From NCBI RefSeq assembly GCF_002160915.1, contig NZ_NFLM01000007.1:62001-126000 (forward strand): 64,000 nt of DNA, in the 5' to 3' direction. The stretch's first letter is position 1; each line of letters opens with the position of its first letter. Under the pieces are notes generated by a model that saw nothing but the letters and a program-made list of their open reading frames with translations, was not told the origin of the DNA and made no database searches. Shown piece by piece: positions 1 to 64,000 of the stretch. This DNA is from Faecalibacterium sp. An121 (GTDB taxonomy: Bacteria; Bacillota; Clostridia; Oscillospirales; Ruminococcaceae). Both the position numbers and the translations under genes were made by a program.

Positions 1-722
1 ATGCCGGTGGCAGCCTGGCAATCCTGCGGCCACCGCAGAATAAAGCCGTAGTCGGCGGCGTAGGCCCGCAGCCACTGGAAAGCGTCGGTGTTTTCAAAGC
101 CGGTGTCCAGCGAATCGTACTCCTCCGACAGGATATCGGCGGCAAGGCCGGTGCCGCTCTCATTGCAGCCGGGCTGGGGCACGATGGCCGAGGCCCGGGC
201 CTGGGCCTCCTCCTCCGTCATCCCCTGGTCCAGATAAGCCTGTTTGCGGGCGTCGAACTGTTCCTGCCGGCGCTGCTGGTCCTGGTATCCCTCCACCAGA
301 ACCAGATGGACCCCCACCTCTCCGGCGGCCTGGGCCATCTGCCGGTAGGCCGCGGCGGCGGCAGTCTCCAGCTGCTGGCCGGTGGCGTCGTCGGCCACCG
401 CCAGGGCGGGCTCCTGCGCCTGCTCCAGCGGCAGGTTGTTGTTGACCAGCGCCAGATAGGGGTCGCTCCCGTCAAAGACATAGCCGCTCAGATCATAGCT
501 GGGGGCAGTGAACTCCTGCCGTCCGGCCAGCAGGCGGCTGACGCGGGGCAGCACCCACAAGATCAGCCCGGTCATCAGGCCCACCGCCAGCCCACAGACC
601 GACAGAAAGAGGATCCAGTTGCGGATCAGGCGCAGCCTGCGCCGCCGCCGGCGGGCCAGCCACTGCTGGCGTGTCAGGCGTGGCCGGGAGGGCTGCGCCG
701 TAGGTTGCTGTTTTTGTTCCAT
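1..722 (-). CDS. VanY-like D-alanyl-D-alanine carboxypeptidase family protein (3' end outside window)
   Basis: Peptidase family M15B members cut the terminal D-Ala from peptidoglycan stem peptides outside the membrane. The protein starts at the ATG at 722 with an Arg-rich cytoplasmic N-terminus, one membrane anchor at about residues 34-58, a linker, and the beginning of the VanY fold including the GxAxD segment and the YGFILRWP strand. The C-terminal catalytic Glu and His lie beyond position 1 and cannot be judged. The family motif SxHxxGxAxD reads NESGTGLAAD here, so the first zinc-ligand His is Ser189, while the Asp ligand (Asp196) is kept. It has its own promoter (838-866) and a shared leader. 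Family assignment is good; catalytic activity is doubtful. Confidence 0.8.
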   Translation of the reverse strand, partial: MEQKQQPTAQPSRPRLTRQQWLARRRRRRLRLIRNWILFLSVCGLAVGLMTGLILWVLPRVSRLLAGRQEFTAPSYDLSGYVFDGSDPYLALVNNNLPLEQAQEPALAVADDATGQQLETAAAAAYRQMAQAAGEVGVHLVLVEGYQDQQRRQEQFDARKQAYLDQGMTEEEAQARASAIVPQPGCNESGTGLAADILSEEYDSLDTGFENTDAFQWLRAYAADYGFILRWPQDCQAATG

Positions 723-739
723 GTTCGCTCCATCACTTG

Positions 740-832
740 GTATTGAGGTTTGCCCCTGCGCCGCTGGCGGGCCGGGCGGCCCCTCTGCATTTCCGACAGC
801 CCCCGGTAACGCCGCACGGAGCTCTCAGATAC
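740..832 (-). promoter_or_regulatory. Copy A of a recurrent structured 5' leader
   Basis: Directly after the -10 element the transcript contains GTATCTGAG (832-824), which can pair with CTCAATAC (747-740) just ahead of the start codon of the VanY-like gene: eight base pairs with one bulged C. The same GTATCTGAGA box follows the -10 element of two other genes in this window (7781 and 17112). I do not recognise it as a known RNA family. Confidence 0.45.
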
Positions 833-837
833 GTCTT

Positions 838-866
838 AGTATACCGCTTTTCCCGGCCCGTGTAAA
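838..866 (-). promoter_or_regulatory. Sigma-A-type promoter of the VanY-like gene
   Basis: Read on the minus strand, TTTACA (866-861) and TATACT (843-838) are separated by 17 bases. Confidence 0.75.
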
Positions 867-910
867 CGGCGGAAAGGGTGAAAAAACCATGGACAAACCC
901 CGCCGGGCAC

Positions 911-937
911 AAAAAAGGCCGCCAACAGCGGGCGGCC
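911..937 (-). terminator. Rho-independent terminator after lysC
   Basis: On the minus strand GGCCGCC (937-931) and GGCGGCC (923-917) form a perfect seven-pair stem followed by six T (916-911), 17 bases after the lysC stop. Confidence 0.9.
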
Positions 938-953
938 GGGGGCTTTTTCAGGT

Positions 954-2153
954 TCAGTCGAACAGGCTGTCGTGGATGGCGCTGACGGCGCGGTCCGCTT
1001 CTTCCCTGTCGATGATGCAGGAGATCTTGATCTCACTGGTGGAGATCATGTGGATATTGATGTTGTTGTTGGCCAGGGCCTCGAACATACTGGCGGCCAC
1101 GCCGCTGTGGCTCTGCATACCGGCGCCCACGATGGATACCTTGGCGTAGCTGTTGTCACAGCTGACCTGGTTGAATTTGGCGCTCTCCTTCAGGGCGCGC
1201 ATGGCAACGGGCGCATCCCCCTGGGAGCAGGTGAAGATGACGTCCTTCTTGCCGTCGCGGCCGGTGGACTGCAGGATGATGTCCACATTGATGTTCTTCT
1301 GTGCCAGCATCCCGAAGATCTTAAAGCTCATGCCGGGCTCGTCGGGCACATTCATGATGGTGATGACGGCGACGTCGGTGTCCTTTGCAACACCCTTGAT
1401 CAGCATACCTTCCATATCCTTTGCAACCTCCTTAACCAGTGTGCCGGGCATCGGATTCAGGCTGGAGAGCACCTCCAGCTCCACATTGTACTTTTTGGCC
1501 AGTTCCACGCTGCGGTTGTTCAGCACCTGCGCGCCCAGTGAGGCCAGCTCGAGCATCTCGTCAAAGGTGATCTCGGGCAGCTTGCGGGCATTGCGGACCT
1601 TGCGCGGGTCGGCGGTGTACACGCCCTCCACATCGGTGTAGATCTGGCAGCGGTCGGCGTGCAGGGCTGCGGCAATGGCCACCGCGCTGGTGTCCGAGCC
1701 GCCCCGGCCCAGGGTGGTGATATCGTCCAGCTTGTTGATGCCCTGGAAGCCGGCCACCACCACCACGCGGTTGCGGGCCAGCTCCGAGGTGATCCGCTCG
1801 GTCTCCATCCGGGTGATGCGGGCTTTGGTGTAGGCCCGGTTGGTGCGGAAACCCGCCTGCCAGCCGGTCAGGCTGGTGGCGTGGCAGCCGATCTCGTTCA
1901 GGGCCATGGCCAGCAGCGCGATGCTGATCTGCTCGCCGGTGGCCAGCAGCATATCCATTTCCCGGGCGGAGGGGTTGTGGGTGATCTCCGCCGCCTTCGC
2001 GATCAGGTCATCGGTGGTATCGCCCTGGGCAGACACCACCACCACTACGTCGTTGCCCGCGTTGTGGGTATTGGCCACGATGCGCGCCACGTTGAAAATG
2101 CGCTCGCGGTCCCGCACGGACGACCCGCCGAACTTCTGTACGATCAACGCCAT
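954..2153 (-). CDS. lysC: Aspartate kinase
   Basis: Phosphorylates L-aspartate, the first step toward Lys, Thr and Met, in the cytoplasm. The 399-aa protein begins with the family signature KFGGSSV at residues 7-13, keeps the kinase segment with GRGGSDTSAVA, and ends with two ACT domains (VPDEPGMSFKIF, then VGAGMQSHSGVAASMFEAL), which in the family bind the inhibitory end product. Length is normal for a monofunctional enzyme. It is the last gene of the ACT-hom-thrB-lysC operon and is followed by a strong terminator. The downstream common-pathway gene asd is not in this window. Which amino acid inhibits it cannot be read from sequence; the company of hom and thrB suggests threonine-branch control. 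Confidence 0.97.
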   Translation of the reverse strand: MALIVQKFGGSSVRDRERIFNVARIVANTHNAGNDVVVVVSAQGDTTDDLIAKAAEITHNPSAREMDMLLATGEQISIALLAMALNEIGCHATSLTGWQAGFRTNRAYTKARITRMETERITSELARNRVVVVAGFQGINKLDDITTLGRGGSDTSAVAIAAALHADRCQIYTDVEGVYTADPRKVRNARKLPEITFDEMLELASLGAQVLNNRSVELAKKYNVELEVLSSLNPMPGTLVKEVAKDMEGMLIKGVAKDTDVAVITIMNVPDEPGMSFKIFGMLAQKNINVDIILQSTGRDGKKDVIFTCSQGDAPVAMRALKESAKFNQVSCDNSYAKVSIVGAGMQSHSGVAASMFEALANNNINIHMISTSEIKISCIIDREEADRAVSAIHDSLFD

Positions 2154-2228
2154 ATACTTGTCACTCTCCTCTTTCTCATCCTCTGTCCAAAGGCAGGGGG
2201 TCTTGCTTCCAGCTTCCCTCTACTTTGG

Positions 2229-3134
2229 TCATTCCACTGTGGCGCCGGTGTTGTCGGCATCCAGGCGCAGCAGTGTGAACCCTTCACATCCGTCCAGGCC
2301 CTCCAGGGCTTCCAGTCCCTGTTCCATCCCTGCATAGAAGGCCTCTGCGCCGCTGCGCTCGGCCACCGCCATGACAGTGCTGCCCGCCCCCGACACATAC
2401 ACGGCCAGGGCCCCGCACTGTTTTGCCAGGGCGAACACCTCTTTGGAGCCGGGCATCAGGGGGATGCGGTAGGGCTGGTGCAGGCGGTCTTCGGTGGCGA
2501 TGGGCAGCAGGTCATGCCGTCCGTCGCAGAAAGCCGCGGGCAGCAGGGCCGCCCGGGACAAATTGTACACCGCGTCCTTGTGGGGCACCTGGGCGGGCAG
2601 GGCCGCCCGGGCCGCCTCGGTGAGCAATTTATAGTCGGGCACCACCGCCGCAAAGCACAGGCTGGGGTCCACGTCCCGCTTGACCGAGTAGACCTGTCCC
2701 CCCTCAAACACGCTGGACGTCAGGCCGCCCAGCAGAGCCGGGGCCACGTTGTCGGGATGGCCCTCGATGGCGGTGGCCAGGGTCAGCAGTTCCTGGGTGT
2801 TCAGCACATCCCCCAGCATCCGGTTGGCCCCCAGCAGCCCTGCGATGATGCAGGCGGAGGAGGAGCCAAGGCCCCTGGCCATGGGGATGGGGTTGGTCTG
2901 CACGATCCTGAGGGGGGGCATCTTTTTGCCCACCCGGTCGAACAGCATCCTGGCCGAGCGGTAGATGAGGTTCGTCTCGTTGCGGGGGATGCGGGTGCCG
3001 TCGGCCGCCGAGATGTCCAGCCGGTCGCTCTCCTCGAATACAGCCGTATTGTACAGGGTCACGGCCAGGCCCAAAGCGTCAAAGCCGGCGCCGACGTTGG
3101 CGCTGGTGGCCGGGACGGATACTTTGATCTTCAT
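2229..3134 (-). CDS. thrB: Homoserine kinase
   Basis: GHMP-family kinase making O-phospho-L-homoserine from homoserine and ATP. The 301-aa protein has the N-terminal SVPATSANVGAGFDALG segment, the GHMP nucleotide loop ARGLGSSSA near residues 86-94, and the C-terminal glycine-rich motif SGAGSTVMA. Length matches the family. It lies 18 bases after hom and 75 bases before lysC, in the same orientation, so transcription with both is likely. thrC, which would use its product, is not in the window. Confidence 0.96.
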   Translation of the reverse strand: MKIKVSVPATSANVGAGFDALGLAVTLYNTAVFEESDRLDISAADGTRIPRNETNLIYRSARMLFDRVGKKMPPLRIVQTNPIPMARGLGSSSACIIAGLLGANRMLGDVLNTQELLTLATAIEGHPDNVAPALLGGLTSSVFEGGQVYSVKRDVDPSLCFAAVVPDYKLLTEAARAALPAQVPHKDAVYNLSRAALLPAAFCDGRHDLLPIATEDRLHQPYRIPLMPGSKEVFALAKQCGALAVYVSGAGSTVMAVAERSGAEAFYAGMEQGLEALEGLDGCEGFTLLRLDADNTGATVE

Positions 3135-3152
3135 CTGCGGGCCCTCCCCTCT

Positions 3153-4388
3153 TTATTCTTCCTCGGGCAGCAGGCGCAGCACCAGCCGGACGCTGCCTCC
3201 CACCGCCTGGATCTTGCCGGCCGCCGCCTCCAAGGCGGGACCGTCGGCCCGGGCCACCCGGTAAGCGCAGCCGTCATACTGCTCCGCCACCAGCTGGCCT
3301 TCCCCGTAAATGGCCTGCACCACCGCCGGGGCGGCCCCCTCCACACGCACATAGTATGCCGCGGGGGCCGGGTCGGTGAGCATCCCTTCCGCCGGGGCGG
3401 CGGGCTGCCAGAACAGGGTATCGTGGACGCGGGCCCCGCGTTTGAGGGCGTCCACCACGTCGGCCACCACTGCGCTGGCGGTGGGCAGTTTGCCTGCGCC
3501 CTTGCCGTAAAAGACCACGTCGCCCAGCATATCGCCCCGCACCTTGACCGCGTTGAACACATCATCCACGCCGGCCAGCTGGTTGGAGCGAGGCACCAGG
3601 CAGGGCTCCACGCCGGCGGCCACCTCGCCGCCGGGCAGCAGCTTCATCCAGGCGATCAGCTTGATGACGCAGTTCAGCTTGCCCGCGGCCTGCACGTCAG
3701 CCACCGTGATGTCCCGGATGCCCCGGGTGGGGATGTTCTGGGGGTAAATGTGATGGCCGCACACCAGAGAGGCCAGAATGGCGATCTTGCGGCAGGCGTC
3801 CCGGCCGTCCACATCGTCGCCGGGGTCTTTGGTCTCGGCATAGCCCAGCTGCTGGGCGATCTTGAGGGCCTGGTCAAAGCTCATGTTCTCCCGGGCCATC
3901 TTGGTCAGCATAAAGTTGGTGGTGCCGTTGACGATGCCCTCCACCTCGGTGATGACATTGGCCGCCAGGCACTGGTGCATGGGGGTGATGATAGGGGTGC
4001 CGCCCCCCACCGAAGCTTCAAACAAAAAGGCGCAGCCATGGCTTTTGGCCAAGGCCAGCAGCTCGGCGCCATAGGTGGCCACCATCTCCTTGTTGGAGGT
4101 GCATACGCTGCGGCCGCTGGCCAGCACCTGCTTGACATAGGGATAGGCAAAGCGGGTGCCGCCGATGGTCTCCACCACCACCTTGACCTCAGGGTCGGCC
4201 AGGATCACATCGATGTTCTTGACGAACAGATGGCCGTCGGGCCGGGACGAGAAATCCCGCACATCCAGAATGTATTTGACTTCCACCGGTTCGCCGGCGC
4301 GGCGTGCAACGCTTGCGGCGTTGTGCTGCAATACCTCGTACACGCCGCTGCCCACGGTGCCAAACCCTAAAATTGCGATCTTAGCCAT
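3153..4388 (-). CDS. hom: Homoserine dehydrogenase
   Basis: NAD(P)-dependent reduction of aspartate semialdehyde to homoserine. The 411-aa protein opens with a Rossmann motif GFGTVGSGVYEVL, continues with the catalytic domain (NKEMVATYG, FEASVGGGTPII, GIVNGTTNFML, and the DVDGRDACRKIAIL helix carrying conserved acidic and Lys residues), and ends in a short ACT-like region from about residue 340. It is the second gene of the operon, starting 42 bases after the ACT-domain gene, and is the branch-point enzyme feeding thrB. Confidence 0.96.
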   Translation of the reverse strand: MAKIAILGFGTVGSGVYEVLQHNAASVARRAGEPVEVKYILDVRDFSSRPDGHLFVKNIDVILADPEVKVVVETIGGTRFAYPYVKQVLASGRSVCTSNKEMVATYGAELLALAKSHGCAFLFEASVGGGTPIITPMHQCLAANVITEVEGIVNGTTNFMLTKMARENMSFDQALKIAQQLGYAETKDPGDDVDGRDACRKIAILASLVCGHHIYPQNIPTRGIRDITVADVQAAGKLNCVIKLIAWMKLLPGGEVAAGVEPCLVPRSNQLAGVDDVFNAVKVRGDMLGDVVFYGKGAGKLPTASAVVADVVDALKRGARVHDTLFWQPAAPAEGMLTDPAPAAYYVRVEGAAPAVVQAIYGEGQLVAEQYDGCAYRVARADGPALEAAAGKIQAVGGSVRLVLRLLPEEE

Positions 4389-4430
4389 AAGTCTTGCCCT
4401 CGCTCCTATCCTTGCGTGATTGACAGCGTC

Positions 4431-4871
4431 TTACAAATCATACCCCAAACGCACCCCCACCACCGTGCTCTGGCGGGAGAGCATGGCGGCCAGCTCGTCG
4501 GGGGTCATCTGCATGGTGTCGGTGCGGATGGTCACCGCCACCTGGGCCGTGCCGTTCTCGGGGGTGGCCTGGTTGATGGTGACGATGCTGGCCCCTGCGC
4601 TGCTGATGCCGGCCAGCAAGCTTTGCAGTGCGCCGGTCTCATCCCGCAAAGTCGCCATGACGGTGATCAGCTCCCGCCCGTTCTCCGAATCGAATATGCA
4701 GTCCTTATACTTATAAAATGCACTGCGGGACAACCCCACACTGCGGGTCGCAGCCGAGATGTTCCGCGCCTGGCCGCTGGCCAGCAGTTCCTTGGCACGG
4801 ATGACTTTCAAAAAGACCTCGGGCAGCACCTGGGCGTCCACCAGATAAAATCGGCGCTCCAATCTGTTCAC
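4431..4871 (-). CDS. ACT domain-containing protein (PheB / UPF0735 type)
   Basis: A 146-aa protein of the UPF0735 family. The N-terminal half carries a helix-turn-helix-like stretch (AATRSVGLSRSAFYKYKD), the C-terminal half an ACT domain (VMATLRDETGALQSLLAGIS). ACT domains bind amino acids, so a regulatory or ligand-sensing role is likely, but the family has no firmly assigned reaction. As first gene of the hom-thrB-lysC operon it probably senses a product of this pathway (inference from context). Confidence 0.85.
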   Translation of the reverse strand: MNRLERRFYLVDAQVLPEVFLKVIRAKELLASGQARNISAATRSVGLSRSAFYKYKDCIFDSENGRELITVMATLRDETGALQSLLAGISSAGASIVTINQATPENGTAQVAVTIRTDTMQMTPDELAAMLSRQSTVVGVRLGYDL

Positions 4872-4901
4872 CTCTCAAGCACAACTGTTCTCGCAGGAAA
4901 T

Positions 4902-4930
4902 ATAATAGCATCCGCCCCCCTGCATTGCAA
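4902..4930 (-). promoter_or_regulatory. Promoter of the threonine operon, inside an inverted repeat
   Basis: On the minus strand TTGCAA (4930-4925) and TATTAT (4907-4902) are 17 bases apart. The spacer and -35 are bracketed by a perfect inverted repeat, GCATCCG at 4908-4914 and CGGATGC at 4936-4942, which could be an operator. Confidence 0.65.
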
Positions 4931-5000
4931 GAGGACGGATGCGATTTTGGCAGATTGGCCAGTTTTCTGTTGTGAAGCGCCGCTCCCGTTGCCGAAATGC

Positions 5001-7538
5001 TCAGTCGGTGTCGATGCCGGTCGTGTCCAGCTGGGTGGGCACCACACCGCCCGAGTGGTCATAATTGCAGGTGGCAGGCAGATCGTTGGCGTTGTAGTAG
5101 CCCACCGCTGTGCCGGGGCAGCCGGAGGTGGCCAGCAGGCCGCTCTCGGTGCAGTAGCTGCGCTGGACCACGCCGTCCGCCATGGGGAACTCCTTGTACT
5201 CATAGCCTTCCTGCACCACGTTCATCAGGGCCTTCCAGGCCTCCACGCAGGTGCGGGTCCGGGCCTGGCTGCCCAGGGTGCGGGTCATGTCGTAGGGGGA
5301 GTCGTAACCCCACCACACAGCGGTCACATAGTATGGCGTACCGCCCACGAACCACAGGTCGCGCTCATCGGTGGTGGTGCCCGTCTTGCCGAAGGAACGC
5401 ATATTCCCGGTGGTGGGATAGCGTCCGGCGGCGGTGCCCACACTGCTGTACAGCACGTTCTGCAGCAGCTGGTTCATGATGGTGGCGGTCTGAGGGGTCA
5501 GGGCCTGGTAGCTGGTGGCGTTGTTCTCCAGATAGATGTTGCCGTCCCGGTCCAGGATGCGGGTGTACAGATGGGGTGTGGTGTACTGCCCGTCGTAGAA
5601 GATCTGGAAGGCGGCCGCCAGGGCCATGGGGGTGACGCCGTGGGTCTGGCTGCCCATCACCATGGGGGCCAGACCGACATCGTTCACCGGGTCCAGGGTA
5701 TCCAGCTGGAGGGTGTTGTAGGCAAAATTGAAGATGGTGCTGGCGCCCACCAGGTCTCCCACCCGGGCCGCAATGGTGTTCAGCGAACGGGCCAGGCCGT
5801 TCCACAAAGGCACGTCCCGGTTGTCGCCGTAGTTGCCGCCGTAGTTTTGGGGCCAGTTGCGCCAGGCGTTGGGATAGGCCCGCAGCGCCTCGTCCGACAG
5901 GCCCGACAGCCCGTGCTGGCGGCAATAGTCATCGTTGCGGATGACCATGTCGCTCTTGAGGTAGAGGGGGGAATTGTTCAGCATGGTGGACCAGTTGACC
6001 AGCCCATACTCGATGCCCAGCGCATAGGCGCCGATGGGCTTGATGGCCGAACCGGTCTGCCGGGTAACGCTGTAAGCCCGGTTGAGGGTCAGGTCCTGGG
6101 TCTTTTCGCCCAGGCCGCCCACCATGGCCACCACATTGCCGTCGTAGTCCAGCATGACCATGGCAGCCTGGGTGCGCACATTGCGGTAATAGGTCACCGT
6201 GCCGTCCTCGGCGGTGGTGGTCTTGAGGGTACCGTCGTCGTTGTAGACCGGGATATCGTCCTCCGACAGGGCGGATACCTCCTCCTCATGCCAGCCGGCC
6301 GGGAAATAGGCGTCGTCGGTGTTGAGCATCAGCTCTTCCATCTGGGTCTGGATCTTGGGGTTGACGGTGGCTTCGATGGTAAAGCCGCCGGTGTACAGCA
6401 TCTGCTGGGCCGCAGCCTCGGTGATGCCCTCCTTCTCCATGATGTCCTGCACCACTTCTTCAAACAGGGCATCGGTGAAATAGGAGTTGTTGGTGGCGGT
6501 GGTGCGGGAGACATCCTCCTCTGCCAGCACCAGCGGCTGGGCGATGGCGTCCCGGTAGACTTCCTCGCTGATGATCCCCTGGTTCCACATATTGTACAGC
6601 ACATAGTTGCGCCGGTTGATGAGGTTTTCGGGGTTGGTGCGGGGATTGTAGTTGGTGGGGTTGTTGGTGATGGAGGCGATGGCGGCGCATTCCCACAGGG
6701 TCAGCTGGCTGACGTCCTTGTTGAAATACTCCAGCGCCGCCGTCTGCACGCCCTGGATGGTGCCGGTGAAACTGATGGTGTTCAGGTAGGCCTCCAGGAT
6801 GGTCTCTTTGGAATAGTTGCGGTACAGGGTGTACGCCCGGTAGATCTCCCGCAGCTTGCGCAGCGCGCCTTCGATGCCGCTGGCGCTGTCATCGCCGGTC
6901 AGGTTTTTGATCAGCTGCTGCTCGATGGTGGACGCGCCCTGCCTGCCGCTGTAAATGGGCACGATATACTCGTTGATCATGGCGCCCACGGTCCGCTTCA
7001 GGTTGAAGCCCGGCTCGTTGTAGAAGTCCTTGTCCTCGGTGCAGATGAAGGCATACTGCAAATAGGTGGGGATCTGCTCCAGGTCCACCCACATCCGGTG
7101 GCTGTTGCTGGAACGGAGGGTGGCATACTCCACCTGCTGGCCCGTATCCGGGTCGGTGGCCACCACGACGCTGGACTGGCTCAGCTCGATGCTGTCCAGG
7201 TTCAGCAGATCGCCGTCGTTGGCGGTGGCCTGCACCACATAGAACACCGCGCAGACCACCAGAGCACAGCCCGCCATCACGCCCAGGCAGAACAGGGTGG
7301 CGAACAGTCGGAAGATCCCCCGCAGGATGGGGTGGCCCTTCTTTTCCTTTTTGGGCCCCTTGCCGCCGGACCCTTTGCCCCCGGCAGGGGGTTCTGCAGG
7401 GCGCCGCCCGCCCCCCGAGGAGGGCGGCAGGGCTTCTTTCCTGCTGCGGGTGGTGTTCACCCTGCGGCCCGAGCCCGTGCCGGCGCTGCGGCCGGCCCCC
7501 TCGCTGTCGCTGCGGTGAATACGCCTTATCTCATTCAT
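5001..7538 (-). CDS. Class A penicillin-binding protein (bifunctional glycosyltransferase/transpeptidase)
   Basis: Polymerises lipid II and cross-links peptidoglycan on the outer face of the membrane. The 845-aa protein has a basic, Gly/Pro/Ser-rich cytoplasmic tail (about residues 1-70), one membrane segment (about 78-102), a GT51 domain with the catalytic Glu168 in TEDKDFYNEPG and the GASTIEQQLIKNL motif, and a transpeptidase domain with the active-site Ser in GSAIKPIGAY, the SLN motif in ARSLNTIAAR and the KTGTT box followed by DLWFVGGTP. It is transcribed alone from an extended -10 promoter at 7689-7694. A Shine-Dalgarno AAGGAGG lies about 14 bases before the ATG, a longer spacing than usual. 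Confidence 0.96.
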   Translation of the reverse strand: MNEIRRIHRSDSEGAGRSAGTGSGRRVNTTRSRKEALPPSSGGGRRPAEPPAGGKGSGGKGPKKEKKGHPILRGIFRLFATLFCLGVMAGCALVVCAVFYVVQATANDGDLLNLDSIELSQSSVVVATDPDTGQQVEYATLRSSNSHRMWVDLEQIPTYLQYAFICTEDKDFYNEPGFNLKRTVGAMINEYIVPIYSGRQGASTIEQQLIKNLTGDDSASGIEGALRKLREIYRAYTLYRNYSKETILEAYLNTISFTGTIQGVQTAALEYFNKDVSQLTLWECAAIASITNNPTNYNPRTNPENLINRRNYVLYNMWNQGIISEEVYRDAIAQPLVLAEEDVSRTTATNNSYFTDALFEEVVQDIMEKEGITEAAAQQMLYTGGFTIEATVNPKIQTQMEELMLNTDDAYFPAGWHEEEVSALSEDDIPVYNDDGTLKTTTAEDGTVTYYRNVRTQAAMVMLDYDGNVVAMVGGLGEKTQDLTLNRAYSVTRQTGSAIKPIGAYALGIEYGLVNWSTMLNNSPLYLKSDMVIRNDDYCRQHGLSGLSDEALRAYPNAWRNWPQNYGGNYGDNRDVPLWNGLARSLNTIAARVGDLVGASTIFNFAYNTLQLDTLDPVNDVGLAPMVMGSQTHGVTPMALAAAFQIFYDGQYTTPHLYTRILDRDGNIYLENNATSYQALTPQTATIMNQLLQNVLYSSVGTAAGRYPTTGNMRSFGKTGTTTDERDLWFVGGTPYYVTAVWWGYDSPYDMTRTLGSQARTRTCVEAWKALMNVVQEGYEYKEFPMADGVVQRSYCTESGLLATSGCPGTAVGYYNANDLPATCNYDHSGGVVPTQLDTTGIDTD

Positions 7539-7688
7539 AGCGATCTAAACCGCCTCCTTATCCTTCTCGATCCTTTTCCCGCCCGCCGCCATGGGACGGA
7601 CGAACATCTGCGGCCCTCTCTGTACGGCCGCGCGCCGCGCCTCTCCAAGCAGGCGCGGCCAAACGCAGTCAAATGGTCGGATGGAAGT

Positions 7689-7694
7689 ATTATA
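7689..7694 (-). promoter_or_regulatory. Extended -10 promoter of the PBP gene
   Basis: On the minus strand TGTTATAAT gives a consensus -10 with a TGn extension; no good -35 is seen. The 150-base leader between it and the PBP start shows no structure I recognise. Confidence 0.6.
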
Positions 7695-7770
7695 ACACAG
7701 TTCGCGGGTGAAAGTACAGCTCTCCGCTGTGAAAATTGGCGTCTATTGTGTGAAATGCGCCTCTTTTGCC

Positions 7771-7833
7771 CATACTAGGGTGTATCTGAGAAGTCCAAAC
7801 ATACTGCGATGTCCGCCAAAGGATGCGGATACA
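7771..7833 (+). promoter_or_regulatory. Copy B of the recurrent structured 5' leader, with its -10 element
   Basis: CATACT (7771-7776) is a plausible -10. TGTATCTG (7781-7788) can pair with CGGATACA (7826-7833), eight pairs including one U-G. A second, competing pairing TCCGC/GCGGA uses the same 3' arm. From 7781 to about 7817 the sequence closely matches the leader of ktrB at 17111 onward. Confidence 0.5.
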
Positions 7834-7887
7834 GGGCGGGACGGAACAGTGCTTTGGGATCTTCTACCCCGAAAGGAGCCCGGCTTT

Positions 7888-8274
7888 ATGCGCAAACTCT
7901 GGTATTGTATCTTTTATGGCCTGTGTGCCTTCACCATCGTGTTCAGCCTGTATTGGATCGCCGCCATGCCGCCCCGGAACAGCCAGGGCAGTTCGAGCGC
8001 CCCGGGCAGCAGGGACGCGGACAGCCCGGCCCTGCGGGCAGGCAACTCCCTGTCCGGCGTCCGGGAAGAGCCCGCCGGCTATTACCTCTGCGACGAGGGG
8101 GGCCGGCTGGCGGTATACAGCTGCACCGCCGACGGGGTGCCCCGCCAGCGTCTGGAGCTGACCGATATCTATATCAACCTGCTGCCCGAACAGGACGCTT
8201 TGCAGTTCAAAGCCGGCTATCTGGTCTGGGACCGGCAGGAACTGGAGACCCTTCTGGAGGATCTGGGCGCCTGA
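7888..8274 (+). CDS. BofC-like C-terminal domain protein, membrane-anchored
   Basis: A 128-aa protein with one N-terminal membrane segment (about residues 5-27), a low-complexity Ser/Gly linker, and a compact C-terminal domain of about 65 residues containing YYLCDEGGRLAVYSC and TDIYINLLPEQD. This pattern resembles the C-terminal domain of BofC-type proteins found in many clostridia next to cell-envelope genes; the classical BofC tunes a sporulation protease, but this protein is shorter and its role is unknown. The start is chosen because GAAAGGAG lies nine bases upstream. It is a single-gene unit behind the recurrent leader. Confidence 0.7.
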   Translation: MRKLWYCIFYGLCAFTIVFSLYWIAAMPPRNSQGSSSAPGSRDADSPALRAGNSLSGVREEPAGYYLCDEGGRLAVYSCTADGVPRQRLELTDIYINLLPEQDALQFKAGYLVWDRQELETLLEDLGA

Positions 8275-8288
8275 ACGGCCCCTGCCGG

Positions 8289-8318
8289 TTGACACAGCCC
8301 CTCCTGTTAGGTTATACT
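8289..8318 (+). promoter_or_regulatory. Promoter of the SDR gene
   Basis: Perfect TTGACA at 8289-8294 and TATACT at 8313-8318, 18 bases apart, about 42 bases before the start codon. Confidence 0.8.
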
Positions 8319-8360
8319 GACTTGTAAGCACCATGTAAAATGTTACAGGAGGGACTTTTC

Positions 8361-9050
8361 ATGTCCAAGACCTATCTGATCACCGGCGCCACCTCCCCTC
8401 TGGGCCTGGCCCTGATGGAACGGCTGCTGCCCACTCTGGCCGAGGGGGACCTGATCCTGGCTCAGGGCTGCGGCGACCTGGCCCGGCTGGCCAGTCTGTG
8501 CCAGGCCCGGCCCGGCTTCATCCGCCCGTATGACGCGGACTTCACCCAGCCGCTGGCGGTGCGCGCTTTCCTCAGCGACCTGGTGGACACCTACCCCGCC
8601 CCCACCCACATCATCCACCTGCCCGGCCTGCGCCCCATCCAGACCGCTTACGCCTATTTTGACGAGGAGCGCTTTGCCGATGACCGGGCCGTCCAGCTGG
8701 ACAGCGCCCTGCTGCTGTGCAAGACCTTCCTGCCCCGGATGGCCCAGGCCGGGAGCGGCCGGGTCCTGTTCCTGACCGGAGGCGTCCCCGCGGCCCAGAT
8801 GGCCAGCACCGTCATCGTCAAGAGCTCTCTGGAGGGGCTGGCCCGCTCCCTGGCGGCAGAGTATGCCTCCAGCGGCGTCACCGTCAACTGCATCGCCCCC
8901 GGTCCCCTGCTGACCGAGGACACCGCCGGCGACCCCGCTGCGGTCCGTCCGGAGGAGGTGGTGCCTGCCATGCTGTTCCTGCTGAGCGAAGATGCCGCCC
9001 GGATCAACGGCGTGACCCTGCCCATCGGCGGCGGGACTGCCCTGCGCTGA
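8361..9050 (+). CDS. Short-chain dehydrogenase/reductase-fold protein with degenerate active site
   Basis: A 229-aa Rossmann-fold protein of the SDR superfamily. The dinucleotide-binding TGATSPLG motif is at residues 8-15, and the C-terminal VNCIAPGPLLTE segment is typical of classical SDRs. The Lys of the YxxxK catalytic pair is present (Lys154) but the Tyr position is Thr150, and the usual Ser before it falls in LTGG, so ordinary SDR chemistry is unlikely. The start follows AGGAGGG at 8348-8354; an ATG at 8340 lacks a ribosome site. Monocistronic between its own promoter and terminator. Substrate unknown. Confidence 0.8.
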   Translation: MSKTYLITGATSPLGLALMERLLPTLAEGDLILAQGCGDLARLASLCQARPGFIRPYDADFTQPLAVRAFLSDLVDTYPAPTHIIHLPGLRPIQTAYAYFDEERFADDRAVQLDSALLLCKTFLPRMAQAGSGRVLFLTGGVPAAQMASTVIVKSSLEGLARSLAAEYASSGVTVNCIAPGPLLTEDTAGDPAAVRPEEVVPAMLFLLSEDAARINGVTLPIGGGTALR

Positions 9051-9060
9051 AACTGCAAAA

Positions 9061-9085
9061 GCCCTGTCTTTCCAACAGGGCTTTT
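9061..9085. terminator. Rho-independent terminator after the SDR gene
   Basis: GCCCTGT (9061-9067) pairs with ACAGGGC (9075-9081), followed by TTTT and preceded by AAAA, so it may serve both strands. Confidence 0.85.
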
Positions 9086-9140
9086 GTCCTTTTTAAGAGA
9101 AAGTTGTATTTATTTATATAAATAGTATAGAAAAGCGGTT

Positions 9141-9257
9141 TCAGCTTTCCAGTTCCTCCATGGCTTCCCGCATGGTATCCGCAGAAAAGAGGAACGCTCC
9201 ATTCCTGCTGTATACTTCCACATGGCCGCCCACATACCGGATCTCGATGTCGCTCAT
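9141..9257 (-). CDS. Small 38-aa protein of unknown function
   Basis: Begins at an ATG preceded by AGGAGAG at a normal distance. The protein is acidic at its C-terminus (REAMEELES) and reads as two beta strands plus one helix (EIRYVGGHVEVYSRNG then FLFSADTMREAMEELE). A longer in-frame extension to 9332 is unlikely because it is rich in Arg/Pro and lacks a ribosome site. The compact, coherent fold pattern and the good Shine-Dalgarno argue for a real gene. I do not recognise a named family. Confidence 0.6.
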   Translation of the reverse strand: MSDIEIRYVGGHVEVYSRNGAFLFSADTMREAMEELES

Positions 9258-9381
9258 CTTTTGTCTCTCCTCTCTGTACGGTGCTGGCAGGGGGCCTTTC
9301 CCCCTCCTGTTGTGTACAGAATAGCAGAACAAAAGTCCTATAATTTACACTTTCAAATCTTTTTTGGGCTTTTTTACGCAG

Positions 9382-9416
9382 AAAAACGCCCCCGGCGGGC
9401 TGCACCTGCGGGGGCG
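9382..9416 (-). terminator. Rho-independent terminator after the CBS protein gene
   Basis: On the minus strand CGCCCCCG (9416-9409) pairs with CGGGGGCG (9394-9387), followed by TTTTT (9386-9382). Confidence 0.85.
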
Positions 9417-9430
9417 CGGTATTCTTTCAG

Positions 9431-9889
9431 TCAGATTTGCAGAGCGGCGCCGGCGGGGGCCTGCACGCGGCGGCCGGCCTGTTCGGCCTGGCGGGACTTG
9501 TCGTAGCAGTATTTGATGATAGCCTGCCGGCGGACGATGCCGATAAAGACGCCGCGGTCGTCCACCACCGGCACAAAGTTCTGGTTCATGGCGGCCTCCA
9601 CCAGCTGGTCCATGCTGGTGTTCACCGTGACGGGCAGGTAATCCCGCTTGCGTTCAAAGCTGCTGATGGGGATATCTTCCGCCCCTTCGATGTCCAGCCC
9701 GTGATACCGCTTGAGCCCCCACAGGATGTCCCCTTCGGTCAGGGTGCCCACATAGCCGCCCTTCCGGTTCAGGATGGGGATGGATGCATAGCGGTTGTTC
9801 TCCCATTTTTCCAGGGTCTGACGGAGGGTGAAGTCCTCATACACATACATCAGATCCTGCTTGGGAGAGAGGAAAAACAAAATATTCAT
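9431..9889 (-). CDS. CBS-pair domain protein (DarB/CbpB-like)
   Basis: A 152-aa protein made almost entirely of two CBS motifs, the first around residues 12-60 (TLRQTLEKWENNRYASIPIL, then GGYVGTLTEGDIL) and the second around 85-130 (MDQLVEAAMNQNFVPVVDD, then GIVRRQAIIKYC). Stand-alone CBS pairs bind adenine nucleotides; the layout resembles the c-di-AMP-binding protein DarB (YkuL) of Bacillus subtilis and CbpB of Listeria, which control ppGpp synthesis and pyruvate carboxylase. The ligand is inferred. The Ala/Gln/Arg-rich tail after residue 133 is not part of the fold. Monocistronic with its own terminator. Confidence 0.85.
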   Translation of the reverse strand: MNILFFLSPKQDLMYVYEDFTLRQTLEKWENNRYASIPILNRKGGYVGTLTEGDILWGLKRYHGLDIEGAEDIPISSFERKRDYLPVTVNTSMDQLVEAAMNQNFVPVVDDRGVFIGIVRRQAIIKYCYDKSRQAEQAGRRVQAPAGAALQI

Positions 9890-10216
9890 AAAAAGAGCTC
9901 CTGCTTATGTTATTTGCCGCATGGTTCATTCTTTGGGCCGCGGCATAAAGATGCCGCAGGGGTCCGCGTCCATGATGCCCGCCCCCTTTCTGTTATAATT
10001 TTAGCACTTTTACACATCGAAATAAAGTTCCGCACAGATTTTTTAGATTTTATTCACAACTGGAACTGCCCCATTTTAAAATCCGCGCCAAATCCATGCA
10101 CAAGCTGCGTTTTTGTGCTATACTAGTTTCATCAAGTGTCTCAGGGACGCGCCCCGCCTGTTCCAGTATAGCAGGCAGCGGTGTCGAATTTTTGCCAAAG
10201 GAGGCTGGTGATCCCC
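9890..10216. other. Divergent intergenic region
   Basis: Lies between the divergent CBS and lipoprotein genes. It holds a perfect hairpin GCGGCAT-AAAG-ATGCCGC at 9940-9957 without a T tract, inside the probable leader of the CBS gene, and an extended -10 (TGCTATACT, 10116-10124) pointing to the lipoprotein gene. Nothing else is recognised. Confidence 0.5.
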
Positions 10217-11767
10217 ATGCACCTGACACATCCCACCCCCCTGCGCCTGCGAGCCGCGGCGGCGGCGCTGGCCTGCCTTGTGCTGGCCGGCTGCACACGT
10301 CCGGCGGTCCTCCAGCCCTCCTCCGAACAGGAAAACCCCGCCTCCTCCCAGGACGGCGCCGGCGAGAGCCTGCCCGCCCGCTTCGCCATTGCGGTCAGCG
10401 AGGGCAGCTACAATCCCTATCTGGACACCAACACCCTCACCGAACAGGTGGCCGGGCTGCTGTTTGAAAAGCTGGCGGTCATCTCCCCCCGGATGCAGCT
10501 GGAGATGCGGCTGGCCGATTCCATCACCTCCAGTGGGCTCACGGTCACCATCCAGCTGCGGCAGGGATGCACCTTTGCCGACGGCACGCCCATCACCGCC
10601 CAGGATGTGGCGGCCAGCCTGCTGGCGGCCAAGGCCAGCACCTTTTACAGCGGGCGGCTGGCCAACATGGCCGACGCCCAGGCGGTGGGCAGCGATACGG
10701 TGGTGCTCACCCTGGTCCAGCCCGACAGCCTGTTCGGCTACCTGCTGGACCTGCCCATCCTGAAGGCTGCCGAGACGGCTTCCCAGCGGCCCACCCCCAG
10801 CGGCCGGTACACCTATGGCCGCCAGGATACCACCCTGGTCCGCAACGACCGGGCCCCCTTCCCCCAGGAAGGTCCCGACACCATCTGGCTGACCGCCGTC
10901 AGCGACTACGCCGAATTGGTCAGCCAGCTGGCCATGGGACAGATCAGCTTTTACCTGGCCGAGGAGAGCGCCTCCTCGGCGGTGGCCACCTCCGAGAATT
11001 ATTTCCGCACCAATACCCTGCTGTTCCTGGGGGTGAACGGCGCATCCGACAACCCCCTGTGCGCCACCAGCCAGGGCCGGGCCTCCCTCAGTGCCGCCCT
11101 CTCCCGGACGGAGCTTTCCGGCCGGTTTGCCAGCGCCAGCCCTGCCACCGGCGCCATCAACAGCCTGTACTCCTGCGTCCAGGGCAAGCAGGTCATCTCC
11201 GCCGAAGCCGAAACCGAAGATCTGCCCCAGGCCATGGCCGCCCTGGGCTATACCTGGGACGAGGCCTCCTCCCTCTACCGGGACCAGCAGGGCCAGCCTG
11301 CCAGCGTCAGTATTTTGGTGTGCGGCAGCTCGGCGGACCGGGTGTATGCGGCCCGGCTTTTGCAGCAGCAGTGGGCCGAAGCAGGCATTCAGGCCACGGT
11401 CACCCAGGCCGATGATTTCGGCGCCTACCTGCAGATGGTGCAGGACCGGCAATTTGAGCTGTACATCGGCGAAATGAAGTTGTATAATAATATTGACCTC
11501 TCGCCGTTCTGGAGCGGCAGCGCCCGGTACGGCCTGTCCGTCACCCAGCAGCTGCTGGACGCTTACACCCAGATGCGGGCCGACAGCAGCGCGGCCCCCG
11601 CCTTTGAGGAGGTGTTTGCCCAGCAGATGCCCTATATCCCCCTGCTGTGGCGGGGCGGCGTCACGGTGTCCAACCGCCGCACCAGCGGAGTGCTGTCCAG
11701 CGTCAGCGATATTTACTATTCCCTCGCAGGGCTGTCTGTCACAGGCGGCAGCCAGGATGCAGAATAA
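10217..11767 (+). CDS. Peptide/nickel-type ABC transporter substrate-binding lipoprotein (SBP family 5)
   Basis: Captures oligopeptides or related solutes at the outer face of the membrane. The 516-aa protein has a signal sequence ending in the lipobox LAGC with Cys26, then a Ser/Gln linker and the SBP_bac_5 fold, including the early segment around FEKLAVISP and QLRQGCTFADGTPITAQDV, which is a family hallmark. It is smaller than most family members but not truncated. The start is the ATG with AAGGAGG 12 bases upstream; an in-frame GTG at 10208 is too close to that site. No permease or ATPase gene is adjacent, so it is an orphan here. Confidence 0.92.
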   Translation: MHLTHPTPLRLRAAAAALACLVLAGCTRPAVLQPSSEQENPASSQDGAGESLPARFAIAVSEGSYNPYLDTNTLTEQVAGLLFEKLAVISPRMQLEMRLADSITSSGLTVTIQLRQGCTFADGTPITAQDVAASLLAAKASTFYSGRLANMADAQAVGSDTVVLTLVQPDSLFGYLLDLPILKAAETASQRPTPSGRYTYGRQDTTLVRNDRAPFPQEGPDTIWLTAVSDYAELVSQLAMGQISFYLAEESASSAVATSENYFRTNTLLFLGVNGASDNPLCATSQGRASLSAALSRTELSGRFASASPATGAINSLYSCVQGKQVISAEAETEDLPQAMAALGYTWDEASSLYRDQQGQPASVSILVCGSSADRVYAARLLQQQWAEAGIQATVTQADDFGAYLQMVQDRQFELYIGEMKLYNNIDLSPFWSGSARYGLSVTQQLLDAYTQMRADSSAAPAFEEVFAQQMPYIPLLWRGGVTVSNRRTSGVLSSVSDIYYSLAGLSVTGGSQDAE

Positions 11768-11808
11768 GCGTAACGCTTTAAAATTTTTATAAAAGGAGCA
11801 GAGCGATT

Positions 11809-12159
11809 ATGATCACTACGCATTTACCCTTGGGCGATGTCCGCTTTTCCGCCGAGTATTTTTCGACGCTGGTAGGCGAAGCCGCCAAGAACTGCTACGG
11901 TGTGGCCGCCATGGCCCCCCGGGGGGTGGCCGACACGGTCAAAAGCCTGGTGCGCGGCGAGGACTTTGCCGAAAAAGGCGTCCGTGTCACTTCGGAAAAC
12001 GGCCGCCTCATCATCGAGATCCACATCGCTGTCGGCTATGGGCTGAACATCGCCACAGCGGCCCAGAGCATCACCCATCGGGTGCAGGACGAAGTCGAGC
12101 GCTCGACCGGCCTGCGCGTGGCCCGTGTGATCGTGTCGGTGGACGACGTGATCGCCTGA
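11809..12159 (+). CDS. Asp23/Gls24 family envelope-associated protein (YloU-like)
   Basis: A 116-aa protein with the Asp23 fold seen in VRVTSENGRLIIEIHIAVGYG and in the C-terminal RVARVIVSVDDV strand. Family members are abundant cytoplasmic, membrane-associated proteins linked to envelope stress; their exact role is open. Pairing with the fatty acid kinase gene directly downstream is the classic yloU-yloV arrangement of Bacillota. A ribosome site AAAAGGAGCAG precedes the ATG. Confidence 0.9.
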   Translation: MITTHLPLGDVRFSAEYFSTLVGEAAKNCYGVAAMAPRGVADTVKSLVRGEDFAEKGVRVTSENGRLIIEIHIAVGYGLNIATAAQSITHRVQDEVERSTGLRVARVIVSVDDVIA

Positions 12160-12215
12160 AAAGACGAAACACAAATCCCCGGGCGCGCCCGTGGGCAGAC
12201 AAGGAGTAGAAAGCA

Positions 12216-13919
12216 ATGATTAGTGGTAAAATTCTGCGTGACGCCATCATCTCCGGCGCAAACAACATCAACAACCAGCGCTCCCGTGTGGACGAGCTGA
12301 ACGTGTTCCCCGTGCCCGACGGCGATACCGGCACCAACATGGGCATGACCATCGGCGCCGCCGTGCCCGAGCTGCAGGCTCTGGGCGACGACTGCACCGT
12401 GGGCGAGGCGGCCAAGACCGCCGCTTCCGCCATGCTGCGGGGCGCCCGCGGCAATTCGGGCGTCATCACCAGCCTGCTGTTCCGGGGCTTTTCCAAGGCT
12501 CTGGAGGGCAAAAAGGAGGCCGGGGCCGAGGATCTGGTCTGCGCCCTGGAAAAAGGCGTGCAGGCCGCTTATAAGGCTGTCATGAAACCCACCGAGGGCA
12601 CCATCCTGACGGTGGCCCGCATCGCCTCGGAGGAAGCCCGGGCCAGCGGCATCGCCGACGTGAACGACCTGTGGGAGCTGGTGCTGAACGCCGGGCAGCG
12701 CGCCCTGGACGACACCCCCAACCTGCTGCCCGTGCTGAAAAAGGCCGGCGTGGTGGACGCCGGGGGCCAGGGCATCCTGATCATCTTCGAGGGGATGGGC
12801 CAGGTGTTCCGCGGCGAGGGCATCGTCCCCTCTGCCGGCCAGCCCCAGAACAAGGCCAAGCTCTCCACCGAGAACGCGGGCCGCGGCGTCTTTACCGACG
12901 ACCTGATGAAGGTGGAGGACATCAAGAACGGCTACTGCACCCAGTTCCTGATCCACAAGGAGGATGGCGCCAGCGCCGCCAAGATGCGCGCCTTTGCTGA
13001 GTCCAACGGCGACAGCGTGGTCTGCATCGAGGACGACGACGTCATCAACCTCCATGTCCACACCGCCGACCCCGGCAAGATCCTCTCGGAGGCCATCAAG
13101 TACGGCTACCTGACCAATTTCAAGATCGAGAATATGCACGAGCAGTTCCTGGCCCGTCAGAAACAGGGCAAGAGCCTGGAAAAGCAGGCCGAGGCCGAAA
13201 AGCAGCGCAGCTCGGACTCCATCGCCAGCGAGTTCATCTACGCCGCCGTGGATCCCAGCCGCGACTACGGCTTTGTGGCCGTGGCTGCCGGCGAGGGCCT
13301 GAAAGCCGTCTTTGCCGACCTGGCTGTGGACGCCGTGGTGTCGGGCGGGCAGACCATGAACCCCGCCACCGAAGACATCCTGGCCGCCGTCCAGAGCGTG
13401 CCCGCCAAGACCGTCTTTGTGCTGCCCAACAACAAGAACATCATCATGGCCGCCGAGCAGGCTGAAAAGCTGGCCGACCGCCAGGTGGTGGTGCTGCCCA
13501 CCCGCACCATCCCCATGGGCATCACCGCCATGCTCAATTTTGACCCCACCGCTTCGGTGGAGGCCAACACCATCAACATGATGAAGGCGGCCGACAACGT
13601 ATCCACCGGCCTGATCACCTACGCCGCCCGGGACAGCGAGTACGACGGCCGCCGCATCCGCAAGGGCGAGATCATGTCGCTGGAGAACGGCAAGATCGTG
13701 GCCACCTCCAACGACCTGACCAAGGCCGCCTACCGTCTGGCCCGCAGCATGTGCAAGAAGGACTCCAGCTTTGTCACCGTCATTTCGGGCTGCGATGTCA
13801 GCGACGAGGACGCCGAGCGCACCACCGAGATGATCAAGGCCAAGTGCCCCAGCCATGTGGAAGTCAGCCATATCCGGGGCGGCCAGCCGGTCTACTATTA
13901 TATGATCAGCGTTGAATAA
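12216..13919 (+). CDS. fakA: DAK2 domain fatty acid kinase-type protein (FakA/YloV)
   Basis: In the FakA/FakB system the kinase phosphorylates fatty acids bound to FakB for entry into phospholipid synthesis. The 567-aa protein has an N-terminal DhaL-type nucleotide domain (NVFPVPDGDTGTNMGMTI near residue 30; RGARGNSGVI near 85), a linker with IENMHEQFLARQ around residue 310, and a C-terminal YloV-type domain (VSGGQTMNPATEDILAAV). Full length. Downstream of yloU by 56 bases with AAGGAGTAG ahead of the start. No fakB gene is in the window. Confidence 0.92.
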   Translation: MISGKILRDAIISGANNINNQRSRVDELNVFPVPDGDTGTNMGMTIGAAVPELQALGDDCTVGEAAKTAASAMLRGARGNSGVITSLLFRGFSKALEGKKEAGAEDLVCALEKGVQAAYKAVMKPTEGTILTVARIASEEARASGIADVNDLWELVLNAGQRALDDTPNLLPVLKKAGVVDAGGQGILIIFEGMGQVFRGEGIVPSAGQPQNKAKLSTENAGRGVFTDDLMKVEDIKNGYCTQFLIHKEDGASAAKMRAFAESNGDSVVCIEDDDVINLHVHTADPGKILSEAIKYGYLTNFKIENMHEQFLARQKQGKSLEKQAEAEKQRSSDSIASEFIYAAVDPSRDYGFVAVAAGEGLKAVFADLAVDAVVSGGQTMNPATEDILAAVQSVPAKTVFVLPNNKNIIMAAEQAEKLADRQVVVLPTRTIPMGITAMLNFDPTASVEANTINMMKAADNVSTGLITYAARDSEYDGRRIRKGEIMSLENGKIVATSNDLTKAAYRLARSMCKKDSSFVTVISGCDVSDEDAERTTEMIKAKCPSHVEVSHIRGGQPVYYYMISVE

Positions 13920-13974
13920 GCCCCGCAGGCCCCCGTTCTTTGCAGAATGTTTCACTCCTGTACGCGTTTGTCCA

Positions 13975-14003
13975 TTGACAAATGCAGTCCCATCCTATAT
14001 AAT
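13975..14003 (+). promoter_or_regulatory. Consensus promoter of the riboswitch-ATPase unit
   Basis: Perfect TTGACA (13975-13980), 17-base spacer and perfect TATAAT (13998-14003). Confidence 0.92.
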
Positions 14004-14011
14004 GAGAAACA

Positions 14012-14142
14012 CATGAGGGAGTAATTCCGCGTGAGAGCGCGAGGCCGGCCCGTCAGGACAACTCTTTATGAGTTCGGGCAGCTTTGATAAAGAATGAGAC
14101 TCATGCACCGGAAGCCCATCCAGTGCATGGGTCTTTTGTTTT
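14012..14142 (+). promoter_or_regulatory. yybP-ykoY manganese riboswitch with transcription terminator
   Basis: The leader starts nine bases after the -10. It has the family features: GGGAGTA after the first P1 strand, a central helical region with the conserved CCCGTC block, and GAATGAGAC before the closing strand. P1 is CATGAG (14012-14017) with CTCATG (14100-14105). The 3' P1 strand also forms the left arm of a terminator (14098-14111 with 14120-14133, then TTTTGTTTT), so aptamer folding and termination exclude each other. In the family Mn2+ binding favours expression. The downstream cation ATPase is a typical target. Confidence 0.92.
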
Positions 14143-14268
14143 GTCGGGCACTCTTCGCTTTTGTGTTCGCCCTCACCATGCACCGGGGTGTATCCGAAAA
14201 ACCACAGGTTCCATACGACGCCGGTGGTTTGGAAGACGCCCTATACCGTTAGGAGGAGAAAACCTAGA

Positions 14269-16917
<2,649 letters not shown>

Positions 16918-16950
16918 CGCTGTTTTCCATCCCTGTTTTTTCAGCGATCC

Positions 16951-16996
16951 GGCCCGTGTTCCCCTGCCCGCGCAGAGGGGCACGGGCCTCTTTTTT
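16951..16996 (+). terminator. Rho-independent terminator after the ATPase gene
   Basis: GGCCCGTG (16951-16958) pairs with CACGGGCC (16981-16988), with an inner CCCCT/AGGGG pairing, followed by TCTTTTTT. Confidence 0.9.
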
Positions 16997-17101
16997 GCTC
17001 CTGCGCATTTTTTGCGCAATTTGTGTGGAAAAGGAAAATATTTCAAGTCCATTTTGTGTAAAAAATGCGAAATACCCCCTTTTCTTTTTCCTATTTCCTG
17101 T

Positions 17102-17227
17102 TATACTAATGTGTATCTGAGAAGTCAAAAATGTTGAGATATCCGCCCCGGAGGCGCCAGCTGCGGACAGCAGCACGGCAGGGAGCGTCCCGGTCAGGAT
17201 GGAACGGCATCGCGGCGGTCAGATACA
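17102..17227 (+). promoter_or_regulatory. Copy C of the recurrent structured 5' leader, upstream of ktrB
   Basis: TATACT (17102-17107) is the -10. TGTATCTGA (17112-17120) is perfectly complementary to TCAGATACA (17219-17227), closing a domain of about 115 bases. An inner TCCGC/GCGGA pairing is shared with copy B. Downstream, a hairpin GCAGCCC/GGGCTGC (17308-17326) lies just before the ktrB ribosome site. Control of a potassium channel gene suggests a signal such as c-di-AMP or K+, but the known ydaO consensus is absent. Confidence 0.55.
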
Positions 17228-17349
17228 GGACATCTGGATGGCTGGCGGCACATCCTTGCCGGGGGCGCCGCACAGGGCATCCAGTCCCACCTCTGGTCTT
17301 ACTGGCAGCAGCCCATCCCGGGCTGCCGCACCACAAGCAAGGAGATCTT

Positions 17350-18648
17350 ATGTTCGACTTTATCAAAAAGCAGTCGCCGGTGCGGGTCATTGCCCTTGGC
17401 TTTGCACTGGTGATCCTGCTGGGGTCGGTGCTGCTGATCATGCCCTTCAGCGTACAGGAAGGGGCTGTAGTCCACTACATCGACACCCTCTACACCTCCA
17501 CCAGCGCGGTCTGCGTCACCGGTCTGATCGCCATCGATGCGGGAGACAATTTCACCTTCATCGGGCAGTTCATCCTGGCGGCGCTGATCCAGATCGGCGG
17601 CCTGGGCGTCACTTCGGTGGGCGCGGGCATCATCCTGGTCATGGGCCGCAAGATCAATCTGAAGGAGCGCAGCGTCCTGCAGGAAGCCCTCAACCTGGAC
17701 TCCGCCCAGGGCATCCTGCGCTTCCTCAAGCGGATCTTCCTGATGACCCTCTGCTTTGAAGGGGTGGGCGCAGCCCTCAGCTTCATTGTCTTTGTGCAGG
17801 ACTATCCGCCCCTGCGGGCCCTGTGGATCAGCATTTTCCACTCGGTGGCAGCCTTCAACAACTCGGGTTTTGATATCCTGGGCAATTATCAGAACCTCAT
17901 CCCCTACCGGGACAACGTGATGCTCAATCTGATCACCTGCGGGCTGATCATCTTTGGCGGCATCGGTTTCCTGGTCATCCAGGATGTGCTGCACAACCGC
18001 TTCCACTGGAAGAAATTCTCGATGCACACCAAAGTGGTCATTACGGTCAGCGCCATCCTCATCGTGGTAGGCGCCGTACTGCTCAAACTGACCGAGAACA
18101 TCACCTGGCTGGCTGCTTTCTTCCACAGCGTGTCGGCCCGTACCGCAGGCTTCTCCACCTATCCCCTGGCCGAGTTCAACAGCGCCGGCCTGCTTGTGCT
18201 GATCGTGCTGATGTTCATCGGCGCTTCCCCCGGATCCACCGGCGGCGGTATCAAGACAAGCACCTTCTTCGTGCTGCTGCAGGGCATCAAGTCGGCCGCC
18301 ACCAACCGGGGCGAAAAAGCCTTCCACTACGCGGTGCCCTCGGGCGCCTTCCGCAAGGCAGCGGTCATCACCCTGCTGGCTCTGTCGGTGGTGCTCACCG
18401 GCACCTGGCTGATGATGGTGTTCGAGCCCCAGCTGCGGCTGGTGGACGCCCTGTTCGAGATGACCAGCGCCTTCGGCACCGTGGGTCTGTCCACCGGCAT
18501 CACCACCGGGCTGGGCATCCCCGCAAAGCTGATCTCGATCCTTACCATGTACATTGGCCGCCTTGGCCCTCTGACCATCGCTTCTGTCTGGTATTTTGAC
18601 AAGGGCGAGCGGATCAGTTACCCCGAAGGCAACATCGCCATCGGCTGA
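17350..18648 (+). CDS. ktrB: TrkH/KtrB family potassium transporter subunit
   Basis: The membrane subunit of a K+ uptake system. The 432-aa protein has four membrane-pore-membrane repeats with the selectivity-filter glycines visible in SAVCVTGLI, NNSGFDIL, ARTAGFST and FGTVGLSTG. Length fits KtrB rather than the longer TrkH. The ATG at 17350 follows AAGGAGATCTT. The gating subunit ktrA follows after 14 bases. Expression is probably controlled through the long leader at 17102-17340. Confidence 0.93.
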   Translation: MFDFIKKQSPVRVIALGFALVILLGSVLLIMPFSVQEGAVVHYIDTLYTSTSAVCVTGLIAIDAGDNFTFIGQFILAALIQIGGLGVTSVGAGIILVMGRKINLKERSVLQEALNLDSAQGILRFLKRIFLMTLCFEGVGAALSFIVFVQDYPPLRALWISIFHSVAAFNNSGFDILGNYQNLIPYRDNVMLNLITCGLIIFGGIGFLVIQDVLHNRFHWKKFSMHTKVVITVSAILIVVGAVLLKLTENITWLAAFFHSVSARTAGFSTYPLAEFNSAGLLVLIVLMFIGASPGSTGGGIKTSTFFVLLQGIKSAATNRGEKAFHYAVPSGAFRKAAVITLLALSVVLTGTWLMMVFEPQLRLVDALFEMTSAFGTVGLSTGITTGLGIPAKLISILTMYIGRLGPLTIASVWYFDKGERISYPEGNIAIG

Positions 18649-18662
18649 CAGGAGGAAATAGT

Positions 18663-19343
18663 ATGTTTGGCAAACCCAAGAAATCGAAATCTTCTTACGG
18701 CATCGTGGGCCTGGGCCGCTTTGGCAGCGCCCTGGCCATCGAGCTGGCCGAGGCCGGCGAGGACCTGGTGGTCCTGGACCAGGACGAAGAAAAGGTGCGG
18801 ATGCTGCGGGATTACACTGAGAGCGCCTATGTGGTCAAAAACCTGGACAAAAAGACCCTGGAGGAGACCGGTATCCAGAACTGCGACGTGGCCGTGGTGT
18901 GCATTGGCGAGAAGATGGACGTCTCGATCCTGACCACCCTCCATCTGGTCAGCATGGGCATCCCCACCGTCATCGCCAAGGCTGCCAGCGAGGAGCAGGG
19001 CCAGGTCCTGCGCAAGCTGGGCGCCCAGGTGGTATATCCCGAACACGACATGGCCATCCGCCTGGCCCATCGCCTGGAGACTACCGGTATGCTGGACTTT
19101 GTCCAGCTCAGCGAGCAGGTCAGCATCTCCAAGCTGGAGGTCCCCTCCAAGATGATCGGCCGCACCGTTGTGGACGTCAATCTGCGCGGCCGCTTCGGCC
19201 TGAACATCATCGCCATTGAGAATGGCGGCAAGGTCAACGAGTCGGTCGGCCCCGACACCGCCTTCAAGGAGGGGGATATCCTCTTTGTGTCCGGCGATAA
19301 GAACGGCGCCAACCGCCTGCTGGACTGGCTGAACAACCAGTAA
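18663..19343 (+). CDS. ktrA: Potassium transporter regulatory subunit (KtrA/TrkA)
   Basis: Cytoplasmic gating ring protein for KtrB. The 226-aa protein has an N-terminal RCK Rossmann domain (YGIVGLGRFGSALA, then the acidic strand-end VVLDQDEE that recognises adenine nucleotides) and a C-terminal RCK_C domain (from about residue 150, LEVPSKMIGRTVVDVNLRG). RCK_C domains of this family can bind c-di-AMP; whether this one does is not visible. Ends just before a terminator. Confidence 0.95.
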   Translation: MFGKPKKSKSSYGIVGLGRFGSALAIELAEAGEDLVVLDQDEEKVRMLRDYTESAYVVKNLDKKTLEETGIQNCDVAVVCIGEKMDVSILTTLHLVSMGIPTVIAKAASEEQGQVLRKLGAQVVYPEHDMAIRLAHRLETTGMLDFVQLSEQVSISKLEVPSKMIGRTVVDVNLRGRFGLNIIAIENGGKVNESVGPDTAFKEGDILFVSGDKNGANRLLDWLNNQ

Positions 19344-19351
19344 CTGCGATT

Positions 19352-19385
19352 CCCTGCCTTTCTGCCTGAAAGACAGGGGATTTTT
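19352..19385 (+). terminator. Rho-independent terminator after ktrA
   Basis: CCCTG-CTTTC pairs with GAAAG-CAGGG around a short loop and is followed by GATTTTT. Confidence 0.8.
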
Positions 19386-19456
19386 GCATCCGTCTGCAAT
19401 CTTTTCCCATTCCGGGACGTATGGGGAAAAAGAAGTTTGGAAAAGGAGGGATCCGT

Positions 19457-19735
19457 ATGAAACCGAACCGGGCGCGCAGCCTGTCCAGGACCCTTTTGTA
19501 CGTTCTGCTTGGCCTTCTTGTGGTCCTGCTGCTGGCCCTCCAAACCGAGGATGTCCGGATCTACGGGGCGCCGCTCGCGCTGTCCATCGGGGTCGGAGCT
19601 GCTTACAGCATCGTGCTCTTCCGCTGGTGGCGCTGCCCCCACTGCGGCAAGCGGCTGCCCGATTTCGGGCTATACGCCCGCAGCCACATGATCACCCACT
19701 GCCCCTACTGCGGCGGGGCCATCGACGAGGCATAA
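19457..19735 (+). CDS. Small membrane protein with C-terminal zinc ribbon
   Basis: A 92-aa protein with two membrane segments (about residues 12-30 and 40-55) and a C-terminal zinc ribbon of CPHCGKRLP and CPYCGGAIDEA with four Cys. Starts at the ATG 7 bases after AAAAGGAGGG. No named family recognised; such proteins are common uncharacterised membrane proteins in clostridia. Bounded by terminators on both sides. Confidence 0.75.
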   Translation: MKPNRARSLSRTLLYVLLGLLVVLLLALQTEDVRIYGAPLALSIGVGAAYSIVLFRWWRCPHCGKRLPDFGLYARSHMITHCPYCGGAIDEA

Positions 19736-19740
19736 ACAAA

Positions 19741-19780
19741 GCCGGCCCCCTGCCGTTTTGGCTGGGAGCCGGCTCTTTTT
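19741..19780. terminator. Bidirectional terminator between the zinc-ribbon gene and polC
   Basis: GCCGGC (19741-19746) and GCCGGC (19768-19773) form the stem, followed by TCTTTTT on the plus strand and TTTGTTTA on the minus strand, serving two convergent units. Confidence 0.85.
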
Positions 19781-19789
19781 GCATGGTTT

Positions 19790-22700
19790 TCAGAAGAAGC
19801 TCACCTGGCTGCTCTCGGGCAGGTCCCCCAGAGCGCCCACCTGGCGCAGCTTGTCGATGACGGCGCTGGAGACCCCGGCCGCCTGCTGCAGCTCCTCCAC
19901 CGAGAGGTAGTCCTCGCCGTGGATGGTGACATTCTCGAGGGCCAGGGCGGCGGTGGCGCCCAGGCCCTTGATGGCCGCAAAAGGCAGACGCACCTTGCCG
20001 TCCTCGATGACATAGCGGGTGCCGCGGCTCTTGCCGATCTGGATGGGCAGGAACTGATAGCCCCGCATCAGCATCTCATTGACCAGCTGCAGCGACACCA
20101 GCAGATCCTCGTCCTTGGCGTTCTTCTCCTCTTTCAGGCGGCGGTTGACCTCGTTCATGTGGGCGCGGGCCACATCGGTGCCGCCCACGGCGGCTTCGTA
20201 ATCGATGTCATCCCCGCGCACGGTGAAATAGACCGCGTAGAACGCCTGGGGATAGTAGATCTTGTACCACATCAGCCGGATGGCGCTCATCAGGTAGGCC
20301 ACCGCGTGGGCCTTGGGGAACATATACTTGATCTTGCGGCAGGATTCGATGTACCAGTCGGGCACGTCGTGCTCCCGCATGGCCTCCTCCCAGCCGGGTT
20401 TGAAGCCGCCCTTGGCCACTTTGCCCTTGCGGACGTCCTCCATGATGTCAAAGGCCATCTTGGGCTCCAGGCCCTTGCGGATCAGGTACAGCATGATGCT
20501 GTCACGGCAGCCGATCACTTCGGCAATGGTACAGGTACCGCTGCGGATCAGCTCGTCGGCGTTGTTGGTCCACACGTCGGTGCCGTGGGACAGCCCCGAA
20601 ATCTGGATCAGCTCGGAAAAGTTCTTGGGCTTTGCCTCCACCAGCATCTGGCGCACAAAGTTGGTGCCCATCTCGGGGATGCCGAAGGTGCCGGTCTGGC
20701 TGTCGATCTGCTCGGGGGTGACCCCCAGCGCCTCGGGGCTGGTCAGCAGGCTGTATACCTTGGGATCGTTCATGGGGATGCTGTCCACCGGCACCCCGGT
20801 ATACTCCTCAAAATATTTGTAGAAGGTGGGCATATCGTGGCCCAGCTCGTCCAGCTTGAGAAGGGTATCGTGGAGGTATTTGAATTCGAAGTGGGTGGTC
20901 AGCAGGCCGCCGGCCACGTCGTCCGCCGGGTGCTGGATGGGGCAGAAATCGTAGATCTCGCTGGTGGCGGGCACCACCACCATACCGCCGGGGTGCTGGC
21001 CGGTGGTCCGCTTGACGCCGGTGCAGCCCAGGGTCAGACGGTTTTCCTCGGCGTGGTTGACCGTCTTGCCCCGCTCCTCCAAGTACCGCTTGACATAGCC
21101 ATAGGCGGTCTTGTCCTGGATGCCCGAGACGGTGCCCGCCTTAAAGACGTTCTCCTTGCCGAACAGCTCTTCCGTGTAGCGGTGGACGTTGCTCTGGTAT
21201 TCGCCCGAAAAGTTCAGGTCGATATCCGGCTCCTTGTCGCCGTAAAAGCCCAGGAAGGTCTCGAAGGGGATGTCGTGGCCGTCTACCAGCATGGGGGTGC
21301 CGCAGACCGGGCAGTCCTTGTCGGGCAGGTCAAATCCGTCCTCCACGCTGCCGTCGGTGATGAACTCGCTGTGCTTGCACTTGGGGCAGCGGTAGTGGGG
21401 CGGCAGGCTGTTCACCTCCGAGATACCCGAGAAGTGGGCCACGGCGGAAGATCCCACCGAGCCACGGCTGCCCACCTGGTAGCCGCCCGCGTTGGAGAAG
21501 GCCACCAGTTTGACCGCGATCACATACAGCACCGCATAGCCGTGGCCGCAGATGGAGTCCAGCTCCTTTTGCAGCCGCTCCTGCACCAGAGCGGGCAGGG
21601 GGTCGCCGTAGTCTTCCTTGGCCCGTTTCCAGGTGGCGTCCCGCAGCTGCTGTTCCGCCCCTTCGATGCTGGGCGGATAAGTGCCCCGCGGAATGGCACG
21701 GACGTTGTTGTCGATGACAGCCGCGATCTTGTTGGGGTTGGTAATCACGATCTCCCGGGCCTTTTCCGGGGGCAGGTAGTCAAACTGGGCCAGCATATCC
21801 TCGGTGGTGCGGTAATAGAGGGGAGGCTGGTGGTCGGCGTCCTTGTAGCCGCCGGCCGCCTGCATGACGGTGCGGTAGACGGCGTCCTCCGGTTCCTGGA
21901 AGTGGACGTCGCCGGTGGCGATCACCGGCTTGTGCAGATCCTCCCCCAGACGGATGATGGTGCGGTTGAAGTCCTTGATCTTCTCCACACTGTCCACCCG
22001 GCCCTCCCGGACCATATATTCGTTGTTGCCCAGAGGCTGCACTTCCAGGATATCGTAGTAGGCGGCGATCTTTTTCAGCTCCTCATAGGGACGCTCCTCC
22101 ACCACCGCACGGTACAGCTCTCCCGCCTCGCAGGCCGAGGTGAGCAGCAGCCCCTCCCGGTACTGGTTCAGCAGGCTGCGGGGCACCCGCGGCTTTTTGA
22201 AGAAGTAGTCCAGATGGGCCTTGCTGACGATCTTGTACAGGTTCTTCAGGCCGGCCTGGTTTTTGACCAGGATGATGATGTGGTAGTATTTTTTGCGCAG
22301 GACCTCCCGGTTGCCCCCCAGCCCGGTGTTGATCTCACCGATGGAAGCGATCTGCTTTTCTTCCAAATCCCGCAGCATGACGCAGAAGATGCGGCCCAAG
22401 GCCCCCGCGTCCTCGCAGGCCCGGTGGGCCTCGTAGGGAGGCAGCTCCAGGTGCTTGTTGATGGTGCCCTGCCTGTAATTGTGGAGGCCGGGGTACATGG
22501 TCTGGGCCATGGTCAGCGTGTCGATGTAGGTAGGGGCAAAGGCGATGCCGCTGCGGCCCGCCGCCGCCCGCAGAAACCGGATATCAAAGCCGTTGGCGTT
22601 GTGGGCCACCAGCACCCGGCCCCCGGCAAAGTCCAGAAAAGCCCGCAGGGCCTCCCCTTCCTCGGGGGCGTCCGCCACCATCTCGTTGGTGATGCCGGTC

Positions 22701-24079
22701 AGCTCGGTGATCTTGGGGGTGATGGCCTTGGGCGGCTTGACAAAGGTATCGAACTCCTCCACCACACGCCCGTCCCGCACCAGCACCGCGCCGATCTCGG
22801 TCAGGTATTCGCAGCCGGGGTCAAGGCCGGTGGTCTCGGTGTCAAAGACGCAGAACTCCCCGCTGAGGGGCTGGTCCTGGGCGCCGTAGACACAGGGCAC
22901 CATGTCATCCACAAAATAGGCCTCACAGCCGTAGATCAGCTTGAAGTCCGGGTCGGCCTTGTGGATATCATCGGCGGCCAGCATGGCCTCCGGGTAGCCC
23001 TGGCACACCCCGTGGTCGGTGATGGCGATGGCGCGGTGTCCCATCTTGTGGGCCAGCCGGACGATCCCGCCCGGGTCACAGAAGCCGTCCAGGGCCGACA
23101 GCTTGGTGTGCAGGTGCAGCTCCACCCGTTTTTCGGGGGCGTGGTCCTCCCGGCGGCGGCGCTCTACGATCATCACATCGTAGGGATAGACGATGTAGTC
23201 GTGCTCATATTTGTCGTAGCTGCAATCCCCCCGCACCAGCAGGGTGGTGCCGTTTTTCAGGCCCTCCCACTTGGAGCAGTCCTCCCCCTCCTGGGCGCGC
23301 ACCTTGAGGCAGATGGAGCCGGTATAATCGGTGATGGACACCGAATAGATCTTGCGGAAGCTGCCCTTGACCTCGGTGGCGAACACGTCGCCCCAGATCA
23401 TGCACTTGCCGCCCTCGCCTCCCAGGTCTTTGAGGGGGACCAGGTCTTTGGGCTTGAAGGTCTTGCCGTGGAAGATCTGCACCGGCTTGTCGGTCAGGTC
23501 CAGCCCTTCCACCTGGATGGGAGGCGCCGTGCGCTTGGCCTCGAACTGGATCACCGGCGGGGCAGCCTTTTCCTCCAGCTTCTTTTCCAGGGCCAGACGC
23601 TCCTCTGCGCCCGCGGCGGAACGCAGGGTCACCTGGGGCTTTTCGCCGGTGTGGGCCTCGATGCGGGCGGCCAGCATCTCGTCGAACTTCAGATCGTGCA
23701 GAAAGCCTGTGCCGCCCCGCACCCCCACCGTGATGCAGCTGCCCTCCAGCTGCAGGGTGCACCGGTCCAGAAAGCCGTTGATGGGCACCCCGTCCTTTTT
23801 CATTTCTTCAAAAATGGCGCGCAGTTCCTCTTCATCCAAAGTGTCATAGGGGTACTGGTTGAAGATCATCAGCTCATACCCCTCGTAGTCGGGCTGCAAA
23901 GACGCCAAAAGCCGCGCACACAGGCCCTTGTCCAGCGGCGCGGCACTTTTCAGTGTAAAGATCACCTTCTGCTCGACCCGCAGCATCAGGGCGTGCTCCA
24001 CCAGGACTTTGCCAAAGCAGGCGGCAAAGTCAGGGTCGGCCATGAACTGGGGCCACAGCTGGGATACCAGTGGTTTCAA
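19790..24079 (-). CDS. polC: DNA polymerase III subunit alpha, PolC type
   Basis: Replicative polymerase of Bacillota. The 1429-aa protein has the N-terminal region (1-190), an OB fold (about 200-300), the PHP domain opening at HLHTKLSALDG (about 320), an inserted DnaQ-type proofreading exonuclease (FDTETTGLDPG at about 415, HNANGFDIRFL, HRACEDAGALGRI), and the C-family polymerase core with the catalytic acidic triad region PDIDLNFSGE. A Cys4 zinc site (CPKCKHS and CPVCGTP) precedes the core, as expected in PolC. Last gene of the pyrH operon; its ATG overlaps the stop of the acetyltransferase gene. Confidence 0.98.
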   Translation of the reverse strand: MKPLVSQLWPQFMADPDFAACFGKVLVEHALMLRVEQKVIFTLKSAAPLDKGLCARLLASLQPDYEGYELMIFNQYPYDTLDEEELRAIFEEMKKDGVPINGFLDRCTLQLEGSCITVGVRGGTGFLHDLKFDEMLAARIEAHTGEKPQVTLRSAAGAEERLALEKKLEEKAAPPVIQFEAKRTAPPIQVEGLDLTDKPVQIFHGKTFKPKDLVPLKDLGGEGGKCMIWGDVFATEVKGSFRKIYSVSITDYTGSICLKVRAQEGEDCSKWEGLKNGTTLLVRGDCSYDKYEHDYIVYPYDVMIVERRRREDHAPEKRVELHLHTKLSALDGFCDPGGIVRLAHKMGHRAIAITDHGVCQGYPEAMLAADDIHKADPDFKLIYGCEAYFVDDMVPCVYGAQDQPLSGEFCVFDTETTGLDPGCEYLTEIGAVLVRDGRVVEEFDTFVKPPKAITPKITELTGITNEMVADAPEEGEALRAFLDFAGGRVLVAHNANGFDIRFLRAAAGRSGIAFAPTYIDTLTMAQTMYPGLHNYRQGTINKHLELPPYEAHRACEDAGALGRIFCVMLRDLEEKQIASIGEINTGLGGNREVLRKKYYHIIILVKNQAGLKNLYKIVSKAHLDYFFKKPRVPRSLLNQYREGLLLTSACEAGELYRAVVEERPYEELKKIAAYYDILEVQPLGNNEYMVREGRVDSVEKIKDFNRTIIRLGEDLHKPVIATGDVHFQEPEDAVYRTVMQAAGGYKDADHQPPLYYRTTEDMLAQFDYLPPEKAREIVITNPNKIAAVIDNNVRAIPRGTYPPSIEGAEQQLRDATWKRAKEDYGDPLPALVQERLQKELDSICGHGYAVLYVIAVKLVAFSNAGGYQVGSRGSVGSSAVAHFSGISEVNSLPPHYRCPKCKHSEFITDGSVEDGFDLPDKDCPVCGTPMLVDGHDIPFETFLGFYGDKEPDIDLNFSGEYQSNVHRYTEELFGKENVFKAGTVSGIQDKTAYGYVKRYLEERGKTVNHAEENRLTLGCTGVKRTTGQHPGGMVVVPATSEIYDFCPIQHPADDVAGGLLTTHFEFKYLHDTLLKLDELGHDMPTFYKYFEEYTGVPVDSIPMNDPKVYSLLTSPEALGVTPEQIDSQTGTFGIPEMGTNFVRQMLVEAKPKNFSELIQISGLSHGTDVWTNNADELIRSGTCTIAEVIGCRDSIMLYLIRKGLEPKMAFDIMEDVRKGKVAKGGFKPGWEEAMREHDVPDWYIESCRKIKYMFPKAHAVAYLMSAIRLMWYKIYYPQAFYAVYFTVRGDDIDYEAAVGGTDVARAHMNEVNRRLKEEKNAKDEDLLVSLQLVNEMLMRGYQFLPIQIGKSRGTRYVIEDGKVRLPFAAIKGLGATAALALENVTIHGEDYLSVEELQQAAGVSSAVIDKLRQVGALGDLPESSQVSFF

Positions 24080-24597
24080 ATCGTTTCTCCTTCCAGCGGC
24101 TTTTCAAAGCAGGCAAAATCGGTGCCGTAGAGGCGGGCCAGCCCCACATAGACAAAGCCCTGCCCCTCATAGGCCCGCAGGGCCCGGCGGTTGTCCTTCG
24201 CCACCAGGATGCGGCAGCTGCGGCAGCCCATGCGGGCCAGCCGCGCCACGGCGTCGGCCAGCAGCCGCCCGCCCAGGCCCTGGTTTTCGTAGGGGGCCGC
24301 GGTCAGCAGGCGCACCACCTCGCCGGCGGGTTCCAGCCCCTTGGTCCAGAAGGTCTGGGCCTCGGTGCCCTCGTCCCCAAAGGTGAGGACGTAGGCCCCC
24401 ATCACCTGGCCCTCCGGGTCTTTGGCGCAGAACAGCCGCCCTTCGGCCTGGTCGGCCTCCAGGGTGGCCTGATCAGGGTAATCCTGGCTCCAGGGGCAGT
24501 CGGGCCGGGCTGCAGCCTGGCGGTAGTAGGGCAGCAGGGCCTCCAGGTCGGCCGGCGAAGCCGGGGCGAAGGTGCAGGGCGTTGCGTTCTCTCTCAT
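24076..24597 (-). CDS. GNAT family N-acetyltransferase
   Basis: A 173-aa protein with the acetyl-CoA loop ENQGLGGRLLADAV and the typical C-terminal NRRALRAYEGQGFVYVG segment. The target is not known. It overlaps ispG upstream by four bases (ATGA) and polC downstream by four bases, so it is fully embedded in the operon. Insertion of an acetyltransferase between ispG and polC is not part of the usual order and may be lineage-specific. Confidence 0.88.
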   Translation of the reverse strand: MRENATPCTFAPASPADLEALLPYYRQAAARPDCPWSQDYPDQATLEADQAEGRLFCAKDPEGQVMGAYVLTFGDEGTEAQTFWTKGLEPAGEVVRLLTAAPYENQGLGGRLLADAVARLARMGCRSCRILVAKDNRRALRAYEGQGFVYVGLARLYGTDFACFEKPLEGETI

Positions 24598-25640
24598 AGC
24601 TTGTAGATCTCCTCCATGAACTGGTCCAGGATGTTGTCCCCCGTCAGCTTGCGCACCGGCTGGCCATGGACGAACAGCACCGCCTCGTTTTTGCCGCCGG
24701 CAATGCCTATGTCCGCCTCCCGGGCCTCGCCGGGACCGTTGACCACACATCCCATCACCGCCACCTTGATGGGCTTTTTGTAGCCCTGCAGCCGGCGCTC
24801 CACCTCGTTGGCGATCTCGATGCAGGGGTATTGGGTGCGGCCGCAGGTGGGGCAGGTGATCACCTCAGGCCCTGCCACCGCGTAGCCCACCGCCCGCAGG
24901 ATGTTGAAGCCGGCCTCCACTTCCTTTTCGGGGTCGGCGGCCAGAGAGACCCGGATGGTGTCCCCGATCCCCTCCAGCAGCAGCCCGCCGATGCCCATAC
25001 CCGACTTGAGCAGGCCCATCTGGTAGGTGCCCGCCTCGGTGACCCCCACATGCAAAGGGTAATCCGTGACCGCCGACAACTGGCGGTAGGCCTCCATCAT
25101 CCGGGGCACATTCGAGCTTTTGATCGAGATGACGATATCCTCAAAGTCAAATTTTTCCAGCAGCCGCACATGGTACAGGGCGCTCTCCACCATGGCCTCG
25201 GGCACCGGAGCGCCGTATTTGGCCAGGATGTGCTTTTCCAGGCTGCCCCCGTTGACCCCGATGCGGATGGGGATGTGCCCGGCCCGGCAGGCCGTCACCA
25301 CTTCCTTGACCCGGTCATCGCTGCCGATGTTGCCGGGGTTGATCCGGATCTTGTCCACGCCCACCGCCGCGCAGGCCAATGCTGCACGGTAATCAAAATG
25401 GATGTCCGCTACAATGGGTATATCCACTGCCTTTTTGACCGCCTCGATGCACCGGGCATCGGCGGGGGTGGGGCAGGTCACCCGCAGGATCTGGCAGCCC
25501 GCCGCCGCGCAGCGCCTGGCCTGGGCCACATTGCCCGGGATATCGTCGATGGGGACGTTGAGCATGGTCTGCACCGCAATGGGATTGGACCCGCCGATGG
25601 CCATGCCGCCGATCTTGACTTCACGCTTGCGCACACGCAT
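24594..25640 (-). CDS. ispG: 4-hydroxy-3-methylbut-2-enyl diphosphate synthase (flavodoxin/ferredoxin)
   Basis: Penultimate enzyme of the MEP isoprenoid pathway, converting MEcPP to HMBPP with a [4Fe-4S] cluster. The 348-aa protein has the N-terminal TIM-barrel (GGSNPIAVQTMLNVP), RINPGNIG, and the cluster ligands in CPTCGRTQYPC and MGCVVNGPGEAREADIG. The start is the ATG at 25640 after GGGAGGTG; reading further upstream gives Pro/Gly-rich sequence overlapping rseP in another frame. Works with dxr in the same operon. Confidence 0.96.
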   Translation of the reverse strand: MRVRKREVKIGGMAIGGSNPIAVQTMLNVPIDDIPGNVAQARRCAAAGCQILRVTCPTPADARCIEAVKKAVDIPIVADIHFDYRAALACAAVGVDKIRINPGNIGSDDRVKEVVTACRAGHIPIRIGVNGGSLEKHILAKYGAPVPEAMVESALYHVRLLEKFDFEDIVISIKSSNVPRMMEAYRQLSAVTDYPLHVGVTEAGTYQMGLLKSGMGIGGLLLEGIGDTIRVSLAADPEKEVEAGFNILRAVGYAVAGPEVITCPTCGRTQYPCIEIANEVERRLQGYKKPIKVAVMGCVVNGPGEAREADIGIAGGKNEAVLFVHGQPVRKLTGDNILDQFMEEIYKL

Positions 25641-25657
25641 GGGCGCACCTCCCTTGT

Positions 25658-26788
25658 TCAAAAGCCGCCCGTGAACAGGCGGATCACGTCGTTGTAAGTG
25701 GCAAAGATCATCAGCCCGAACAGCAGGATGAAGGTGGCCACCGTCAGCCCCTCCTGCAGCCGCTGGGATACGGGCCGCCGGATGACGGCTTCCGCCGCCA
25801 GGAACACCAGCCTGCCTCCGTCCAGCGCCGGGATGGGCAGCAGGTTGAACACGCCCACGTTGACGGTGATCAGGACCAGCATCTCCAGCAGGTCGGTCAG
25901 GCCGTAGCTGGCCGCCTGGCTGATGGCCGACACGATGCCCACCGGCCCCGAGAGGTTGTTGATGCTCTCCCGCCCCCGCAGCAGGTCCACCAGGGTGGTA
26001 AAGATGATCCGCCCATAGTACAGTTCGCTGTTCAGGCTCTCTTTCCATACGTTTGCAGGCGTTTTCTCCAGAGCGTATACCACAAAACCGATGTCCATGT
26101 GGGTGCCGCCCGCCTCATCCTGGTAGGTATCGAACCGGACGCCGGGCAGCTCCACCCGCCGGCCGTCCCGCAGCACGGTGAAATCAGCCTGGGTGTTCCG
26201 GGTGCGCACCAGCTCATAGACGATGTCGTTGGCTATGAAGCAGCGCCGGCCGTTGACCGCCAGGATCTCGTCCCCGGGCTGCAGGCCGGTCTGGCCGCAC
26301 AGGGCGCCCTCCTCGATGCGGTAGATGACCCGGCTGGCGATGGGGTCGGAGCGGAAGGCGATCAGCCCCAGCAGCACCGCAAACCCCAGCACAAAGTTCA
26401 TCAGCGGGCCTGCCGCCATGACGATGGCCCGCTTCCAGACCGCCGCCTCAGGGAACGGGATGCCGGTGCGCTGCTCGGGCGGGATGGGATTCAGGCAGGC
26501 GTCCTCCTGGTCCCCGTCGTCCTCGCAGGCGTCCCGCTCCCGCTGAGCCTGCTCCGACTCGGGGCTGCCCTCCCCTTCCATGGCCACATAGCCCCCGATG
26601 GGCAGCAGCCGCAGGGTGTACTGGGTGCCCCCGGCGATCTTTTTCAGCAGGGCCGGGCCCATCCCGATGGAAAACTCATTGACCTGGATCCCCGAAAGTT
26701 TCGCCGCCGCAAAATGCCCGAACTCATGGATGGCGATGACCGCGCCGAACACCAGCAGGGACGCCAGAAAGGTTATCAGTATCGTCAT
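25658..26788 (-). CDS. rseP: Site-2 membrane zinc metalloprotease (RseP family)
   Basis: Cuts transmembrane segments of substrate proteins, often anti-sigma factors. The 376-aa protein has the zinc motif HEFGH near residue 21 in the first membrane helix, one central PDZ domain (about 165-255, GLQPGDEILAVNG), and the third zinc ligand region NLLPIPALDGGR before two last helices. An acidic, Glu/Asp-rich insert (about residues 80-105) in the cytoplasmic part is unusual. Operon position between dxr and ispG is classic. Confidence 0.94.
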   Translation of the reverse strand: MTILITFLASLLVFGAVIAIHEFGHFAAAKLSGIQVNEFSIGMGPALLKKIAGGTQYTLRLLPIGGYVAMEGEGSPESEQAQRERDACEDDGDQEDACLNPIPPEQRTGIPFPEAAVWKRAIVMAAGPLMNFVLGFAVLLGLIAFRSDPIASRVIYRIEEGALCGQTGLQPGDEILAVNGRRCFIANDIVYELVRTRNTQADFTVLRDGRRVELPGVRFDTYQDEAGGTHMDIGFVVYALEKTPANVWKESLNSELYYGRIIFTTLVDLLRGRESINNLSGPVGIVSAISQAASYGLTDLLEMLVLITVNVGVFNLLPIPALDGGRLVFLAAEAVIRRPVSQRLQEGLTVATFILLFGLMIFATYNDVIRLFTGGF

Positions 26789-26815
26789 AATGCTCCTTTG
26801 ATCACGCGTTGGCCC

Positions 26816-27967
26816 TCACAGGTGGCTGTGCACGAAAGCCCGGGCCATCCGGTCGCACTGGTACACGTCGGCCAGGTCGTAGCTGCCTCCAAAAGCGTCG
26901 CTGTCCACCACGGCCTCCACCAGACGGCCAATGTCCAGAAAGCCGATCTTGTCCTCCAGGAACAGCTTGACGGCCTCCTCGTTGGCGCCGTTGGCGGCGC
27001 AGGGCCCAAGGCCCCCCTTGGCGATGGCCTTTTTGCAGGCGGCCAGGCAGCGGAACGTCTCCTCATCGGCCACGTCGAAGGTCAGCACCTTGAGGGCCGC
27101 AAAGTCCAGCTCGGGGGCCACAGGGCCTCCCCGCTCGGGCCAGGTGAGGGCATACTGGATGGGGATACGCATATCCGGCACCCCCAGCTGGGCGATGATC
27201 GAATGGTCGCTGAACTGCACCGCCGAGTGGATGATGCTCTGGCGCTGGACCACGATCTGGATCTTTTCGGGGGGAAGGCCAAACAGCCACACCGCCTCGA
27301 TCAGCTCCAGGCCCTTGTTCATCAGGGTGGCGCTGTCAATGGTGATCTTGGCCCCCATGTTCCAGTTGGGGTGGCGCAGGGCATCCTCTTTCGTTTTGCC
27401 CCGCAGCTGGTCCGCTTTCATCCCAAAGAAGGGCCCGCCCGAGGCGGTGAGCAGGATCTTGGTGAGGGATCTGGCGCTGTGGGCGTCCTGCAAACACTGG
27501 AAGATGGCCGAGTGCTCGCTGTCTACCGGCAGCAGCTTGACCCCATGCCGGGCCACCGCCTGGGTGACCAGGTGCCCGCCGGTGACCAGGCTCTCCTTGT
27601 TGGCCAGGGCCAGGTCATGGCCGTTCTCGATGGCCGCCAGGGATGCGCCCAGCCCGGCGATGCCCACCACACTGTTCAATACCACGTCGGGGCCGTCCAT
27701 GGCGGCCAGCTGCCGCAGCCCTTCGGCCCCGCGCAGCAGCACCGGCGCGCCGGCACGGCCAGCCAGGGCGCCCTCCAGACGGCCGGCAGCGTCGGGGTCG
27801 GTGACGCACACCACCTTGGGATGGAACGTCTCGATCTGCCGCAGCAGCAGATCGGTGCGGCTGTGGGCCGACAGGCCGAACACTTCATACCCCTGGGCCC
27901 GGATCACATCCAGGCTCTGGGTGCCGATGGAACCGGTGGAACCCAGCAGGGTGATCTTTTTTGGCAT
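26816..27967 (-). CDS. dxr: 1-deoxy-D-xylulose 5-phosphate reductoisomerase
   Basis: Second enzyme of the MEP pathway, making MEP from DXP with NADPH. The 383-aa protein has the NADPH motif GSTGSIGTQSLDV at residues 8-20, the substrate loop region VDSEHSAIFQCL and LTASGGPFFG, and ANGANEEAVKLFLE near the C-terminus. Normal length. Sixteen bases separate it from cdsA. Confidence 0.97.
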   Translation of the reverse strand: MPKKITLLGSTGSIGTQSLDVIRAQGYEVFGLSAHSRTDLLLRQIETFHPKVVCVTDPDAAGRLEGALAGRAGAPVLLRGAEGLRQLAAMDGPDVVLNSVVGIAGLGASLAAIENGHDLALANKESLVTGGHLVTQAVARHGVKLLPVDSEHSAIFQCLQDAHSARSLTKILLTASGGPFFGMKADQLRGKTKEDALRHPNWNMGAKITIDSATLMNKGLELIEAVWLFGLPPEKIQIVVQRQSIIHSAVQFSDHSIIAQLGVPDMRIPIQYALTWPERGGPVAPELDFAALKVLTFDVADEETFRCLAACKKAIAKGGLGPCAANGANEEAVKLFLEDKIGFLDIGRLVEAVVDSDAFGGSYDLADVYQCDRMARAFVHSHL

Positions 27968-27982
27968 AGCTGTCCCCTCCTT

Positions 27983-28843
27983 TTACCGGTAGAATACCGC
28001 CGTGATCACCATCGAAACAAAGGGTGCGATGAACATCACGCTGTCGAACCGGTCCAGGATGCCGCCATGCCCCGGGAAGATGGTGCCATAGTCCTTGATG
28101 CCGCACTGGCGTTTGACCACGCTGGCAAACAGGTCGCCGTAGATGCCCAGCACGGCGGCCACCACCCCCAGCAGGGCGATGATGGCATACATCGACACGC
28201 CGATGTTGCTCTGGGTGAAAGCTTCGGTGCGGTCGGCGATGACCGAATAGGCCACCGTGATGATGACCCCGAACAGCATGGTGCCCAGCACCCCGCCGAT
28301 GGCGCCCTCCACCGTCTTTTTGGGGCTGACCTTGGGGCACAGCTTGTGCTTGCCGAAGGCCCGGCCTGCAAAGTAGGCGCAGGTATCCCCGCCCCAGGCG
28401 AAGCACAGCACCAGCAGGATGAAGAAAATGGCGTCGTAGCTGTACCGGTCCACCGGCAGCAGGATCTTCAGGTGCACCAGCGAATAGAAGCAGAACAGGA
28501 TGATCCCCGAAAAAAAGACCAGCCCGCTGACTTTTTGGAAGCTGACGCTGCCGTTGCGCACCACCAGGTAGATGCAGTAGAACATCAGCAGCACAAAAGA
28601 CACCGCCAAAATCAGCCCGCGCACCATCTCATAACTGGACAGCATCACCAGCAGGGTGTAGGGCACCTGCACCGCATACAGCAGCCAGTCCTTTTTGTCA
28701 AAGCCCAGGGCGGCATACACCTCGTGCATCCCGATCAGGGCCACCGCCGCCACCACCAGGTTGAACACCAGGGTGTTGAAGGTGAGCATGACCAGCACCA
28801 GCACTGCGATGCCTACAACGGCTGTAATCACTCTTGTTTTCAT
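27983..28843 (-). CDS. cdsA: Phosphatidate cytidylyltransferase
   Basis: Makes CDP-diacylglycerol from phosphatidate and CTP in the membrane. The 286-aa protein is almost entirely hydrophobic helices and ends with the family signature region KRQCGIKDYGTIFPGHGGIL followed by DRFDS. Length normal. Placed between uppS and dxr as in most Bacillota. Confidence 0.96.
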   Translation of the reverse strand: MKTRVITAVVGIAVLVLVMLTFNTLVFNLVVAAVALIGMHEVYAALGFDKKDWLLYAVQVPYTLLVMLSSYEMVRGLILAVSFVLLMFYCIYLVVRNGSVSFQKVSGLVFFSGIILFCFYSLVHLKILLPVDRYSYDAIFFILLVLCFAWGGDTCAYFAGRAFGKHKLCPKVSPKKTVEGAIGGVLGTMLFGVIITVAYSVIADRTEAFTQSNIGVSMYAIIALLGVVAAVLGIYGDLFASVVKRQCGIKDYGTIFPGHGGILDRFDSVMFIAPFVSMVITAVFYR

Positions 28844-28878
28844 CGTTTCTCCTTATCTGGGACGGGCCCGGCTGCCCG

Positions 28879-29595
28879 TCAGATGCCGCCAAAGCGGCGG
28901 CTGCGGCGGTTGAACTCCCGGATGGCTGCATCCAGGTCTGCGGGGGTAAAATCCGGCCACAAGACGTCCATCTCCACCAGCTCGGAATAGGCCGCCTGCC
29001 ACAGCATGAAGTTGGACAGCCGCTTTTCTCCGCTGGGGCGCAGGATCAGGTCGGGGTCCTTCTGGCCGGCGGTGTACAGCCGGGACGCCAGCATCTCCTC
29101 GGTGATGGCGTCCGGGTCCAGCGTGCCTGCCGCAGCCTGGCGGGCCAGGTCCCGGGCGGCCCGCACGATCTCCTGGCGGCCGCCGTAGTTCACCGCCACA
29201 TTCAGCACCATGCCGGTGCGGTCGGCGGTGCCCTGCTCGATCTCGTCCATCAGCTGCTGGTAGCGGGGTTCCAGGGCGGTGCGGTCCCCCAAAAAGACGA
29301 TCTTGTTGTTGCGGCTCTTGTAATCAAAGGCCTTCAGCAGGTACTCCCCCAGCAGCTTCATGATCGCGCCCACCTCCTCGGCGGGGCGCTTCCAGTTTTC
29401 GGTGGAAAAAGCATAGAAATACACCGAGGCCAGGCCCAGCTGGTCGCAGTAATCGGCGATCTGCTGGAATACCTCCGCCCCCTTCTTGTGGCCGGCGGTG
29501 CGGGGCAGGCCCCGCTGTTTGGCCCAGCGGCCGTTGCCGTCCATGATGATGCCCACCGAAAGCCCTTTGGCAAACTCTTCCGGATGCTGCGGCAT
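28879..29595 (-). CDS. uppS: Isoprenyl transferase (undecaprenyl diphosphate synthase)
   Basis: Builds the C55 lipid carrier for cell-wall precursors from FPP and IPP. The 238-aa cis-prenyltransferase has the catalytic IIMDGNGRWAKQRG segment near residue 16, the STENWKRP motif, and the C-terminal LRPSGEKRLSNF and WPDFTPADLDAAI boxes. The ATG at 29595 is chosen because AGGAGGG lies five bases upstream; a longer form starting at 29640 lacks this. Confidence 0.96.
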   Translation of the reverse strand: MPQHPEEFAKGLSVGIIMDGNGRWAKQRGLPRTAGHKKGAEVFQQIADYCDQLGLASVYFYAFSTENWKRPAEEVGAIMKLLGEYLLKAFDYKSRNNKIVFLGDRTALEPRYQQLMDEIEQGTADRTGMVLNVAVNYGGRQEIVRAARDLARQAAAGTLDPDAITEEMLASRLYTAGQKDPDLILRPSGEKRLSNFMLWQAAYSELVEMDVLWPDFTPADLDAAIREFNRRSRRFGGI

Positions 29596-29682
29596 ACCAT
29601 CCCTCCTGTTCATCTCATCGCAAAAAGTGCCGCGCACCATTCCCAGCGCACGGCACCTCCCGTTCGTTTGCAGCAGGATCGG

Positions 29683-30237
29683 TCAGACCGACATGATCTC
29701 CTTCTGCTTTTCCTCCACGGCCTTATCCACAAGCTTGCTGTACTTGTCGGTGATCTTCTGGACATCCTCCTCCATGGTCTTCTGGCTGTCCTCGGTCAGC
29801 TCGCCGGCCTTCTTCATGGCCTTGGCCTTATCCATGGCTTCACGGCGGACATTGCGGATGGCCACCTTGGCGTCCTCGCCCATCTTGGCCACCTCTTTGG
29901 CCAGCTGGCGGCGGCGCTCCTCGTTGGGGGCGGGGAAGTTCAGCCGGATGGTCTGGCCGTCGTCGATGGGGTTGATGCCCACGTCGCTGGCCTGGATGGC
30001 CTTGCTGATGGGGCGCAGCAGCGAGCGGTCCCACGGGGTGATGGTCAGGGTGCGGGCCTCGCTGACCGCCACAGACGCCACCTGCTGGATGGGGGTGGGC
30101 GAGCCGTAATAGTCCACCGTCACCTTATCCAGCACGGCGGGGTTGGCCCGGCCTGCGCGGACGGCGGCCAGTTCCCGCTCCAGATGCTCCACCGAGTTCT
30201 TCATCTTTTCCTCAAACACCTTGGTATTGCTGCTCAT
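29683..30237 (-). CDS. frr: Ribosome recycling factor
   Basis: Splits post-termination ribosomes together with EF-G. The 184-aa protein shows the triple-helix pattern and the hallmark region RAGRANPAVLDKVTVDYYG (around residues 28-46) and ITPWDRSLL. Length exact for the family. Follows pyrH by 75 bases. Confidence 0.97.
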   Translation of the reverse strand: MSSNTKVFEEKMKNSVEHLERELAAVRAGRANPAVLDKVTVDYYGSPTPIQQVASVAVSEARTLTITPWDRSLLRPISKAIQASDVGINPIDDGQTIRLNFPAPNEERRRQLAKEVAKMGEDAKVAIRNVRREAMDKAKAMKKAGELTEDSQKTMEEDVQKITDKYSKLVDKAVEEKQKEIMSV

Positions 30238-30312
30238 AGTCGTTCTCTCCTGTTCTTGTCTTATCCTGCCGGGCTGCGTGCCCAGACCCGATCCATATAG
30301 TATAGGGGCGGC

Positions 30313-31023
30313 TCAGCCTTCATAGACCAGGGTGCCCACCGTCTCGCCCTGGACGGCCCGGGCGATGTTGTCGGGGTCTGCCAGGTCGAACACCAGGATG
30401 GGCAGCTTGTTGTCCCGGCAGAGGGTGGCTGCCGTGCCGTCCATGACGGCCAGCTGGTCTTCCAGCACCTTGCTGAAGGTGAGGGTGTCGTATTTCTTTG
30501 CATCCGGGTATTTGTGCGGGTCCTTGTCGTAGACGCCGTCCACCATGGTGGCCTTGAACATCACGTCGGCGGACACTTCCACCGCCCGCAGGGCCGTGGC
30601 CGTATCGGTGGAGAAGAAGGGGTTGCCGGTGCCGCCCCCAAAGACGGCTACCTTGCCCTCTTCCATGGCGGCCAGGGCAGCCTTGCGGTCAAACACAGGG
30701 GCCACCTTGGGCATCTCAATGGAGGTGAACACCTCGCTGGGCACACCCAGCTGGGCCAGCTTGTCCGACACGGCCAGGGCATTCATGACGGTGGCCAGCA
30801 TACCGATCTTGTCGGCCAGGGTGCGCTCCATCCTGCCGCTGGTACGGCCGCGCCAGAAGTTGCCGCCGCCCACCACGATGCCGATCTGGACGCCCAGGTC
30901 ATAGGCCTTTTTGACGCCGCCGCAGATCGAGTCCATGGCGGCCTCGTCAAAGCCGGAGCCTTTTTCGCCGCCCAAAGCCTCGCCGCTGATCTTTAAAAGG
31001 ATACGGTTGTATTTCAGTCCCAT
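30313..31023 (-). CDS. pyrH: UMP kinase
   Basis: Hexameric bacterial UMP kinase of the amino acid kinase fold. The 236-aa protein contains ILLKISGEAL at the N-terminus, IGIVVGGGNFWRGR, MDRTLADKIGML-like MERTLADKIGML, and the GGGTGNPFFSTDTAT loop. First gene of the nine-gene minus-strand operon. rpsB and tsf, which often precede it, are absent here. Confidence 0.97.
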   Translation of the reverse strand: MGLKYNRILLKISGEALGGEKGSGFDEAAMDSICGGVKKAYDLGVQIGIVVGGGNFWRGRTSGRMERTLADKIGMLATVMNALAVSDKLAQLGVPSEVFTSIEMPKVAPVFDRKAALAAMEEGKVAVFGGGTGNPFFSTDTATALRAVEVSADVMFKATMVDGVYDKDPHKYPDAKKYDTLTFSKVLEDQLAVMDGTAATLCRDNKLPILVFDLADPDNIARAVQGETVGTLVYEG

Positions 31024-31062
31024 TGCAATTCACTCCGCGCAGTTTAGATTCTCATTGTGCCT

Positions 31063-31091
31063 ATTTTACAATAAAATGCCCGCAAAGTAAA
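31063..31091 (-). promoter_or_regulatory. Promoter of the pyrH-polC operon
   Basis: On the minus strand TTTACT (31091-31086), a 17-base spacer and TAAAAT (31068-31063), 40 bases before the pyrH start. Confidence 0.75.
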
Positions 31092-31141
31092 CAGGAAAAC
31101 CGCTTTCCGGGCCAGAAAGCTTTCACAGAGGGCCCGCCGCC

Positions 31142-31837
31142 TCAAAAGGTCTTTCGCAGAGCCCGCAGGGCCTGTTTCTGCTCCGGGGTGATGCGGCGGC
31201 TCTCCAGGGCCTTCTGCACCGCCTTGGCCCGCACCCAGGGGTCCAGACGGGGCTGGGCCAGCCAGGGCCAGGCGGCCTGGGGCTGTTTGGCCAGGGCCGT
31301 AGCGAAAAACCAGGCCGCCATCATCCGCACATAGTATTCCTCCGACTGCACTTTTCCCGCCCAGTCCAGGTATTCGGGCCGGAACGCCTCGTCCAGATAG
31401 TAGCGCATCAGCATCCCCAGCCCATAGCGGACGGTGTAGGTCTGCTGCGAGCCGATCCACCGGCGCACCGGCTCCAGCAAAGCATCGGTGTGTTTTGCGA
31501 ATACCTTGGGGCTGGTGGTGTCGCAGGTGGCCCAGTTGTCGATGTAGGGCAAAAAAGTTTCCACCCCCGCCAGGGCGGCGTCAAAATCCCGGATCCGCTC
31601 CAGCAAAAAGCCGTGCAGGTTGTTCTCCTCATAGTATGTGTGGGGCAGCGTCTCCAAAAAGACCGCCGCGTCCGCTGTGCCCGCCAGCTCCTTTGCACAG
31701 CGGCGCAGATCGGGCAGCCGCACCCCGATCACCTTCCCGGGCGGGACGGTGGGGAGCAGCTTTGCCTGAAAAGCCTGATAATCGGTATCCTGCATGGCGA
31801 ACAGCCGTTCCCGGATCCTCTCGATGGCATCGGTCAT
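31142..31837 (-). CDS. AlkD-like DNA alkylation repair protein
   Basis: HEAT-like repeat DNA glycosylase family that removes alkylated purines without base flipping. The 231-aa all-helical protein contains the family segment YIDNWATCDTTSPKVFA carrying the conserved Asp, followed by YTVRYGLGMLMRYYLD and VRMMAAWFFATALAKQP. Length normal. The gap to pyrH has a promoter but no terminator, so some read-through into pyrH is possible. Confidence 0.9.
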   Translation of the reverse strand: MTDAIERIRERLFAMQDTDYQAFQAKLLPTVPPGKVIGVRLPDLRRCAKELAGTADAAVFLETLPHTYYEENNLHGFLLERIRDFDAALAGVETFLPYIDNWATCDTTSPKVFAKHTDALLEPVRRWIGSQQTYTVRYGLGMLMRYYLDEAFRPEYLDWAGKVQSEEYYVRMMAAWFFATALAKQPQAAWPWLAQPRLDPWVRAKAVQKALESRRITPEQKQALRALRKTF

Positions 31838-31914
31838 CCTGTGCCCTCCTCTCTTTTCTCTATCTTACCGAAAAGGCCGCCCGCTGTAAAGTCCATGTTT
31901 TTTGATTTTGACTC

Positions 31915-31943
31915 TGGACTTTTGCTCCAAACCGTGGTATACT
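31915..31943 (+). promoter_or_regulatory. Promoter of the tRNA-Gly gene
   Basis: TGGACT (31915-31920), 17-base spacer and TATACT (31938-31943), 13 bases before the mature tRNA 5' end. Confidence 0.7.
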
Positions 31944-31956
31944 ATCCTCCACAAGT

Positions 31957-32031
31957 GCGGGTATAGTACATCGGCTAGTATAACAGCCTTCCAAGCTGTG
32001 GAGGTCGGTTCGATTCCGATTACCCGCTCCA
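31957..32031 (+). tRNA. tRNA-Gly (anticodon TCC)
   Basis: A 75-base cloverleaf: acceptor GCGGGTA with TACCCGC, anticodon stem ACAGC/GCTGT with loop CTTCCAA (anticodon TCC at 31990-31992), T-arm GTCGG-TTCGATT-CCGAT, discriminator T and an encoded CCA end. Own promoter and terminator. Confidence 0.97.
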
Positions 32032-32036
32032 GAAAA

Positions 32037-32074
32037 GCGGCCCGGGGACTAACGTCTCCGGGCCGCTTTCGTTT
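32037..32074 (+). terminator. Rho-independent terminator after tRNA-Gly
   Basis: GCGGCCCGG-GAC pairs with GTC-CCGGGCCGC (32037-32066), followed by TTTCGTTT. Confidence 0.85.
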
Positions 32075-32151
32075 GCCGTACCCCGCATCCCGCTTGCGCG
32101 GGGGCGGATTTCGTGCTATCATGGTCTGGAAATGGGAAGGGAGGTCCCGGC

Positions 32152-32796
32152 ATGACATTTTCAGAGCTGATCCGGTCGGTGGCCGGATCGTTTGTTCCCC
32201 ACAAGGCAGGGCAGCAGCCCCGGCAGGAGGCGCAGGCCCAGCAGCCTTCCCCCGCCCCCGAGGCGCTGGAGGCGGACGTCTACCGCCCCAATCCGGAGTG
32301 GACCCGGGTGAACGTCTCGGTGCAAAGCCGCCACAACGCATCCATCCTGGCGCCCAAATGTCTGGAGGAGGCCAAGCAAGCCGCCGACGTGCTGAACAAG
32401 ACCACCGACCCCGACACCTTTTTCCGCAAATACGATTACCTTCTGGGCCGGTTCGTAATCCTGGCCGAGTGCACCAAATACACCCGCTTCGGGGGCGAAC
32501 AGCCCACCGTCACCCTGGCCCGGCTCTACCGCCAGAGCTACCGCAACCACGTGGGCAAGGCCATGATCGACCGCTGCTTTGCCAGGGCCCAGGACAAGCT
32601 GGCCCTGCTGGCCAAGCCCAAGGACCGTCTGGCGGCGGCGGAAGCCTTCCAGAAAGCGTTCGAGCCCTGTCTCGGGTGCATGGGCGAGGAATTGTGCCGC
32701 TACCAGGCCGAAAAATACAGCCAGCTGACCCGGCTGGCCGCAGGAGAGGACCTTTCCGCCCCCGCAGCCTCCGACGACAGCCCCGCTTCCCTCTGA
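32152..32796 (+). CDS. Hypothetical protein, 214 aa
   Basis: Not recognised. The protein begins after GGGAGG and has a short N-terminal region, a Gln/Pro/Ala-rich linker (about residues 20-42), and a largely helical soluble domain with four Cys (Cys67, Cys99 region ECTKYTRFGG, RCFARAQDK, and a CLGCMGEELC cluster near residue 180). The Ser/Ala-rich tail looks disordered. No signal peptide or membrane segment. The C-terminal CxxC with a further Cys might bind a metal, but this is only a possibility. Monocistronic, closed by a strong terminator. Confidence 0.75.
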   Translation: MTFSELIRSVAGSFVPHKAGQQPRQEAQAQQPSPAPEALEADVYRPNPEWTRVNVSVQSRHNASILAPKCLEEAKQAADVLNKTTDPDTFFRKYDYLLGRFVILAECTKYTRFGGEQPTVTLARLYRQSYRNHVGKAMIDRCFARAQDKLALLAKPKDRLAAAEAFQKAFEPCLGCMGEELCRYQAEKYSQLTRLAAGEDLSAPAASDDSPASL

Positions 32797-32800
32797 GAAA

Positions 32801-32831
32801 ACACCCCCGGATCGTAACCGGGGGTGTTTTT
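32801..32831. terminator. Rho-independent terminator
   Basis: ACACCCCCGG (32801-32810) pairs perfectly with CCGGGGGTGT (32818-32827), followed by TTTT on the plus strand. Complementary A residues on the other side allow use by the minus-strand cobalamin operon too. Confidence 0.9.
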
Positions 32832-32844
32832 CTGTCTTGCCGGT

Positions 32845-32976
32845 TCACAGCAGGGCCACGCGCAGCAGCCCCAGCGCCAGCAGGTGGAGCGGATAAAACC
32901 AGTAGAAAAACCACTGGGCGAACCGGCGCCCATGGGCGGCCCGCCGGCCGTTGTACAGATACAGAACCGCCACGCC
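32845..32976 (-). pseudogene. C-terminal remnant of a TraX-family membrane protein
   Basis: The last 43 codons before a TGA stop read GVAVLYLYNGRR, then AQWFFYWFYPLHLLALGLL, which is the typical C-terminus of TraX/acyltransferase-like membrane proteins (YNG..., F/YYPLHL). The remaining about 180 residues are missing: the upstream sequence in this frame is Pro/Cys-rich noise, and the space is taken by cbiC. No ribosome site precedes it. Most likely a decayed relic, now the trailer of the cobalamin operon. Confidence 0.6.
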
Positions 32977-32986
32977 CTGTCGGCCG

Positions 32987-33661
32987 TTACCAGCCCCGGG
33001 CGGCGGGGTCCAGCTGGCCGGCGGCTGTATACAGCAGGGCGTTGCAGATGGCGGCGGCCACGCTGCTGCCCCCCTTGCGGCCCATGGCGGCAATGGCAGG
33101 CACCCCCAGGCGCCCGCACACGGCCATCAGCCGCTCCTTGCTCTCCACCACGTTCACAAAGCCCACCGGCACCCCGATGACGAGGGCCGGACGGAACTGC
33201 CCTGCCTCCATGGCGTCGCACAGGGCAAAGAGGGCGGTGGGGGCGTTGCCCACCGCAAATACCGCGCCGGGATGCAGGGCGGCCGCATGGCCCATGGCAG
33301 CCACCGCACGGGTGGTGCCGGCCGCTTTGGCCGCAGCGGCCACGGCGGGGTCCGCCATATAGCAGAAGGCCGCGCCTTTGAGCTTGGCCAGGGCGGGCTT
33401 GCTGACCCCCGCCAGGGCCATATTGGTATCGGTGACGATGACGCCCCCCGCCCGGAGGGCCTGCACGCCCCGCTCTGCCGCCCCGGGGGTGAAGCGCAGC
33501 TGTTCCGCATAGTCAAAGTCGGCGGTGGCATGGATCACCCGGCGCACCACCGCCTGATTTTCAGGGGGAATGGCGATGCCCCGCTCCTCCAGCTCGGCGG
33601 CGATGATGGCTAGGCTGGTGCGCTCGATGTCCCCGGGCAGGCTGTGTTTGGTTCCGCTCAA
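32987..33661 (-). CDS. cbiC: Cobalt-precorrin-8 methylmutase
   Basis: Moves a methyl group from C11 to C12, giving cobyrinate. The 224-aa protein contains RRVIHATADFDYAEQL with the catalytic His, GGVIVTDTNMALAGVSK, and GVPVGFVNVVESKE. It starts at a TTG that overlaps the cobO stop (TTGA); AGGGGGG lies upstream and no ATG or GTG fits. Last gene of the cobalamin operon, fully colinear with it. Confidence 0.93.
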   Translation of the reverse strand: MSGTKHSLPGDIERTSLAIIAAELEERGIAIPPENQAVVRRVIHATADFDYAEQLRFTPGAAERGVQALRAGGVIVTDTNMALAGVSKPALAKLKGAAFCYMADPAVAAAAKAAGTTRAVAAMGHAAALHPGAVFAVGNAPTALFALCDAMEAGQFRPALVIGVPVGFVNVVESKERLMAVCGRLGVPAIAAMGRKGGSSVAAAICNALLYTAAGQLDPAARGW

Positions 33662-34185
33662 TATTCCACCCCCCTGCGTGCGGCGATGCCCCGGGCATAA
33701 GGATGCCTGTGGCAGCGCATCTCGGTGGAATAGTCGGCCAGCTCCTCCATCCACGGGGCGGGATGGCGGCCGGTCAGCACCACCTCCAGGCTCTGCGGAC
33801 GGCTGCGCACCGCCTGTTCCAGCAGAGCGCGGTCCACCATGTCCAGCTCCCAGGCGGCACAGGCTTCGTCCAGCACCAACAGGTCGGCCGGGCGGGCCAG
33901 GGCCGCCTGCAGGTTCCGGGTCTGCAAGGCCCGGGTGGCCGCCTTTTCTTCCTCGTCCATCTGAAAGACGAACTTCTGCCCCGCCTTGCCCCGGTAGACC
34001 TCGGCGCCCAGCCGGCGCAGCAGGGGCACTTCGCCGGTGTCCGCCCCCTTCAAAAACTGCACGACGGTCACTTTGCAGCCGCTGCCCAGCGCCCGCAGGG
34101 CCAGGCCCATGGCGGCGGTGGTCTTGCCTTTGCCCTCGCCCCAGTACAGATGCACCAGGCCGAGGCCGTTTGTCTGTTCCATCAT
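33658..34185 (-). CDS. cobO: Corrinoid adenosyltransferase (CobA/CobO/BtuR type)
   Basis: Transfers the adenosyl group of ATP to the reduced corrinoid. The 175-aa protein has the P-loop GEGKGKTTAAMG near residue 15, VVQFLKG, and LLVLDEACAAWE. Two adjacent ATGs (34185 and 34182) could start it. Between cbiP (91-base gap) and cbiC (four-base overlap). Confidence 0.95.
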   Translation of the reverse strand: MMEQTNGLGLVHLYWGEGKGKTTAAMGLALRALGSGCKVTVVQFLKGADTGEVPLLRRLGAEVYRGKAGQKFVFQMDEEEKAATRALQTRNLQAALARPADLLVLDEACAAWELDMVDRALLEQAVRSRPQSLEVVLTGRHPAPWMEELADYSTEMRCHRHPYARGIAARRGVEY

Positions 34186-34276
34186 TGGTTCTGCCTTTCT
34201 GTCCGGCGCGCCGCTGCCGGCGGCCCGACGGTCCACAGCTTCTCACCGCAGTCCCTGCCTCCGGATGGGCTCCGGT

Positions 34277-35758
34277 TCAGCCCTCCATCATGCGGTAGAC
34301 CGCATCCATATCCAACGCGCCGCGCACGGCGGCGGCCAGCTTGTCAAACTCCTGCTGCTGGAACGCCTCATGGCTGAGAGGGGCCGTCCCGGCAGGGTCC
34401 AGCCCCTTTTGGCGGCACAGTGCGTCCGCCAGACGGGCGGTGGCCTCCCCGGTGTCGAACAGGCCGTGCAGGTAGGTGCCAAAGACATTGCCCGCGGCAC
34501 AGCCCTCGGCCCGTCCGTCCGACAGGCGGCAGAAGGCCGCGCCCTCCACCCGGGTGGCGCCCATATGGATCTCATAGCCGTCCAGCGCGGCCCCCGCAAA
34601 GGGTCCGGCCAGGGCCGTGCCCTGCACCCGGGTGCGGGTCTTTTGGGCGCAGAATACCGTCTCGGCGGGCAGAAGGCCCAGCCCCCGGCAGACTGCCCCC
34701 GGCTTTCCGCCCTCCACCCCGTCGGGGTCCGAGAGGGAACGCCCCAGCATCTGGTATCCCCCGCAGATGCCCAGCACCGGTACCCCGGCGGCGGCCAGCT
34801 TGAGGATGGCGGCTTCGAGGCCGCTCCCGCGCAGCCAGCGCAGGTCGTCCAGGGTGCTCTTGGTGCCGGGCAAAATCACCAGATCCGGCAGGCCCAAAGC
34901 CTCCGTCCGGTCCACATACCGCACTCCCACCAGCGGATGCTGCTCCAAAGGGGCAAAATCGGTGAAATTGGAGATACGGGGCAGACGTACCACCGCCGCA
35001 TCGATGGGGCGGCAAGCTTCGGTCTGGTCCAGCCGGGGCGCCAGGGAATCCTCGTCGTCGATCTGCACCCGGACATAGGGCACCACCCCCAGCACCGGCA
35101 CCCCGGTCTTTTCTTCCAGGGGGGCCAGGCCGGGACGCAGGATCGCAGGGTCGCCCCGGAATTTGTTGATCACCAGGCCCTTGATGCGGGCCCGCTCGTC
35201 GGGGTCCAGCAGGGCCACCGTGCCGTACAGCTGGGCAAACACCCCGCCCCGGTCGATATCCCCTGCCAGCAGCACCGGCGCATCCACCATCCGGGCCAGG
35301 CCCATGTTGACGATGTCATCCGCCTTGAGATTGATCTCAGCCGGGCTGCCCGCCCCCTCGATGACGATGATGTCGTATTCCGCCGCCAGGCTGTTGTAGG
35401 CCGCCAGAATCTCGGGCACCAGCTGTTTTTTGTACCGGAAATACTGGGCGGCGGGCATCTGCCCCCGCACCTCCCCATGGACGATCACCTGGCTGCCCAC
35501 ATCGCTGCACGGCTTGAGCAGGATGGGGTTCATCCGCACATCCGGCTCAGCCCCGGCGGCCTGGGCCTGTACCACCTGGGCCCGGCCCATCTCCAGGCCC
35601 TGCCGGGTGACATAGCTGTTCAGGGCCATATTCTGGCTCTTGAACGGGGCACAGCGCAGCCCGTCCTGCCTGAAAATGCGGCACAGGGCGGTGCACAGCA
35701 GGCTTTTGCCCGCCCCGGACATGGTGCCCTGCACCATGATGCAGCGCGCCCGCCTCAT
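34277..35758 (-). CDS. cbiP: Cobyric acid synthase
   Basis: Amidates side chains b, d, e and g of adenosyl-cobyrinate a,c-diamide using glutamine. The 493-aa protein has the DTBS-like ATP domain ([27 protein letters not shown]) and a C-terminal class I glutamine amidotransferase domain with nucleophile Cys in [10 protein letters not shown] and His in TYLHGLFD. Start overlaps the stop of cobD by four bases. Confidence 0.96.
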
Positions 35759-36819
35759 CCCAGCACCTCCTCCAGAGCCGCCAGCAGGCGGCTGTTTTCT
35801 TCTTCGGTGCGGACGGCGGTGCGGTACCAGTCATCGTCCAGCCCCGGGTAATTGCCGCAGCCGCGCAGCAGGATCCCCCGCTCCCGCAGAGGCCCGCAGA
35901 GTTCGGCCGGGCAGTGGAACAACAGGTAATTGGCCTCCCCCGGCACCACGCGGCAGCCCAGCCGCCGCAGCCCCCGGGCCAGCCAAGGCCGCTGCCGCCC
36001 GATCAGCGCCCGGACGGCGGCCACATAGTCCCGTTCGCCCAGGGCGGCCAGGCCCGCCGCCTGGGCCGGTGTCGAGACCGGCCAGGGCTGACCCGCCTGC
36101 CGCAGACGGTCCAGCAGCGCGCCGTCGGCGCACAGGGCATACCCCAGCCGCAGCCCCGCCATGCCGTACAGCTTGGTAAAAGCCTTGAGGATCAGCAGGC
36201 CGCCGGGGGCCAGAAGGCCCTTGAGGGTATGGGCCTCGGGCCGGTCCAGAAAGCCGCCGAAGCATTCATCCACCACCAGCAGGGCCCCTGCCGCCCGGCA
36301 CCGGGCCAGGATCCGTTCCAGCAGAGGGCGGGGGGTGGTCAGGCCGGTGGGGTTATTGGGTTCGCAGAGGAACACCAGATCCACCCCGGGCCGGATGGCC
36401 TCCAGGAAACCTTCCCCCAGCCGGAAATCCTCCTCCTGCCGTAAAGAAAACCGCTCGGTCCGGCAGCCCACGGCCGCCAGGGCGCACTCGTATTCCGCAA
36501 AGGTGGGGGCAGTCACCAAAGCCCGGGCGGGGCGCAGGGCCAGGGCCGCCCGCCAGATCAGGTCCGCCGCACCGTTGCCGCACAGCACCCACTCCGGGGG
36601 CGTGCCCTCGGCCCCGGCGATGGCAGCGGACAGCTGCCGGCACAAGGGGTCGGGGTAGCGGTCGCACAGCCCTGCACATTCCGCCATCGCCCTCGCCGCA
36701 GCGGGAGCCAGGCCCAGCGGGCTGACGTTGGCCGAAAAATCCAGCAGCGGGGCCTCGGCCCCATACCGGGCGGCAAAACCCGCCCAGTCCCCGCCGTGGG
36801 TCAATGTGATCTCGCTCAT
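35755..36819 (-). CDS. cobD: Threonine-phosphate decarboxylase (Salmonella CobD type)
   Basis: PLP enzyme making (R)-1-amino-2-propanol phosphate for the nucleotide loop. The 354-aa fold-type I aminotransferase relative has [12 protein letters not shown] at the N-terminus, [20 protein letters not shown], and the PLP Lys in [17 protein letters not shown]. The start at 36819 overlaps the cbiB stop (ATGA). No PduX-type threonine kinase gene is present in the window to supply its substrate. Histidinol-phosphate aminotransferase is the alternative by fold, but context decides. Confidence 0.93.
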
Positions 36820-37790
36820 AGCAGCTCCCATAAAAGCAAGCCCCCCATCCGGGCGGCCAGCCCCAGCCCCAGGGCCAGCAGGCCGGCCAGATACAGCATC
36901 CGGTCCGCCCGCAGGATGTCCCCGGGGGTCACCGGACGGTCCGGGTCCCCGATGGTAGGTTTGTCGTAATATTCTCCAAAATACCAGGCGGGCCCTGCCA
37001 GCTGCACCCCCAGCGCCCCGGCGCAGGCCGACTCAGTCTGGGCAGAGTTGGGGCTGGCATGGCAGCGGCGGTCCCGCCGCCAGATCCGCCAGGCGTTTTT
37101 CGCGTCAAAGCCCCCCAGAGCCGCCGCAGCGATCCACAGCAGGGCCGCCAGCCGGGCGGGGATGTAGTTGGCCGCATCGTCCAGCCGGGCGGCCGCCCGG
37201 CCAAAATGCAGATAGCGCTCGTTCTTGTAGCCCACCATGCTGTCCATGGTGTTGATCGCCTTATAGGCCAGACCCAGAGGCGCACCGCCGATCAGCAGAT
37301 AGAACAAGGGGGCCGCCACCCCGTCCGAAAAGTTTTCGGCCACCGTCTCGACGGCAGCCTTGGCCACCCCTTCGGCCGAGAGCCGCTGGGTGTCCCGCCC
37401 CACGATCCGGCTGACCGCTCTGCGGGCGGCGGGCAGATCTTCCCTGGCCAGCTGGTCGTAGACCTTGCCGCTCTCGTCGGCCAGGCCCCGCAGGGCCAGC
37501 GCCTGCCAGCACCACACAAGCTGCACCCCAAAACCCAGGGCGGGATGCACCCGCCGGGCCACCGCGCATACCCCTGCCGCCAGCGCAAAGGTCCCCAGAG
37601 GCAGCACGGCCGCCAGGACCCGGCCTGCGGCCCGCTGCCCTGCGGGGCTGTCGGGAAAGAGACGGCGCAGCACCTTTTCCAGCCAGGTGATGGCCCTGCC
37701 CATCCAGACCACCGGGTGCGGCATCCAGGCCGGGTCTGCCAGCAGCAGGTCCAGCCCGAAGCCGCCCAGCACCGCCAGGGCGGTCAGCAT
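36816..37790 (-). CDS. cbiB: Adenosylcobinamide-phosphate synthase
   Basis: Membrane enzyme attaching aminopropanol phosphate to adenosylcobyric acid. The 324-aa protein has several hydrophobic helices and the family motifs DLLLADPAWMPHPVVWMG (residues 12-29), VAENFSDGVAAPLFY and NTMDSMVGYKNERY. The ATG at 37790 with GGGAGGCCGG is chosen; it overlaps the 3' end of cobC by seven bases. Confidence 0.96.
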   Translation of the reverse strand: MLTALAVLGGFGLDLLLADPAWMPHPVVWMGRAITWLEKVLRRLFPDSPAGQRAAGRVLAAVLPLGTFALAAGVCAVARRVHPALGFGVQLVWCWQALALRGLADESGKVYDQLAREDLPAARRAVSRIVGRDTQRLSAEGVAKAAVETVAENFSDGVAAPLFYLLIGGAPLGLAYKAINTMDSMVGYKNERYLHFGRAAARLDDAANYIPARLAALLWIAAAALGGFDAKNAWRIWRRDRRCHASPNSAQTESACAGALGVQLAGPAWYFGEYYDKPTIGDPDRPVTPGDILRADRMLYLAGLLALGLGLAARMGGLLLWELL

Positions 37791-38398
37791 CCGGCCTCCC
37801 CGGCGGCCCTGGTGTACCGGACCGTCCGCAGATAGCGCAGGGTATGTTCTTCCGCCCAGACGCCGGCGTCCCCTTCCAGCACAAAGCCTCCGGCATTGGG
37901 GCCGCACCACTCGTGGTAGCTCTTGCGGGGCAGGGCGTACCGCTCCATCACCGCCATCTGGGTGCCCCCATGGGCCATGATCACCAGCATCTCGTCCCCC
38001 CGGGCAAAGGCCTGGTCGGCCAGCCGGGCAAACACCTGGCAGCTGCGGCGGGAAAAATCCGCCTTGCGCTCCCCGTCGGGGCAGGGGCTCTCACAGTTGG
38101 AAGCCACCCATGCCAGGTAGTCGGGGTCGTTTTCCATCTCCACATAGTTGCGGCCCTCAAAGGTGCCGAAGTCCATCTCCCGCAAACCGGGCACGATGAT
38201 CTGCTGCGCCTGAGGGAACAGCACCGCCGCCGTCTGGCGGGCCCGGGTCATGGGGCTGACATAGACCCGGGCGGGCCGGATGTCCGCCGGGCACAGAGCC
38301 GCCCGCCCTTTGGTGGAAAGCGGGATATCCCGCTGGCCCTGGTAGCGCTTCTCGGTATTATAGATCGTCTCTCCGTGGCGGAGAAGATAAATGGTCAT
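37784..38398 (-). CDS. cobC: Histidine phosphatase, probable alpha-ribazole phosphatase
   Basis: Removes the 5' phosphate of alpha-ribazole phosphate or adenosylcobalamin phosphate. The 204-aa protein has the phosphohistidine motif LLRHGETIYNT at residues 5-15, the acidic GLREMDFGTFEGRNY segment, and the second His in VIMAHGGTQM. The general histidine phosphatase family is certain; the specific role follows from the operon. Confidence 0.9.
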   Translation of the reverse strand: MTIYLLRHGETIYNTEKRYQGQRDIPLSTKGRAALCPADIRPARVYVSPMTRARQTAAVLFPQAQQIIVPGLREMDFGTFEGRNYVEMENDPDYLAWVASNCESPCPDGERKADFSRRSCQVFARLADQAFARGDEMLVIMAHGGTQMAVMERYALPRKSYHEWCGPNAGGFVLEGDAGVWAEEHTLRYLRTVRYTRAAGEAGC

Positions 38399-38401
38399 CG
38401 T

Positions 38402-38734
38402 TCAAAGTTCCCCTTTCAATACAAGCGGCAGGCCGCAGAACACCCGCACCACGCAGCTGGCCCGGGCCGCCAGCAGGCAGCCCAGCCGCCCGGCCGCTTC
38501 CCGGTCCCGCCGCACCTGAGGGTCCGTGGGCACCACGCCCCCGCCCACCTCGGTGAGGATCACAACTTCCTTCCTGGCCAGCCGTTCGGCCAGGGCCTCC
38601 AGGTCATCGCAGCCGGCGGCCAGCTCCTGTGCGTCCCAGACGGCCCGGGCCGCCAGTTCTTCCCGCCCGCAGCCCAAAAGGCGGCAGGCGAAGTCCCGTT
38701 TCCCGCTCCACAGCGGGCCTGTGATCAAGATCAT
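38402..38734 (-). CDS. Short CobU-like protein with degenerate P-loop
   Basis: A 110-aa relative of the bifunctional cobinamide kinase/guanylyltransferase. The N-terminus GPLWSGKRDFA lines up with the CobU P-loop, but the Ser/Thr after the Lys is Arg13, and the middle of the protein with the guanylated His is missing. The C-terminal half, LTEVGGGVVPTDPQVRRDRE then LGCLLAARASCVVRVFCGLPL, matches the CobU C-terminus well. It overlaps the cobS stop by four bases, so it is translated in the operon. A full cobU lies two genes upstream; this may be a regulatory or partner subunit, or a decaying duplicate. Confidence 0.75.
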   Translation of the reverse strand: MILITGPLWSGKRDFACRLLGCGREELAARAVWDAQELAAGCDDLEALAERLARKEVVILTEVGGGVVPTDPQVRRDREAAGRLGCLLAARASCVVRVFCGLPLVLKGEL

Positions 38735-39657
38735 GCCAAATACCTCTCCAGCAGCTGGGCCGCCACCAGGGCCCCCAGCATCCACAGCTCACACCGCTGC
38801 AAAAACCATCCGGCCAGGTCCCCGGTGATCCCGCCAAAATCCCGGCGGGCCACCGCGGCATACCGCCACAGGGCCGCCAGGGCCGCCGCCAGCATGGCCC
38901 AGCCCGACACGCCCCCCAGCGGCACCAGCACCATCAGGGTAAGCAGGATCTCCCCGGTCAGGACCAGTCTGGCCCTGCGCCGGGGCGCCGCCTGGGCAAA
39001 GGTGTGGGCCAGGCCGGTGTGTTTGGCCAGGGGCAGGGCGGCCACCGCCCAGCCCGAAAGGGCCCGCTCCAGCACAAAGGCCAGCTGCATACAGCCCACC
39101 GCCTCGGTGGTCAGGGGCAGAGCGGCGCACAGGGCCAGGTCGGCCACAAACCAGCTGCACAGCCGGATCACCGCAAAGGCCCCGCAGTGGGGGTCCTTGA
39201 GGATGGCCAGACGCTTGTCCCGGTCGCCGTAGCTGGCCAGGGCGTCGCAGGTGTCGGCGTAGCCGTCCAGATGGATGCCGCCGGTCAGCCACACCGGCAG
39301 CAGGCAGAAGCCTGCCGCCCGCAGCAGCACCGGCAGATCCAGGGCCGCGGCCGCCCAGCCCCAGACTCCGAACGCCAGGGCGCACACCACCCCCACCAGA
39401 GGAAAAGCGCAGAGGGCATAGCGCATATTCCGCTCGTTCCACTGGGGCTGCGGCACCGGGATGGCCGAAAACATCCCAAAGGCCACCGCCGCCGTCTCCC
39501 CTGCCGTGCGCAGCCGGGGCGCCCAGCGTCCCGCCAGCCCTTTCAGACGGCCGGCCAGGGCGGACAGCTTTGGCGGCGGCGCAGGCTGGGATTCCTGCTG
39601 CGGCTCCTGCCAGCCCTCCAGCGGGGTGTCAAGGTCTTGTCTGCGGTTCCATTTCAT
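38731..39657 (-). CDS. cobS: Adenosylcobinamide-GDP ribazoletransferase (cobalamin synthase)
   Basis: Membrane enzyme joining adenosylcobinamide-GDP and alpha-ribazole. The 308-aa protein has an unusual basic/Pro/Gln-rich soluble N-terminal region of about 55 residues, then the CobS core with TAAVAFGMFSAIPVP-like start, GGIHLDGYADTCDALASYGDRDKRLAILKD-type motif (His, Asp-rich, metal-binding) and several helices. The ATG at 39657 overlaps the cobU stop. Confidence 0.95.
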   Translation of the reverse strand: MKWNRRQDLDTPLEGWQEPQQESQPAPPPKLSALAGRLKGLAGRWAPRLRTAGETAAVAFGMFSAIPVPQPQWNERNMRYALCAFPLVGVVCALAFGVWGWAAAALDLPVLLRAAGFCLLPVWLTGGIHLDGYADTCDALASYGDRDKRLAILKDPHCGAFAVIRLCSWFVADLALCAALPLTTEAVGCMQLAFVLERALSGWAVAALPLAKHTGLAHTFAQAAPRRRARLVLTGEILLTLMVLVPLGGVSGWAMLAAALAALWRYAAVARRDFGGITGDLAGWFLQRCELWMLGALVAAQLLERYLA

Positions 39658-40187
39658 CGTTCCTTCCCCCTTTTTTTGTAAAAGACCGGCAGCCCAAAGG
39701 CCACCTCGCACACCTGGTCGGCCCGGGCGGCCAGAGCCAGATGGGCCCGGGCCAGCAGTTCCAGGTACGCCTCGGTGCCCGGGGCATAGTCCCGCCCGCC
39801 GGCAAAGATCTCGTTGGAGACCACCACCAGCGCGCGGCACTGCGCCCGCAGGCTGTCGATGCCGTCCAGGATGGCGTCCAGGGCGCCCTCCGGTCCGGCG
39901 CCTCCGGGGCTGTACCATTCGTTGGCGGCCAGGTTGCCCAGATCCTCCAGCAGCACCGCCCCCCGCCGGGGCAGACGCAGGCCCGCCAGGTCCACCGGAC
40001 GCTCCACCGTCACAAAGCCCTTGCCGGCCCGCTGGGCCCTGTGCCGGGCGATCCGCGCGCCGCACTCCGCATCCATGGGCTGCATGGTGGCCAGGTAGTA
40101 ACAGGGCCGGATCCCCAACCCCCGGACCAAATCCTCGGCCCAGGCGCTCTTGCCCGAGCCCGCCCCGCCGATCACCAGGGTGAACAT
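39654..40187 (-). CDS. cobU: Bifunctional adenosylcobinamide kinase / guanylyltransferase
   Basis: Phosphorylates adenosylcobinamide and transfers GMP to it. The 177-aa protein has the P-loop GGAGSGKSAWAE at residues 7-18, the ARIARHRAQRAG stretch with the His that carries GMP, LLEDLGNL and VVSNEIFAGG. Complete by comparison with the short paralogue downstream. One base after cobT. Confidence 0.95.
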   Translation of the reverse strand: MFTLVIGGAGSGKSAWAEDLVRGLGIRPCYYLATMQPMDAECGARIARHRAQRAGKGFVTVERPVDLAGLRLPRRGAVLLEDLGNLAANEWYSPGGAGPEGALDAILDGIDSLRAQCRALVVVSNEIFAGGRDYAPGTEAYLELLARAHLALAARADQVCEVAFGLPVFYKKRGKER

Positions 40188-40188
40188 C

Positions 40189-41271
40189 TCACAGACCCCC
40201 TTCCTGGGGCTGATACGCTTTCACCCCGCAGGTCTCAAAGCTGTAGCTCTCGGCGTAGACGGCCCGGGCCATATCCCACAGCGGGATGCAGGCCACCGCG
40301 CCGGTGCCCTCCCCCAGCCGCAGCCCCGCCGTCAGCAGCGGGGTCTTGCCCAGCGCCTGCAGCACCGCGCGGGCCGCCGGCTCGGCCGACACATGGCTGG
40401 CAAACACCGCTTTGGCCGCTCCGGGGCACAGGCGCACGGCGCACAGCGCCGCCACTGTGCTGATGAGGCCGTCGGCCAGCACCGGCACTCCGCAGGCTGC
40501 ACCGCCCAAAAAGGCTCCGCACATCCCCGCGATGTCAAAGCCGCCCACCTTGGCCAGCACGTCCAGAGGGTCGGCGGGGTCAGGGCGGTTGACTTCCAGA
40601 GCGCGGGTCACCGCGGCCACCTTCCGGGCCAGGCCCGCATCGGACAGCCCCGCCCCCCGGCCGGTGAAATCCCGGGCCGGACGGCCCAGCAGGGCGCAGG
40701 CCACCGCCGCCGATGTGGTGGTATTGCCGATCCCCATTTCCCCGGTGGCCAGCAGCCGGACTCCTGCGGCGGCCTGCCCGGCCGCCAGCTCCGCCCCTGT
40801 CAGGATCGCCTGACGCACCTGCGCGGCGGTCATGGCGGGGCCCCGGGTGATGTCGCCGGTGCCGTTGCCCACCCGGCGGCTGAGCACCCCCGGCGCGCCG
40901 GCAAAATCCAAAATGCCCATGTCCACCGGCACCACCTCGCAGCGGGCTGCGGCGGCCATCCGGCAGACAGGGCTCTGCCCTGCGCCCAGGCCCCGGGCTA
41001 CAGCGGCGGTGGCTTCGGGACCGGTCTGGGTGACCCCCTGGGCCACCACCCCGTTGTCGGCGCAGAACACCAGCACCGCGCGCCGGCTGAAATCCAGCCG
41101 GGGGCTGCCGGTGAGGGCGGCGGCGTCCTCCAGCATGGTCTCCAGCAGGCCCAGGCTGCCCAGCGGATGGGCCAGGCTCTGCCAGCGGCTGTGCGCCTGC
41201 GCCCGGGCCGTATCGTCTGCGGGGGCGCCGGCTGCCCGGCAGAGCTGTTCGATGGTATCAAAACGCTTCAT
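40189..41271 (-). CDS. cobT: Nicotinate-nucleotide-dimethylbenzimidazole phosphoribosyltransferase
   Basis: Activates the lower-ligand base as alpha-ribazole phosphate. The 360-aa protein has KPPGSLG-like HPLGSLGLLE near residue 36, VFCADNGVVAQGV, GEMGIGNTT, and the catalytic Glu in RLGEGTGA. Start at 41271 lies inside the last codons of cbiA (14-base overlap), suggesting translational coupling. Base specificity cannot be read; no dimethylbenzimidazole synthesis gene is in the window. Confidence 0.95.
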   Translation of the reverse strand: MKRFDTIEQLCRAAGAPADDTARAQAHSRWQSLAHPLGSLGLLETMLEDAAALTGSPRLDFSRRAVLVFCADNGVVAQGVTQTGPEATAAVARGLGAGQSPVCRMAAAARCEVVPVDMGILDFAGAPGVLSRRVGNGTGDITRGPAMTAAQVRQAILTGAELAAGQAAAGVRLLATGEMGIGNTTTSAAVACALLGRPARDFTGRGAGLSDAGLARKVAAVTRALEVNRPDPADPLDVLAKVGGFDIAGMCGAFLGGAACGVPVLADGLISTVAALCAVRLCPGAAKAVFASHVSAEPAARAVLQALGKTPLLTAGLRLGEGTGAVACIPLWDMARAVYAESYSFETCGVKAYQPQEGGL

Positions 41272-42622
41272 AGCGCGGTTCCTTTCTGTATGCGGCCGCA
41301 GCGGCTGCAAACCGCCCGGCCAGTGCGGGACTGCCCGCAAAATAGAGATGGGGAAAAGCCGCATAAAGGCTCGCGGAGGCAAAGCCGCAGTCCCAGCTGC
41401 GCCCATCCGGCTTATGGGCCGCAAAGGCATCGCCGCAGGCGGTGCTGTCCCAATGGTGGAACTCATGCACCGGCACCTGCTCCCCTTGGCGGAACAGCAG
41501 GCTGTCCTGCCGTGCGGTGAGGGTGGCGTAGCCGAACCGCACCAGCCCCTCTGCCCGGCGGCCCTGTCCCGGCAGTACCCCCGCCATGGGCCAGCTCCGG
41601 CCCGCCTCATCCGCCAGGGACTGCCCCAGATAGAGGAAGCCCCCACATTCGGCCACGGTGGGCATACCGCCCTCCACGGCCCGGGCTATCGCCTGCCGCA
41701 TGGCGGCATTCCGGCCCAGCTCCTGTGCGTGCAGCTCAGGGTAGCCCCCCGGCAGGTACAGCCCCGAGGCTCCGGCCGGCAGGGCCGTATCCCGCAGCGG
41801 GCTGAAAAAGGCGCAGCGCGCCCCCGCCTGCTCCAGGGCGTCGAGGGTCTCGGGATAGCAAAAGCAGAAGGCTTCATCCCTGGCCACCGCCACCACCGCC
41901 CGCCGCGGGACGGCAGGATCTGTCGGGGCCTCGGGCGCCGGACGGCGGCACAGCTCCAGCAGCCTGTCCAGATCTGTGTTGGCTTCCAGGGCCTGGGCCA
42001 AAACCTCCAGCCGGCCGTCCAGGCCGGCGATCTCCCCTGCCGTGTACAGGCCCAGATGGCGGCTGGGCAGCTGCGCGGCCTCCAGCCGGGGCAGGCAGCC
42101 CACCACCGGCAGGCCGGTCTCCCGCTCCAGGACGGGGGCCAGGCGGCCGGCATAGGACGCCGAACACCCGTTGAGCAGGATGGCCGCCAGATGGCTGCGG
42201 GTGCGAAACTGGCGCAGGCCCCGGATCTGGGCCGCCAGGGTCAGGCTGGACCCGCCGGGGCGCACCACCAGCAGCACCGGCAGATCCAGCGTGTCGGCCA
42301 CCTGCCAGGCGCTGGCGGCATCGGTCAGGCCCGCCCCGTCGTAATAGCCCATGGCAGCCTCCACCACGGCGGCTCCATGTCCGGCCAGATGCCCGGCATA
42401 CAGCTGCCGCAGCCGGGCGGGCGCGGTCAAAAACAGGTCCAGGTTGCAGCTGGGCACCCCCAGCGCCGCCCTGTGGAACATGGGGTCGATGTAGTCGGGC
42501 CCGCACTTGAAGGCGCAGGGGTCCAGACCCCGCTTTTTAAGGGCGGCCAGCAGGGCGCAGACCGTCACCGTCTTGCCGCTGCCTGAGGCCGGGGCCGCCG
42601 CCATCAGCTGAAAACATTCCAT
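41258..42622 (-). CDS. cbiA: Cobyrinic acid a,c-diamide synthase
   Basis: Glutamine-dependent amidation of side chains a and c. The 454-aa protein has the ATP loop ASGSGKTVTVCALLAAL near residue 12, FKCGPDYIDPMFH, and a C-terminal glutamine amidotransferase domain with Cys in VAECGGFLYLG and His in VHEFHHWDS. Starts at the ATG after AAAGGAGAAACC; ten bases after cbiET. Confidence 0.95.
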   Translation of the reverse strand: MECFQLMAAAPASGSGKTVTVCALLAALKKRGLDPCAFKCGPDYIDPMFHRAALGVPSCNLDLFLTAPARLRQLYAGHLAGHGAAVVEAAMGYYDGAGLTDAASAWQVADTLDLPVLLVVRPGGSSLTLAAQIRGLRQFRTRSHLAAILLNGCSASYAGRLAPVLERETGLPVVGCLPRLEAAQLPSRHLGLYTAGEIAGLDGRLEVLAQALEANTDLDRLLELCRRPAPEAPTDPAVPRRAVVAVARDEAFCFCYPETLDALEQAGARCAFFSPLRDTALPAGASGLYLPGGYPELHAQELGRNAAMRQAIARAVEGGMPTVAECGGFLYLGQSLADEAGRSWPMAGVLPGQGRRAEGLVRFGYATLTARQDSLLFRQGEQVPVHEFHHWDSTACGDAFAAHKPDGRSWDCGFASASLYAAFPHLYFAGSPALAGRFAAAAAAYRKEPRYEAF

Positions 42623-42632
42623 GGTTTCTCCT

Positions 42633-43832
42633 TTATTTCCCTGCGGTGATGAGGAACACCGGGTTTTCCCCCCGCAGCAGGTGCAGCCGCCCCGTACCGG
42701 GGGCATGGGCTGCGGCGATCTGGGTCACATGGGCCTGCAGTCCCCGGCTGGTGAGGGCCGCTGTGGCGGCGGCCAGGGTCTCCAGGGCGATGGCCGAGAT
42801 GCACAGCCGGACCGCAGGGTTTGCCGCGAGGGCCCTGTCCAGGATGGGCGCAAGACGGCCCCGGCTGCCCCCCACAAAGACCAGGTCCGGGGCGGGCAGC
42901 TGTTCCAGCGCTTCGGGGGCCGTGCCCTCCACCACCCGGACGTTCCAGGCTCCATGGCGCCGGCAGTTGTCCCGGATGAGGGCGCAGGCCTCGGGCAGGC
43001 ACTCCACCGCATACACCGGCGCGCCTCCATTGGCAAAGGCCAGTTCGATGCTGACGCTGCCCGTGCCCGCCCCCACATCCCATGCCGTATCCCCGGGCGT
43101 CACCGCCAGGCCGGCCAGGATCTGGGCCCGGACGGCCTGCTTGGTCATGGGGATGCCGTCGGCCCGGGCAAAGGCTTTGTCCGGCCAGCCGGGCGCACGC
43201 CGGGGAGCCCGGGGGGCAGATTCGGCCAGCAGCACGGCCAGCGGGCCGAAGGCGGTTTCCGCCAGCTGCCCCGCCGTGCCCTGGGTGATTTTTTCGCCGG
43301 GACAGGCCAGGTTTTCCCCCACCGTCACCGGCAGGGAGGCCAGGCCGGCAGCTGCCAGCCGGGCGCACAGGGCCCGGGAGCTTCCCTCCCCTGTGCCGGT
43401 GAGGAACAGCACCGGGCGTCCCCCGCACACCGCCTGCACCGGGTCACACGGGACCCCATGGGCAGACACCAGCCGCCAATCCTGCCAGGGCCGGCCCAGG
43501 CGGGCGGCCAGCAGCTGCACGCTGGAAAGTCCCGGCAGCACCCGGAACGGGATCCCCTGCCGGCGCAGCAGCTCCACCAGGCCGTCCGCCCCCGAATAAA
43601 AGCCGGTGTCCCCGCTGTACAGGGCGGCCACCGGGCCTTCCGCTCCCTGCAGGGCGGCCAGCACATCGGCGCAGCGGACAGCGGGCACCCGGTCCGCCGT
43701 CACAGCGGGGGGCAAAGCGTCCAGCAGGCGGCGTGCTCCCGCCACCCGCCGGGCCGCCCGCAGGGCCTCATATCCCTCTTGCGTGAGGGTGGCGGCCGAG
43801 GCCCCCATGCCGATCAACGTCACTTCTGTCAT
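42633..43832 (-). CDS. cbiET: CbiE-CbiT fusion, cobalt-precorrin C5/C15 methyltransferase and decarboxylase
   Basis: Methylates C5 and C15 and decarboxylates the C12 acetate. Residues 1-205 form the CbiE tetrapyrrole methylase domain (VTLIGMGAS, ALYSGDTGFYSG, VLPGLSSVQLLAARLG), residues 215-399 the CbiT class I methyltransferase domain (GIPMTKQAVRAQ, then DVGAGTGSVSIELA). The fusion is the CobL-like form. Start overlaps cbiJ stop by four bases. Confidence 0.95.
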   Translation of the reverse strand: MTEVTLIGMGASAATLTQEGYEALRAARRVAGARRLLDALPPAVTADRVPAVRCADVLAALQGAEGPVAALYSGDTGFYSGADGLVELLRRQGIPFRVLPGLSSVQLLAARLGRPWQDWRLVSAHGVPCDPVQAVCGGRPVLFLTGTGEGSSRALCARLAAAGLASLPVTVGENLACPGEKITQGTAGQLAETAFGPLAVLLAESAPRAPRRAPGWPDKAFARADGIPMTKQAVRAQILAGLAVTPGDTAWDVGAGTGSVSIELAFANGGAPVYAVECLPEACALIRDNCRRHGAWNVRVVEGTAPEALEQLPAPDLVFVGGSRGRLAPILDRALAANPAVRLCISAIALETLAAATAALTSRGLQAHVTQIAAAHAPGTGRLHLLRGENPVFLITAGK

Positions 43833-44572
43833 GGAGCCATCACCTCCCGGCAGCGGGTCAGCACCGCCTGATAAGACGCGCCGGCCTCCCGGGGGCGGCG
43901 GATCACCACCAGACGGGCCCCGGCAGCCCGGGCCGCATCGGCCTTCTCCGCAAAGCCGCCGGGGGCTCCGCCGTCCTTGGTGACCAGCCAGCGGATGCCG
44001 TACTGTTCCAGCATGGCCCGGTTGAGGGCGGCGCTGAAAGGCCCCTGCATGGCGATGATGTGCCCCGCAGGGATGCCCGCGGCGGCGCAGGCGTCCAGGG
44101 ATGCATGGGTGGGCAGCACCCGGGCATACAGCCGCTCGCCCCCCAGCGGGGCAAAAGCGGCCAGTTCCTTGGCGCCGGTGGCCACCAGCACCGGGCCCTG
44201 GGTCTGCTCCAGCAGCCGGACCGCCCCGGAGGCATCGGGCGCGTCAAGCGCGTCCGGCGGCAGAGGGCTGGCCGGGCGCAGCAGCCGCAGGTATTCCACC
44301 CCGGCGCCGGCACAGGCCGCCCGGATGTTGGCGCTGGCCTCCACCGCATAGGGGTGGGTGGCGTCCACACACAGGGCCGCCCCTGTCAGAACTTCTTCCA
44401 TCCGGGGCCGGTCCAGCCGGCCGGTGCAGACGGTCAGCCCCTCTGTCCGGCCCTGCTGGGCGCTGCCATAAGGGGTGGCCACCCAGACCGTGGCCCGGAT
44501 GCCCTCGGCCGCCAGGGCGCAGGACAGTTCCCTGCCCTCGGTGGTGCCCCCAAAGATCACCAGCTTTTTCAT
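43829..44572 (-). CDS. cbiJ: Cobalt-precorrin-6A reductase
   Basis: NADH-dependent reduction of the macrocycle. The 247-aa protein has the nucleotide loop VIFGGTTEGRELS at residues 5-17, CVDATHPYAVEASANI, and VTKDGGAPGGFAEKADAA, all typical of CbiJ/CobK. Overlaps cbiH by four bases. Confidence 0.94.
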   Translation of the reverse strand: MKKLVIFGGTTEGRELSCALAAEGIRATVWVATPYGSAQQGRTEGLTVCTGRLDRPRMEEVLTGAALCVDATHPYAVEASANIRAACAGAGVEYLRLLRPASPLPPDALDAPDASGAVRLLEQTQGPVLVATGAKELAAFAPLGGERLYARVLPTHASLDACAAAGIPAGHIIAMQGPFSAALNRAMLEQYGIRWLVTKDGGAPGGFAEKADAARAAGARLVVIRRPREAGASYQAVLTRCREVMAP

Positions 44573-45300
44573 GCCTGATACCCCCTGGGGGTGACGAGCC
44601 TGTCCCCGGCCAGCCGGGTGGTGGAATTGCCGATGAAGACGGTGGTGAACATATCCACCGGTTCCTCCTGCAGCTGGGCCAGCGTGAGGATGCGGTGGGT
44701 CTGGCCGCCGCGGCCGATGTTGCGCACCCAGCCGCAGAGGGTGCCGGGCGCAAGGCCCGCCTCCTGCAAAATGGCGCAGGCCCGGCGCAAATGGTCTTTA
44801 CGGCGGCGGGAGGCCGGATTGTACAGGCACAGCACAAAATCCCCGGCCGCCGCGGCCCGCAGCCGCTTTTCGATCACCGGCCAGGGGGTCAGCAGGTCGG
44901 ACAGGGACAGGATGCAGAAATCATGGCCCAGAGGCGCGCCCAGCACGGCGGCCCCCGCCAGGGCGGCGGTGACCCCGGGCACCACCTCCACTTCCACCTC
45001 GGGGTAGCGGGGGGCAAGCTCCAGCAGCGGGGAGGCCATGCCGTATACCCCCGCATCTCCGCTGCACACCAGGGCGGCAGTACAGCCCCCGGCAGCCTTT
45101 TCCAGGGCCAGGGTGCACCGCTCCAGCTCCTGGGTCATGGGGGTGGACAGCAGTTCCTTGCCCGCCGCCAGAGGGGCGATCAGATCCAGGTACACCCCGT
45201 AGCCGCAGATCACATCGGCTTGTTCCAGAGCGGCCCGGGCGGCCTGGGTCATGCCATAGACCCCGCCGGGCCCCAGACCCACCACATACACTTTGTTCAT
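44569..45300 (-). CDS. cbiH: Precorrin-3B / cobalt-factor III C17-methyltransferase
   Basis: SAM-dependent methylation at C17 with ring contraction. The 243-aa tetrapyrrole methylase has VYVVGLGPGG at the N-terminus, VCSGDAGVYGMASPLLE, VVPGVTAALAGAAVLGAPLG and LYNPASRRRKDHL. The ATG at 45300 overlaps the cbiG stop by four bases; upstream reading adds only low-complexity sequence. Confidence 0.95.
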   Translation of the reverse strand: MNKVYVVGLGPGGVYGMTQAARAALEQADVICGYGVYLDLIAPLAAGKELLSTPMTQELERCTLALEKAAGGCTAALVCSGDAGVYGMASPLLELAPRYPEVEVEVVPGVTAALAGAAVLGAPLGHDFCILSLSDLLTPWPVIEKRLRAAAAGDFVLCLYNPASRRRKDHLRRACAILQEAGLAPGTLCGWVRNIGRGGQTHRILTLAQLQEEPVDMFTTVFIGNSTTRLAGDRLVTPRGYQA

Positions 45301-46292
45301 TCGGTCCACTTCCAATCCGGCCCAAAGGCCCTTGCGGCCACAGCCAGCGTGACGCCCGCCCCGGCCTGTTTTGGGACAAGCAGGTCCCCGCCCTGTGCGC
45401 CCAGCACGGCGGCCCGCTCGCATACGTTATCCACCCCCACCGTTTGGGCTACAAAAGCCGAGGGGGTAAAGCTGCCCGGCGCGTCCCGCAGCTGGGCGGC
45501 GGTATAGGTGGCCAGGGGCCAGCCATGGCTGCGGCAGAATTCCAACAGCCCCGGCTCATCGGCCTTGCGGTCGATGCTGCACACCACGCACACGCTTTTG
45601 GGGCACAGGCCCTGGCCGGCCGCAAGGGCCTGCCAGGCCGCCTCGATGGTCCGGGCCGGGGTGCCGCGGCGGCAGCCCACCCCCAGCGCCAGCACACGGG
45701 GGACCAGCCACAGGGGGCTGCCCGGGTCCGTGAGGGTCAGGGCCGCATCGCAGTCCTCTTTCCGGCCGGTAAGACAAACTTCCGGCGGGGGCTGGCCCCG
45801 GATGGGCCAGTCGCTGTAAAGGCGGATGCCCTGCCCGTCCAGCAGCCGGGCCGACACGGCCTTGATCTTGTGGGGATCCGCCACGGCACAGCCCTGGGCC
45901 CTGGCCCAGTCGTCGATGGGGAACCGTCCCGCCGCATCGGTGGCGGTGGTGAGCACAGGGACGGCCCCGCAGGCCGCGGCGATGGCCCGGGCCAGAGCGT
46001 TGGCCCCGCCCAGGTGTCCCGCCACCAGAGGCACTGCAAAATGCCCCTGCTCGTCCACAGCCACCACGGCAGGGTCCGTCTCCTTGCTGCGCAGATGGGG
46101 CGCCACCGCCCGCACCGCGATGCCGCAGGCCCCCACATATACAAGCCCCGTCCCCTGGGTAAAGTGGTCTGCCGTCCACCCGGCCAGGGTGACGGGGCCG
46201 CCGCAGCGCTCCGCCCGGCCTCCCAAAGCCGACGCCAGTTTTTGGGCCAGTGCCAGGCCCCGGCTGCTGAAGGCCAGGTAGTACAGTTTCAC
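45297..46292 (-). CDS. cbiG: Cobalt-precorrin 5A hydrolase
   Basis: Opens the delta-lactone and releases the C2 fragment. The 331-aa protein has the N-terminal and central CbiG region (VYVGACGIAVRAVAPHLRSK, VVAVDEQGHFAVPLVAGHLGGAN) and the C-terminal domain starting LALGVGCRRGTPA. Normal length. Overlaps cbiF by four bases. Confidence 0.95.
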   Translation of the reverse strand: MKLYYLAFSSRGLALAQKLASALGGRAERCGGPVTLAGWTADHFTQGTGLVYVGACGIAVRAVAPHLRSKETDPAVVAVDEQGHFAVPLVAGHLGGANALARAIAAACGAVPVLTTATDAAGRFPIDDWARAQGCAVADPHKIKAVSARLLDGQGIRLYSDWPIRGQPPPEVCLTGRKEDCDAALTLTDPGSPLWLVPRVLALGVGCRRGTPARTIEAAWQALAAGQGLCPKSVCVVCSIDRKADEPGLLEFCRSHGWPLATYTAAQLRDAPGSFTPSAFVAQTVGVDNVCERAAVLGAQGGDLLVPKQAGAGVTLAVAARAFGPDWKWTE

Positions 46293-47047
46293 GCTTTGCC
46301 CTCCCGGAAGCCGGTGGTGAAGGCAGGGTCATACAGCTTGCTGCGCTGGTAGCCCCCCTGGGCCAGAAAATCCCCCACCAGCACCAGGGCGGTGCTGCGC
46401 ACCCCCGCTTCGGCGGCGGTCCGGGCCAGGGTGCCCAGGGTGCACCGCAGCAGCTTCTGCTGAGGCCAGCTGGCCTTGTAGACGATGGCAGCAGGGGTGT
46501 CGGGGGTGTATGCGCCCTGCAGCAGCCGGGCCTGCACCTCATCCAGCAGCCCCGCCGAGAGGAACAGCACCATGGAGCATCCATGGGACGCCAATGCGGT
46601 CAGGTCCTCCCCCGCGGGCACGGGGGTGCGGCCCGCCATCCGGGTGATGATCAGGCTCTGGCTGACCCCCGGCAGGGTGTACTCGGCCCCCAGAGCCGCC
46701 GCTGCGGCGCAGAAACTGGACACTCCCGGGGTATCGTCCCAGGGGATGCCCAGGGCGTCCAGCGCATCCATCTGCTCTTGGATGGCCCCATAGAGGCAGG
46801 GATCGCCGGTGTGCAGGCGGACGGTGTCCACCCCGGCGGCCTCGGCGTCCCGGATGGCCTGCAGCACCTGCTCCAGGGTCATCTCGGCGCTGTTGTAGAC
46901 CGTGCAGCCCGCCGGAGCATAGGCCAGCAGGGCCGGGTTTACCAGGCTGCCCGCATAGATGACGCAGCCCGCCCGGGCCAGCAGCCGCATCCCACGCACG
47001 GTCAGCAGGTCGGCGGCGCCGGGGCCTGCACCCACAAAATGTACCAT
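46289..47047 (-). CDS. cbiF: Cobalt-precorrin-4 C11-methyltransferase
   Basis: Tetrapyrrole methylase acting at C11. The 252-aa protein has VHFVGAGPGAADLLTVRG, YAGSLVNPALL, LHTGDPCLYGAIQEQ and GVSSFCAAAAALG. One base separates it from cbiL. Confidence 0.95.
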   Translation of the reverse strand: MVHFVGAGPGAADLLTVRGMRLLARAGCVIYAGSLVNPALLAYAPAGCTVYNSAEMTLEQVLQAIRDAEAAGVDTVRLHTGDPCLYGAIQEQMDALDALGIPWDDTPGVSSFCAAAAALGAEYTLPGVSQSLIITRMAGRTPVPAGEDLTALASHGCSMVLFLSAGLLDEVQARLLQGAYTPDTPAAIVYKASWPQQKLLRCTLGTLARTAAEAGVRSTALVLVGDFLAQGGYQRSKLYDPAFTTGFREGKA

Positions 47048-47048
47048 A

Positions 47049-47768
47049 TCACCCCTCCTTTGGGTCTTTGACGATGATGGTGGCGAAATAGCCCGCCTCC
47101 AGAGCCGCCTGGGGCAGCCCTTCCAGCGAGGGCAGGGCCAGCTGGCCCGGCAGGCCGCAGTTGGCCACCAGGGCGCTGGAGCCCGCCAGGCCCCGGTCCT
47201 GCAAAGCGTGCAGCACCTGGGGCAGACGGCGGGCGCTCTTCATCAGCACCTTGGTGCCGGGCAGGGCCAGGGCCGCTTCCAGATCCTGCTGCTGGCAGCT
47301 GGGGATGATGTGCAGAGGGGTGTCGATATCGGTGAGGCTCTCGTCCAGCAGGGCGGCGGCAGCGCAGAAACTGGGCACCCCCGCCACCCGGGCGGTGGCA
47401 TAGCCCTGGGCCCGCAGCTGCCCGATCAGATAAGAACAGGTGGCGTAGATGGACACATCCCCCAGGTTGAGCATGGCCACATCCTGACCTGCATCCAGGC
47501 GGGCGCGCACCAGCTGCACGGCGGCAGCGTGGGCGGCGGCCCGGACCGCCGGGTCGGGGGACATGGAAAAATCCAGGGGCAGGATCTCTTTGCCGGACAG
47601 GTCCGCCGCCTGGCGGGCGATGTCCAGCGCCACCATCCCCCCTCTTTTGGTGCGGGGGGCCGCCACCACCGGGCAGGCCTGGATGGTGCGCAGGGCCTTG
47701 AGGGTCAGCAGCTCGGGATCTCCCGGGCCCACCGATACCCCGTAGAGGACGCCTTTGGGTTCATGCAT
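47049..47768 (-). CDS. cbiL: Cobalt-factor II C20-methyltransferase
   Basis: First methylation after cobalt insertion in the anaerobic route, at C20. The 239-aa protein has LYGVSVGPGDPELLTLKAL, VAAPRTKRGG, LNLGDVSIYATCSYL and GVPSFCAAAALLDESL. Starts at the ATG after GGAGGCATACCC, overlapping the cbiD stop by eight bases. Confidence 0.95.
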   Translation of the reverse strand: MHEPKGVLYGVSVGPGDPELLTLKALRTIQACPVVAAPRTKRGGMVALDIARQAADLSGKEILPLDFSMSPDPAVRAAAHAAAVQLVRARLDAGQDVAMLNLGDVSIYATCSYLIGQLRAQGYATARVAGVPSFCAAAALLDESLTDIDTPLHIIPSCQQQDLEAALALPGTKVLMKSARRLPQVLHALQDRGLAGSSALVANCGLPGQLALPSLEGLPQAALEAGYFATIIVKDPKEG

Positions 47769-48906
47769 GGGTATGCCTCCATTGGTCGATGAGTGTCCGG
47801 GCCTGGGGGCTGAGCCCCAGCAGGCCATACTGGTTGGAAAAAAGCAGCGCCCCCACCGCAAAGGCGCCCGCCGCCCGGCGTTCCAGATGCGTCTGGACCG
47901 CGGCGGTCAGGCTGGACAGCACAGGGTCCCGCAGACCCTCGGCATCCAGCAGGGGGATGCAGGCGTCGGTGGTGGCGGCGTCCAGCAGCCGGCGGCACAG
48001 GGCGGTGGACGCCCCGGCCGCCGCCGCGTGAGCGCAGAAAAGTTCGGTGCGGCAGTCGGCCTGGCGGGAGTGGGTGTTCATGATCCCTCCGGCCACCTTG
48101 ACCAGCTTGCCTATATGGCCCGCCAGCAGCACCTGCTCAAAGCGCTGGGCTGCGGCGATGTCCAGCGCGTCCCCGATGAAGTTGGAACAGCGCACCACCG
48201 GCACGCCCAGACCGTCCAGGCCCTGGGCCGCGAGGAAATCCGCGCCATAGTTGCCGGGGGTCAGGATGAGCCGGGCTCCGCTTTGGCGGGCCTGACGGGC
48301 CTCCACTTCGATGGTGTCCACAATGGCCTGCTGGCTCATGGGTTCCACGATGCCCGAAGTGCCCAGCACCGAAAGGCCCCCTTCCACCCCCAGCAGAGGG
48401 TTGAAGGTGCGGCGGGCCGTTTCCGCCCCGCCCGGGATCGAGATGGTCACCCCGGCCCCGCCGGGCCAGGCGGCCGTCTCCAGTTCCTGGGCCACCGCCC
48501 GGGCGATCATCTGCCGGGGCACCCGGTTGATGGCGGCAGCCCCCACAGGCTGGTCCAGCCCCGGCCGGGTGACCCGGCCCACCCCTTCGCCCCCCTGGAT
48601 GGAGACGCCGGGCCCGGGCGTGAGGACCACTGCGGCCTGCACCAGCATCCCGTGGGTGACGTCGGCGTCATCTCCGCCGTCTTTGCGCACGGCGCACAGG
48701 GCGCCGCCCTCCTCCAGCAGACGGCAGAAAACCGGGGCCACCTCCACCACCCACCCCTTGGGGGTGCGCAGCGAGAGGCAGGACGGCGCCTGCCCGGTGA
48801 GCAGCAGCCTCGCCGCCCCTGCGGCAGCCAGGGCCGCGCAGGTGCCGGTGGTGTAGCCGCAGCGCAGCATCTTCTGGCCGCTGCGGATATAGTGTTCAAA
48901 GGCCAT
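47761..48906 (-). CDS. cbiD: Cobalt-precorrin-5B C1-methyltransferase
   Basis: The 381-aa protein has the family N-terminus LRCGYTTGTCAALAA (about residue 14), GEGVGRVTRPGLDQPVG, and GTSGIVEPMS. CbiD is specific to the anaerobic (early cobalt) pathway. The start codon lies inside the end of cbiK (11-base overlap). Confidence 0.95.
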   Translation of the reverse strand: MAFEHYIRSGQKMLRCGYTTGTCAALAAAGAARLLLTGQAPSCLSLRTPKGWVVEVAPVFCRLLEEGGALCAVRKDGGDDADVTHGMLVQAAVVLTPGPGVSIQGGEGVGRVTRPGLDQPVGAAAINRVPRQMIARAVAQELETAAWPGGAGVTISIPGGAETARRTFNPLLGVEGGLSVLGTSGIVEPMSQQAIVDTIEVEARQARQSGARLILTPGNYGADFLAAQGLDGLGVPVVRCSNFIGDALDIAAAQRFEQVLLAGHIGKLVKVAGGIMNTHSRQADCRTELFCAHAAAAGASTALCRRLLDAATTDACIPLLDAEGLRDPVLSSLTAAVQTHLERRAAGAFAVGALLFSNQYGLLGLSPQARTLIDQWRHTHA

Positions 48907-49693
48907 GGGCCCCGTCCTCCTGCAGCACGCCGCGCAGATGGGCGGCGTACAGGTCCTGGACAGCCTTTTCGCTGCCCAGGCCATGCCGCACCCAGTCCAC
49001 CCGGTAGCCCTGCCCGGCCAGCACGCTGCGCCAGCTGTGGGGGCCGGGGCCGGCCATGTCGTTTTGAGCGTGGTCGCCGGCCACCAGCATCAGAGGGACC
49101 AGCAGCACCCTGGAGGCCCGGCTGCGGGCCAGCGCGGCGCACACCTCCGCCAGCCCGGGCCAGCCTTCCACCGTGCCCACGCGGATATCGGGGCGGCTTT
49201 GCAGCTCAAAGATCCCCTGCAGGGCCGGGTAGACCACATTGGCCCGGTGGGCCGAGCCATGGCCCATCAGCACCACCGCCCGGCCGGGCTCCGCGGGATA
49301 CAGCGCGCCGATGGCGCCCGCCAAAGCCCGCAGGTCCCGGGTGTCGTCCAGCAGGGGACGGCCCACCCGCAGCCAGTCAAAGCCGGGAGCGGCGGCCAGG
49401 GCCTGGGCTTTCAGTTTATCATATTCCACCCCCCAGAGGAAGTGGGTAGGCTGCACCAGCACCCGCCGGCAGCCCGCGGCGGCGGCCCGGGCCAGAGCCT
49501 CGGGCACGCTGTCTTCCGGCTGGCCGCGGCCGGCCAGGGCCGTGCGCACCATGCCGCTGGTATAAGCCCGCAGCAGCTGCCAGCCGGGGGCGGCGGCGGC
49601 CAGGGCCTGTTCCACCCCGGCGATGTCGGCGGCGGCTGTGGGGACGGTGGTGCCAAAGCTGGCGCAGACCAGCGCCTTCTGGGTCGTTTGCAT
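48896..49693 (-). CDS. cbiK: Sirohydrochlorin cobaltochelatase
   Basis: Inserts Co2+ into sirohydrochlorin, committing it to cobalamin. The 265-aa protein has the N-terminal VCASFGTTVPTA, PTHFLWGVEYDKL, and VVLMGHGSAHRAN with the metal-binding His, followed by LVPLMLVAGDHAQNDM. First gene of the 19-gene operon. No siroheme or 5-aminolevulinate genes are present upstream. Confidence 0.95.
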   Translation of the reverse strand: MQTTQKALVCASFGTTVPTAAADIAGVEQALAAAAPGWQLLRAYTSGMVRTALAGRGQPEDSVPEALARAAAAGCRRVLVQPTHFLWGVEYDKLKAQALAAAPGFDWLRVGRPLLDDTRDLRALAGAIGALYPAEPGRAVVLMGHGSAHRANVVYPALQGIFELQSRPDIRVGTVEGWPGLAEVCAALARSRASRVLLVPLMLVAGDHAQNDMAGPGPHSWRSVLAGQGYRVDWVRHGLGSEKAVQDLYAAHLRGVLQEDGAHGL

Positions 49694-49843
49694 AAGCGGT
49701 TCCTTTCCTGTCCTGTATAAAGAAGAGCGGCCCCCCGCCCTCTCCGCCATGGCAGGGAGTGCGAGGGGTCCTGGCAGAGCGCCCCCGCAAGTCAGGCCGG
49801 GCCATGCGCCGGGCAAAGGACCTGTCAGAGGCACCCCAGTGAT
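49694..49843 (-). other. Leader region between dus and cbiK
   Basis: A 150-base GC-rich gap. GGTCCT and AGGACC can pair on the minus strand, and AGGAAAGGAA precedes the cbiK start. I looked for the B12 box and the conserved cobalamin riboswitch core and did not find them, nor a clear promoter. Transcription from dus or a diverged regulatory leader are both possible. Confidence 0.4.
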
Positions 49844-50836
49844 TCAAAACGCTTCTTCGGGCCGGCGCTGCTGGGCGAACACCTCAGCGATCAGATCGTC
49901 CATGTCGGACAGATAGGTCAGCTGGCAGCAGGCCCGGCGCAGGGCGCCGGCCCCCTTCAGCCCTTTCATATAGTGGATGGCCTGGGCCCGGGCCTGGGGC
50001 ATGGCGGTGCGCTCGCCCTTTTGCTGCACCATCTCCTCCACCTGGCGGCGCAGAGCGTTCATGCGGGCCTGGAGGTTGGGCGCCGGGGGCTGGGGAAGCC
50101 CCTCGATGGCGGCGTTGACCCGCTCGAACAGCCATGGGTCACCCAGAGCGCCCCGGGCGATCATCACCCCGTCGCAGCCGGTCTCGCGCAGCATGGCCAG
50201 CGCGTCTTCGGGGGTCTGGATGTCCCCGTTGCCCAGCACCGGCACCGACACCGCCTGCTTGACGGCGCGGATGATCTCCAGATCGATGCCGGGGGTGTAC
50301 ATCTGCTGGCGGGTGCGGGCGTGGACCGTGATGAGAGCCGCGCCCGCCTCCTGGCAGGCTTTGGCGCAGGCCACGGCGGTGACGTGGTCTGCATCCCAGC
50401 CCTTGCGCATTTTGACGGTGACGGGGCGGGAGGTGTGGGCCTTGACGGCCGCGACGATCTCGCCGCACAGCTCCGGGTGGAGCATCAGGGCCGAGCCTGC
50501 GCCCCCCGACACGATCTTGGGGGCGGGGCAGCCCATGTTGATGTCCAGGAAGTCAAAGTCCTCCCCTTCGATGGCGGCCGCCGCCTGGCCCATGATGGCG
50601 GGCACCTCCCCGAACAGCTGCACCCCGTAGGGCGCGCCGGGGGTGCGGGGCCGCAGCAGACTGAACGTCTTGTGGTCGCCGAAGGTCAGCGCACGGCTGG
50701 ACACCATCTCGCTGACGGTGAAACCGGCCCCGTGCTGGGCCATCAGGCGGCGGCAGGCAGCATCGGTAAAGCCCGCCATGGGGCCAAACACCGCCCGGTG
50801 CGGCAGCGTGAGGCCCCCAAACTGGATGGGTCGCAT
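49844..50836 (-). CDS. dus: tRNA-dihydrouridine synthase
   Basis: FMN enzyme reducing uridines in tRNA D-loops. The 330-aa protein has the TIM-barrel N-terminus VFGPMAGFTDAACRRL, the catalytic Cys in DINMGCPAPKIVSGGAG, VTVKMRKGWD, ITVHARTRQQMYTPG and GVMIARGALGDPWLF, then a helical C-terminal domain. DusB-like. Located 25 bases after the gntR-type gene. Confidence 0.96.
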   Translation of the reverse strand: MRPIQFGGLTLPHRAVFGPMAGFTDAACRRLMAQHGAGFTVSEMVSSRALTFGDHKTFSLLRPRTPGAPYGVQLFGEVPAIMGQAAAAIEGEDFDFLDINMGCPAPKIVSGGAGSALMLHPELCGEIVAAVKAHTSRPVTVKMRKGWDADHVTAVACAKACQEAGAALITVHARTRQQMYTPGIDLEIIRAVKQAVSVPVLGNGDIQTPEDALAMLRETGCDGVMIARGALGDPWLFERVNAAIEGLPQPPAPNLQARMNALRRQVEEMVQQKGERTAMPQARAQAIHYMKGLKGAGALRRACCQLTYLSDMDDLIAEVFAQQRRPEEAF

Positions 50837-50861
50837 AAAAATCGGTTCTCCTTGGGTAAGC

Positions 50862-51548
50862 TTATTCGCCCAGGTGGATGCGGTCCAGCACCCCCTCGGC
50901 CTTGTCCCGGGCCAGCTCCAGATGGCGGGTCAGGGCAGCCGCGGCAGCATCCCAATCCCCCGCCAGGGCGGGGGTGAGGATGGCCAGGTGCTCCGAACAG
51001 GTGTCCTTCTGGCTGATCATCCCCACCTTGCCGGTCATGATGCGGAACCGCGTGTTCTGACCGGTGATGGAGTCGTGGGCAGACCGCAGGTACTTGTTGG
51101 GCAGCGGGCTGATGAGCAGCTCGTGGAACGCGTCATCCGCGGCATAGAAGTCGGGGATGGTCTCGGGGTGCTGCATCAGGCCCACAAAGCGCTCCAGCCC
51201 CTCCCGGGGGATCTGGGCCCCATACACCCGCAGGGCATAGGGCTCCACCAGCAGGCGCACTTCGTAGATGCTGTGCACGTCCTCATCGGTGATGGCCGAC
51301 ACCATCAGGCCCTTTTTGGGCAGAATGGTGATCAGGCCCTCCTGTTCCAGCCGTCCCAGGGCGTCCCGCATAGGGGTGCGGCTGATGTTGCCCATCTCGG
51401 CGCACAGCTTCTGTTCGTTCAAAAACTGGCGGGGGGCGTATTCACAGCTGAGGATCCTGGATTTTAAGTATTGGTACGCCTGCAGCTTCAGGCTGGTCTT
51501 GGTGGGTTGCTGCTGTTCAAGCTCTCGTTCTTTTTCTCTCATGATCAT
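50862..51548 (-). CDS. GntR family transcriptional regulator (FCD subfamily)
   Basis: A 228-aa DNA-binding protein with an N-terminal winged helix (LNEQKLCAEMGNISRTPMRD, then LGRLEQEGLITILPKKG) and a C-terminal all-helical FCD ligand domain with His/Asp residues (DAFHELL, SEHLAIL, LTRHLELA) that usually bind a metal and an organic acid. The ATG at 51548 has GGAAGG four bases upstream; ATGs at 51560 and 51542 are alternatives. Target genes are unknown; only dus follows. Confidence 0.9.
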   Translation of the reverse strand: MIMREKERELEQQQPTKTSLKLQAYQYLKSRILSCEYAPRQFLNEQKLCAEMGNISRTPMRDALGRLEQEGLITILPKKGLMVSAITDEDVHSIYEVRLLVEPYALRVYGAQIPREGLERFVGLMQHPETIPDFYAADDAFHELLISPLPNKYLRSAHDSITGQNTRFRIMTGKVGMISQKDTCSEHLAILTPALAGDWDAAAAALTRHLELARDKAEGVLDRIHLGE

Positions 51549-51861
51549 GATGCCTTCCATTCCCTACCGGGCCCCGTCCAGGGGCCAAAAGCCGGCCCTG
51601 CAAGCCGGCCGCTTATCGTGCTGTCCGCCCCGCAAAGGGCGGCGGCCATGGCGCGCCGGTGCCAAGACCCTGCAAGCTTGGCTGTGCCGGCATAGTGCCG
51701 TGCACAGGGCGGCCATTCAGTTTTATTATTTCACAACTTGGGCAGAAAAACAAGGCCTGGGGGCGGTGTTTGAGCCCCCTTCCATATTTTACACAAAATT
51801 CACCCGGAGTTTCGGGCATTTGAGAGCATTTGGCCCACAGACATCCCCCGCCCCGCCGGGC
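51549..51861. other. Divergent intergenic region upstream of gntR
   Basis: About 310 bases between divergent genes. It contains GCCGGC-rich short repeats near 51592-51611 and an AT-rich stretch around 51718-51735 that could hold the gntR promoter (AATAAT on the minus strand). No coding sequence, tRNA or convincing structured RNA seen. Confidence 0.5.
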
Positions 51862-51890
51862 TTGCACTTTGGGCCGGGGCAGGCTATAAT
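51862..51890 (+). promoter_or_regulatory. Promoter of the Fur-family gene
   Basis: TTGCAC (51862-51867), 17-base spacer, consensus TATAAT (51885-51890). Confidence 0.85.
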
Positions 51891-51917
51891 AGCACCGAAA
51901 GGAAGTGTCCCCCGCCT

Positions 51918-52382
51918 ATGGCACGCAGCAGTTACAATACCCGCACCCGCCAGCTGATCCTGGACTATCTGAGGGCCAACCCCAGCCGGGCGGTGAGCGC
52001 CGCCGACATCGTGGCCTATCTGGAAGCCGCAGGCGCGCCCGCCAACCCCACCACCGTCTACCGCTATCTGGACAAGCTGGCCGCCGACCAGCAGGTGATG
52101 AAATATGTGGCGGACAAGGGCGAACGGGCCCTGTACCAGTACACCGACCAGCAGCGCCACTGCCGCGAGCACATCCACCTGAAGTGCACCCGCTGCGGCG
52201 AGATCTTCCATATGGACTGCGGCTTTATGGCCGAGGTGCGCCGGCACCTGCTGGAGGAGCACGGTTTTACCCTGCAGTGCGAGGGCAGCGTCCTGTACGG
52301 GCTGTGCCGGCGGTGCGCCGCCGGCTCCGAGGTTGACAGCGGCGTCGAGCCGTGCTACAATAACACCCAACAAAAGCTTTGA
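51918..52382 (+). CDS. Fur family metal/peroxide-responsive repressor
   Basis: A 154-aa regulator with an N-terminal winged helix (RQLILDYLRANPSRAVSAAD and NPTTVYRYLDKLAA) and a C-terminal dimerisation domain with HCREHIHLKCTRCGEIFH-type metal residues: a CxxC (CTRC) and a second CxxC (CRRC) that make the structural zinc site. Whether it senses iron, zinc or peroxide cannot be decided. Its last codons contain the promoter for the asnB T-box. Confidence 0.92.
   Translation: MARSSYNTRTRQLILDYLRANPSRAVSAADIVAYLEAAGAPANPTTVYRYLDKLAADQQVMKYVADKGERALYQYTDQQRHCREHIHLKCTRCGEIFHMDCGFMAEVRRHLLEEHGFTLQCEGSVLYGLCRRCAAGSEVDSGVEPCYNNTQQKL
52333..52361 (+). promoter_or_regulatory. asnB promoter, inside the 3' end of the Fur-family gene
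   Basis: Consensus TTGACA (52333-52338), 17-base spacer, TACAAT (52356-52361). Confidence 0.85.
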
Positions 52383-52663
52383 CCGGGAAAAGTAGGGCCC
52401 ACAGGCCGTCCCTTGGCAGAGAGCGCGGGCAAGGTGCAAGCCGCGCGGGGGGCCGGGCCGCGAAGAACACCCGTGAGCTTCCGCCTGAACCCGCCTGGCA
52501 ACAGCGGCAGTAGGGCCGGACGGCAGCCGCACGTTACGCGGCGGCGCTTTCAACGAGGAAAGCCATGAGCGGCTGGCAGGAGCCTTTCTGCCGGCAACAC
52601 AGGTGGCACCACGGATACGGCAGCATTCGTCCTGAAACAGGATGTTTGCTGCCGTATTTTTTT
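52368..52663 (+). promoter_or_regulatory. T-box leader, asparagine-specific
   Basis: Stem I has the AGTA bulge (GGGAAAAGTA), the apical AGAGAGC and GGTGCAAGCC elements, and a specifier loop GAAGAACAC in which AAC (52466-52468) is the Asn codon. The antiterminator carries the T-box sequence AGGTGGCACCACGG (52601-52614); its UGGC bulge fits a tRNA ending in GCCA, as tRNA-Asn does. The competing terminator is ATACGGCAGCA (52615-52625) with TGCTGCCGTAT (52647-52657) and a run of T. Uncharged tRNA-Asn should allow read-through into asnB. Confidence 0.95.
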
Positions 52664-52682
52664 GAGCAAAGGGGTAACGAAT

Positions 52683-54266
52683 ATGTGTTGTATCATGGGT
52701 TATACGGGGCACGATGTGTCCGCCGCCGCTTTCAAAGAGTATCTGCTGCGCACCGCCAGCCGGGGTCCCGACGACCAGCGGGTGGTACAAGGGCCTTTCG
52801 GGCTGATGGGCTTTGGCCGGCTGGCCATCATGGGCCTGACGCCGGACGGGATGCAGCCCTTCCGGCGGGGGGCCGACTGCGTGGTGTGCAACGGGGAACT
52901 GTACGGCTTCCGGTTTGAAAAGGAGATCCTGCAGCGGGCGGGGTACAAGTTCCGCTCGGGCAGCGACTGCGAGATCCTGCTGCCCCTGTACTACGAGTAC
53001 GGGCTGGATATGTTCCGGCATCTGGACGCCGAGTTCGCCCTGATCCTCTACGACAGCCGCAAAGACCGTCTGATCGCCGCCCGGGACCCCATCGGCATCC
53101 GGCCGCTGTTCTACGGCTATTCCAAGACAAGCCACCAGATCGCCTTTGCCAGTGAATTGCAGAACCTGGTGGGCTGGTGCGAGGACATCCGCCCCTTCCC
53201 CATCGGCAGCTACTACTGCGACGGGCGCTTTGTGCGCTATGAAGACGTGGCCGATGTGCCCGCCCCCCACGCCGACGGCATGGAGCAGGTGCTGGAGAAC
53301 ATCCGCACCAAGCTGATCGCCGGGGTGGAAAAGCGGCTGGACGCCGACGCGCCGGTGGGCTTTCTGCTGTCGGGCGGGCTGGACAGCAGCCTGGTGTGCG
53401 CCATCGCCGCCCGCAAGCTGGGGCGCATCCGCACCTTTGCCATCGGGATGGACACCGACGCCATCGACCTGAAATACGCCCGGCAGACGGCGGAGTACCT
53501 GGGCAGCGAACACCATGAGGTGATCATCGACCGGCAGACGGTGCTGGACAGCCTGGAGGAAGTGGTCCGCACCCTGGCCACCTGGGATATCACCACCGTG
53601 CGGGCCAGCGTGGGGATGTACCTTTTGTGCAAGGCCATCCACCGGGACACCGACGTGCGGGTGCTGCTGACGGGGGAGATCTCGGACGAGCTGTTCGGCT
53701 ACAAATACACCGACTACGCCCCCACCGCCGACGCCTTCCAGCAGGAGAGCCAAAAGCGGATCCGGGAGCTGTATATGTACGATGTGCTGCGGGCCGACCG
53801 GTGCATCTCGGCCAACAGCCTCGAGGCCCGGGTCCCCTTTGGGGATCTGGATTTCGTACGGTACGTCATGGCCATCGACCCCCAGATGAAGGTGAACCGC
53901 TACGGCAAGGGCAAATACCTGCTGCGCAAGGCCTTTGAGGGGGACTGGCTGCCCCCCGAGATCCTCTGGCGGGAAAAAGCCGCCTTCTCGGACGCAGTAG
54001 GCCACAGCATGGTGGACCACATCAAAGCCTATGCCGAGAGCCTGTACACCGACGAACAGTTCCAGATGCGCCGGGCCAACTATTCGGCCCACTGTATGCC
54101 CTTCACCAAGGAGAGCCTGCTGTACCGGGAACTGTTCGAGAAATATTATTACGACCAGGCAGCTACCGTCACCGCCTTCTGGATGCCCAACCGCGCCTGG
54201 CCCGGCTGCGATGTGGACGACCCTTCTGCCCGGGTGCTGGCCAACTACGGCGCCTCCGGCGTATGA
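52683..54266 (+). CDS. asnB: Asparagine synthetase (glutamine-hydrolysing)
   Basis: Makes Asn from Asp, ATP and Gln. The 527-aa protein starts MCCIMGYTG, so the catalytic Cys2 of the class II amidotransferase domain (1-190) is present, with RGPDDQRV and VVCNGELYG. The synthetase domain has the ATP pyrophosphatase loop LLSGGLDSSLVCAIA (about residue 227) and LLTGEISDELFGYKYTDYAP. AAAGGGG is eight bases before the ATG. Regulated by the T-box. Its end is only eight bases from the convergent glgB end, without a terminator. Confidence 0.96.
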   Translation: MCCIMGYTGHDVSAAAFKEYLLRTASRGPDDQRVVQGPFGLMGFGRLAIMGLTPDGMQPFRRGADCVVCNGELYGFRFEKEILQRAGYKFRSGSDCEILLPLYYEYGLDMFRHLDAEFALILYDSRKDRLIAARDPIGIRPLFYGYSKTSHQIAFASELQNLVGWCEDIRPFPIGSYYCDGRFVRYEDVADVPAPHADGMEQVLENIRTKLIAGVEKRLDADAPVGFLLSGGLDSSLVCAIAARKLGRIRTFAIGMDTDAIDLKYARQTAEYLGSEHHEVIIDRQTVLDSLEEVVRTLATWDITTVRASVGMYLLCKAIHRDTDVRVLLTGEISDELFGYKYTDYAPTADAFQQESQKRIRELYMYDVLRADRCISANSLEARVPFGDLDFVRYVMAIDPQMKVNRYGKGKYLLRKAFEGDWLPPEILWREKAAFSDAVGHSMVDHIKAYAESLYTDEQFQMRRANYSAHCMPFTKESLLYRELFEKYYYDQAATVTAFWMPNRAWPGCDVDDPSARVLANYGASGV

Positions 54267-54274
54267 GATGATCT

Positions 54275-56104
54275 TTACCCGTCCAGGGACAAAAGCAGGC
54301 CGCCCAGGGCGGGCAGGTCCACCCGCAGCACCCCGCTGCCATCGGGGGCAGGCAAAGCGTGCAGCCGCTGCCCCTCGGCGGAGGGACCTTCGCCGCCCCA
54401 CTGGGGGTCCTGGGTGTTCAGCACAACGGTGGCCGCGGCCGGCGTCTCCAGCCGCAGCGGGAAGCCCGGGCAGGGGCTGTCCTGGGTGTTGAGCACGCAC
54501 AGGAGGGTCTGCCCTTTGGACCGGCGCAGCCAGGCGTAGACGCCCCGGGCGGGGCTGCTGCGCTCCACCCAGGCAAAGCAGCCCGGGTCATACTCGCCGG
54601 CATAGAGGGCGGGCTGGGTGGCGTACAGCCAGCCAAGCCGGGCAAAGTACCGCTGGAAACTGTCGTGGAAGGGATAGGCCAGCAGCTGCCAGTCCAGCGG
54701 GCGGCGCTCGTCCCACTCGCGGAAGTGGGCCAGCTCGTTGCCCATGAAGTTCAGCTTCTTGCCCGGGTGGGCGAACATATACAGATACAGCGTCCGGAGC
54801 TGGCGGCATTTTTCCTCATAGCTGCCCCACAGCTTCTGGATGATGGCATTCTTGCCGTGGACCACCTCGTCATGGCTGAACGCCAGCAGGTACAGCTCAT
54901 TGTAAAAATACTCCATGCTGAACAGCACCTTGCCATAGTGGGCGGGCCGCTCCCCGAAGGGGGTGGCAAAATAATCCAGGGTGTCGTGCATCCAGCCCAT
55001 GTCCCACTTGTAGTCAAAGCCCACCCCGTCGTAGCGGGTGGGGGCGGTCATCTTGAGGTAGTTGGTGGAGTCCTCTGCGATGTAGACGCCGGTGGGCCAG
55101 CGCTGGTTCAGCCCGTGGTTGAGCTGCCGCAGAAAGTCCACCGCCCCCTGGTTGACCCCGCGGGCGGGGTCCCCCAGCCAATAGATGGCCCGGGATACCG
55201 CGTCCAGACGCAGGCCGTCCATATGGTAGACCTCCATCCACAGCCCGCAGCTGCTGGCCAAAAAGCTGCGCACCTCGCCCCGGTAATAGTTGAAATTGCA
55301 GGTGCCCCACTCGCTGTGGCCCACATCGCTGTCGTATTCGTACAGGCAGGTGCCGTCCAGCCGGGCCAGCCCCCAGGGGTCCGCGGCAAAGTGCACCGGC
55401 ACCACATCCAAAATCACCCCGATGCCCATGCGGTGGCAGGCATTGACAAAGGCCGCCAGCTGCACCGGACTTCCATAGCGGCTGGTAGGGGCGAAATAGC
55501 CGGTGGTCTGGTAGCCCCAGCTGCCGTCGAAGGGGTGTTCGGCCAGGGGCAGCAGTTCCACATGGGTGAAGTGGTGTTCGGCCAGCCAGGGGATCAGCTG
55601 CCGCGCCAGTTCCTCGTAATCGTACCACCCGTCCGAACCGTCGGGGGCGCCGGCCCCGGGCTTGTGCCGCCAGCTGCCCGGATGCATCTCGTAGATGTTC
55701 ATGGGCAGGTCGTACCGCTTGGAGCGGGACTCCATCCAGGCGCCGTCGTCAAACTCGAAGTCCAGCCGGGCCAGACGGCTGGCGGTGCCGGGGCGCAGCT
55801 CGCTGGCAAAGGCGTAGGGGTCGGCGTGCATCTGCATCCGCCCGTCCGCCCCGGTGACGCAGTATTGGTAGCTGTCGCCCTCGGCCAGGCCGGGCACAAA
55901 GGCGCTCCAGCAGCCGGTCTCGGCCCGCTGCATGGCGCACCGGCCCCATGGGCCGCATACCTCCGCCGCCAGGGCCCCCGGGGCCCACAGCACAAACTGC
56001 CAGCCCTCCTGGCCCTGCCGGCAGGCGGGATGGGCGCCCATCCACCGCCATGCGTCGAAACATTCTCCTTCCCAAAAGCTCTGGGGGACCTGGGGATCAC
56101 ACAT
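54275..56104 (-). CDS. glgB: 1,4-alpha-glucan branching enzyme
   Basis: GH13 enzyme adding alpha-1,6 branches to glycogen. The 609-aa protein has a CBM48-type N-terminal domain ([20 protein letters not shown]), then the barrel with [29 protein letters not shown], the nucleophile Asp in DGLRLDAVS, the acid Glu in YIAEDSTN, and [11 protein letters not shown]. The extra N-terminal domain of some GlgB forms is missing, as is usual for this length. No other glycogen genes are adjacent. Confidence 0.95.
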
Positions 56105-56280
56105 AGATACTCTCCTTGTTGTTCAGAATAAGATCGGTTCGTATGGAAAACGGCAGAACGCCGAAGCATTTGCCAAAAAGGGCGCAGAGGGCGGCGGGGC
56201 CGCCGCAGACAGAGGATGCATCCGGGCAGGTTTTGTGCTATACTGATGACAAGACCTTTAAGACAGGAGTGTGCTTTCTT

Positions 56281-57639
56281 ATGCCTTGGTACGACAGTGC
56301 CGTATTCTATCACATCTACCCTCTGGGGCTGTGCGGCTGCGCCCACCAGAACGATGGCCAGCCGGTGCCCGGGGCCTGGCGCAAGCTGGACGACTGGGCC
56401 GCCCATGCCGCCGACCTGGGGTGCAATGCCCTCTATATCGGGCCGCTGTTTGAAAGCGGCAGCCACGGCTACGACACGGTGGATTACCGGACGGTGGACC
56501 GCCGCCTGGGCACCAATCCGGAGTTTGCCCAGTGGGTGGCCCGGTGCCACGCCCGGGGCCAGAAAGTGATCGTGGACGGGGTGTTCAACCACGTAGGGCG
56601 GGGTTTCTTCGCCTTCCAGGACCTGCTGGCCCACCGGGAGCAAAGCCAGTACCGGGATTGGTTCTGCGACGTCAATTTCTATGGCAACAACGAGTACGGG
56701 GACGGCCTGTCCTACGCCAACTGGGGCGGCCACAACCTGCTGGTCAAGCTGAACCAGCGCAACCCCCAGGTCCAGCAATACCACTTCGACACGGTGCGCT
56801 ACTGGGTGGACGCCTTCGACATCGACGGCATCCGTCTGGACGCCGCCGACGTGCTGGACTTTGGCTTTATGGAGAACCTGCGCCGCTTCACCGACACCCT
56901 CAAGCCCGATTTCTGGCTGCTGGGCGAGGTGATCCACGGGGATTACAGCCGCTGGGCCAACCCCCGTATGCTGCACTCGGTGACCAACTATGAGCTGCAC
57001 AAGGGCCTCTGGAGCGGCCACAACGACCACAACTATTTTGAGATCGCCCACACCATGCGCCGCTTGTCGGGCCTGTGCGGGGACACCCGCCTGTACACCT
57101 TCTCCGACAACCACGACGTGGAGCGTCTGCCCTGCAAGCTGCGGGAGAAGGCCCACATCCGGCCTATCGCCATCCTGGTGTACACGCTGTGGGGCATCCC
57201 CTCCATCTATTATGGCTCCGAGTTCGGGGTGGAGGGCCGGAAGGAATGGGGCAGCGACTGGCCCCTGCGCCCCTGCCTGGATCTGACCGACTATCCCGAC
57301 TGCACGGTGTCCCATCCCATCGCCGCCCTGTACGCGGCGCTGGGCCGCCTGAAAGCCAGTGAGCCCGCCCTGACCTATGGCCGGGTGGAAGAGCTGGTGC
57401 TGACCACCGAGCGCTACGCCTTTGCACGGGTGCTGGACGGCCGGGCTCTGGTGACCGTGCTCAACAACGCCGGCTCCCCTGCCCAGGTGGAGTTCCGCGC
57501 CCCGGTGCCCGCCGATGCCGCCCAGGATCTGCTGGCCGGCCTGCCGGACAGCCAGGACGTGCCGGTGCAGGTGCAGGACGGCCGCGTGACGGTGCAGCTG
57601 CCCGCCAACTACGGCACCATCCTGGCCCTGGGCTGCTGA
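56281..57639 (+). CDS. GH13 alpha-amylase family glycosidase
   Basis: A 452-aa cytoplasmic GH13 enzyme without signal peptide. Catalytic residues are the Asp in DGIRLDAADVL, the Glu in WLLGEVIHGDY and the Asp in TFSDNHDVERL; VIVDGVFNHVG is conserved region I. Short C-terminal beta domain. Likely acts on maltodextrins or glycogen branches; the exact activity (alpha-amylase, cyclodextrinase or glucanotransferase) is open. Divergent from glgB with an extended -10 TGCTATACT at 56236-56244. Confidence 0.92.
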   Translation: MPWYDSAVFYHIYPLGLCGCAHQNDGQPVPGAWRKLDDWAAHAADLGCNALYIGPLFESGSHGYDTVDYRTVDRRLGTNPEFAQWVARCHARGQKVIVDGVFNHVGRGFFAFQDLLAHREQSQYRDWFCDVNFYGNNEYGDGLSYANWGGHNLLVKLNQRNPQVQQYHFDTVRYWVDAFDIDGIRLDAADVLDFGFMENLRRFTDTLKPDFWLLGEVIHGDYSRWANPRMLHSVTNYELHKGLWSGHNDHNYFEIAHTMRRLSGLCGDTRLYTFSDNHDVERLPCKLREKAHIRPIAILVYTLWGIPSIYYGSEFGVEGRKEWGSDWPLRPCLDLTDYPDCTVSHPIAALYAALGRLKASEPALTYGRVEELVLTTERYAFARVLDGRALVTVLNNAGSPAQVEFRAPVPADAAQDLLAGLPDSQDVPVQVQDGRVTVQLPANYGTILALGC

Positions 57640-57653
57640 AAGGAGGCCGCGCC

Positions 57654-58181
57654 ATGCACACAGCCGACCGCCGCCAGGCCATCCTGGAAAAGCTGGCGGC
57701 CAGTCCCCAGCCCCTCAGCGCCAGCGCGCTGGCCGGCCAGCTGGGGGTGTCCCGGCAGATCGTGGTGGGGGACGTGGCCCTGCTGCGGGCCGCAGGGGCC
57801 CAGATCGACGCCACGCCCCGGGGCTATCTGCTGCGGCGGGAAGCCGCCCCCGGCTACACCGGGCTGCTGGCCTGCGCCCACAGCACCCCCCAGCAGCTGC
57901 TGCAGGAGCTGTACACCGTGGTGGATCTGGGAGGCACGGTGGTGGATGTGATCGTCGAAAATGCCCTGTACGGCGAGCTGCGGGGCAATCTGAACGTCGC
58001 CAGCCGCTACGACGCCGACGCCTTTCTGCGCCAGGCCGCCGCAGCTCCCGACGCCCTGCTCAGCCGGCTGACCGGCGGGGTGCACCTGCATACCATCCGC
58101 TGCCCGAACGCCGAAGCCTTCGAGCGCATCCGGGACGCTTTGGCCGCCGCCGGCCTGCTGTACCAGAAAGAGGACGGGTGA
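57654..58181 (+). CDS. niaR: NiaR-type transcription repressor (HTH_11 plus 3H domain)
   Basis: Represses NAD biosynthesis or niacin uptake genes when niacin is present. The 175-aa protein has a winged helix (ALAGQLGVSRQIVVGDVALLR) and a C-terminal 3H domain named for three His, seen here as CAHSTPQ, TGGVHLHTI and surrounding metal-binding positions. Starts 14 bases after the GH13 gene with AAAGGAGG. No nad or niacin transporter gene is near, so its targets lie elsewhere. Confidence 0.88.
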   Translation: MHTADRRQAILEKLAASPQPLSASALAGQLGVSRQIVVGDVALLRAAGAQIDATPRGYLLRREAAPGYTGLLACAHSTPQQLLQELYTVVDLGGTVVDVIVENALYGELRGNLNVASRYDADAFLRQAAAAPDALLSRLTGGVHLHTIRCPNAEAFERIRDALAAAGLLYQKEDG

Positions 58182-58276
58182 GACGGCTGGTCTGCTCTGT
58201 TCCCATTCTATCCCAGCCGCGGGAGTCTGTCCACTTACAAACCGGCCTCTGTGTAAGGGCCGGGAAAGGAGCGCTT

Positions 58277-58879
58277 ATGTATCCCACCCAAGAGAAAGCC
58301 GAGGCTCTGCTGGCCGAGGCCAGGCAGCAGTACGACCTTGTCAGCCAGACCCATGGCCGCTGGGACGACCATTGCCGCACCGCCGCCCGCTGCGCCCGCG
58401 CCATTGCAGCCCGGTGCCCCGGCCTGGACCCCGACAAAGCCTATGTTCTGGGCCTGCTGCACGACATCGGCCGACGCTGGGGCGACGGGCACCTGCGCCA
58501 TGTCTACTACGGCTGGCAGTATATGATGCAGCTGGGCTATGACGATGCGGCCCGCATCTGCCTGACCCACTCCTTCCAGATCCAGCGGATGGACGCCTAC
58601 ATCGGCCGCCGGGACATCCCTCCCCAGGCGCTGAACGAGCTGGAGCAGGCCCTAAAAGCAGCGGTGTACGACGACTACGACCGTCTGATCCAACTGTGCG
58701 ACTCCATCGCGGGCACCGACGGCCCGGTGGACATGGCCGCCCGGATGGAGGACGTACGCCGCCGCTATGGCAGCTATCCCCAGGACAAGTGGGACCGCAA
58801 TTTTGAGCTGAAAGGCTATTTCGAGCACTGGGCCGGCGCCGGGCTGTACCAGATCGTAGGCGCTCCCCGCCCCCTGTAA
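58277..58879 (+). CDS. HD domain-containing hydrolase
   Basis: A 200-aa metal-dependent phosphohydrolase-type protein with HD motif signatures: the first His in DDHCRTAARCARAIA, the central HD in GLLHDIGRRWGDGH, and DDYDRLIQLCDSIAG. Substrate unknown; related proteins act on nucleotides. Start after AAAGGAGCGCTT. Followed by a bidirectional terminator. Confidence 0.85.
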   Translation: MYPTQEKAEALLAEARQQYDLVSQTHGRWDDHCRTAARCARAIAARCPGLDPDKAYVLGLLHDIGRRWGDGHLRHVYYGWQYMMQLGYDDAARICLTHSFQIQRMDAYIGRRDIPPQALNELEQALKAAVYDDYDRLIQLCDSIAGTDGPVDMAARMEDVRRRYGSYPQDKWDRNFELKGYFEHWAGAGLYQIVGAPRPL

Positions 58880-58901
58880 CATTGCCGCCAGGCAGCAAAA
58901 C

Positions 58902-58938
58902 GCCCCCGTCTCCCTCCAAGAGGGCGGCGGGGGCTTTT
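58902..58938. terminator. Bidirectional rho-independent terminator
   Basis: GCCCCCG (58902-58908 region) pairs with CGGGGGC (58928-58934), followed by TTTT on the plus strand and GTTTTGC on the minus strand, between convergent HD and polyferredoxin genes. Confidence 0.85.
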
Positions 58939-58950
58939 ATCTGCGATGGG

Positions 58951-60156
58951 TCAGGTGCCGGGGGTAGGGTCGGCAGGGGCGGCGGCGGGGGCTGCCTCCT
59001 CTGCGGCGGCCTGGGCCGCCTGGGCTGCCCGCTGGGCGGCGCGCTCAGCGGCGCGGGCCTTGGCACGGGCGGCAGCGGCCTCCTGGCGCTTTTTGGTGCG
59101 GATCTTGACCCGGCACACGCCGCACACGCCGTCGGCGCTGTCGGGGGGGATAGGCTTGCCGCACTCGCTGCACAGCTGCTTTTGGAACCGCAGCACGCTG
59201 ACCGGGCCCAGGCTGGTCAGGGGGCGCAGCTTCAGGCCGTCGATGGCGTGGTGGTTGCAGCTGGAAACGCACATCCCGCACTCGGAGCACTTCCAGGGGG
59301 TGATGACCACCCGGCTCTGGCCGCCCTCCAGATCCTCCAGACGGATGGCGCCTGAACGGCAGTTCTTTACACACCGTCCGCAGCCAAAGCACTTGGACGT
59401 GAAAGCGGGCAGATACACCCCGTAGTGGAAGGGCGTCTGGGTGGCGGTCTTGAGCTGCTTGACCCGCTGGTGCAGCGCGTAGCGGAAGGGCTGGATCTGA
59501 TGTTCCTCCTCCTGCAGGATGGGCAGCTGCCGCAGCAGGTACTTGGTGCCGTTCTTGGAGGAATCCCCCACATGGGCGAACATCTCCCGGCGGGACAGCT
59601 CCTTGGCCTGATAGGGGGCCTCATCGGGCTGATAGGCCAGGGTGATGCGGGCCTCAAAGAGGGGCTGGCCCAAAAACTCCACCAGGCGGGTCAGGTTGTC
59701 CCGCAGCAGCTTTGCGCACGGATCGTTCTCGCATTCGCCGCAGGGGGTCAGGTCCAGCACCAGTTTTTTGTGCAGAGCCAGATAGGCCAGCGCCTCCCAG
59801 CACAAAGCTCCCACGCAGGGTCGCACCAGGTCGTTGTGGCGGGTGCTGCGCTCGCAGCCGATCCAGATGGTGTCGGCGTCGGCGCCGGCGGCGGACAGGT
59901 CCCGCTGCACCTGCTCCTCCGACGGGGTGATGCAGCGGGTCTTGCAGACCGATACGCACAGCCCGCAGTCGGAGCAGGGATTCCAGCTCTTGACCAGGTT
60001 GGGCCGGCTGAAGATATCCTCCCCATAAGGGCAGATATCCTTGCACAGGGTGCACTGCTCCCGGTGGGGGTGCAGGTTCCAGCACTGGGACCGCTCGATC
60101 TCGGGGTGGGTGTTGTTCATCAGGGCGTTCATGGCCGCTTTTGTAAAAAAGCCCAT
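58951..60156 (-). CDS. Multi-cluster 4Fe-4S protein with zinc-ribbon tail
   Basis: A 401-aa soluble iron-sulfur protein. Cys motifs in order: CTLCKDICP (35-43) and CSDCGLCVSVC (about 61-71) at the N-terminus; a central Cys-rich region with GCERS, VRPCVGALC and LTPCGECENDPC; two ferredoxin motifs CFGCGRCVKNC and CSECGMCVSSC (about 265-310); a CSECGK/CGVCR zinc ribbon; then a 55-residue Ala-rich, Lys/Arg-containing tail. Partner and reaction unknown. It is the last of three genes with a trigger-factor-like and a glutaredoxin-like protein (gap of three bases to the former), suggesting a shared redox or assembly task. Confidence 0.8.
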   Translation of the reverse strand: MGFFTKAAMNALMNNTHPEIERSQCWNLHPHREQCTLCKDICPYGEDIFSRPNLVKSWNPCSDCGLCVSVCKTRCITPSEEQVQRDLSAAGADADTIWIGCERSTRHNDLVRPCVGALCWEALAYLALHKKLVLDLTPCGECENDPCAKLLRDNLTRLVEFLGQPLFEARITLAYQPDEAPYQAKELSRREMFAHVGDSSKNGTKYLLRQLPILQEEEHQIQPFRYALHQRVKQLKTATQTPFHYGVYLPAFTSKCFGCGRCVKNCRSGAIRLEDLEGGQSRVVITPWKCSECGMCVSSCNHHAIDGLKLRPLTSLGPVSVLRFQKQLCSECGKPIPPDSADGVCGVCRVKIRTKKRQEAAAARAKARAAERAAQRAAQAAQAAAEEAAPAAAPADPTPGT

Positions 60157-60159
60157 AGG

Positions 60160-61170
60160 TCATTCACCTTCTTTGGGGGTCTGCCGGTCATCCCCGGGGA
60201 TGGGGTCCACCACCGAGGTGACCACAGCCTGTTCCAGCAGGAACCGCTGCACTTTCTGGCTGATGAGGGCGGCCGCGATGACGTCGGGCGGCAGAGTCTT
60301 GCGGATCTCCTCCTCGGGGGTGTTGTGCCGGGCGGCCAGCCGGCGGTACTCCGCCTCTACTTCCCGCTTGGCAACGGTGATCCCCTCCGCCTCCGAGATG
60401 GCTTTGGCGGCCAGCACGCTGCGCATCCGCTTTTCGGCTATCTTGCGGAAGCTTTCTTTCAGCTCTTCGGGGGTGGTGCGGCAGGATCTGCAGTAGGCTT
60501 CCAGGGTCATGCTGCTCTTTTTCAGCCGGGCCTCCAGCTGCTGGTATTCCCGGCCGGCCTCCTTTTCCAGGGCCTGGCGGGGCAGGTCCACCGTCAGGTT
60601 GGCCCCTGCCATCTCCAGCAGATCCTGGCCGGCCTTGCGGTCGGCGGCAGCCTCGTGGCTGGCCTGCTTTTCGGCGCGGATGTGGTCCTTCATGGCCTCC
60701 ATCGAGTCAAAGCCGCGGCTGCGGGCAAAAGCCTCGTCGGCCTCGGGGATGTGCCGCTGGGCCACCGCATGGATGGTGATGACAAAGTCGGCGGTGACCC
60801 CCGACAGTTCCTCCACGCGGAAATCCTGGGGATAGGTAAAATCAAAGTGGAAGGTCTCGCCGGCGGCATGACCGTATACCGCCTTTTCGGCGGCGGGCAT
60901 CAGCTTGCCGGTGCCCAGCAGGATGGTGACGTTCTCCATCTTGCTGTCGGGGATGGGCTGGCCGTCCAGAAAGCCCTCAAAGTCCAGCGTGACCTTGTCC
61001 CCCCGCTTGGCGGGGGCCTGGGTGGGCTGGTAGGCCGCGTGCAGCCGGCAGCGATGGGACACTTCCTGCTGGACGGTGCGGTCCAGCACAGGGCGGACGT
61101 GCCGCGTGACGGCCAGGCCCTTGTATTGGCCCAGGGTGACGCGGGGGGTGGTGGGTTTGGTCTCAGACAT
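60160..61170 (-). CDS. Trigger factor-like chaperone without ribosome-binding domain
   Basis: A 336-aa protein with an FKBP-type peptidyl-prolyl isomerase domain (about residues 50-145: GDKVTLDFEGFLDGQPI, GTGKLMPAAEKAVYG, TFHFDFTYPQDF) and the helical trigger factor C-terminal domain (about 150-325). The N-terminal ribosome-docking domain with its GFRxGK signature is absent; residues 1-45 are only a short lead. It has no signal peptide. The canonical tig gene must lie elsewhere. Probably a dedicated foldase for a neighbour or a redox substrate (inference). Confidence 0.85.
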   Translation of the reverse strand: MSETKPTTPRVTLGQYKGLAVTRHVRPVLDRTVQQEVSHRCRLHAAYQPTQAPAKRGDKVTLDFEGFLDGQPIPDSKMENVTILLGTGKLMPAAEKAVYGHAAGETFHFDFTYPQDFRVEELSGVTADFVITIHAVAQRHIPEADEAFARSRGFDSMEAMKDHIRAEKQASHEAAADRKAGQDLLEMAGANLTVDLPRQALEKEAGREYQQLEARLKKSSMTLEAYCRSCRTTPEELKESFRKIAEKRMRSVLAAKAISEAEGITVAKREVEAEYRRLAARHNTPEEEIRKTLPPDVIAAALISQKVQRFLLEQAVVTSVVDPIPGDDRQTPKEGE

Positions 61171-61198
61171 AGGGATGTTGCTCTCCTGTTCTATGGTG

Positions 61199-61468
61199 TC
61201 AGCAGTCGGTGCAGGCGCCGCCGGCGCTCAGCCAGTCGGTGTCCAGGGTGACCGAACCGTCCTCCCACACAAAGGTGGGGATGCCGATGCGGCCCTCGGC
61301 CTTGACGGCGTCGTAGATGGGCATGGAATCCCGCATGGCCAAAAAGGCACGCAGGTCCTTGGTGCTGGCGGTGATATCGATGTATTCATAGGGGATGCCC
61401 TTGTCGTCCAGCAGCTGCTTGACTTCGCGGCAGGTGGAGCAGATGGGGGCTCCATACAGTTTCATCAT
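61199..61468 (-). CDS. Glutaredoxin-like protein
   Basis: An 89-aa thioredoxin-fold protein with the redox motif CSTC (residues 11-14 in GAPICSTCREVKQLL), IPYEYIDI, and the cis-Pro in GIPTFVWEDGS. A C-terminal CTDC pair is extra and could be redox-active or bind metal. Starts after GGAGG at nine bases. First gene of the minus-strand cluster with the trigger-factor-like and polyferredoxin genes. Confidence 0.88.
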   Translation of the reverse strand: MMKLYGAPICSTCREVKQLLDDKGIPYEYIDITASTKDLRAFLAMRDSMPIYDAVKAEGRIGIPTFVWEDGSVTLDTDWLSAGGACTDC

Positions 61469-61619
61469 AAAGGGTGGCCTCCTTGTAGCTTGCAGAATCG
61501 ATGCCGGGCCCAATGCACGGCGCCCGGACACCTATTAAGTATACACCCGAAGCCGGTCCAGGGCAAGCCCCCCGGACTGCGCCCTCCGTTTCCCAGGGCC
61601 GTCCCCGGCAGCCAAGGGA

Positions 61620-61648
61620 TGGACAGCCCGCAAGCGGTCTGGTATACT
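61620..61648 (+). promoter_or_regulatory. Promoter of the membrane glycosyltransferase-like gene
   Basis: TGGACA (61620-61625), 17-base spacer and TATACT (61643-61648) with a TGn extension. Confidence 0.75.
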
Positions 61649-61686
61649 GGTATTACAACATCCCAAGCCGAAAGGAAGTCTGCCCC

Positions 61687-63600
61687 ATGCCAACCACCGA
61701 GACCCGGCCCCGACGCCGCCTGCGCAAGGCGCTGCTGTTTCCCCTGACCCTGGCCCTGCTGTGCGCCGCAGCTGCCGCCGGGCTGGCCGCAGAGGCTTTC
61801 TTCCCCCTGCTCAGTTTGTGGGCCGGGGCGCTGCTGTTCACCCTGACCCTGGCGGCCGGCCGCCGGGCGGGGGTGCAGTTCGAGACCTTCCACTGGACGG
61901 TCCTGGCGGGGGCATACCTGCTGCTGGCCATCTGCCTGTGTCTGGCGGTGGACAGCCGCACCTTTATCTACATATGGGATTACGGCAACTATCTCCAGCT
62001 GCAATATACCGCCGAGGCAGCCTTTGCCGCCGGGCCTTTGCAGGGGCTGTGGCATCTGGTGTCCTCCTTCACCCAGGATTACACCAGTTTCATCTGTCTG
62101 TTCACCGAATTTCCCTTCTGTCTGACCGGCCACACCGGGGACAGCTACGTCAAAAGCATGGCGGTGAGTGTGCTGCCCAGCCTGCTGGCCGCCCTGGGCG
62201 CGGTGGTGTGCAAAGCGGGGCAGATGCTGCAGGTCCAAAACCAGCAGGGCTTTTTCCTGATGGGGCTGACCCTGTCGGCCTGCTGGCCCTTTGTGCGGCT
62301 GGCGGCGGCCCTGGGCCAGCCCGACTGGCTGGGGCTGGTGTTCGCCCTGATCATCCTGGTGCTGACCCTGGATTACCGCTTTGACGCGCCCGATCCCGCC
62401 CGGTGGGTGGGCCTGTTCTTTGCCACCATGGCCCTGATGCTCACCCGGCGGTGGTATCTCTATTTCATCCTGGCCTACTACGCCGTGTATGCCGTCACGG
62501 TGGCGGCAGGGGCGGCGGGACTGGCCCGCCACCGGCAGGGCCGCCGGGCCGCCGACCGCATCCGGGGGCTGGTCACCTTTGGGGCCGGGTCGGTGGCCGC
62601 AGCCATCGTGCTGTTCTGGCCGGTGCTCCAGCACCTCATCTCTTACAGCTACGCCCAGCGCTTTGCCGCCTACAATGTGGGCGGCCTGGGGCTGGAGCTG
62701 TACAGCCAGGCCTGGCGGCTGGGGCCGCTCTACCTTCCCCTGGCCCTGGCCGGCGTGGCATGGGCTTTCCGTCACGGGGCCGGGGCCATGGCGGGCCAGG
62801 CGCTGGGGACGCTGGCCCTCAGCCTGGTCCTGTTCACCCGGGTGCAGAACATGGGCAGCCACCAGACTCTGCTGCTGGCCCCCGGGTACATCCTGCTGTT
62901 TTTGCTGGGCGCCGCCCCTCTGGCCGACAGCCTGGCCCGCCGCGCCCCCCTCAAGATCGGGCTGTGGCTGTTTACCCTGGCGTTCAGCCTGTCGGCGCGG
63001 CTGTCCCCCCTCACCACCGTGGCCCTTCCCGAACCCCTGGTGACCGCCCTGGGACGGCTGCCGGTGTTCGCCCAGTTCGTGCAGCTGGACACCCTGACCT
63101 ATGACCGGGAGGATCTGGCCCAGATCCAGGCCCTGTCCGCCTGGGTGGACAGCCACTGCGCTGCGGGTGAGTTCGCCTACATGATCCCCCATTCCATGAC
63201 CTACTGTCCCGACACCTTCAAAAACGCCTCCCTGCCCGACCGGCCTTTGGAGGACAAGCTGGCTTTCGGCTTTGGCATTCTGGGCACCCAGTCCTTCCCC
63301 ACCCAGCTGTTTGAGGCAAAGTATGTCATCACTGCCGACCCCTTCCCCTGGTGCTATGAGGTCAGCAGCGTGGCGGCCAAGCTAAACGACCAGTTCCTGG
63401 CCCTCCAGGACGCCTACTTCGTCCCCGAGACGGTGTTCGATATGGGCAACGGCACCCGCTTCACCATCTACCGCCGCATCACGCCCGCCACCCGGGCCGA
63501 GGCGGAGGCCTATCTGGCCGCCTTTGCCGCCGAAGATGCCCAGTACCCCGACCTGTTCAGCCAGGTCATCCAGGCCTGGCTGGCCCAAAAGGGGCTGTGA
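61687..63600 (+). CDS. Polytopic membrane protein, glycosyltransferase-like
   Basis: A 637-aa protein with about eleven hydrophobic segments over residues 15-450 and a soluble C-terminal domain (about 470-637) facing outside by the usual topology. The first loop contains an Asp pair region WDYGNYLQLQY, like the acidic loop of GT39/GT83-type (GT-C) enzymes that use polyprenyl-phosphate sugars. Overall pattern fits a GT-C family glycosyltransferase of the envelope, but I cannot place it in a named family. Start after GAAAGGAAG. Monocistronic. Confidence 0.65.
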   Translation: MPTTETRPRRRLRKALLFPLTLALLCAAAAAGLAAEAFFPLLSLWAGALLFTLTLAAGRRAGVQFETFHWTVLAGAYLLLAICLCLAVDSRTFIYIWDYGNYLQLQYTAEAAFAAGPLQGLWHLVSSFTQDYTSFICLFTEFPFCLTGHTGDSYVKSMAVSVLPSLLAALGAVVCKAGQMLQVQNQQGFFLMGLTLSACWPFVRLAAALGQPDWLGLVFALIILVLTLDYRFDAPDPARWVGLFFATMALMLTRRWYLYFILAYYAVYAVTVAAGAAGLARHRQGRRAADRIRGLVTFGAGSVAAAIVLFWPVLQHLISYSYAQRFAAYNVGGLGLELYSQAWRLGPLYLPLALAGVAWAFRHGAGAMAGQALGTLALSLVLFTRVQNMGSHQTLLLAPGYILLFLLGAAPLADSLARRAPLKIGLWLFTLAFSLSARLSPLTTVALPEPLVTALGRLPVFAQFVQLDTLTYDREDLAQIQALSAWVDSHCAAGEFAYMIPHSMTYCPDTFKNASLPDRPLEDKLAFGFGILGTQSFPTQLFEAKYVITADPFPWCYEVSSVAAKLNDQFLALQDAYFVPETVFDMGNGTRFTIYRRITPATRAEAEAYLAAFAAEDAQYPDLFSQVIQAWLAQKGL

Positions 63601-63635
63601 GAGGCCGCTGTTCAGGATTTTACCACCTTAAAGCA

Positions 63636-63664
63636 TTGACACAAGCCCCGTTCGATGTTATACT
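63636..63664 (+). promoter_or_regulatory. Promoter of the leader and second lipoprotein gene
   Basis: Consensus TTGACA (63636-63641), 17-base spacer and TATACT (63659-63664). Confidence 0.88.
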
Positions 63665-63674
63665 TCAAGGCAAG

Positions 63675-63745
63675 CTGGCTTGAAAGCCAGATGGACTGTT
63701 ACAACGGAGTGACGGATCGTTTTTCCGTTGCTCCGTTTTCGTTTT
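63675..63745 (+). terminator. Two-hairpin leader ending in an intrinsic terminator (attenuator or small RNA)
   Basis: CTGGCT-TGAA-AGCCAG (63675-63690) is a perfect first hairpin. ACGGAGTGACGG (63704-63715) pairs over 12 positions (two G-U) with CCGTTGCTCCGT (63725-63736), followed by TTTTCGTTTT. This strong terminator lies between the promoter and the lipoprotein gene, so transcripts should stop early unless it is relieved. Confidence 0.75.
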
Positions 63746-63803
63746 CCACTCAAAACGCGCCTTTGCACCGGCGCAAACTTTATAAAGTAAAGGGGAGTTT
63801 TTC

Positions 63804-64000
63804 ATGCGTCATACCATCACCCGCCGTCAGTTCCTCACCGCTTCCGGCGTCACGGCTGCGGCCGCCTGCGCCGCCGGTCTGCTGTCTGCCTGCGGCTCCG
63901 GCTCCTCGGGTGCTTCCTCCGCCGCGGGCGGTCAGGACACCTCCAGCTACACCATCCTCTATTCCAGCCAGCCTTCCACCCTCAACTACCTCACCACTTC
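63804..64000 (+). CDS. Peptide-type ABC transporter substrate-binding lipoprotein (5' end only)
   Basis: Only the first 65 codons are in the window. The signal sequence has a twin-arginine-like TRRQFLTASG at residues 6-15, an Ala-rich hydrophobic stretch and a lipobox LSAC with Cys30, then a Gly/Ser linker and YTILYSSQPSTLNYL, the usual opening of SBP family 5 (Opp/Dpp-type) proteins. AAAGGGGAG precedes the ATG at 63804. The rest and any permease genes lie beyond position 64000. Confidence 0.85.
   Translation, partial: MRHTITRRQFLTASGVTAAAACAAGLLSACGSGSSGASSAAGGQDTSSYTILYSSQPSTLNYLTT

Follow-up and report, generated by a model that had tools for sequence, protein, structure and literature searches.

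The window analysed here, a stretch of 64,000 nucleotides of Faecalibacterium sp. An121 DNA, carries a short repeat immediately behind the −10 boxes of some of its genes. We conclude with high confidence that this repeat is a MITE that occupies −10 boxes of some Faecalibacterium genes, inserts at a YTAR target with TA on both sides, and is probably mobilised in trans by a transposase of the IS5 family (IS427-like), and that it is not a new riboswitch family. Terminal repeats, dispersed copies, empty sites and an insertion sequence with the same ends identify the element as a MITE, so that it is a new family of a known kind. The element, its ends, target, likely parent, empty sites and hairpin can all be read from the genomes compared, and the shared ends make the IS5-family (IS427-like) transposase the probable mover. 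The initial annotation had described the repeat as an RNA leader family answering a common osmotic or cell-wall signal; the inverted repeats, the YTAR flanks, the genes opposed to the repeat, its absence from orthologous promoters and the ends of the insertion sequence all contradict that reading.

The repeat in the window and across the genus

The exact 10-mer GTATCTGAGA occurs three times in the window, at 823–832 (− strand), 7782–7791 (+) and 17113–17122 (+), each time with a −10-like hexamer directly before it (TATACT at 843–838 on the minus strand, CATACT at 7771–7776 and TATACT at 17102–17107, respectively). The initial annotation had recognised this box behind −10 elements at exactly these three places, giving positions one too low for the plus-strand copies and one base too few for the minus-strand copy. 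With up to one mismatch allowed, the three window matches compare with 1.05 expected, and 9 of 100 shuffles reach three, so the window alone is weak proof of a repeat.

Across the genome of An121 (2.71 Mb, 62 contigs), the pattern TATCTGAGA matches at 21 places and its reversed form at 3; a small number of the 21 (e.g., L011, L012 and L016) clearly have nothing to do with the repeat. The longer repeat found at such places starts with TAGGGTGTATCTGAGAAGTCAAACATGCTGAGATATTCGCC and ends in the inverted copy TTTTCAGATACACCCTA. Its end, TAGGGTGTATCTGARAA, occurs 48 times in this genome with up to three mismatches, the reversed control giving a single match. The element is non-coding and interspersed, measures approximately 166 bp, and has imperfect terminal inverted repeats of ~17 bp (TAGGGTGTATCTGARAA). 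In the loci examined we distinguished 39 two-ended elements of 70–279 bp, and 31 of these measure 150–180 bp; the An121 genome holds 13 of the 39 (70 to 279 bp), including six of 166–168 bp. The 31 near-full-length copies from the genus, i.e., those of 150–180 bp among 39 elements all chosen for having both ends, share a mean identity of 93% over 169 alignment columns. Judged by size, the two-ended elements leave no room for a transposase gene.

A longer variant of 279 bp was observed at L015:1494–1772 and L094:1239–1517, and also in L204 from position 4921; its inner GC-rich sequence reads ...TTGCGCTTAGC...GCGAAAACCGGAGCGC... in L015 and is similar in L204. The copies in L002 and L009 are seemingly truncated near the same point. 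Four further loci (L082, L084, L090 and L099) hold sequences that begin with GGGTGTATCTGAGAA and then diverge, and these may represent solo ends or other non-autonomous types.

Related genomes do contain additional copies, as the initial annotation had required of an RNA family. The exact 14-mer GGTGTATCTGAGAA is present in 8 of the 31 genomes of the genus, a count that mixes MITE and insertion sequence because the same 14-mer also ends some insertion sequence copies. A two-ended MITE was read in seven of these eight (G000, G003, G006, G010, G016, G023 and G025); the single match in G022 proved to be a different sequence. A 23-mer of the element retrieved 22 stretches from public contigs, every title naming Faecalibacterium (own-genome records were possibly left out); among them were Cand. 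F. gallistercoris, Cand. F. intestinigallinarum and two uncultured. A literature search, with subscription papers mostly outside its coverage, found no description of such elements in Faecalibacterium and none of IS5 with F. prausnitzii.

A family profile built from the 31 copies (nhmmer) matches the window at 17111–17164 (E = 3.4e-9, 54 bases; copy C) and at 7776–7838 (E = 7.5e-8, 63 bases; copy B), the best value on the reversed window being E = 7.9. At the remaining box, copy A, the profile finds no match at E ≤ 10. The kinship proposed for the three leaders holds for B and C, including the bases they share downstream of the box, and finds no support for copy A at the VanY-like gene, which we did not accept as a proven member. 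Aligned with full-length copies, B and C resemble both halves of the element and carry internal deletions; they are insertions that were shortened and mutated afterwards.

Copy C (17107–17232, +) is a decayed element with both inverted-repeat arms, as seen in the profile match, the alignment and the fold, and its 3′ TA is not preserved. It sits at the TA of the ktrB −10 box (TATACT, 17102–17107, +), whose last T starts the target TA. Its 3′ arm, TCAGATACA, which the initial annotation had taken for the pairing partner of the box, lies at 17219–17227 (+) by alignment and fold. The ktrB-like gene follows at 17350–18648 (+) and belongs to the TrkH family of K+ transport (PF02386, E = 1.8e-47), with a TIGR00933 score of 311 bits that lies under the cut-off of 331.15. 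Copy B (7776–7866, +), supported by its profile match and by empty sites, is an internally deleted element between two TA, with a damaged 3′ repeat. It starts at the TA of the −10 box CATACT (7771–7776, +), found as CATACTA in eight relatives, of a 128-aa gene at 7888–8274 (+). This gene, named BofC-like in the initial annotation, has matches in all 31 genomes of the genus but hits neither a Pfam nor an NCBIfam family at E ≤ 0.001. Copy A (823–837, −) is a lone GTATCTGAGA that follows TATACTA in the register an element end would have. It adjoins the −10 box TATACT (838–843, −; TTTACA at 866–861, spacer 17) of a gene for a VanY-like carboxypeptidase, the first 240 codons of which lie at 3–722 (−; PF02557, E = 4.6e-19). 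Elsewhere in the window, CGGGGTGTATCCGAAAA at 14184–14207, immediately upstream of the predicted gene at 14269, looks like an end of the element with three mismatches and reaches only E 4–5 with the profile.

Probable parent insertion sequence, target and empty sites

A complete insertion sequence with the same ends as the MITE (TAGGGTGCATCTGAAAAGTC and TAGGGCGTATCTGAAAACGC) is present in genome G010 (locus L229). It measures 890 bp including both TA and contains two open reading frames, orfA and orfB, that overlap in different frames. The orfB product matches the IS5_3 family NF033580 with 144.9 bits (cut-off 110; E = 3.1e-42) as well as PF01609 and PF13586; that of orfA scores 108.9 bits with NF033580 (E = 3e-31, just below the cut-off) and matches PF13340. 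G016 has 10 places, each at the end of a contig, where the same end is followed by other sequence encoding the C-terminal part of a transposase, and further incomplete copies of this kind stand at contig ends in G006 and G025. At ≥80% identity, the transposase was detected in 4 of the 31 genomes, all within the seven that have a two-ended MITE. The chance of four out of four falling among 7 of 31 is 35/31465 (~0.001, calculated by hand), a figure that has to be read with the fact that insertion sequence copies bearing the same 14-mer helped to select G016. The An121 genome holds no close transposase copy (best match 35%), and movement there is therefore either past or dependent on an unassembled copy.

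An IS630/Tc1-mariner origin, our first guess from the TA target, was discarded: the sole DDE_3 element of the An121 genome (L109, C1:247856–248281), of IS630 type with two frames, has other ends (near TAGAGCAAACCC) and is unrelated to the repeat, and the matching ends turned up in an IS5-family element. DDE_3 occurs in 7 of the 31 genomes, and the element end in two of those seven (G000 and G016); the DDE_3 ends compared were those of L109.

The insertion target was read from element ends with at most two mismatches (99 among 106 found, counting both ends of elements and including insertion sequence ends). In 95 of these 99, C or T stands directly before the TA. Among the 39 two-ended copies, a pyrimidine precedes the left TA in 38 and a purine follows the right TA in 38, and TA is intact at both sides in 25. 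These flanks point to YTAR as the target, with duplication of the TA.

Empty sites were found at several promoters. At the gene starting at 7888, CATACTA and GAAAGGAGCCC are separated by 93 bases in An121 versus 5–6 in eight relatives; the TA pair that flanks copy B could itself be due to chance. The same promoter seems to hold a different copy of its own, at the same TA, in Cand. F. gallistercoris, where the near element end stands in L204 adjacent to an orthologue, at 87% identity, of the upstream gene, and the far end in L147 (G006) beside the downstream gene. This second insertion is split across two contigs, taken to be of the same genome, and ~100 bases past its far end are unexplained. 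Among 13 loci read at the VanY-like promoter, G010 has a full-length element, An121 has just the 10-mer, and 11 have neither; the G010 element lies in reverse orientation exactly behind GGTATACTA. At the tRNA-Leu promoter, TAGACTA or a sequence close to it is separated from GCGGGAGTGG by 46 bases in An121, beginning with GGGTGTATCTGAGAA, and by 11–14 bases in eight relatives (L247–L254). Finally, TATACTAGAGTGTATCTGAGAA at locus L021, next to a gene that we take to be YfhO-like, is found only in An121 among 13 loci read. The inserts at the tRNA-Leu and YfhO-like genes comprise one element end only. Orthologous promoters of relatives thus lack the element, and the conserved position expected of a cis-regulatory RNA is not seen.

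The ktrB promoter gives no clean empty site, because the 3′ TA of copy C is lost and the native leader of the relatives cannot be aligned across the copy. Six relatives (G003, G006, G010, G016, G021 and G023) keep the promoter sequence TATACTATG but have a different leader, and G005 and G009 have a different promoter. The native leader of the six (L111:1390–1446, L112:2852–2910(−), L113:1868–1926(−), L114:2850–2908(−), L115:1390–1446 and L118:1387–1445) has a conserved form, GGGG...GTCAGTTTYYTGAACAAA...CCCCAG, in which 3 of 16 predicted pairs are changed on both sides among only six sequences. L111 and L113 have no Rfam match at the gathering thresholds. It could be a real structured leader, and was not recognised in the An121 genome.

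Promoters, leaders and the hairpin

The TA of YTAR is available in −10 boxes that read NATACTA, which places some copies exactly at the 3′ end of such a box. Insertion at the last T preserves the promoter and may for this reason be tolerated, and the −10 boxes may simply be some of the intergenic YTAR sites available. By a loose rule, 11 of the 99 ends stand behind a −10-like hexamer, compared with 14 of 155 intergenic YTA sites in the window and 55 of 668 in L200–L221, loci chosen because they carry the element; intergenic sequence was delimited in both by a rough gene caller. Since these counts are alike, there is no clear excess of element ends at −10 boxes.

Landing behind −10 boxes might nevertheless be an evolved strategy of the element and not a by-product of YTAR, a possibility that we entertain tentatively and consider doubtful. 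It is favoured by the stricter hexamers, ATACTA preceding 8 of 99 ends versus 18 of 823 intergenic YTA sites (Fisher p = 0.004) and TATACTA 5 of 99 versus 14 of 823 (p = 0.044), although both rules were chosen post hoc. The promoter of the gene at 7888 has seemingly been struck in two species and the VanY-like promoter in one or two, and E. coli IS5 is described as favouring intergenic, AT-rich, stress-destabilised DNA (PMC11677980). The agreement under the loose rule between element ends and both sets of background sites argues against such a preference.

In the simple YTAR reading, the native −10 box is retained and the element's inverted repeat would supply the first transcribed bases, with transcription predicted to start within GGGTGTATCTGA behind TATACTA. 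Messages of genes with an element at the −10 box thus probably begin with element sequence. Copy A is at best a remnant and otherwise a coincidence: its exact register behind TATACTA and the full element at this very TA in G010 speak for a remnant, whereas similar native leaders in G021 and G023 (TAATCTGCGAGCTCC and TAGTCTGCGAGCTCT) speak against it.

That the box is instead a shared operator, i.e., a transcription factor site in the DNA just behind −10 boxes, is very improbable. Only ~10–19 bp are recognisable at the tRNA-Leu (L003), YfhO-like (L021) and VanY-like (copy A) genes, in the same register to the −10 box, as this explanation would have it; yet identical bases end both the 166-bp element and an insertion sequence, the tRNA-Leu insert is missing from the eight relatives, and even the loose rule finds a −10 box before so few of the ends.

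Folded as RNA, a full element (L010) forms one hairpin of −84.8 kcal/mol (z = −11.1). Across the 31 copies, 9 of 60 pairs are changed on both sides (29 cells), a number reached by none of 500 shuffles, with slid controls giving 0–3 pairs; these compensatory pairs were counted on element copies wherever located, not on leaders. All 39 elements were required to have both ends, a selection that favours pairing of the end repeats and less so of the interior. The compensation itself can come from selection on RNA, from selection on a DNA hairpin or from conversion between the arms. In all 31 copies, the sense strand (5′ arm ...CTGAGAA) folds more stably than the antisense strand (means −89.5 and −72.5). 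Among 56 register pairs, G-U occurs in 17 (129 cells) and A-C in 5 (7 cells). When only minority states are counted, in columns where a standard pair is commonest (by hand), the comparison becomes 12 versus 4 columns and is not decisive. This asymmetry is suggestive of a strand-specific role and not proof of one, because the copies share ancestry; shared ancestry together with strand-biased C-to-T change could be its source.

At the leaders themselves, the hairpin is kept in the predicted fold of copy C (z = −3.06) and absent from those of copies B (z = −0.29) and A (z = −0.70). The nine base pairs reported earlier at ktrB are real in both sequence and predicted fold (17112–17120 with 17219–17227), and are the pairing of the element's two inverted repeats. 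The corresponding pairings described for copy B (7826–7833) and copy A (740–747) can be written down and do not appear in the folds. The change from U-G to U-A that had been read as keeping a pair between copies B and C compares unrelated bases, since the partner in copy B lies in the element interior and not at the position of the partner in copy C.

The absence of a fit to known RNA classes noted in the initial annotation was borne out: Rfam gives no match at 17000–17350 even at E ≤ 1. This distinguishes the leader from the ydaO/c-di-AMP and other K+ gene riboswitches, which also stand upstream of ktr genes in Firmicutes. In the whole window, the only Rfam matches at the gathering thresholds are a T-box and a tRNA (31957–32028). 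The T-box leader (52370–52637, +) scores 93.7 against a threshold of 93 bits and is barely over it.

Copies in relatives, compensatory pairing across family members and the lack of an Rfam match are thus what we found, and none of the three outcomes that the initial annotation had named as telling against an RNA family occurred. Together with the three boxes behind promoters in the window, these observations are what favours a cis-regulatory RNA family, riboswitch or protein-sensing leader, that responds to a common signal at K+ and envelope genes. We regard this explanation too as highly improbable. The empty sites already refute it as an account of origin, and the inverted repeats also speak against it. 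By rough gene calls, 2 of the 21 TATCTGAGA places of the An121 genome fall within predicted genes. Of the remaining 19, 10 have a right-hand gene that runs in the direction of the repeat, 8 have one that runs against it and 1 has none called; six lie between two genes both opposed to it. The VanY-like promoter of G010 holds the element in reverse, and copy B has lost the fold. The case shows that an inverted-repeat mobile element behind promoters can mimic a structured, co-varying leader and pass the usual tests of copies, covariation and Rfam.

As a MITE in the 5′-UTR, the element would be likely, by analogy with Correia elements, to alter mRNA stability or translation through its hairpin, with no ligand-sensing switch involved. 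In a stronger version, what persists is an RNA hairpin specific to one strand and not merely a DNA palindrome, its arms showing compensatory changes and many more G-U than A-C pairs, so that after landing at a −10 box the element would supply a functional 5′ leader, of an RNase III type or protecting the mRNA, and act as a reusable promoter-leader cassette spread by transposition. We consider this version unlikely.

Relation to known mobile elements and repeats

The putative parent resembles the IS427 group of the IS5 family. According to the tabulated features of that group (PMC3281130), its elements measure 832–865 bp, produce a 2-bp duplication in all those shown but one and in some cases have two overlapping frames. 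L229 agrees with the group in its inverted repeats, in the TA found at either end and in its pair of overlapping frames; its 890 bp lie slightly above the range. For the E. coli IS5 itself, PMC11677980 reports a duplicated target of 4 bp, related in form, along with the preference for intergenic, AT-rich and destabilised DNA mentioned above. The element of the window differs from the IS5 family and the IS427 group in lacking a transposase and has only the terminal ~20 bp in common with the insertion sequence, which would move it in trans.

RUP, BOX, REP and other small bacterial repeats resemble the element in being short, palindromic and dispersed between genes. Repeats of this kind are named in PMC10969869. 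The closest likeness is to the Correia repeat enclosed elements (CREE) of Neisseria, described as MITEs of ~70–157 bp with inverted repeats and often a TA target, present in ~120–250 copies per genome and forming an mRNA hairpin (PMC2649163, PMC10969869). The nearest worked-out case is a CREE of N. meningitidis that lies between the native mtrCDE promoter and its genes and whose mRNA is cut by RNase III (PMC2649163, PMC10969869). The Faecalibacterium element shares with CREE the small size, inverted repeats, TA target and a hairpin, here predicted for the mRNA; it differs in sequence and host and in having a likely IS5-family parent with the same ends. CREE often bring promoter parts of their own, whereas here the insert begins with the final base of the −10 box. 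The element can be seen as a counterpart, in a gut commensal, to the Correia elements, one whose probable parent insertion sequence was found. Close relatives carry the same promoters with and without the element, which offers a means to gauge the effect of a +1 hairpin on ktrB, the tRNA-Leu gene and others.
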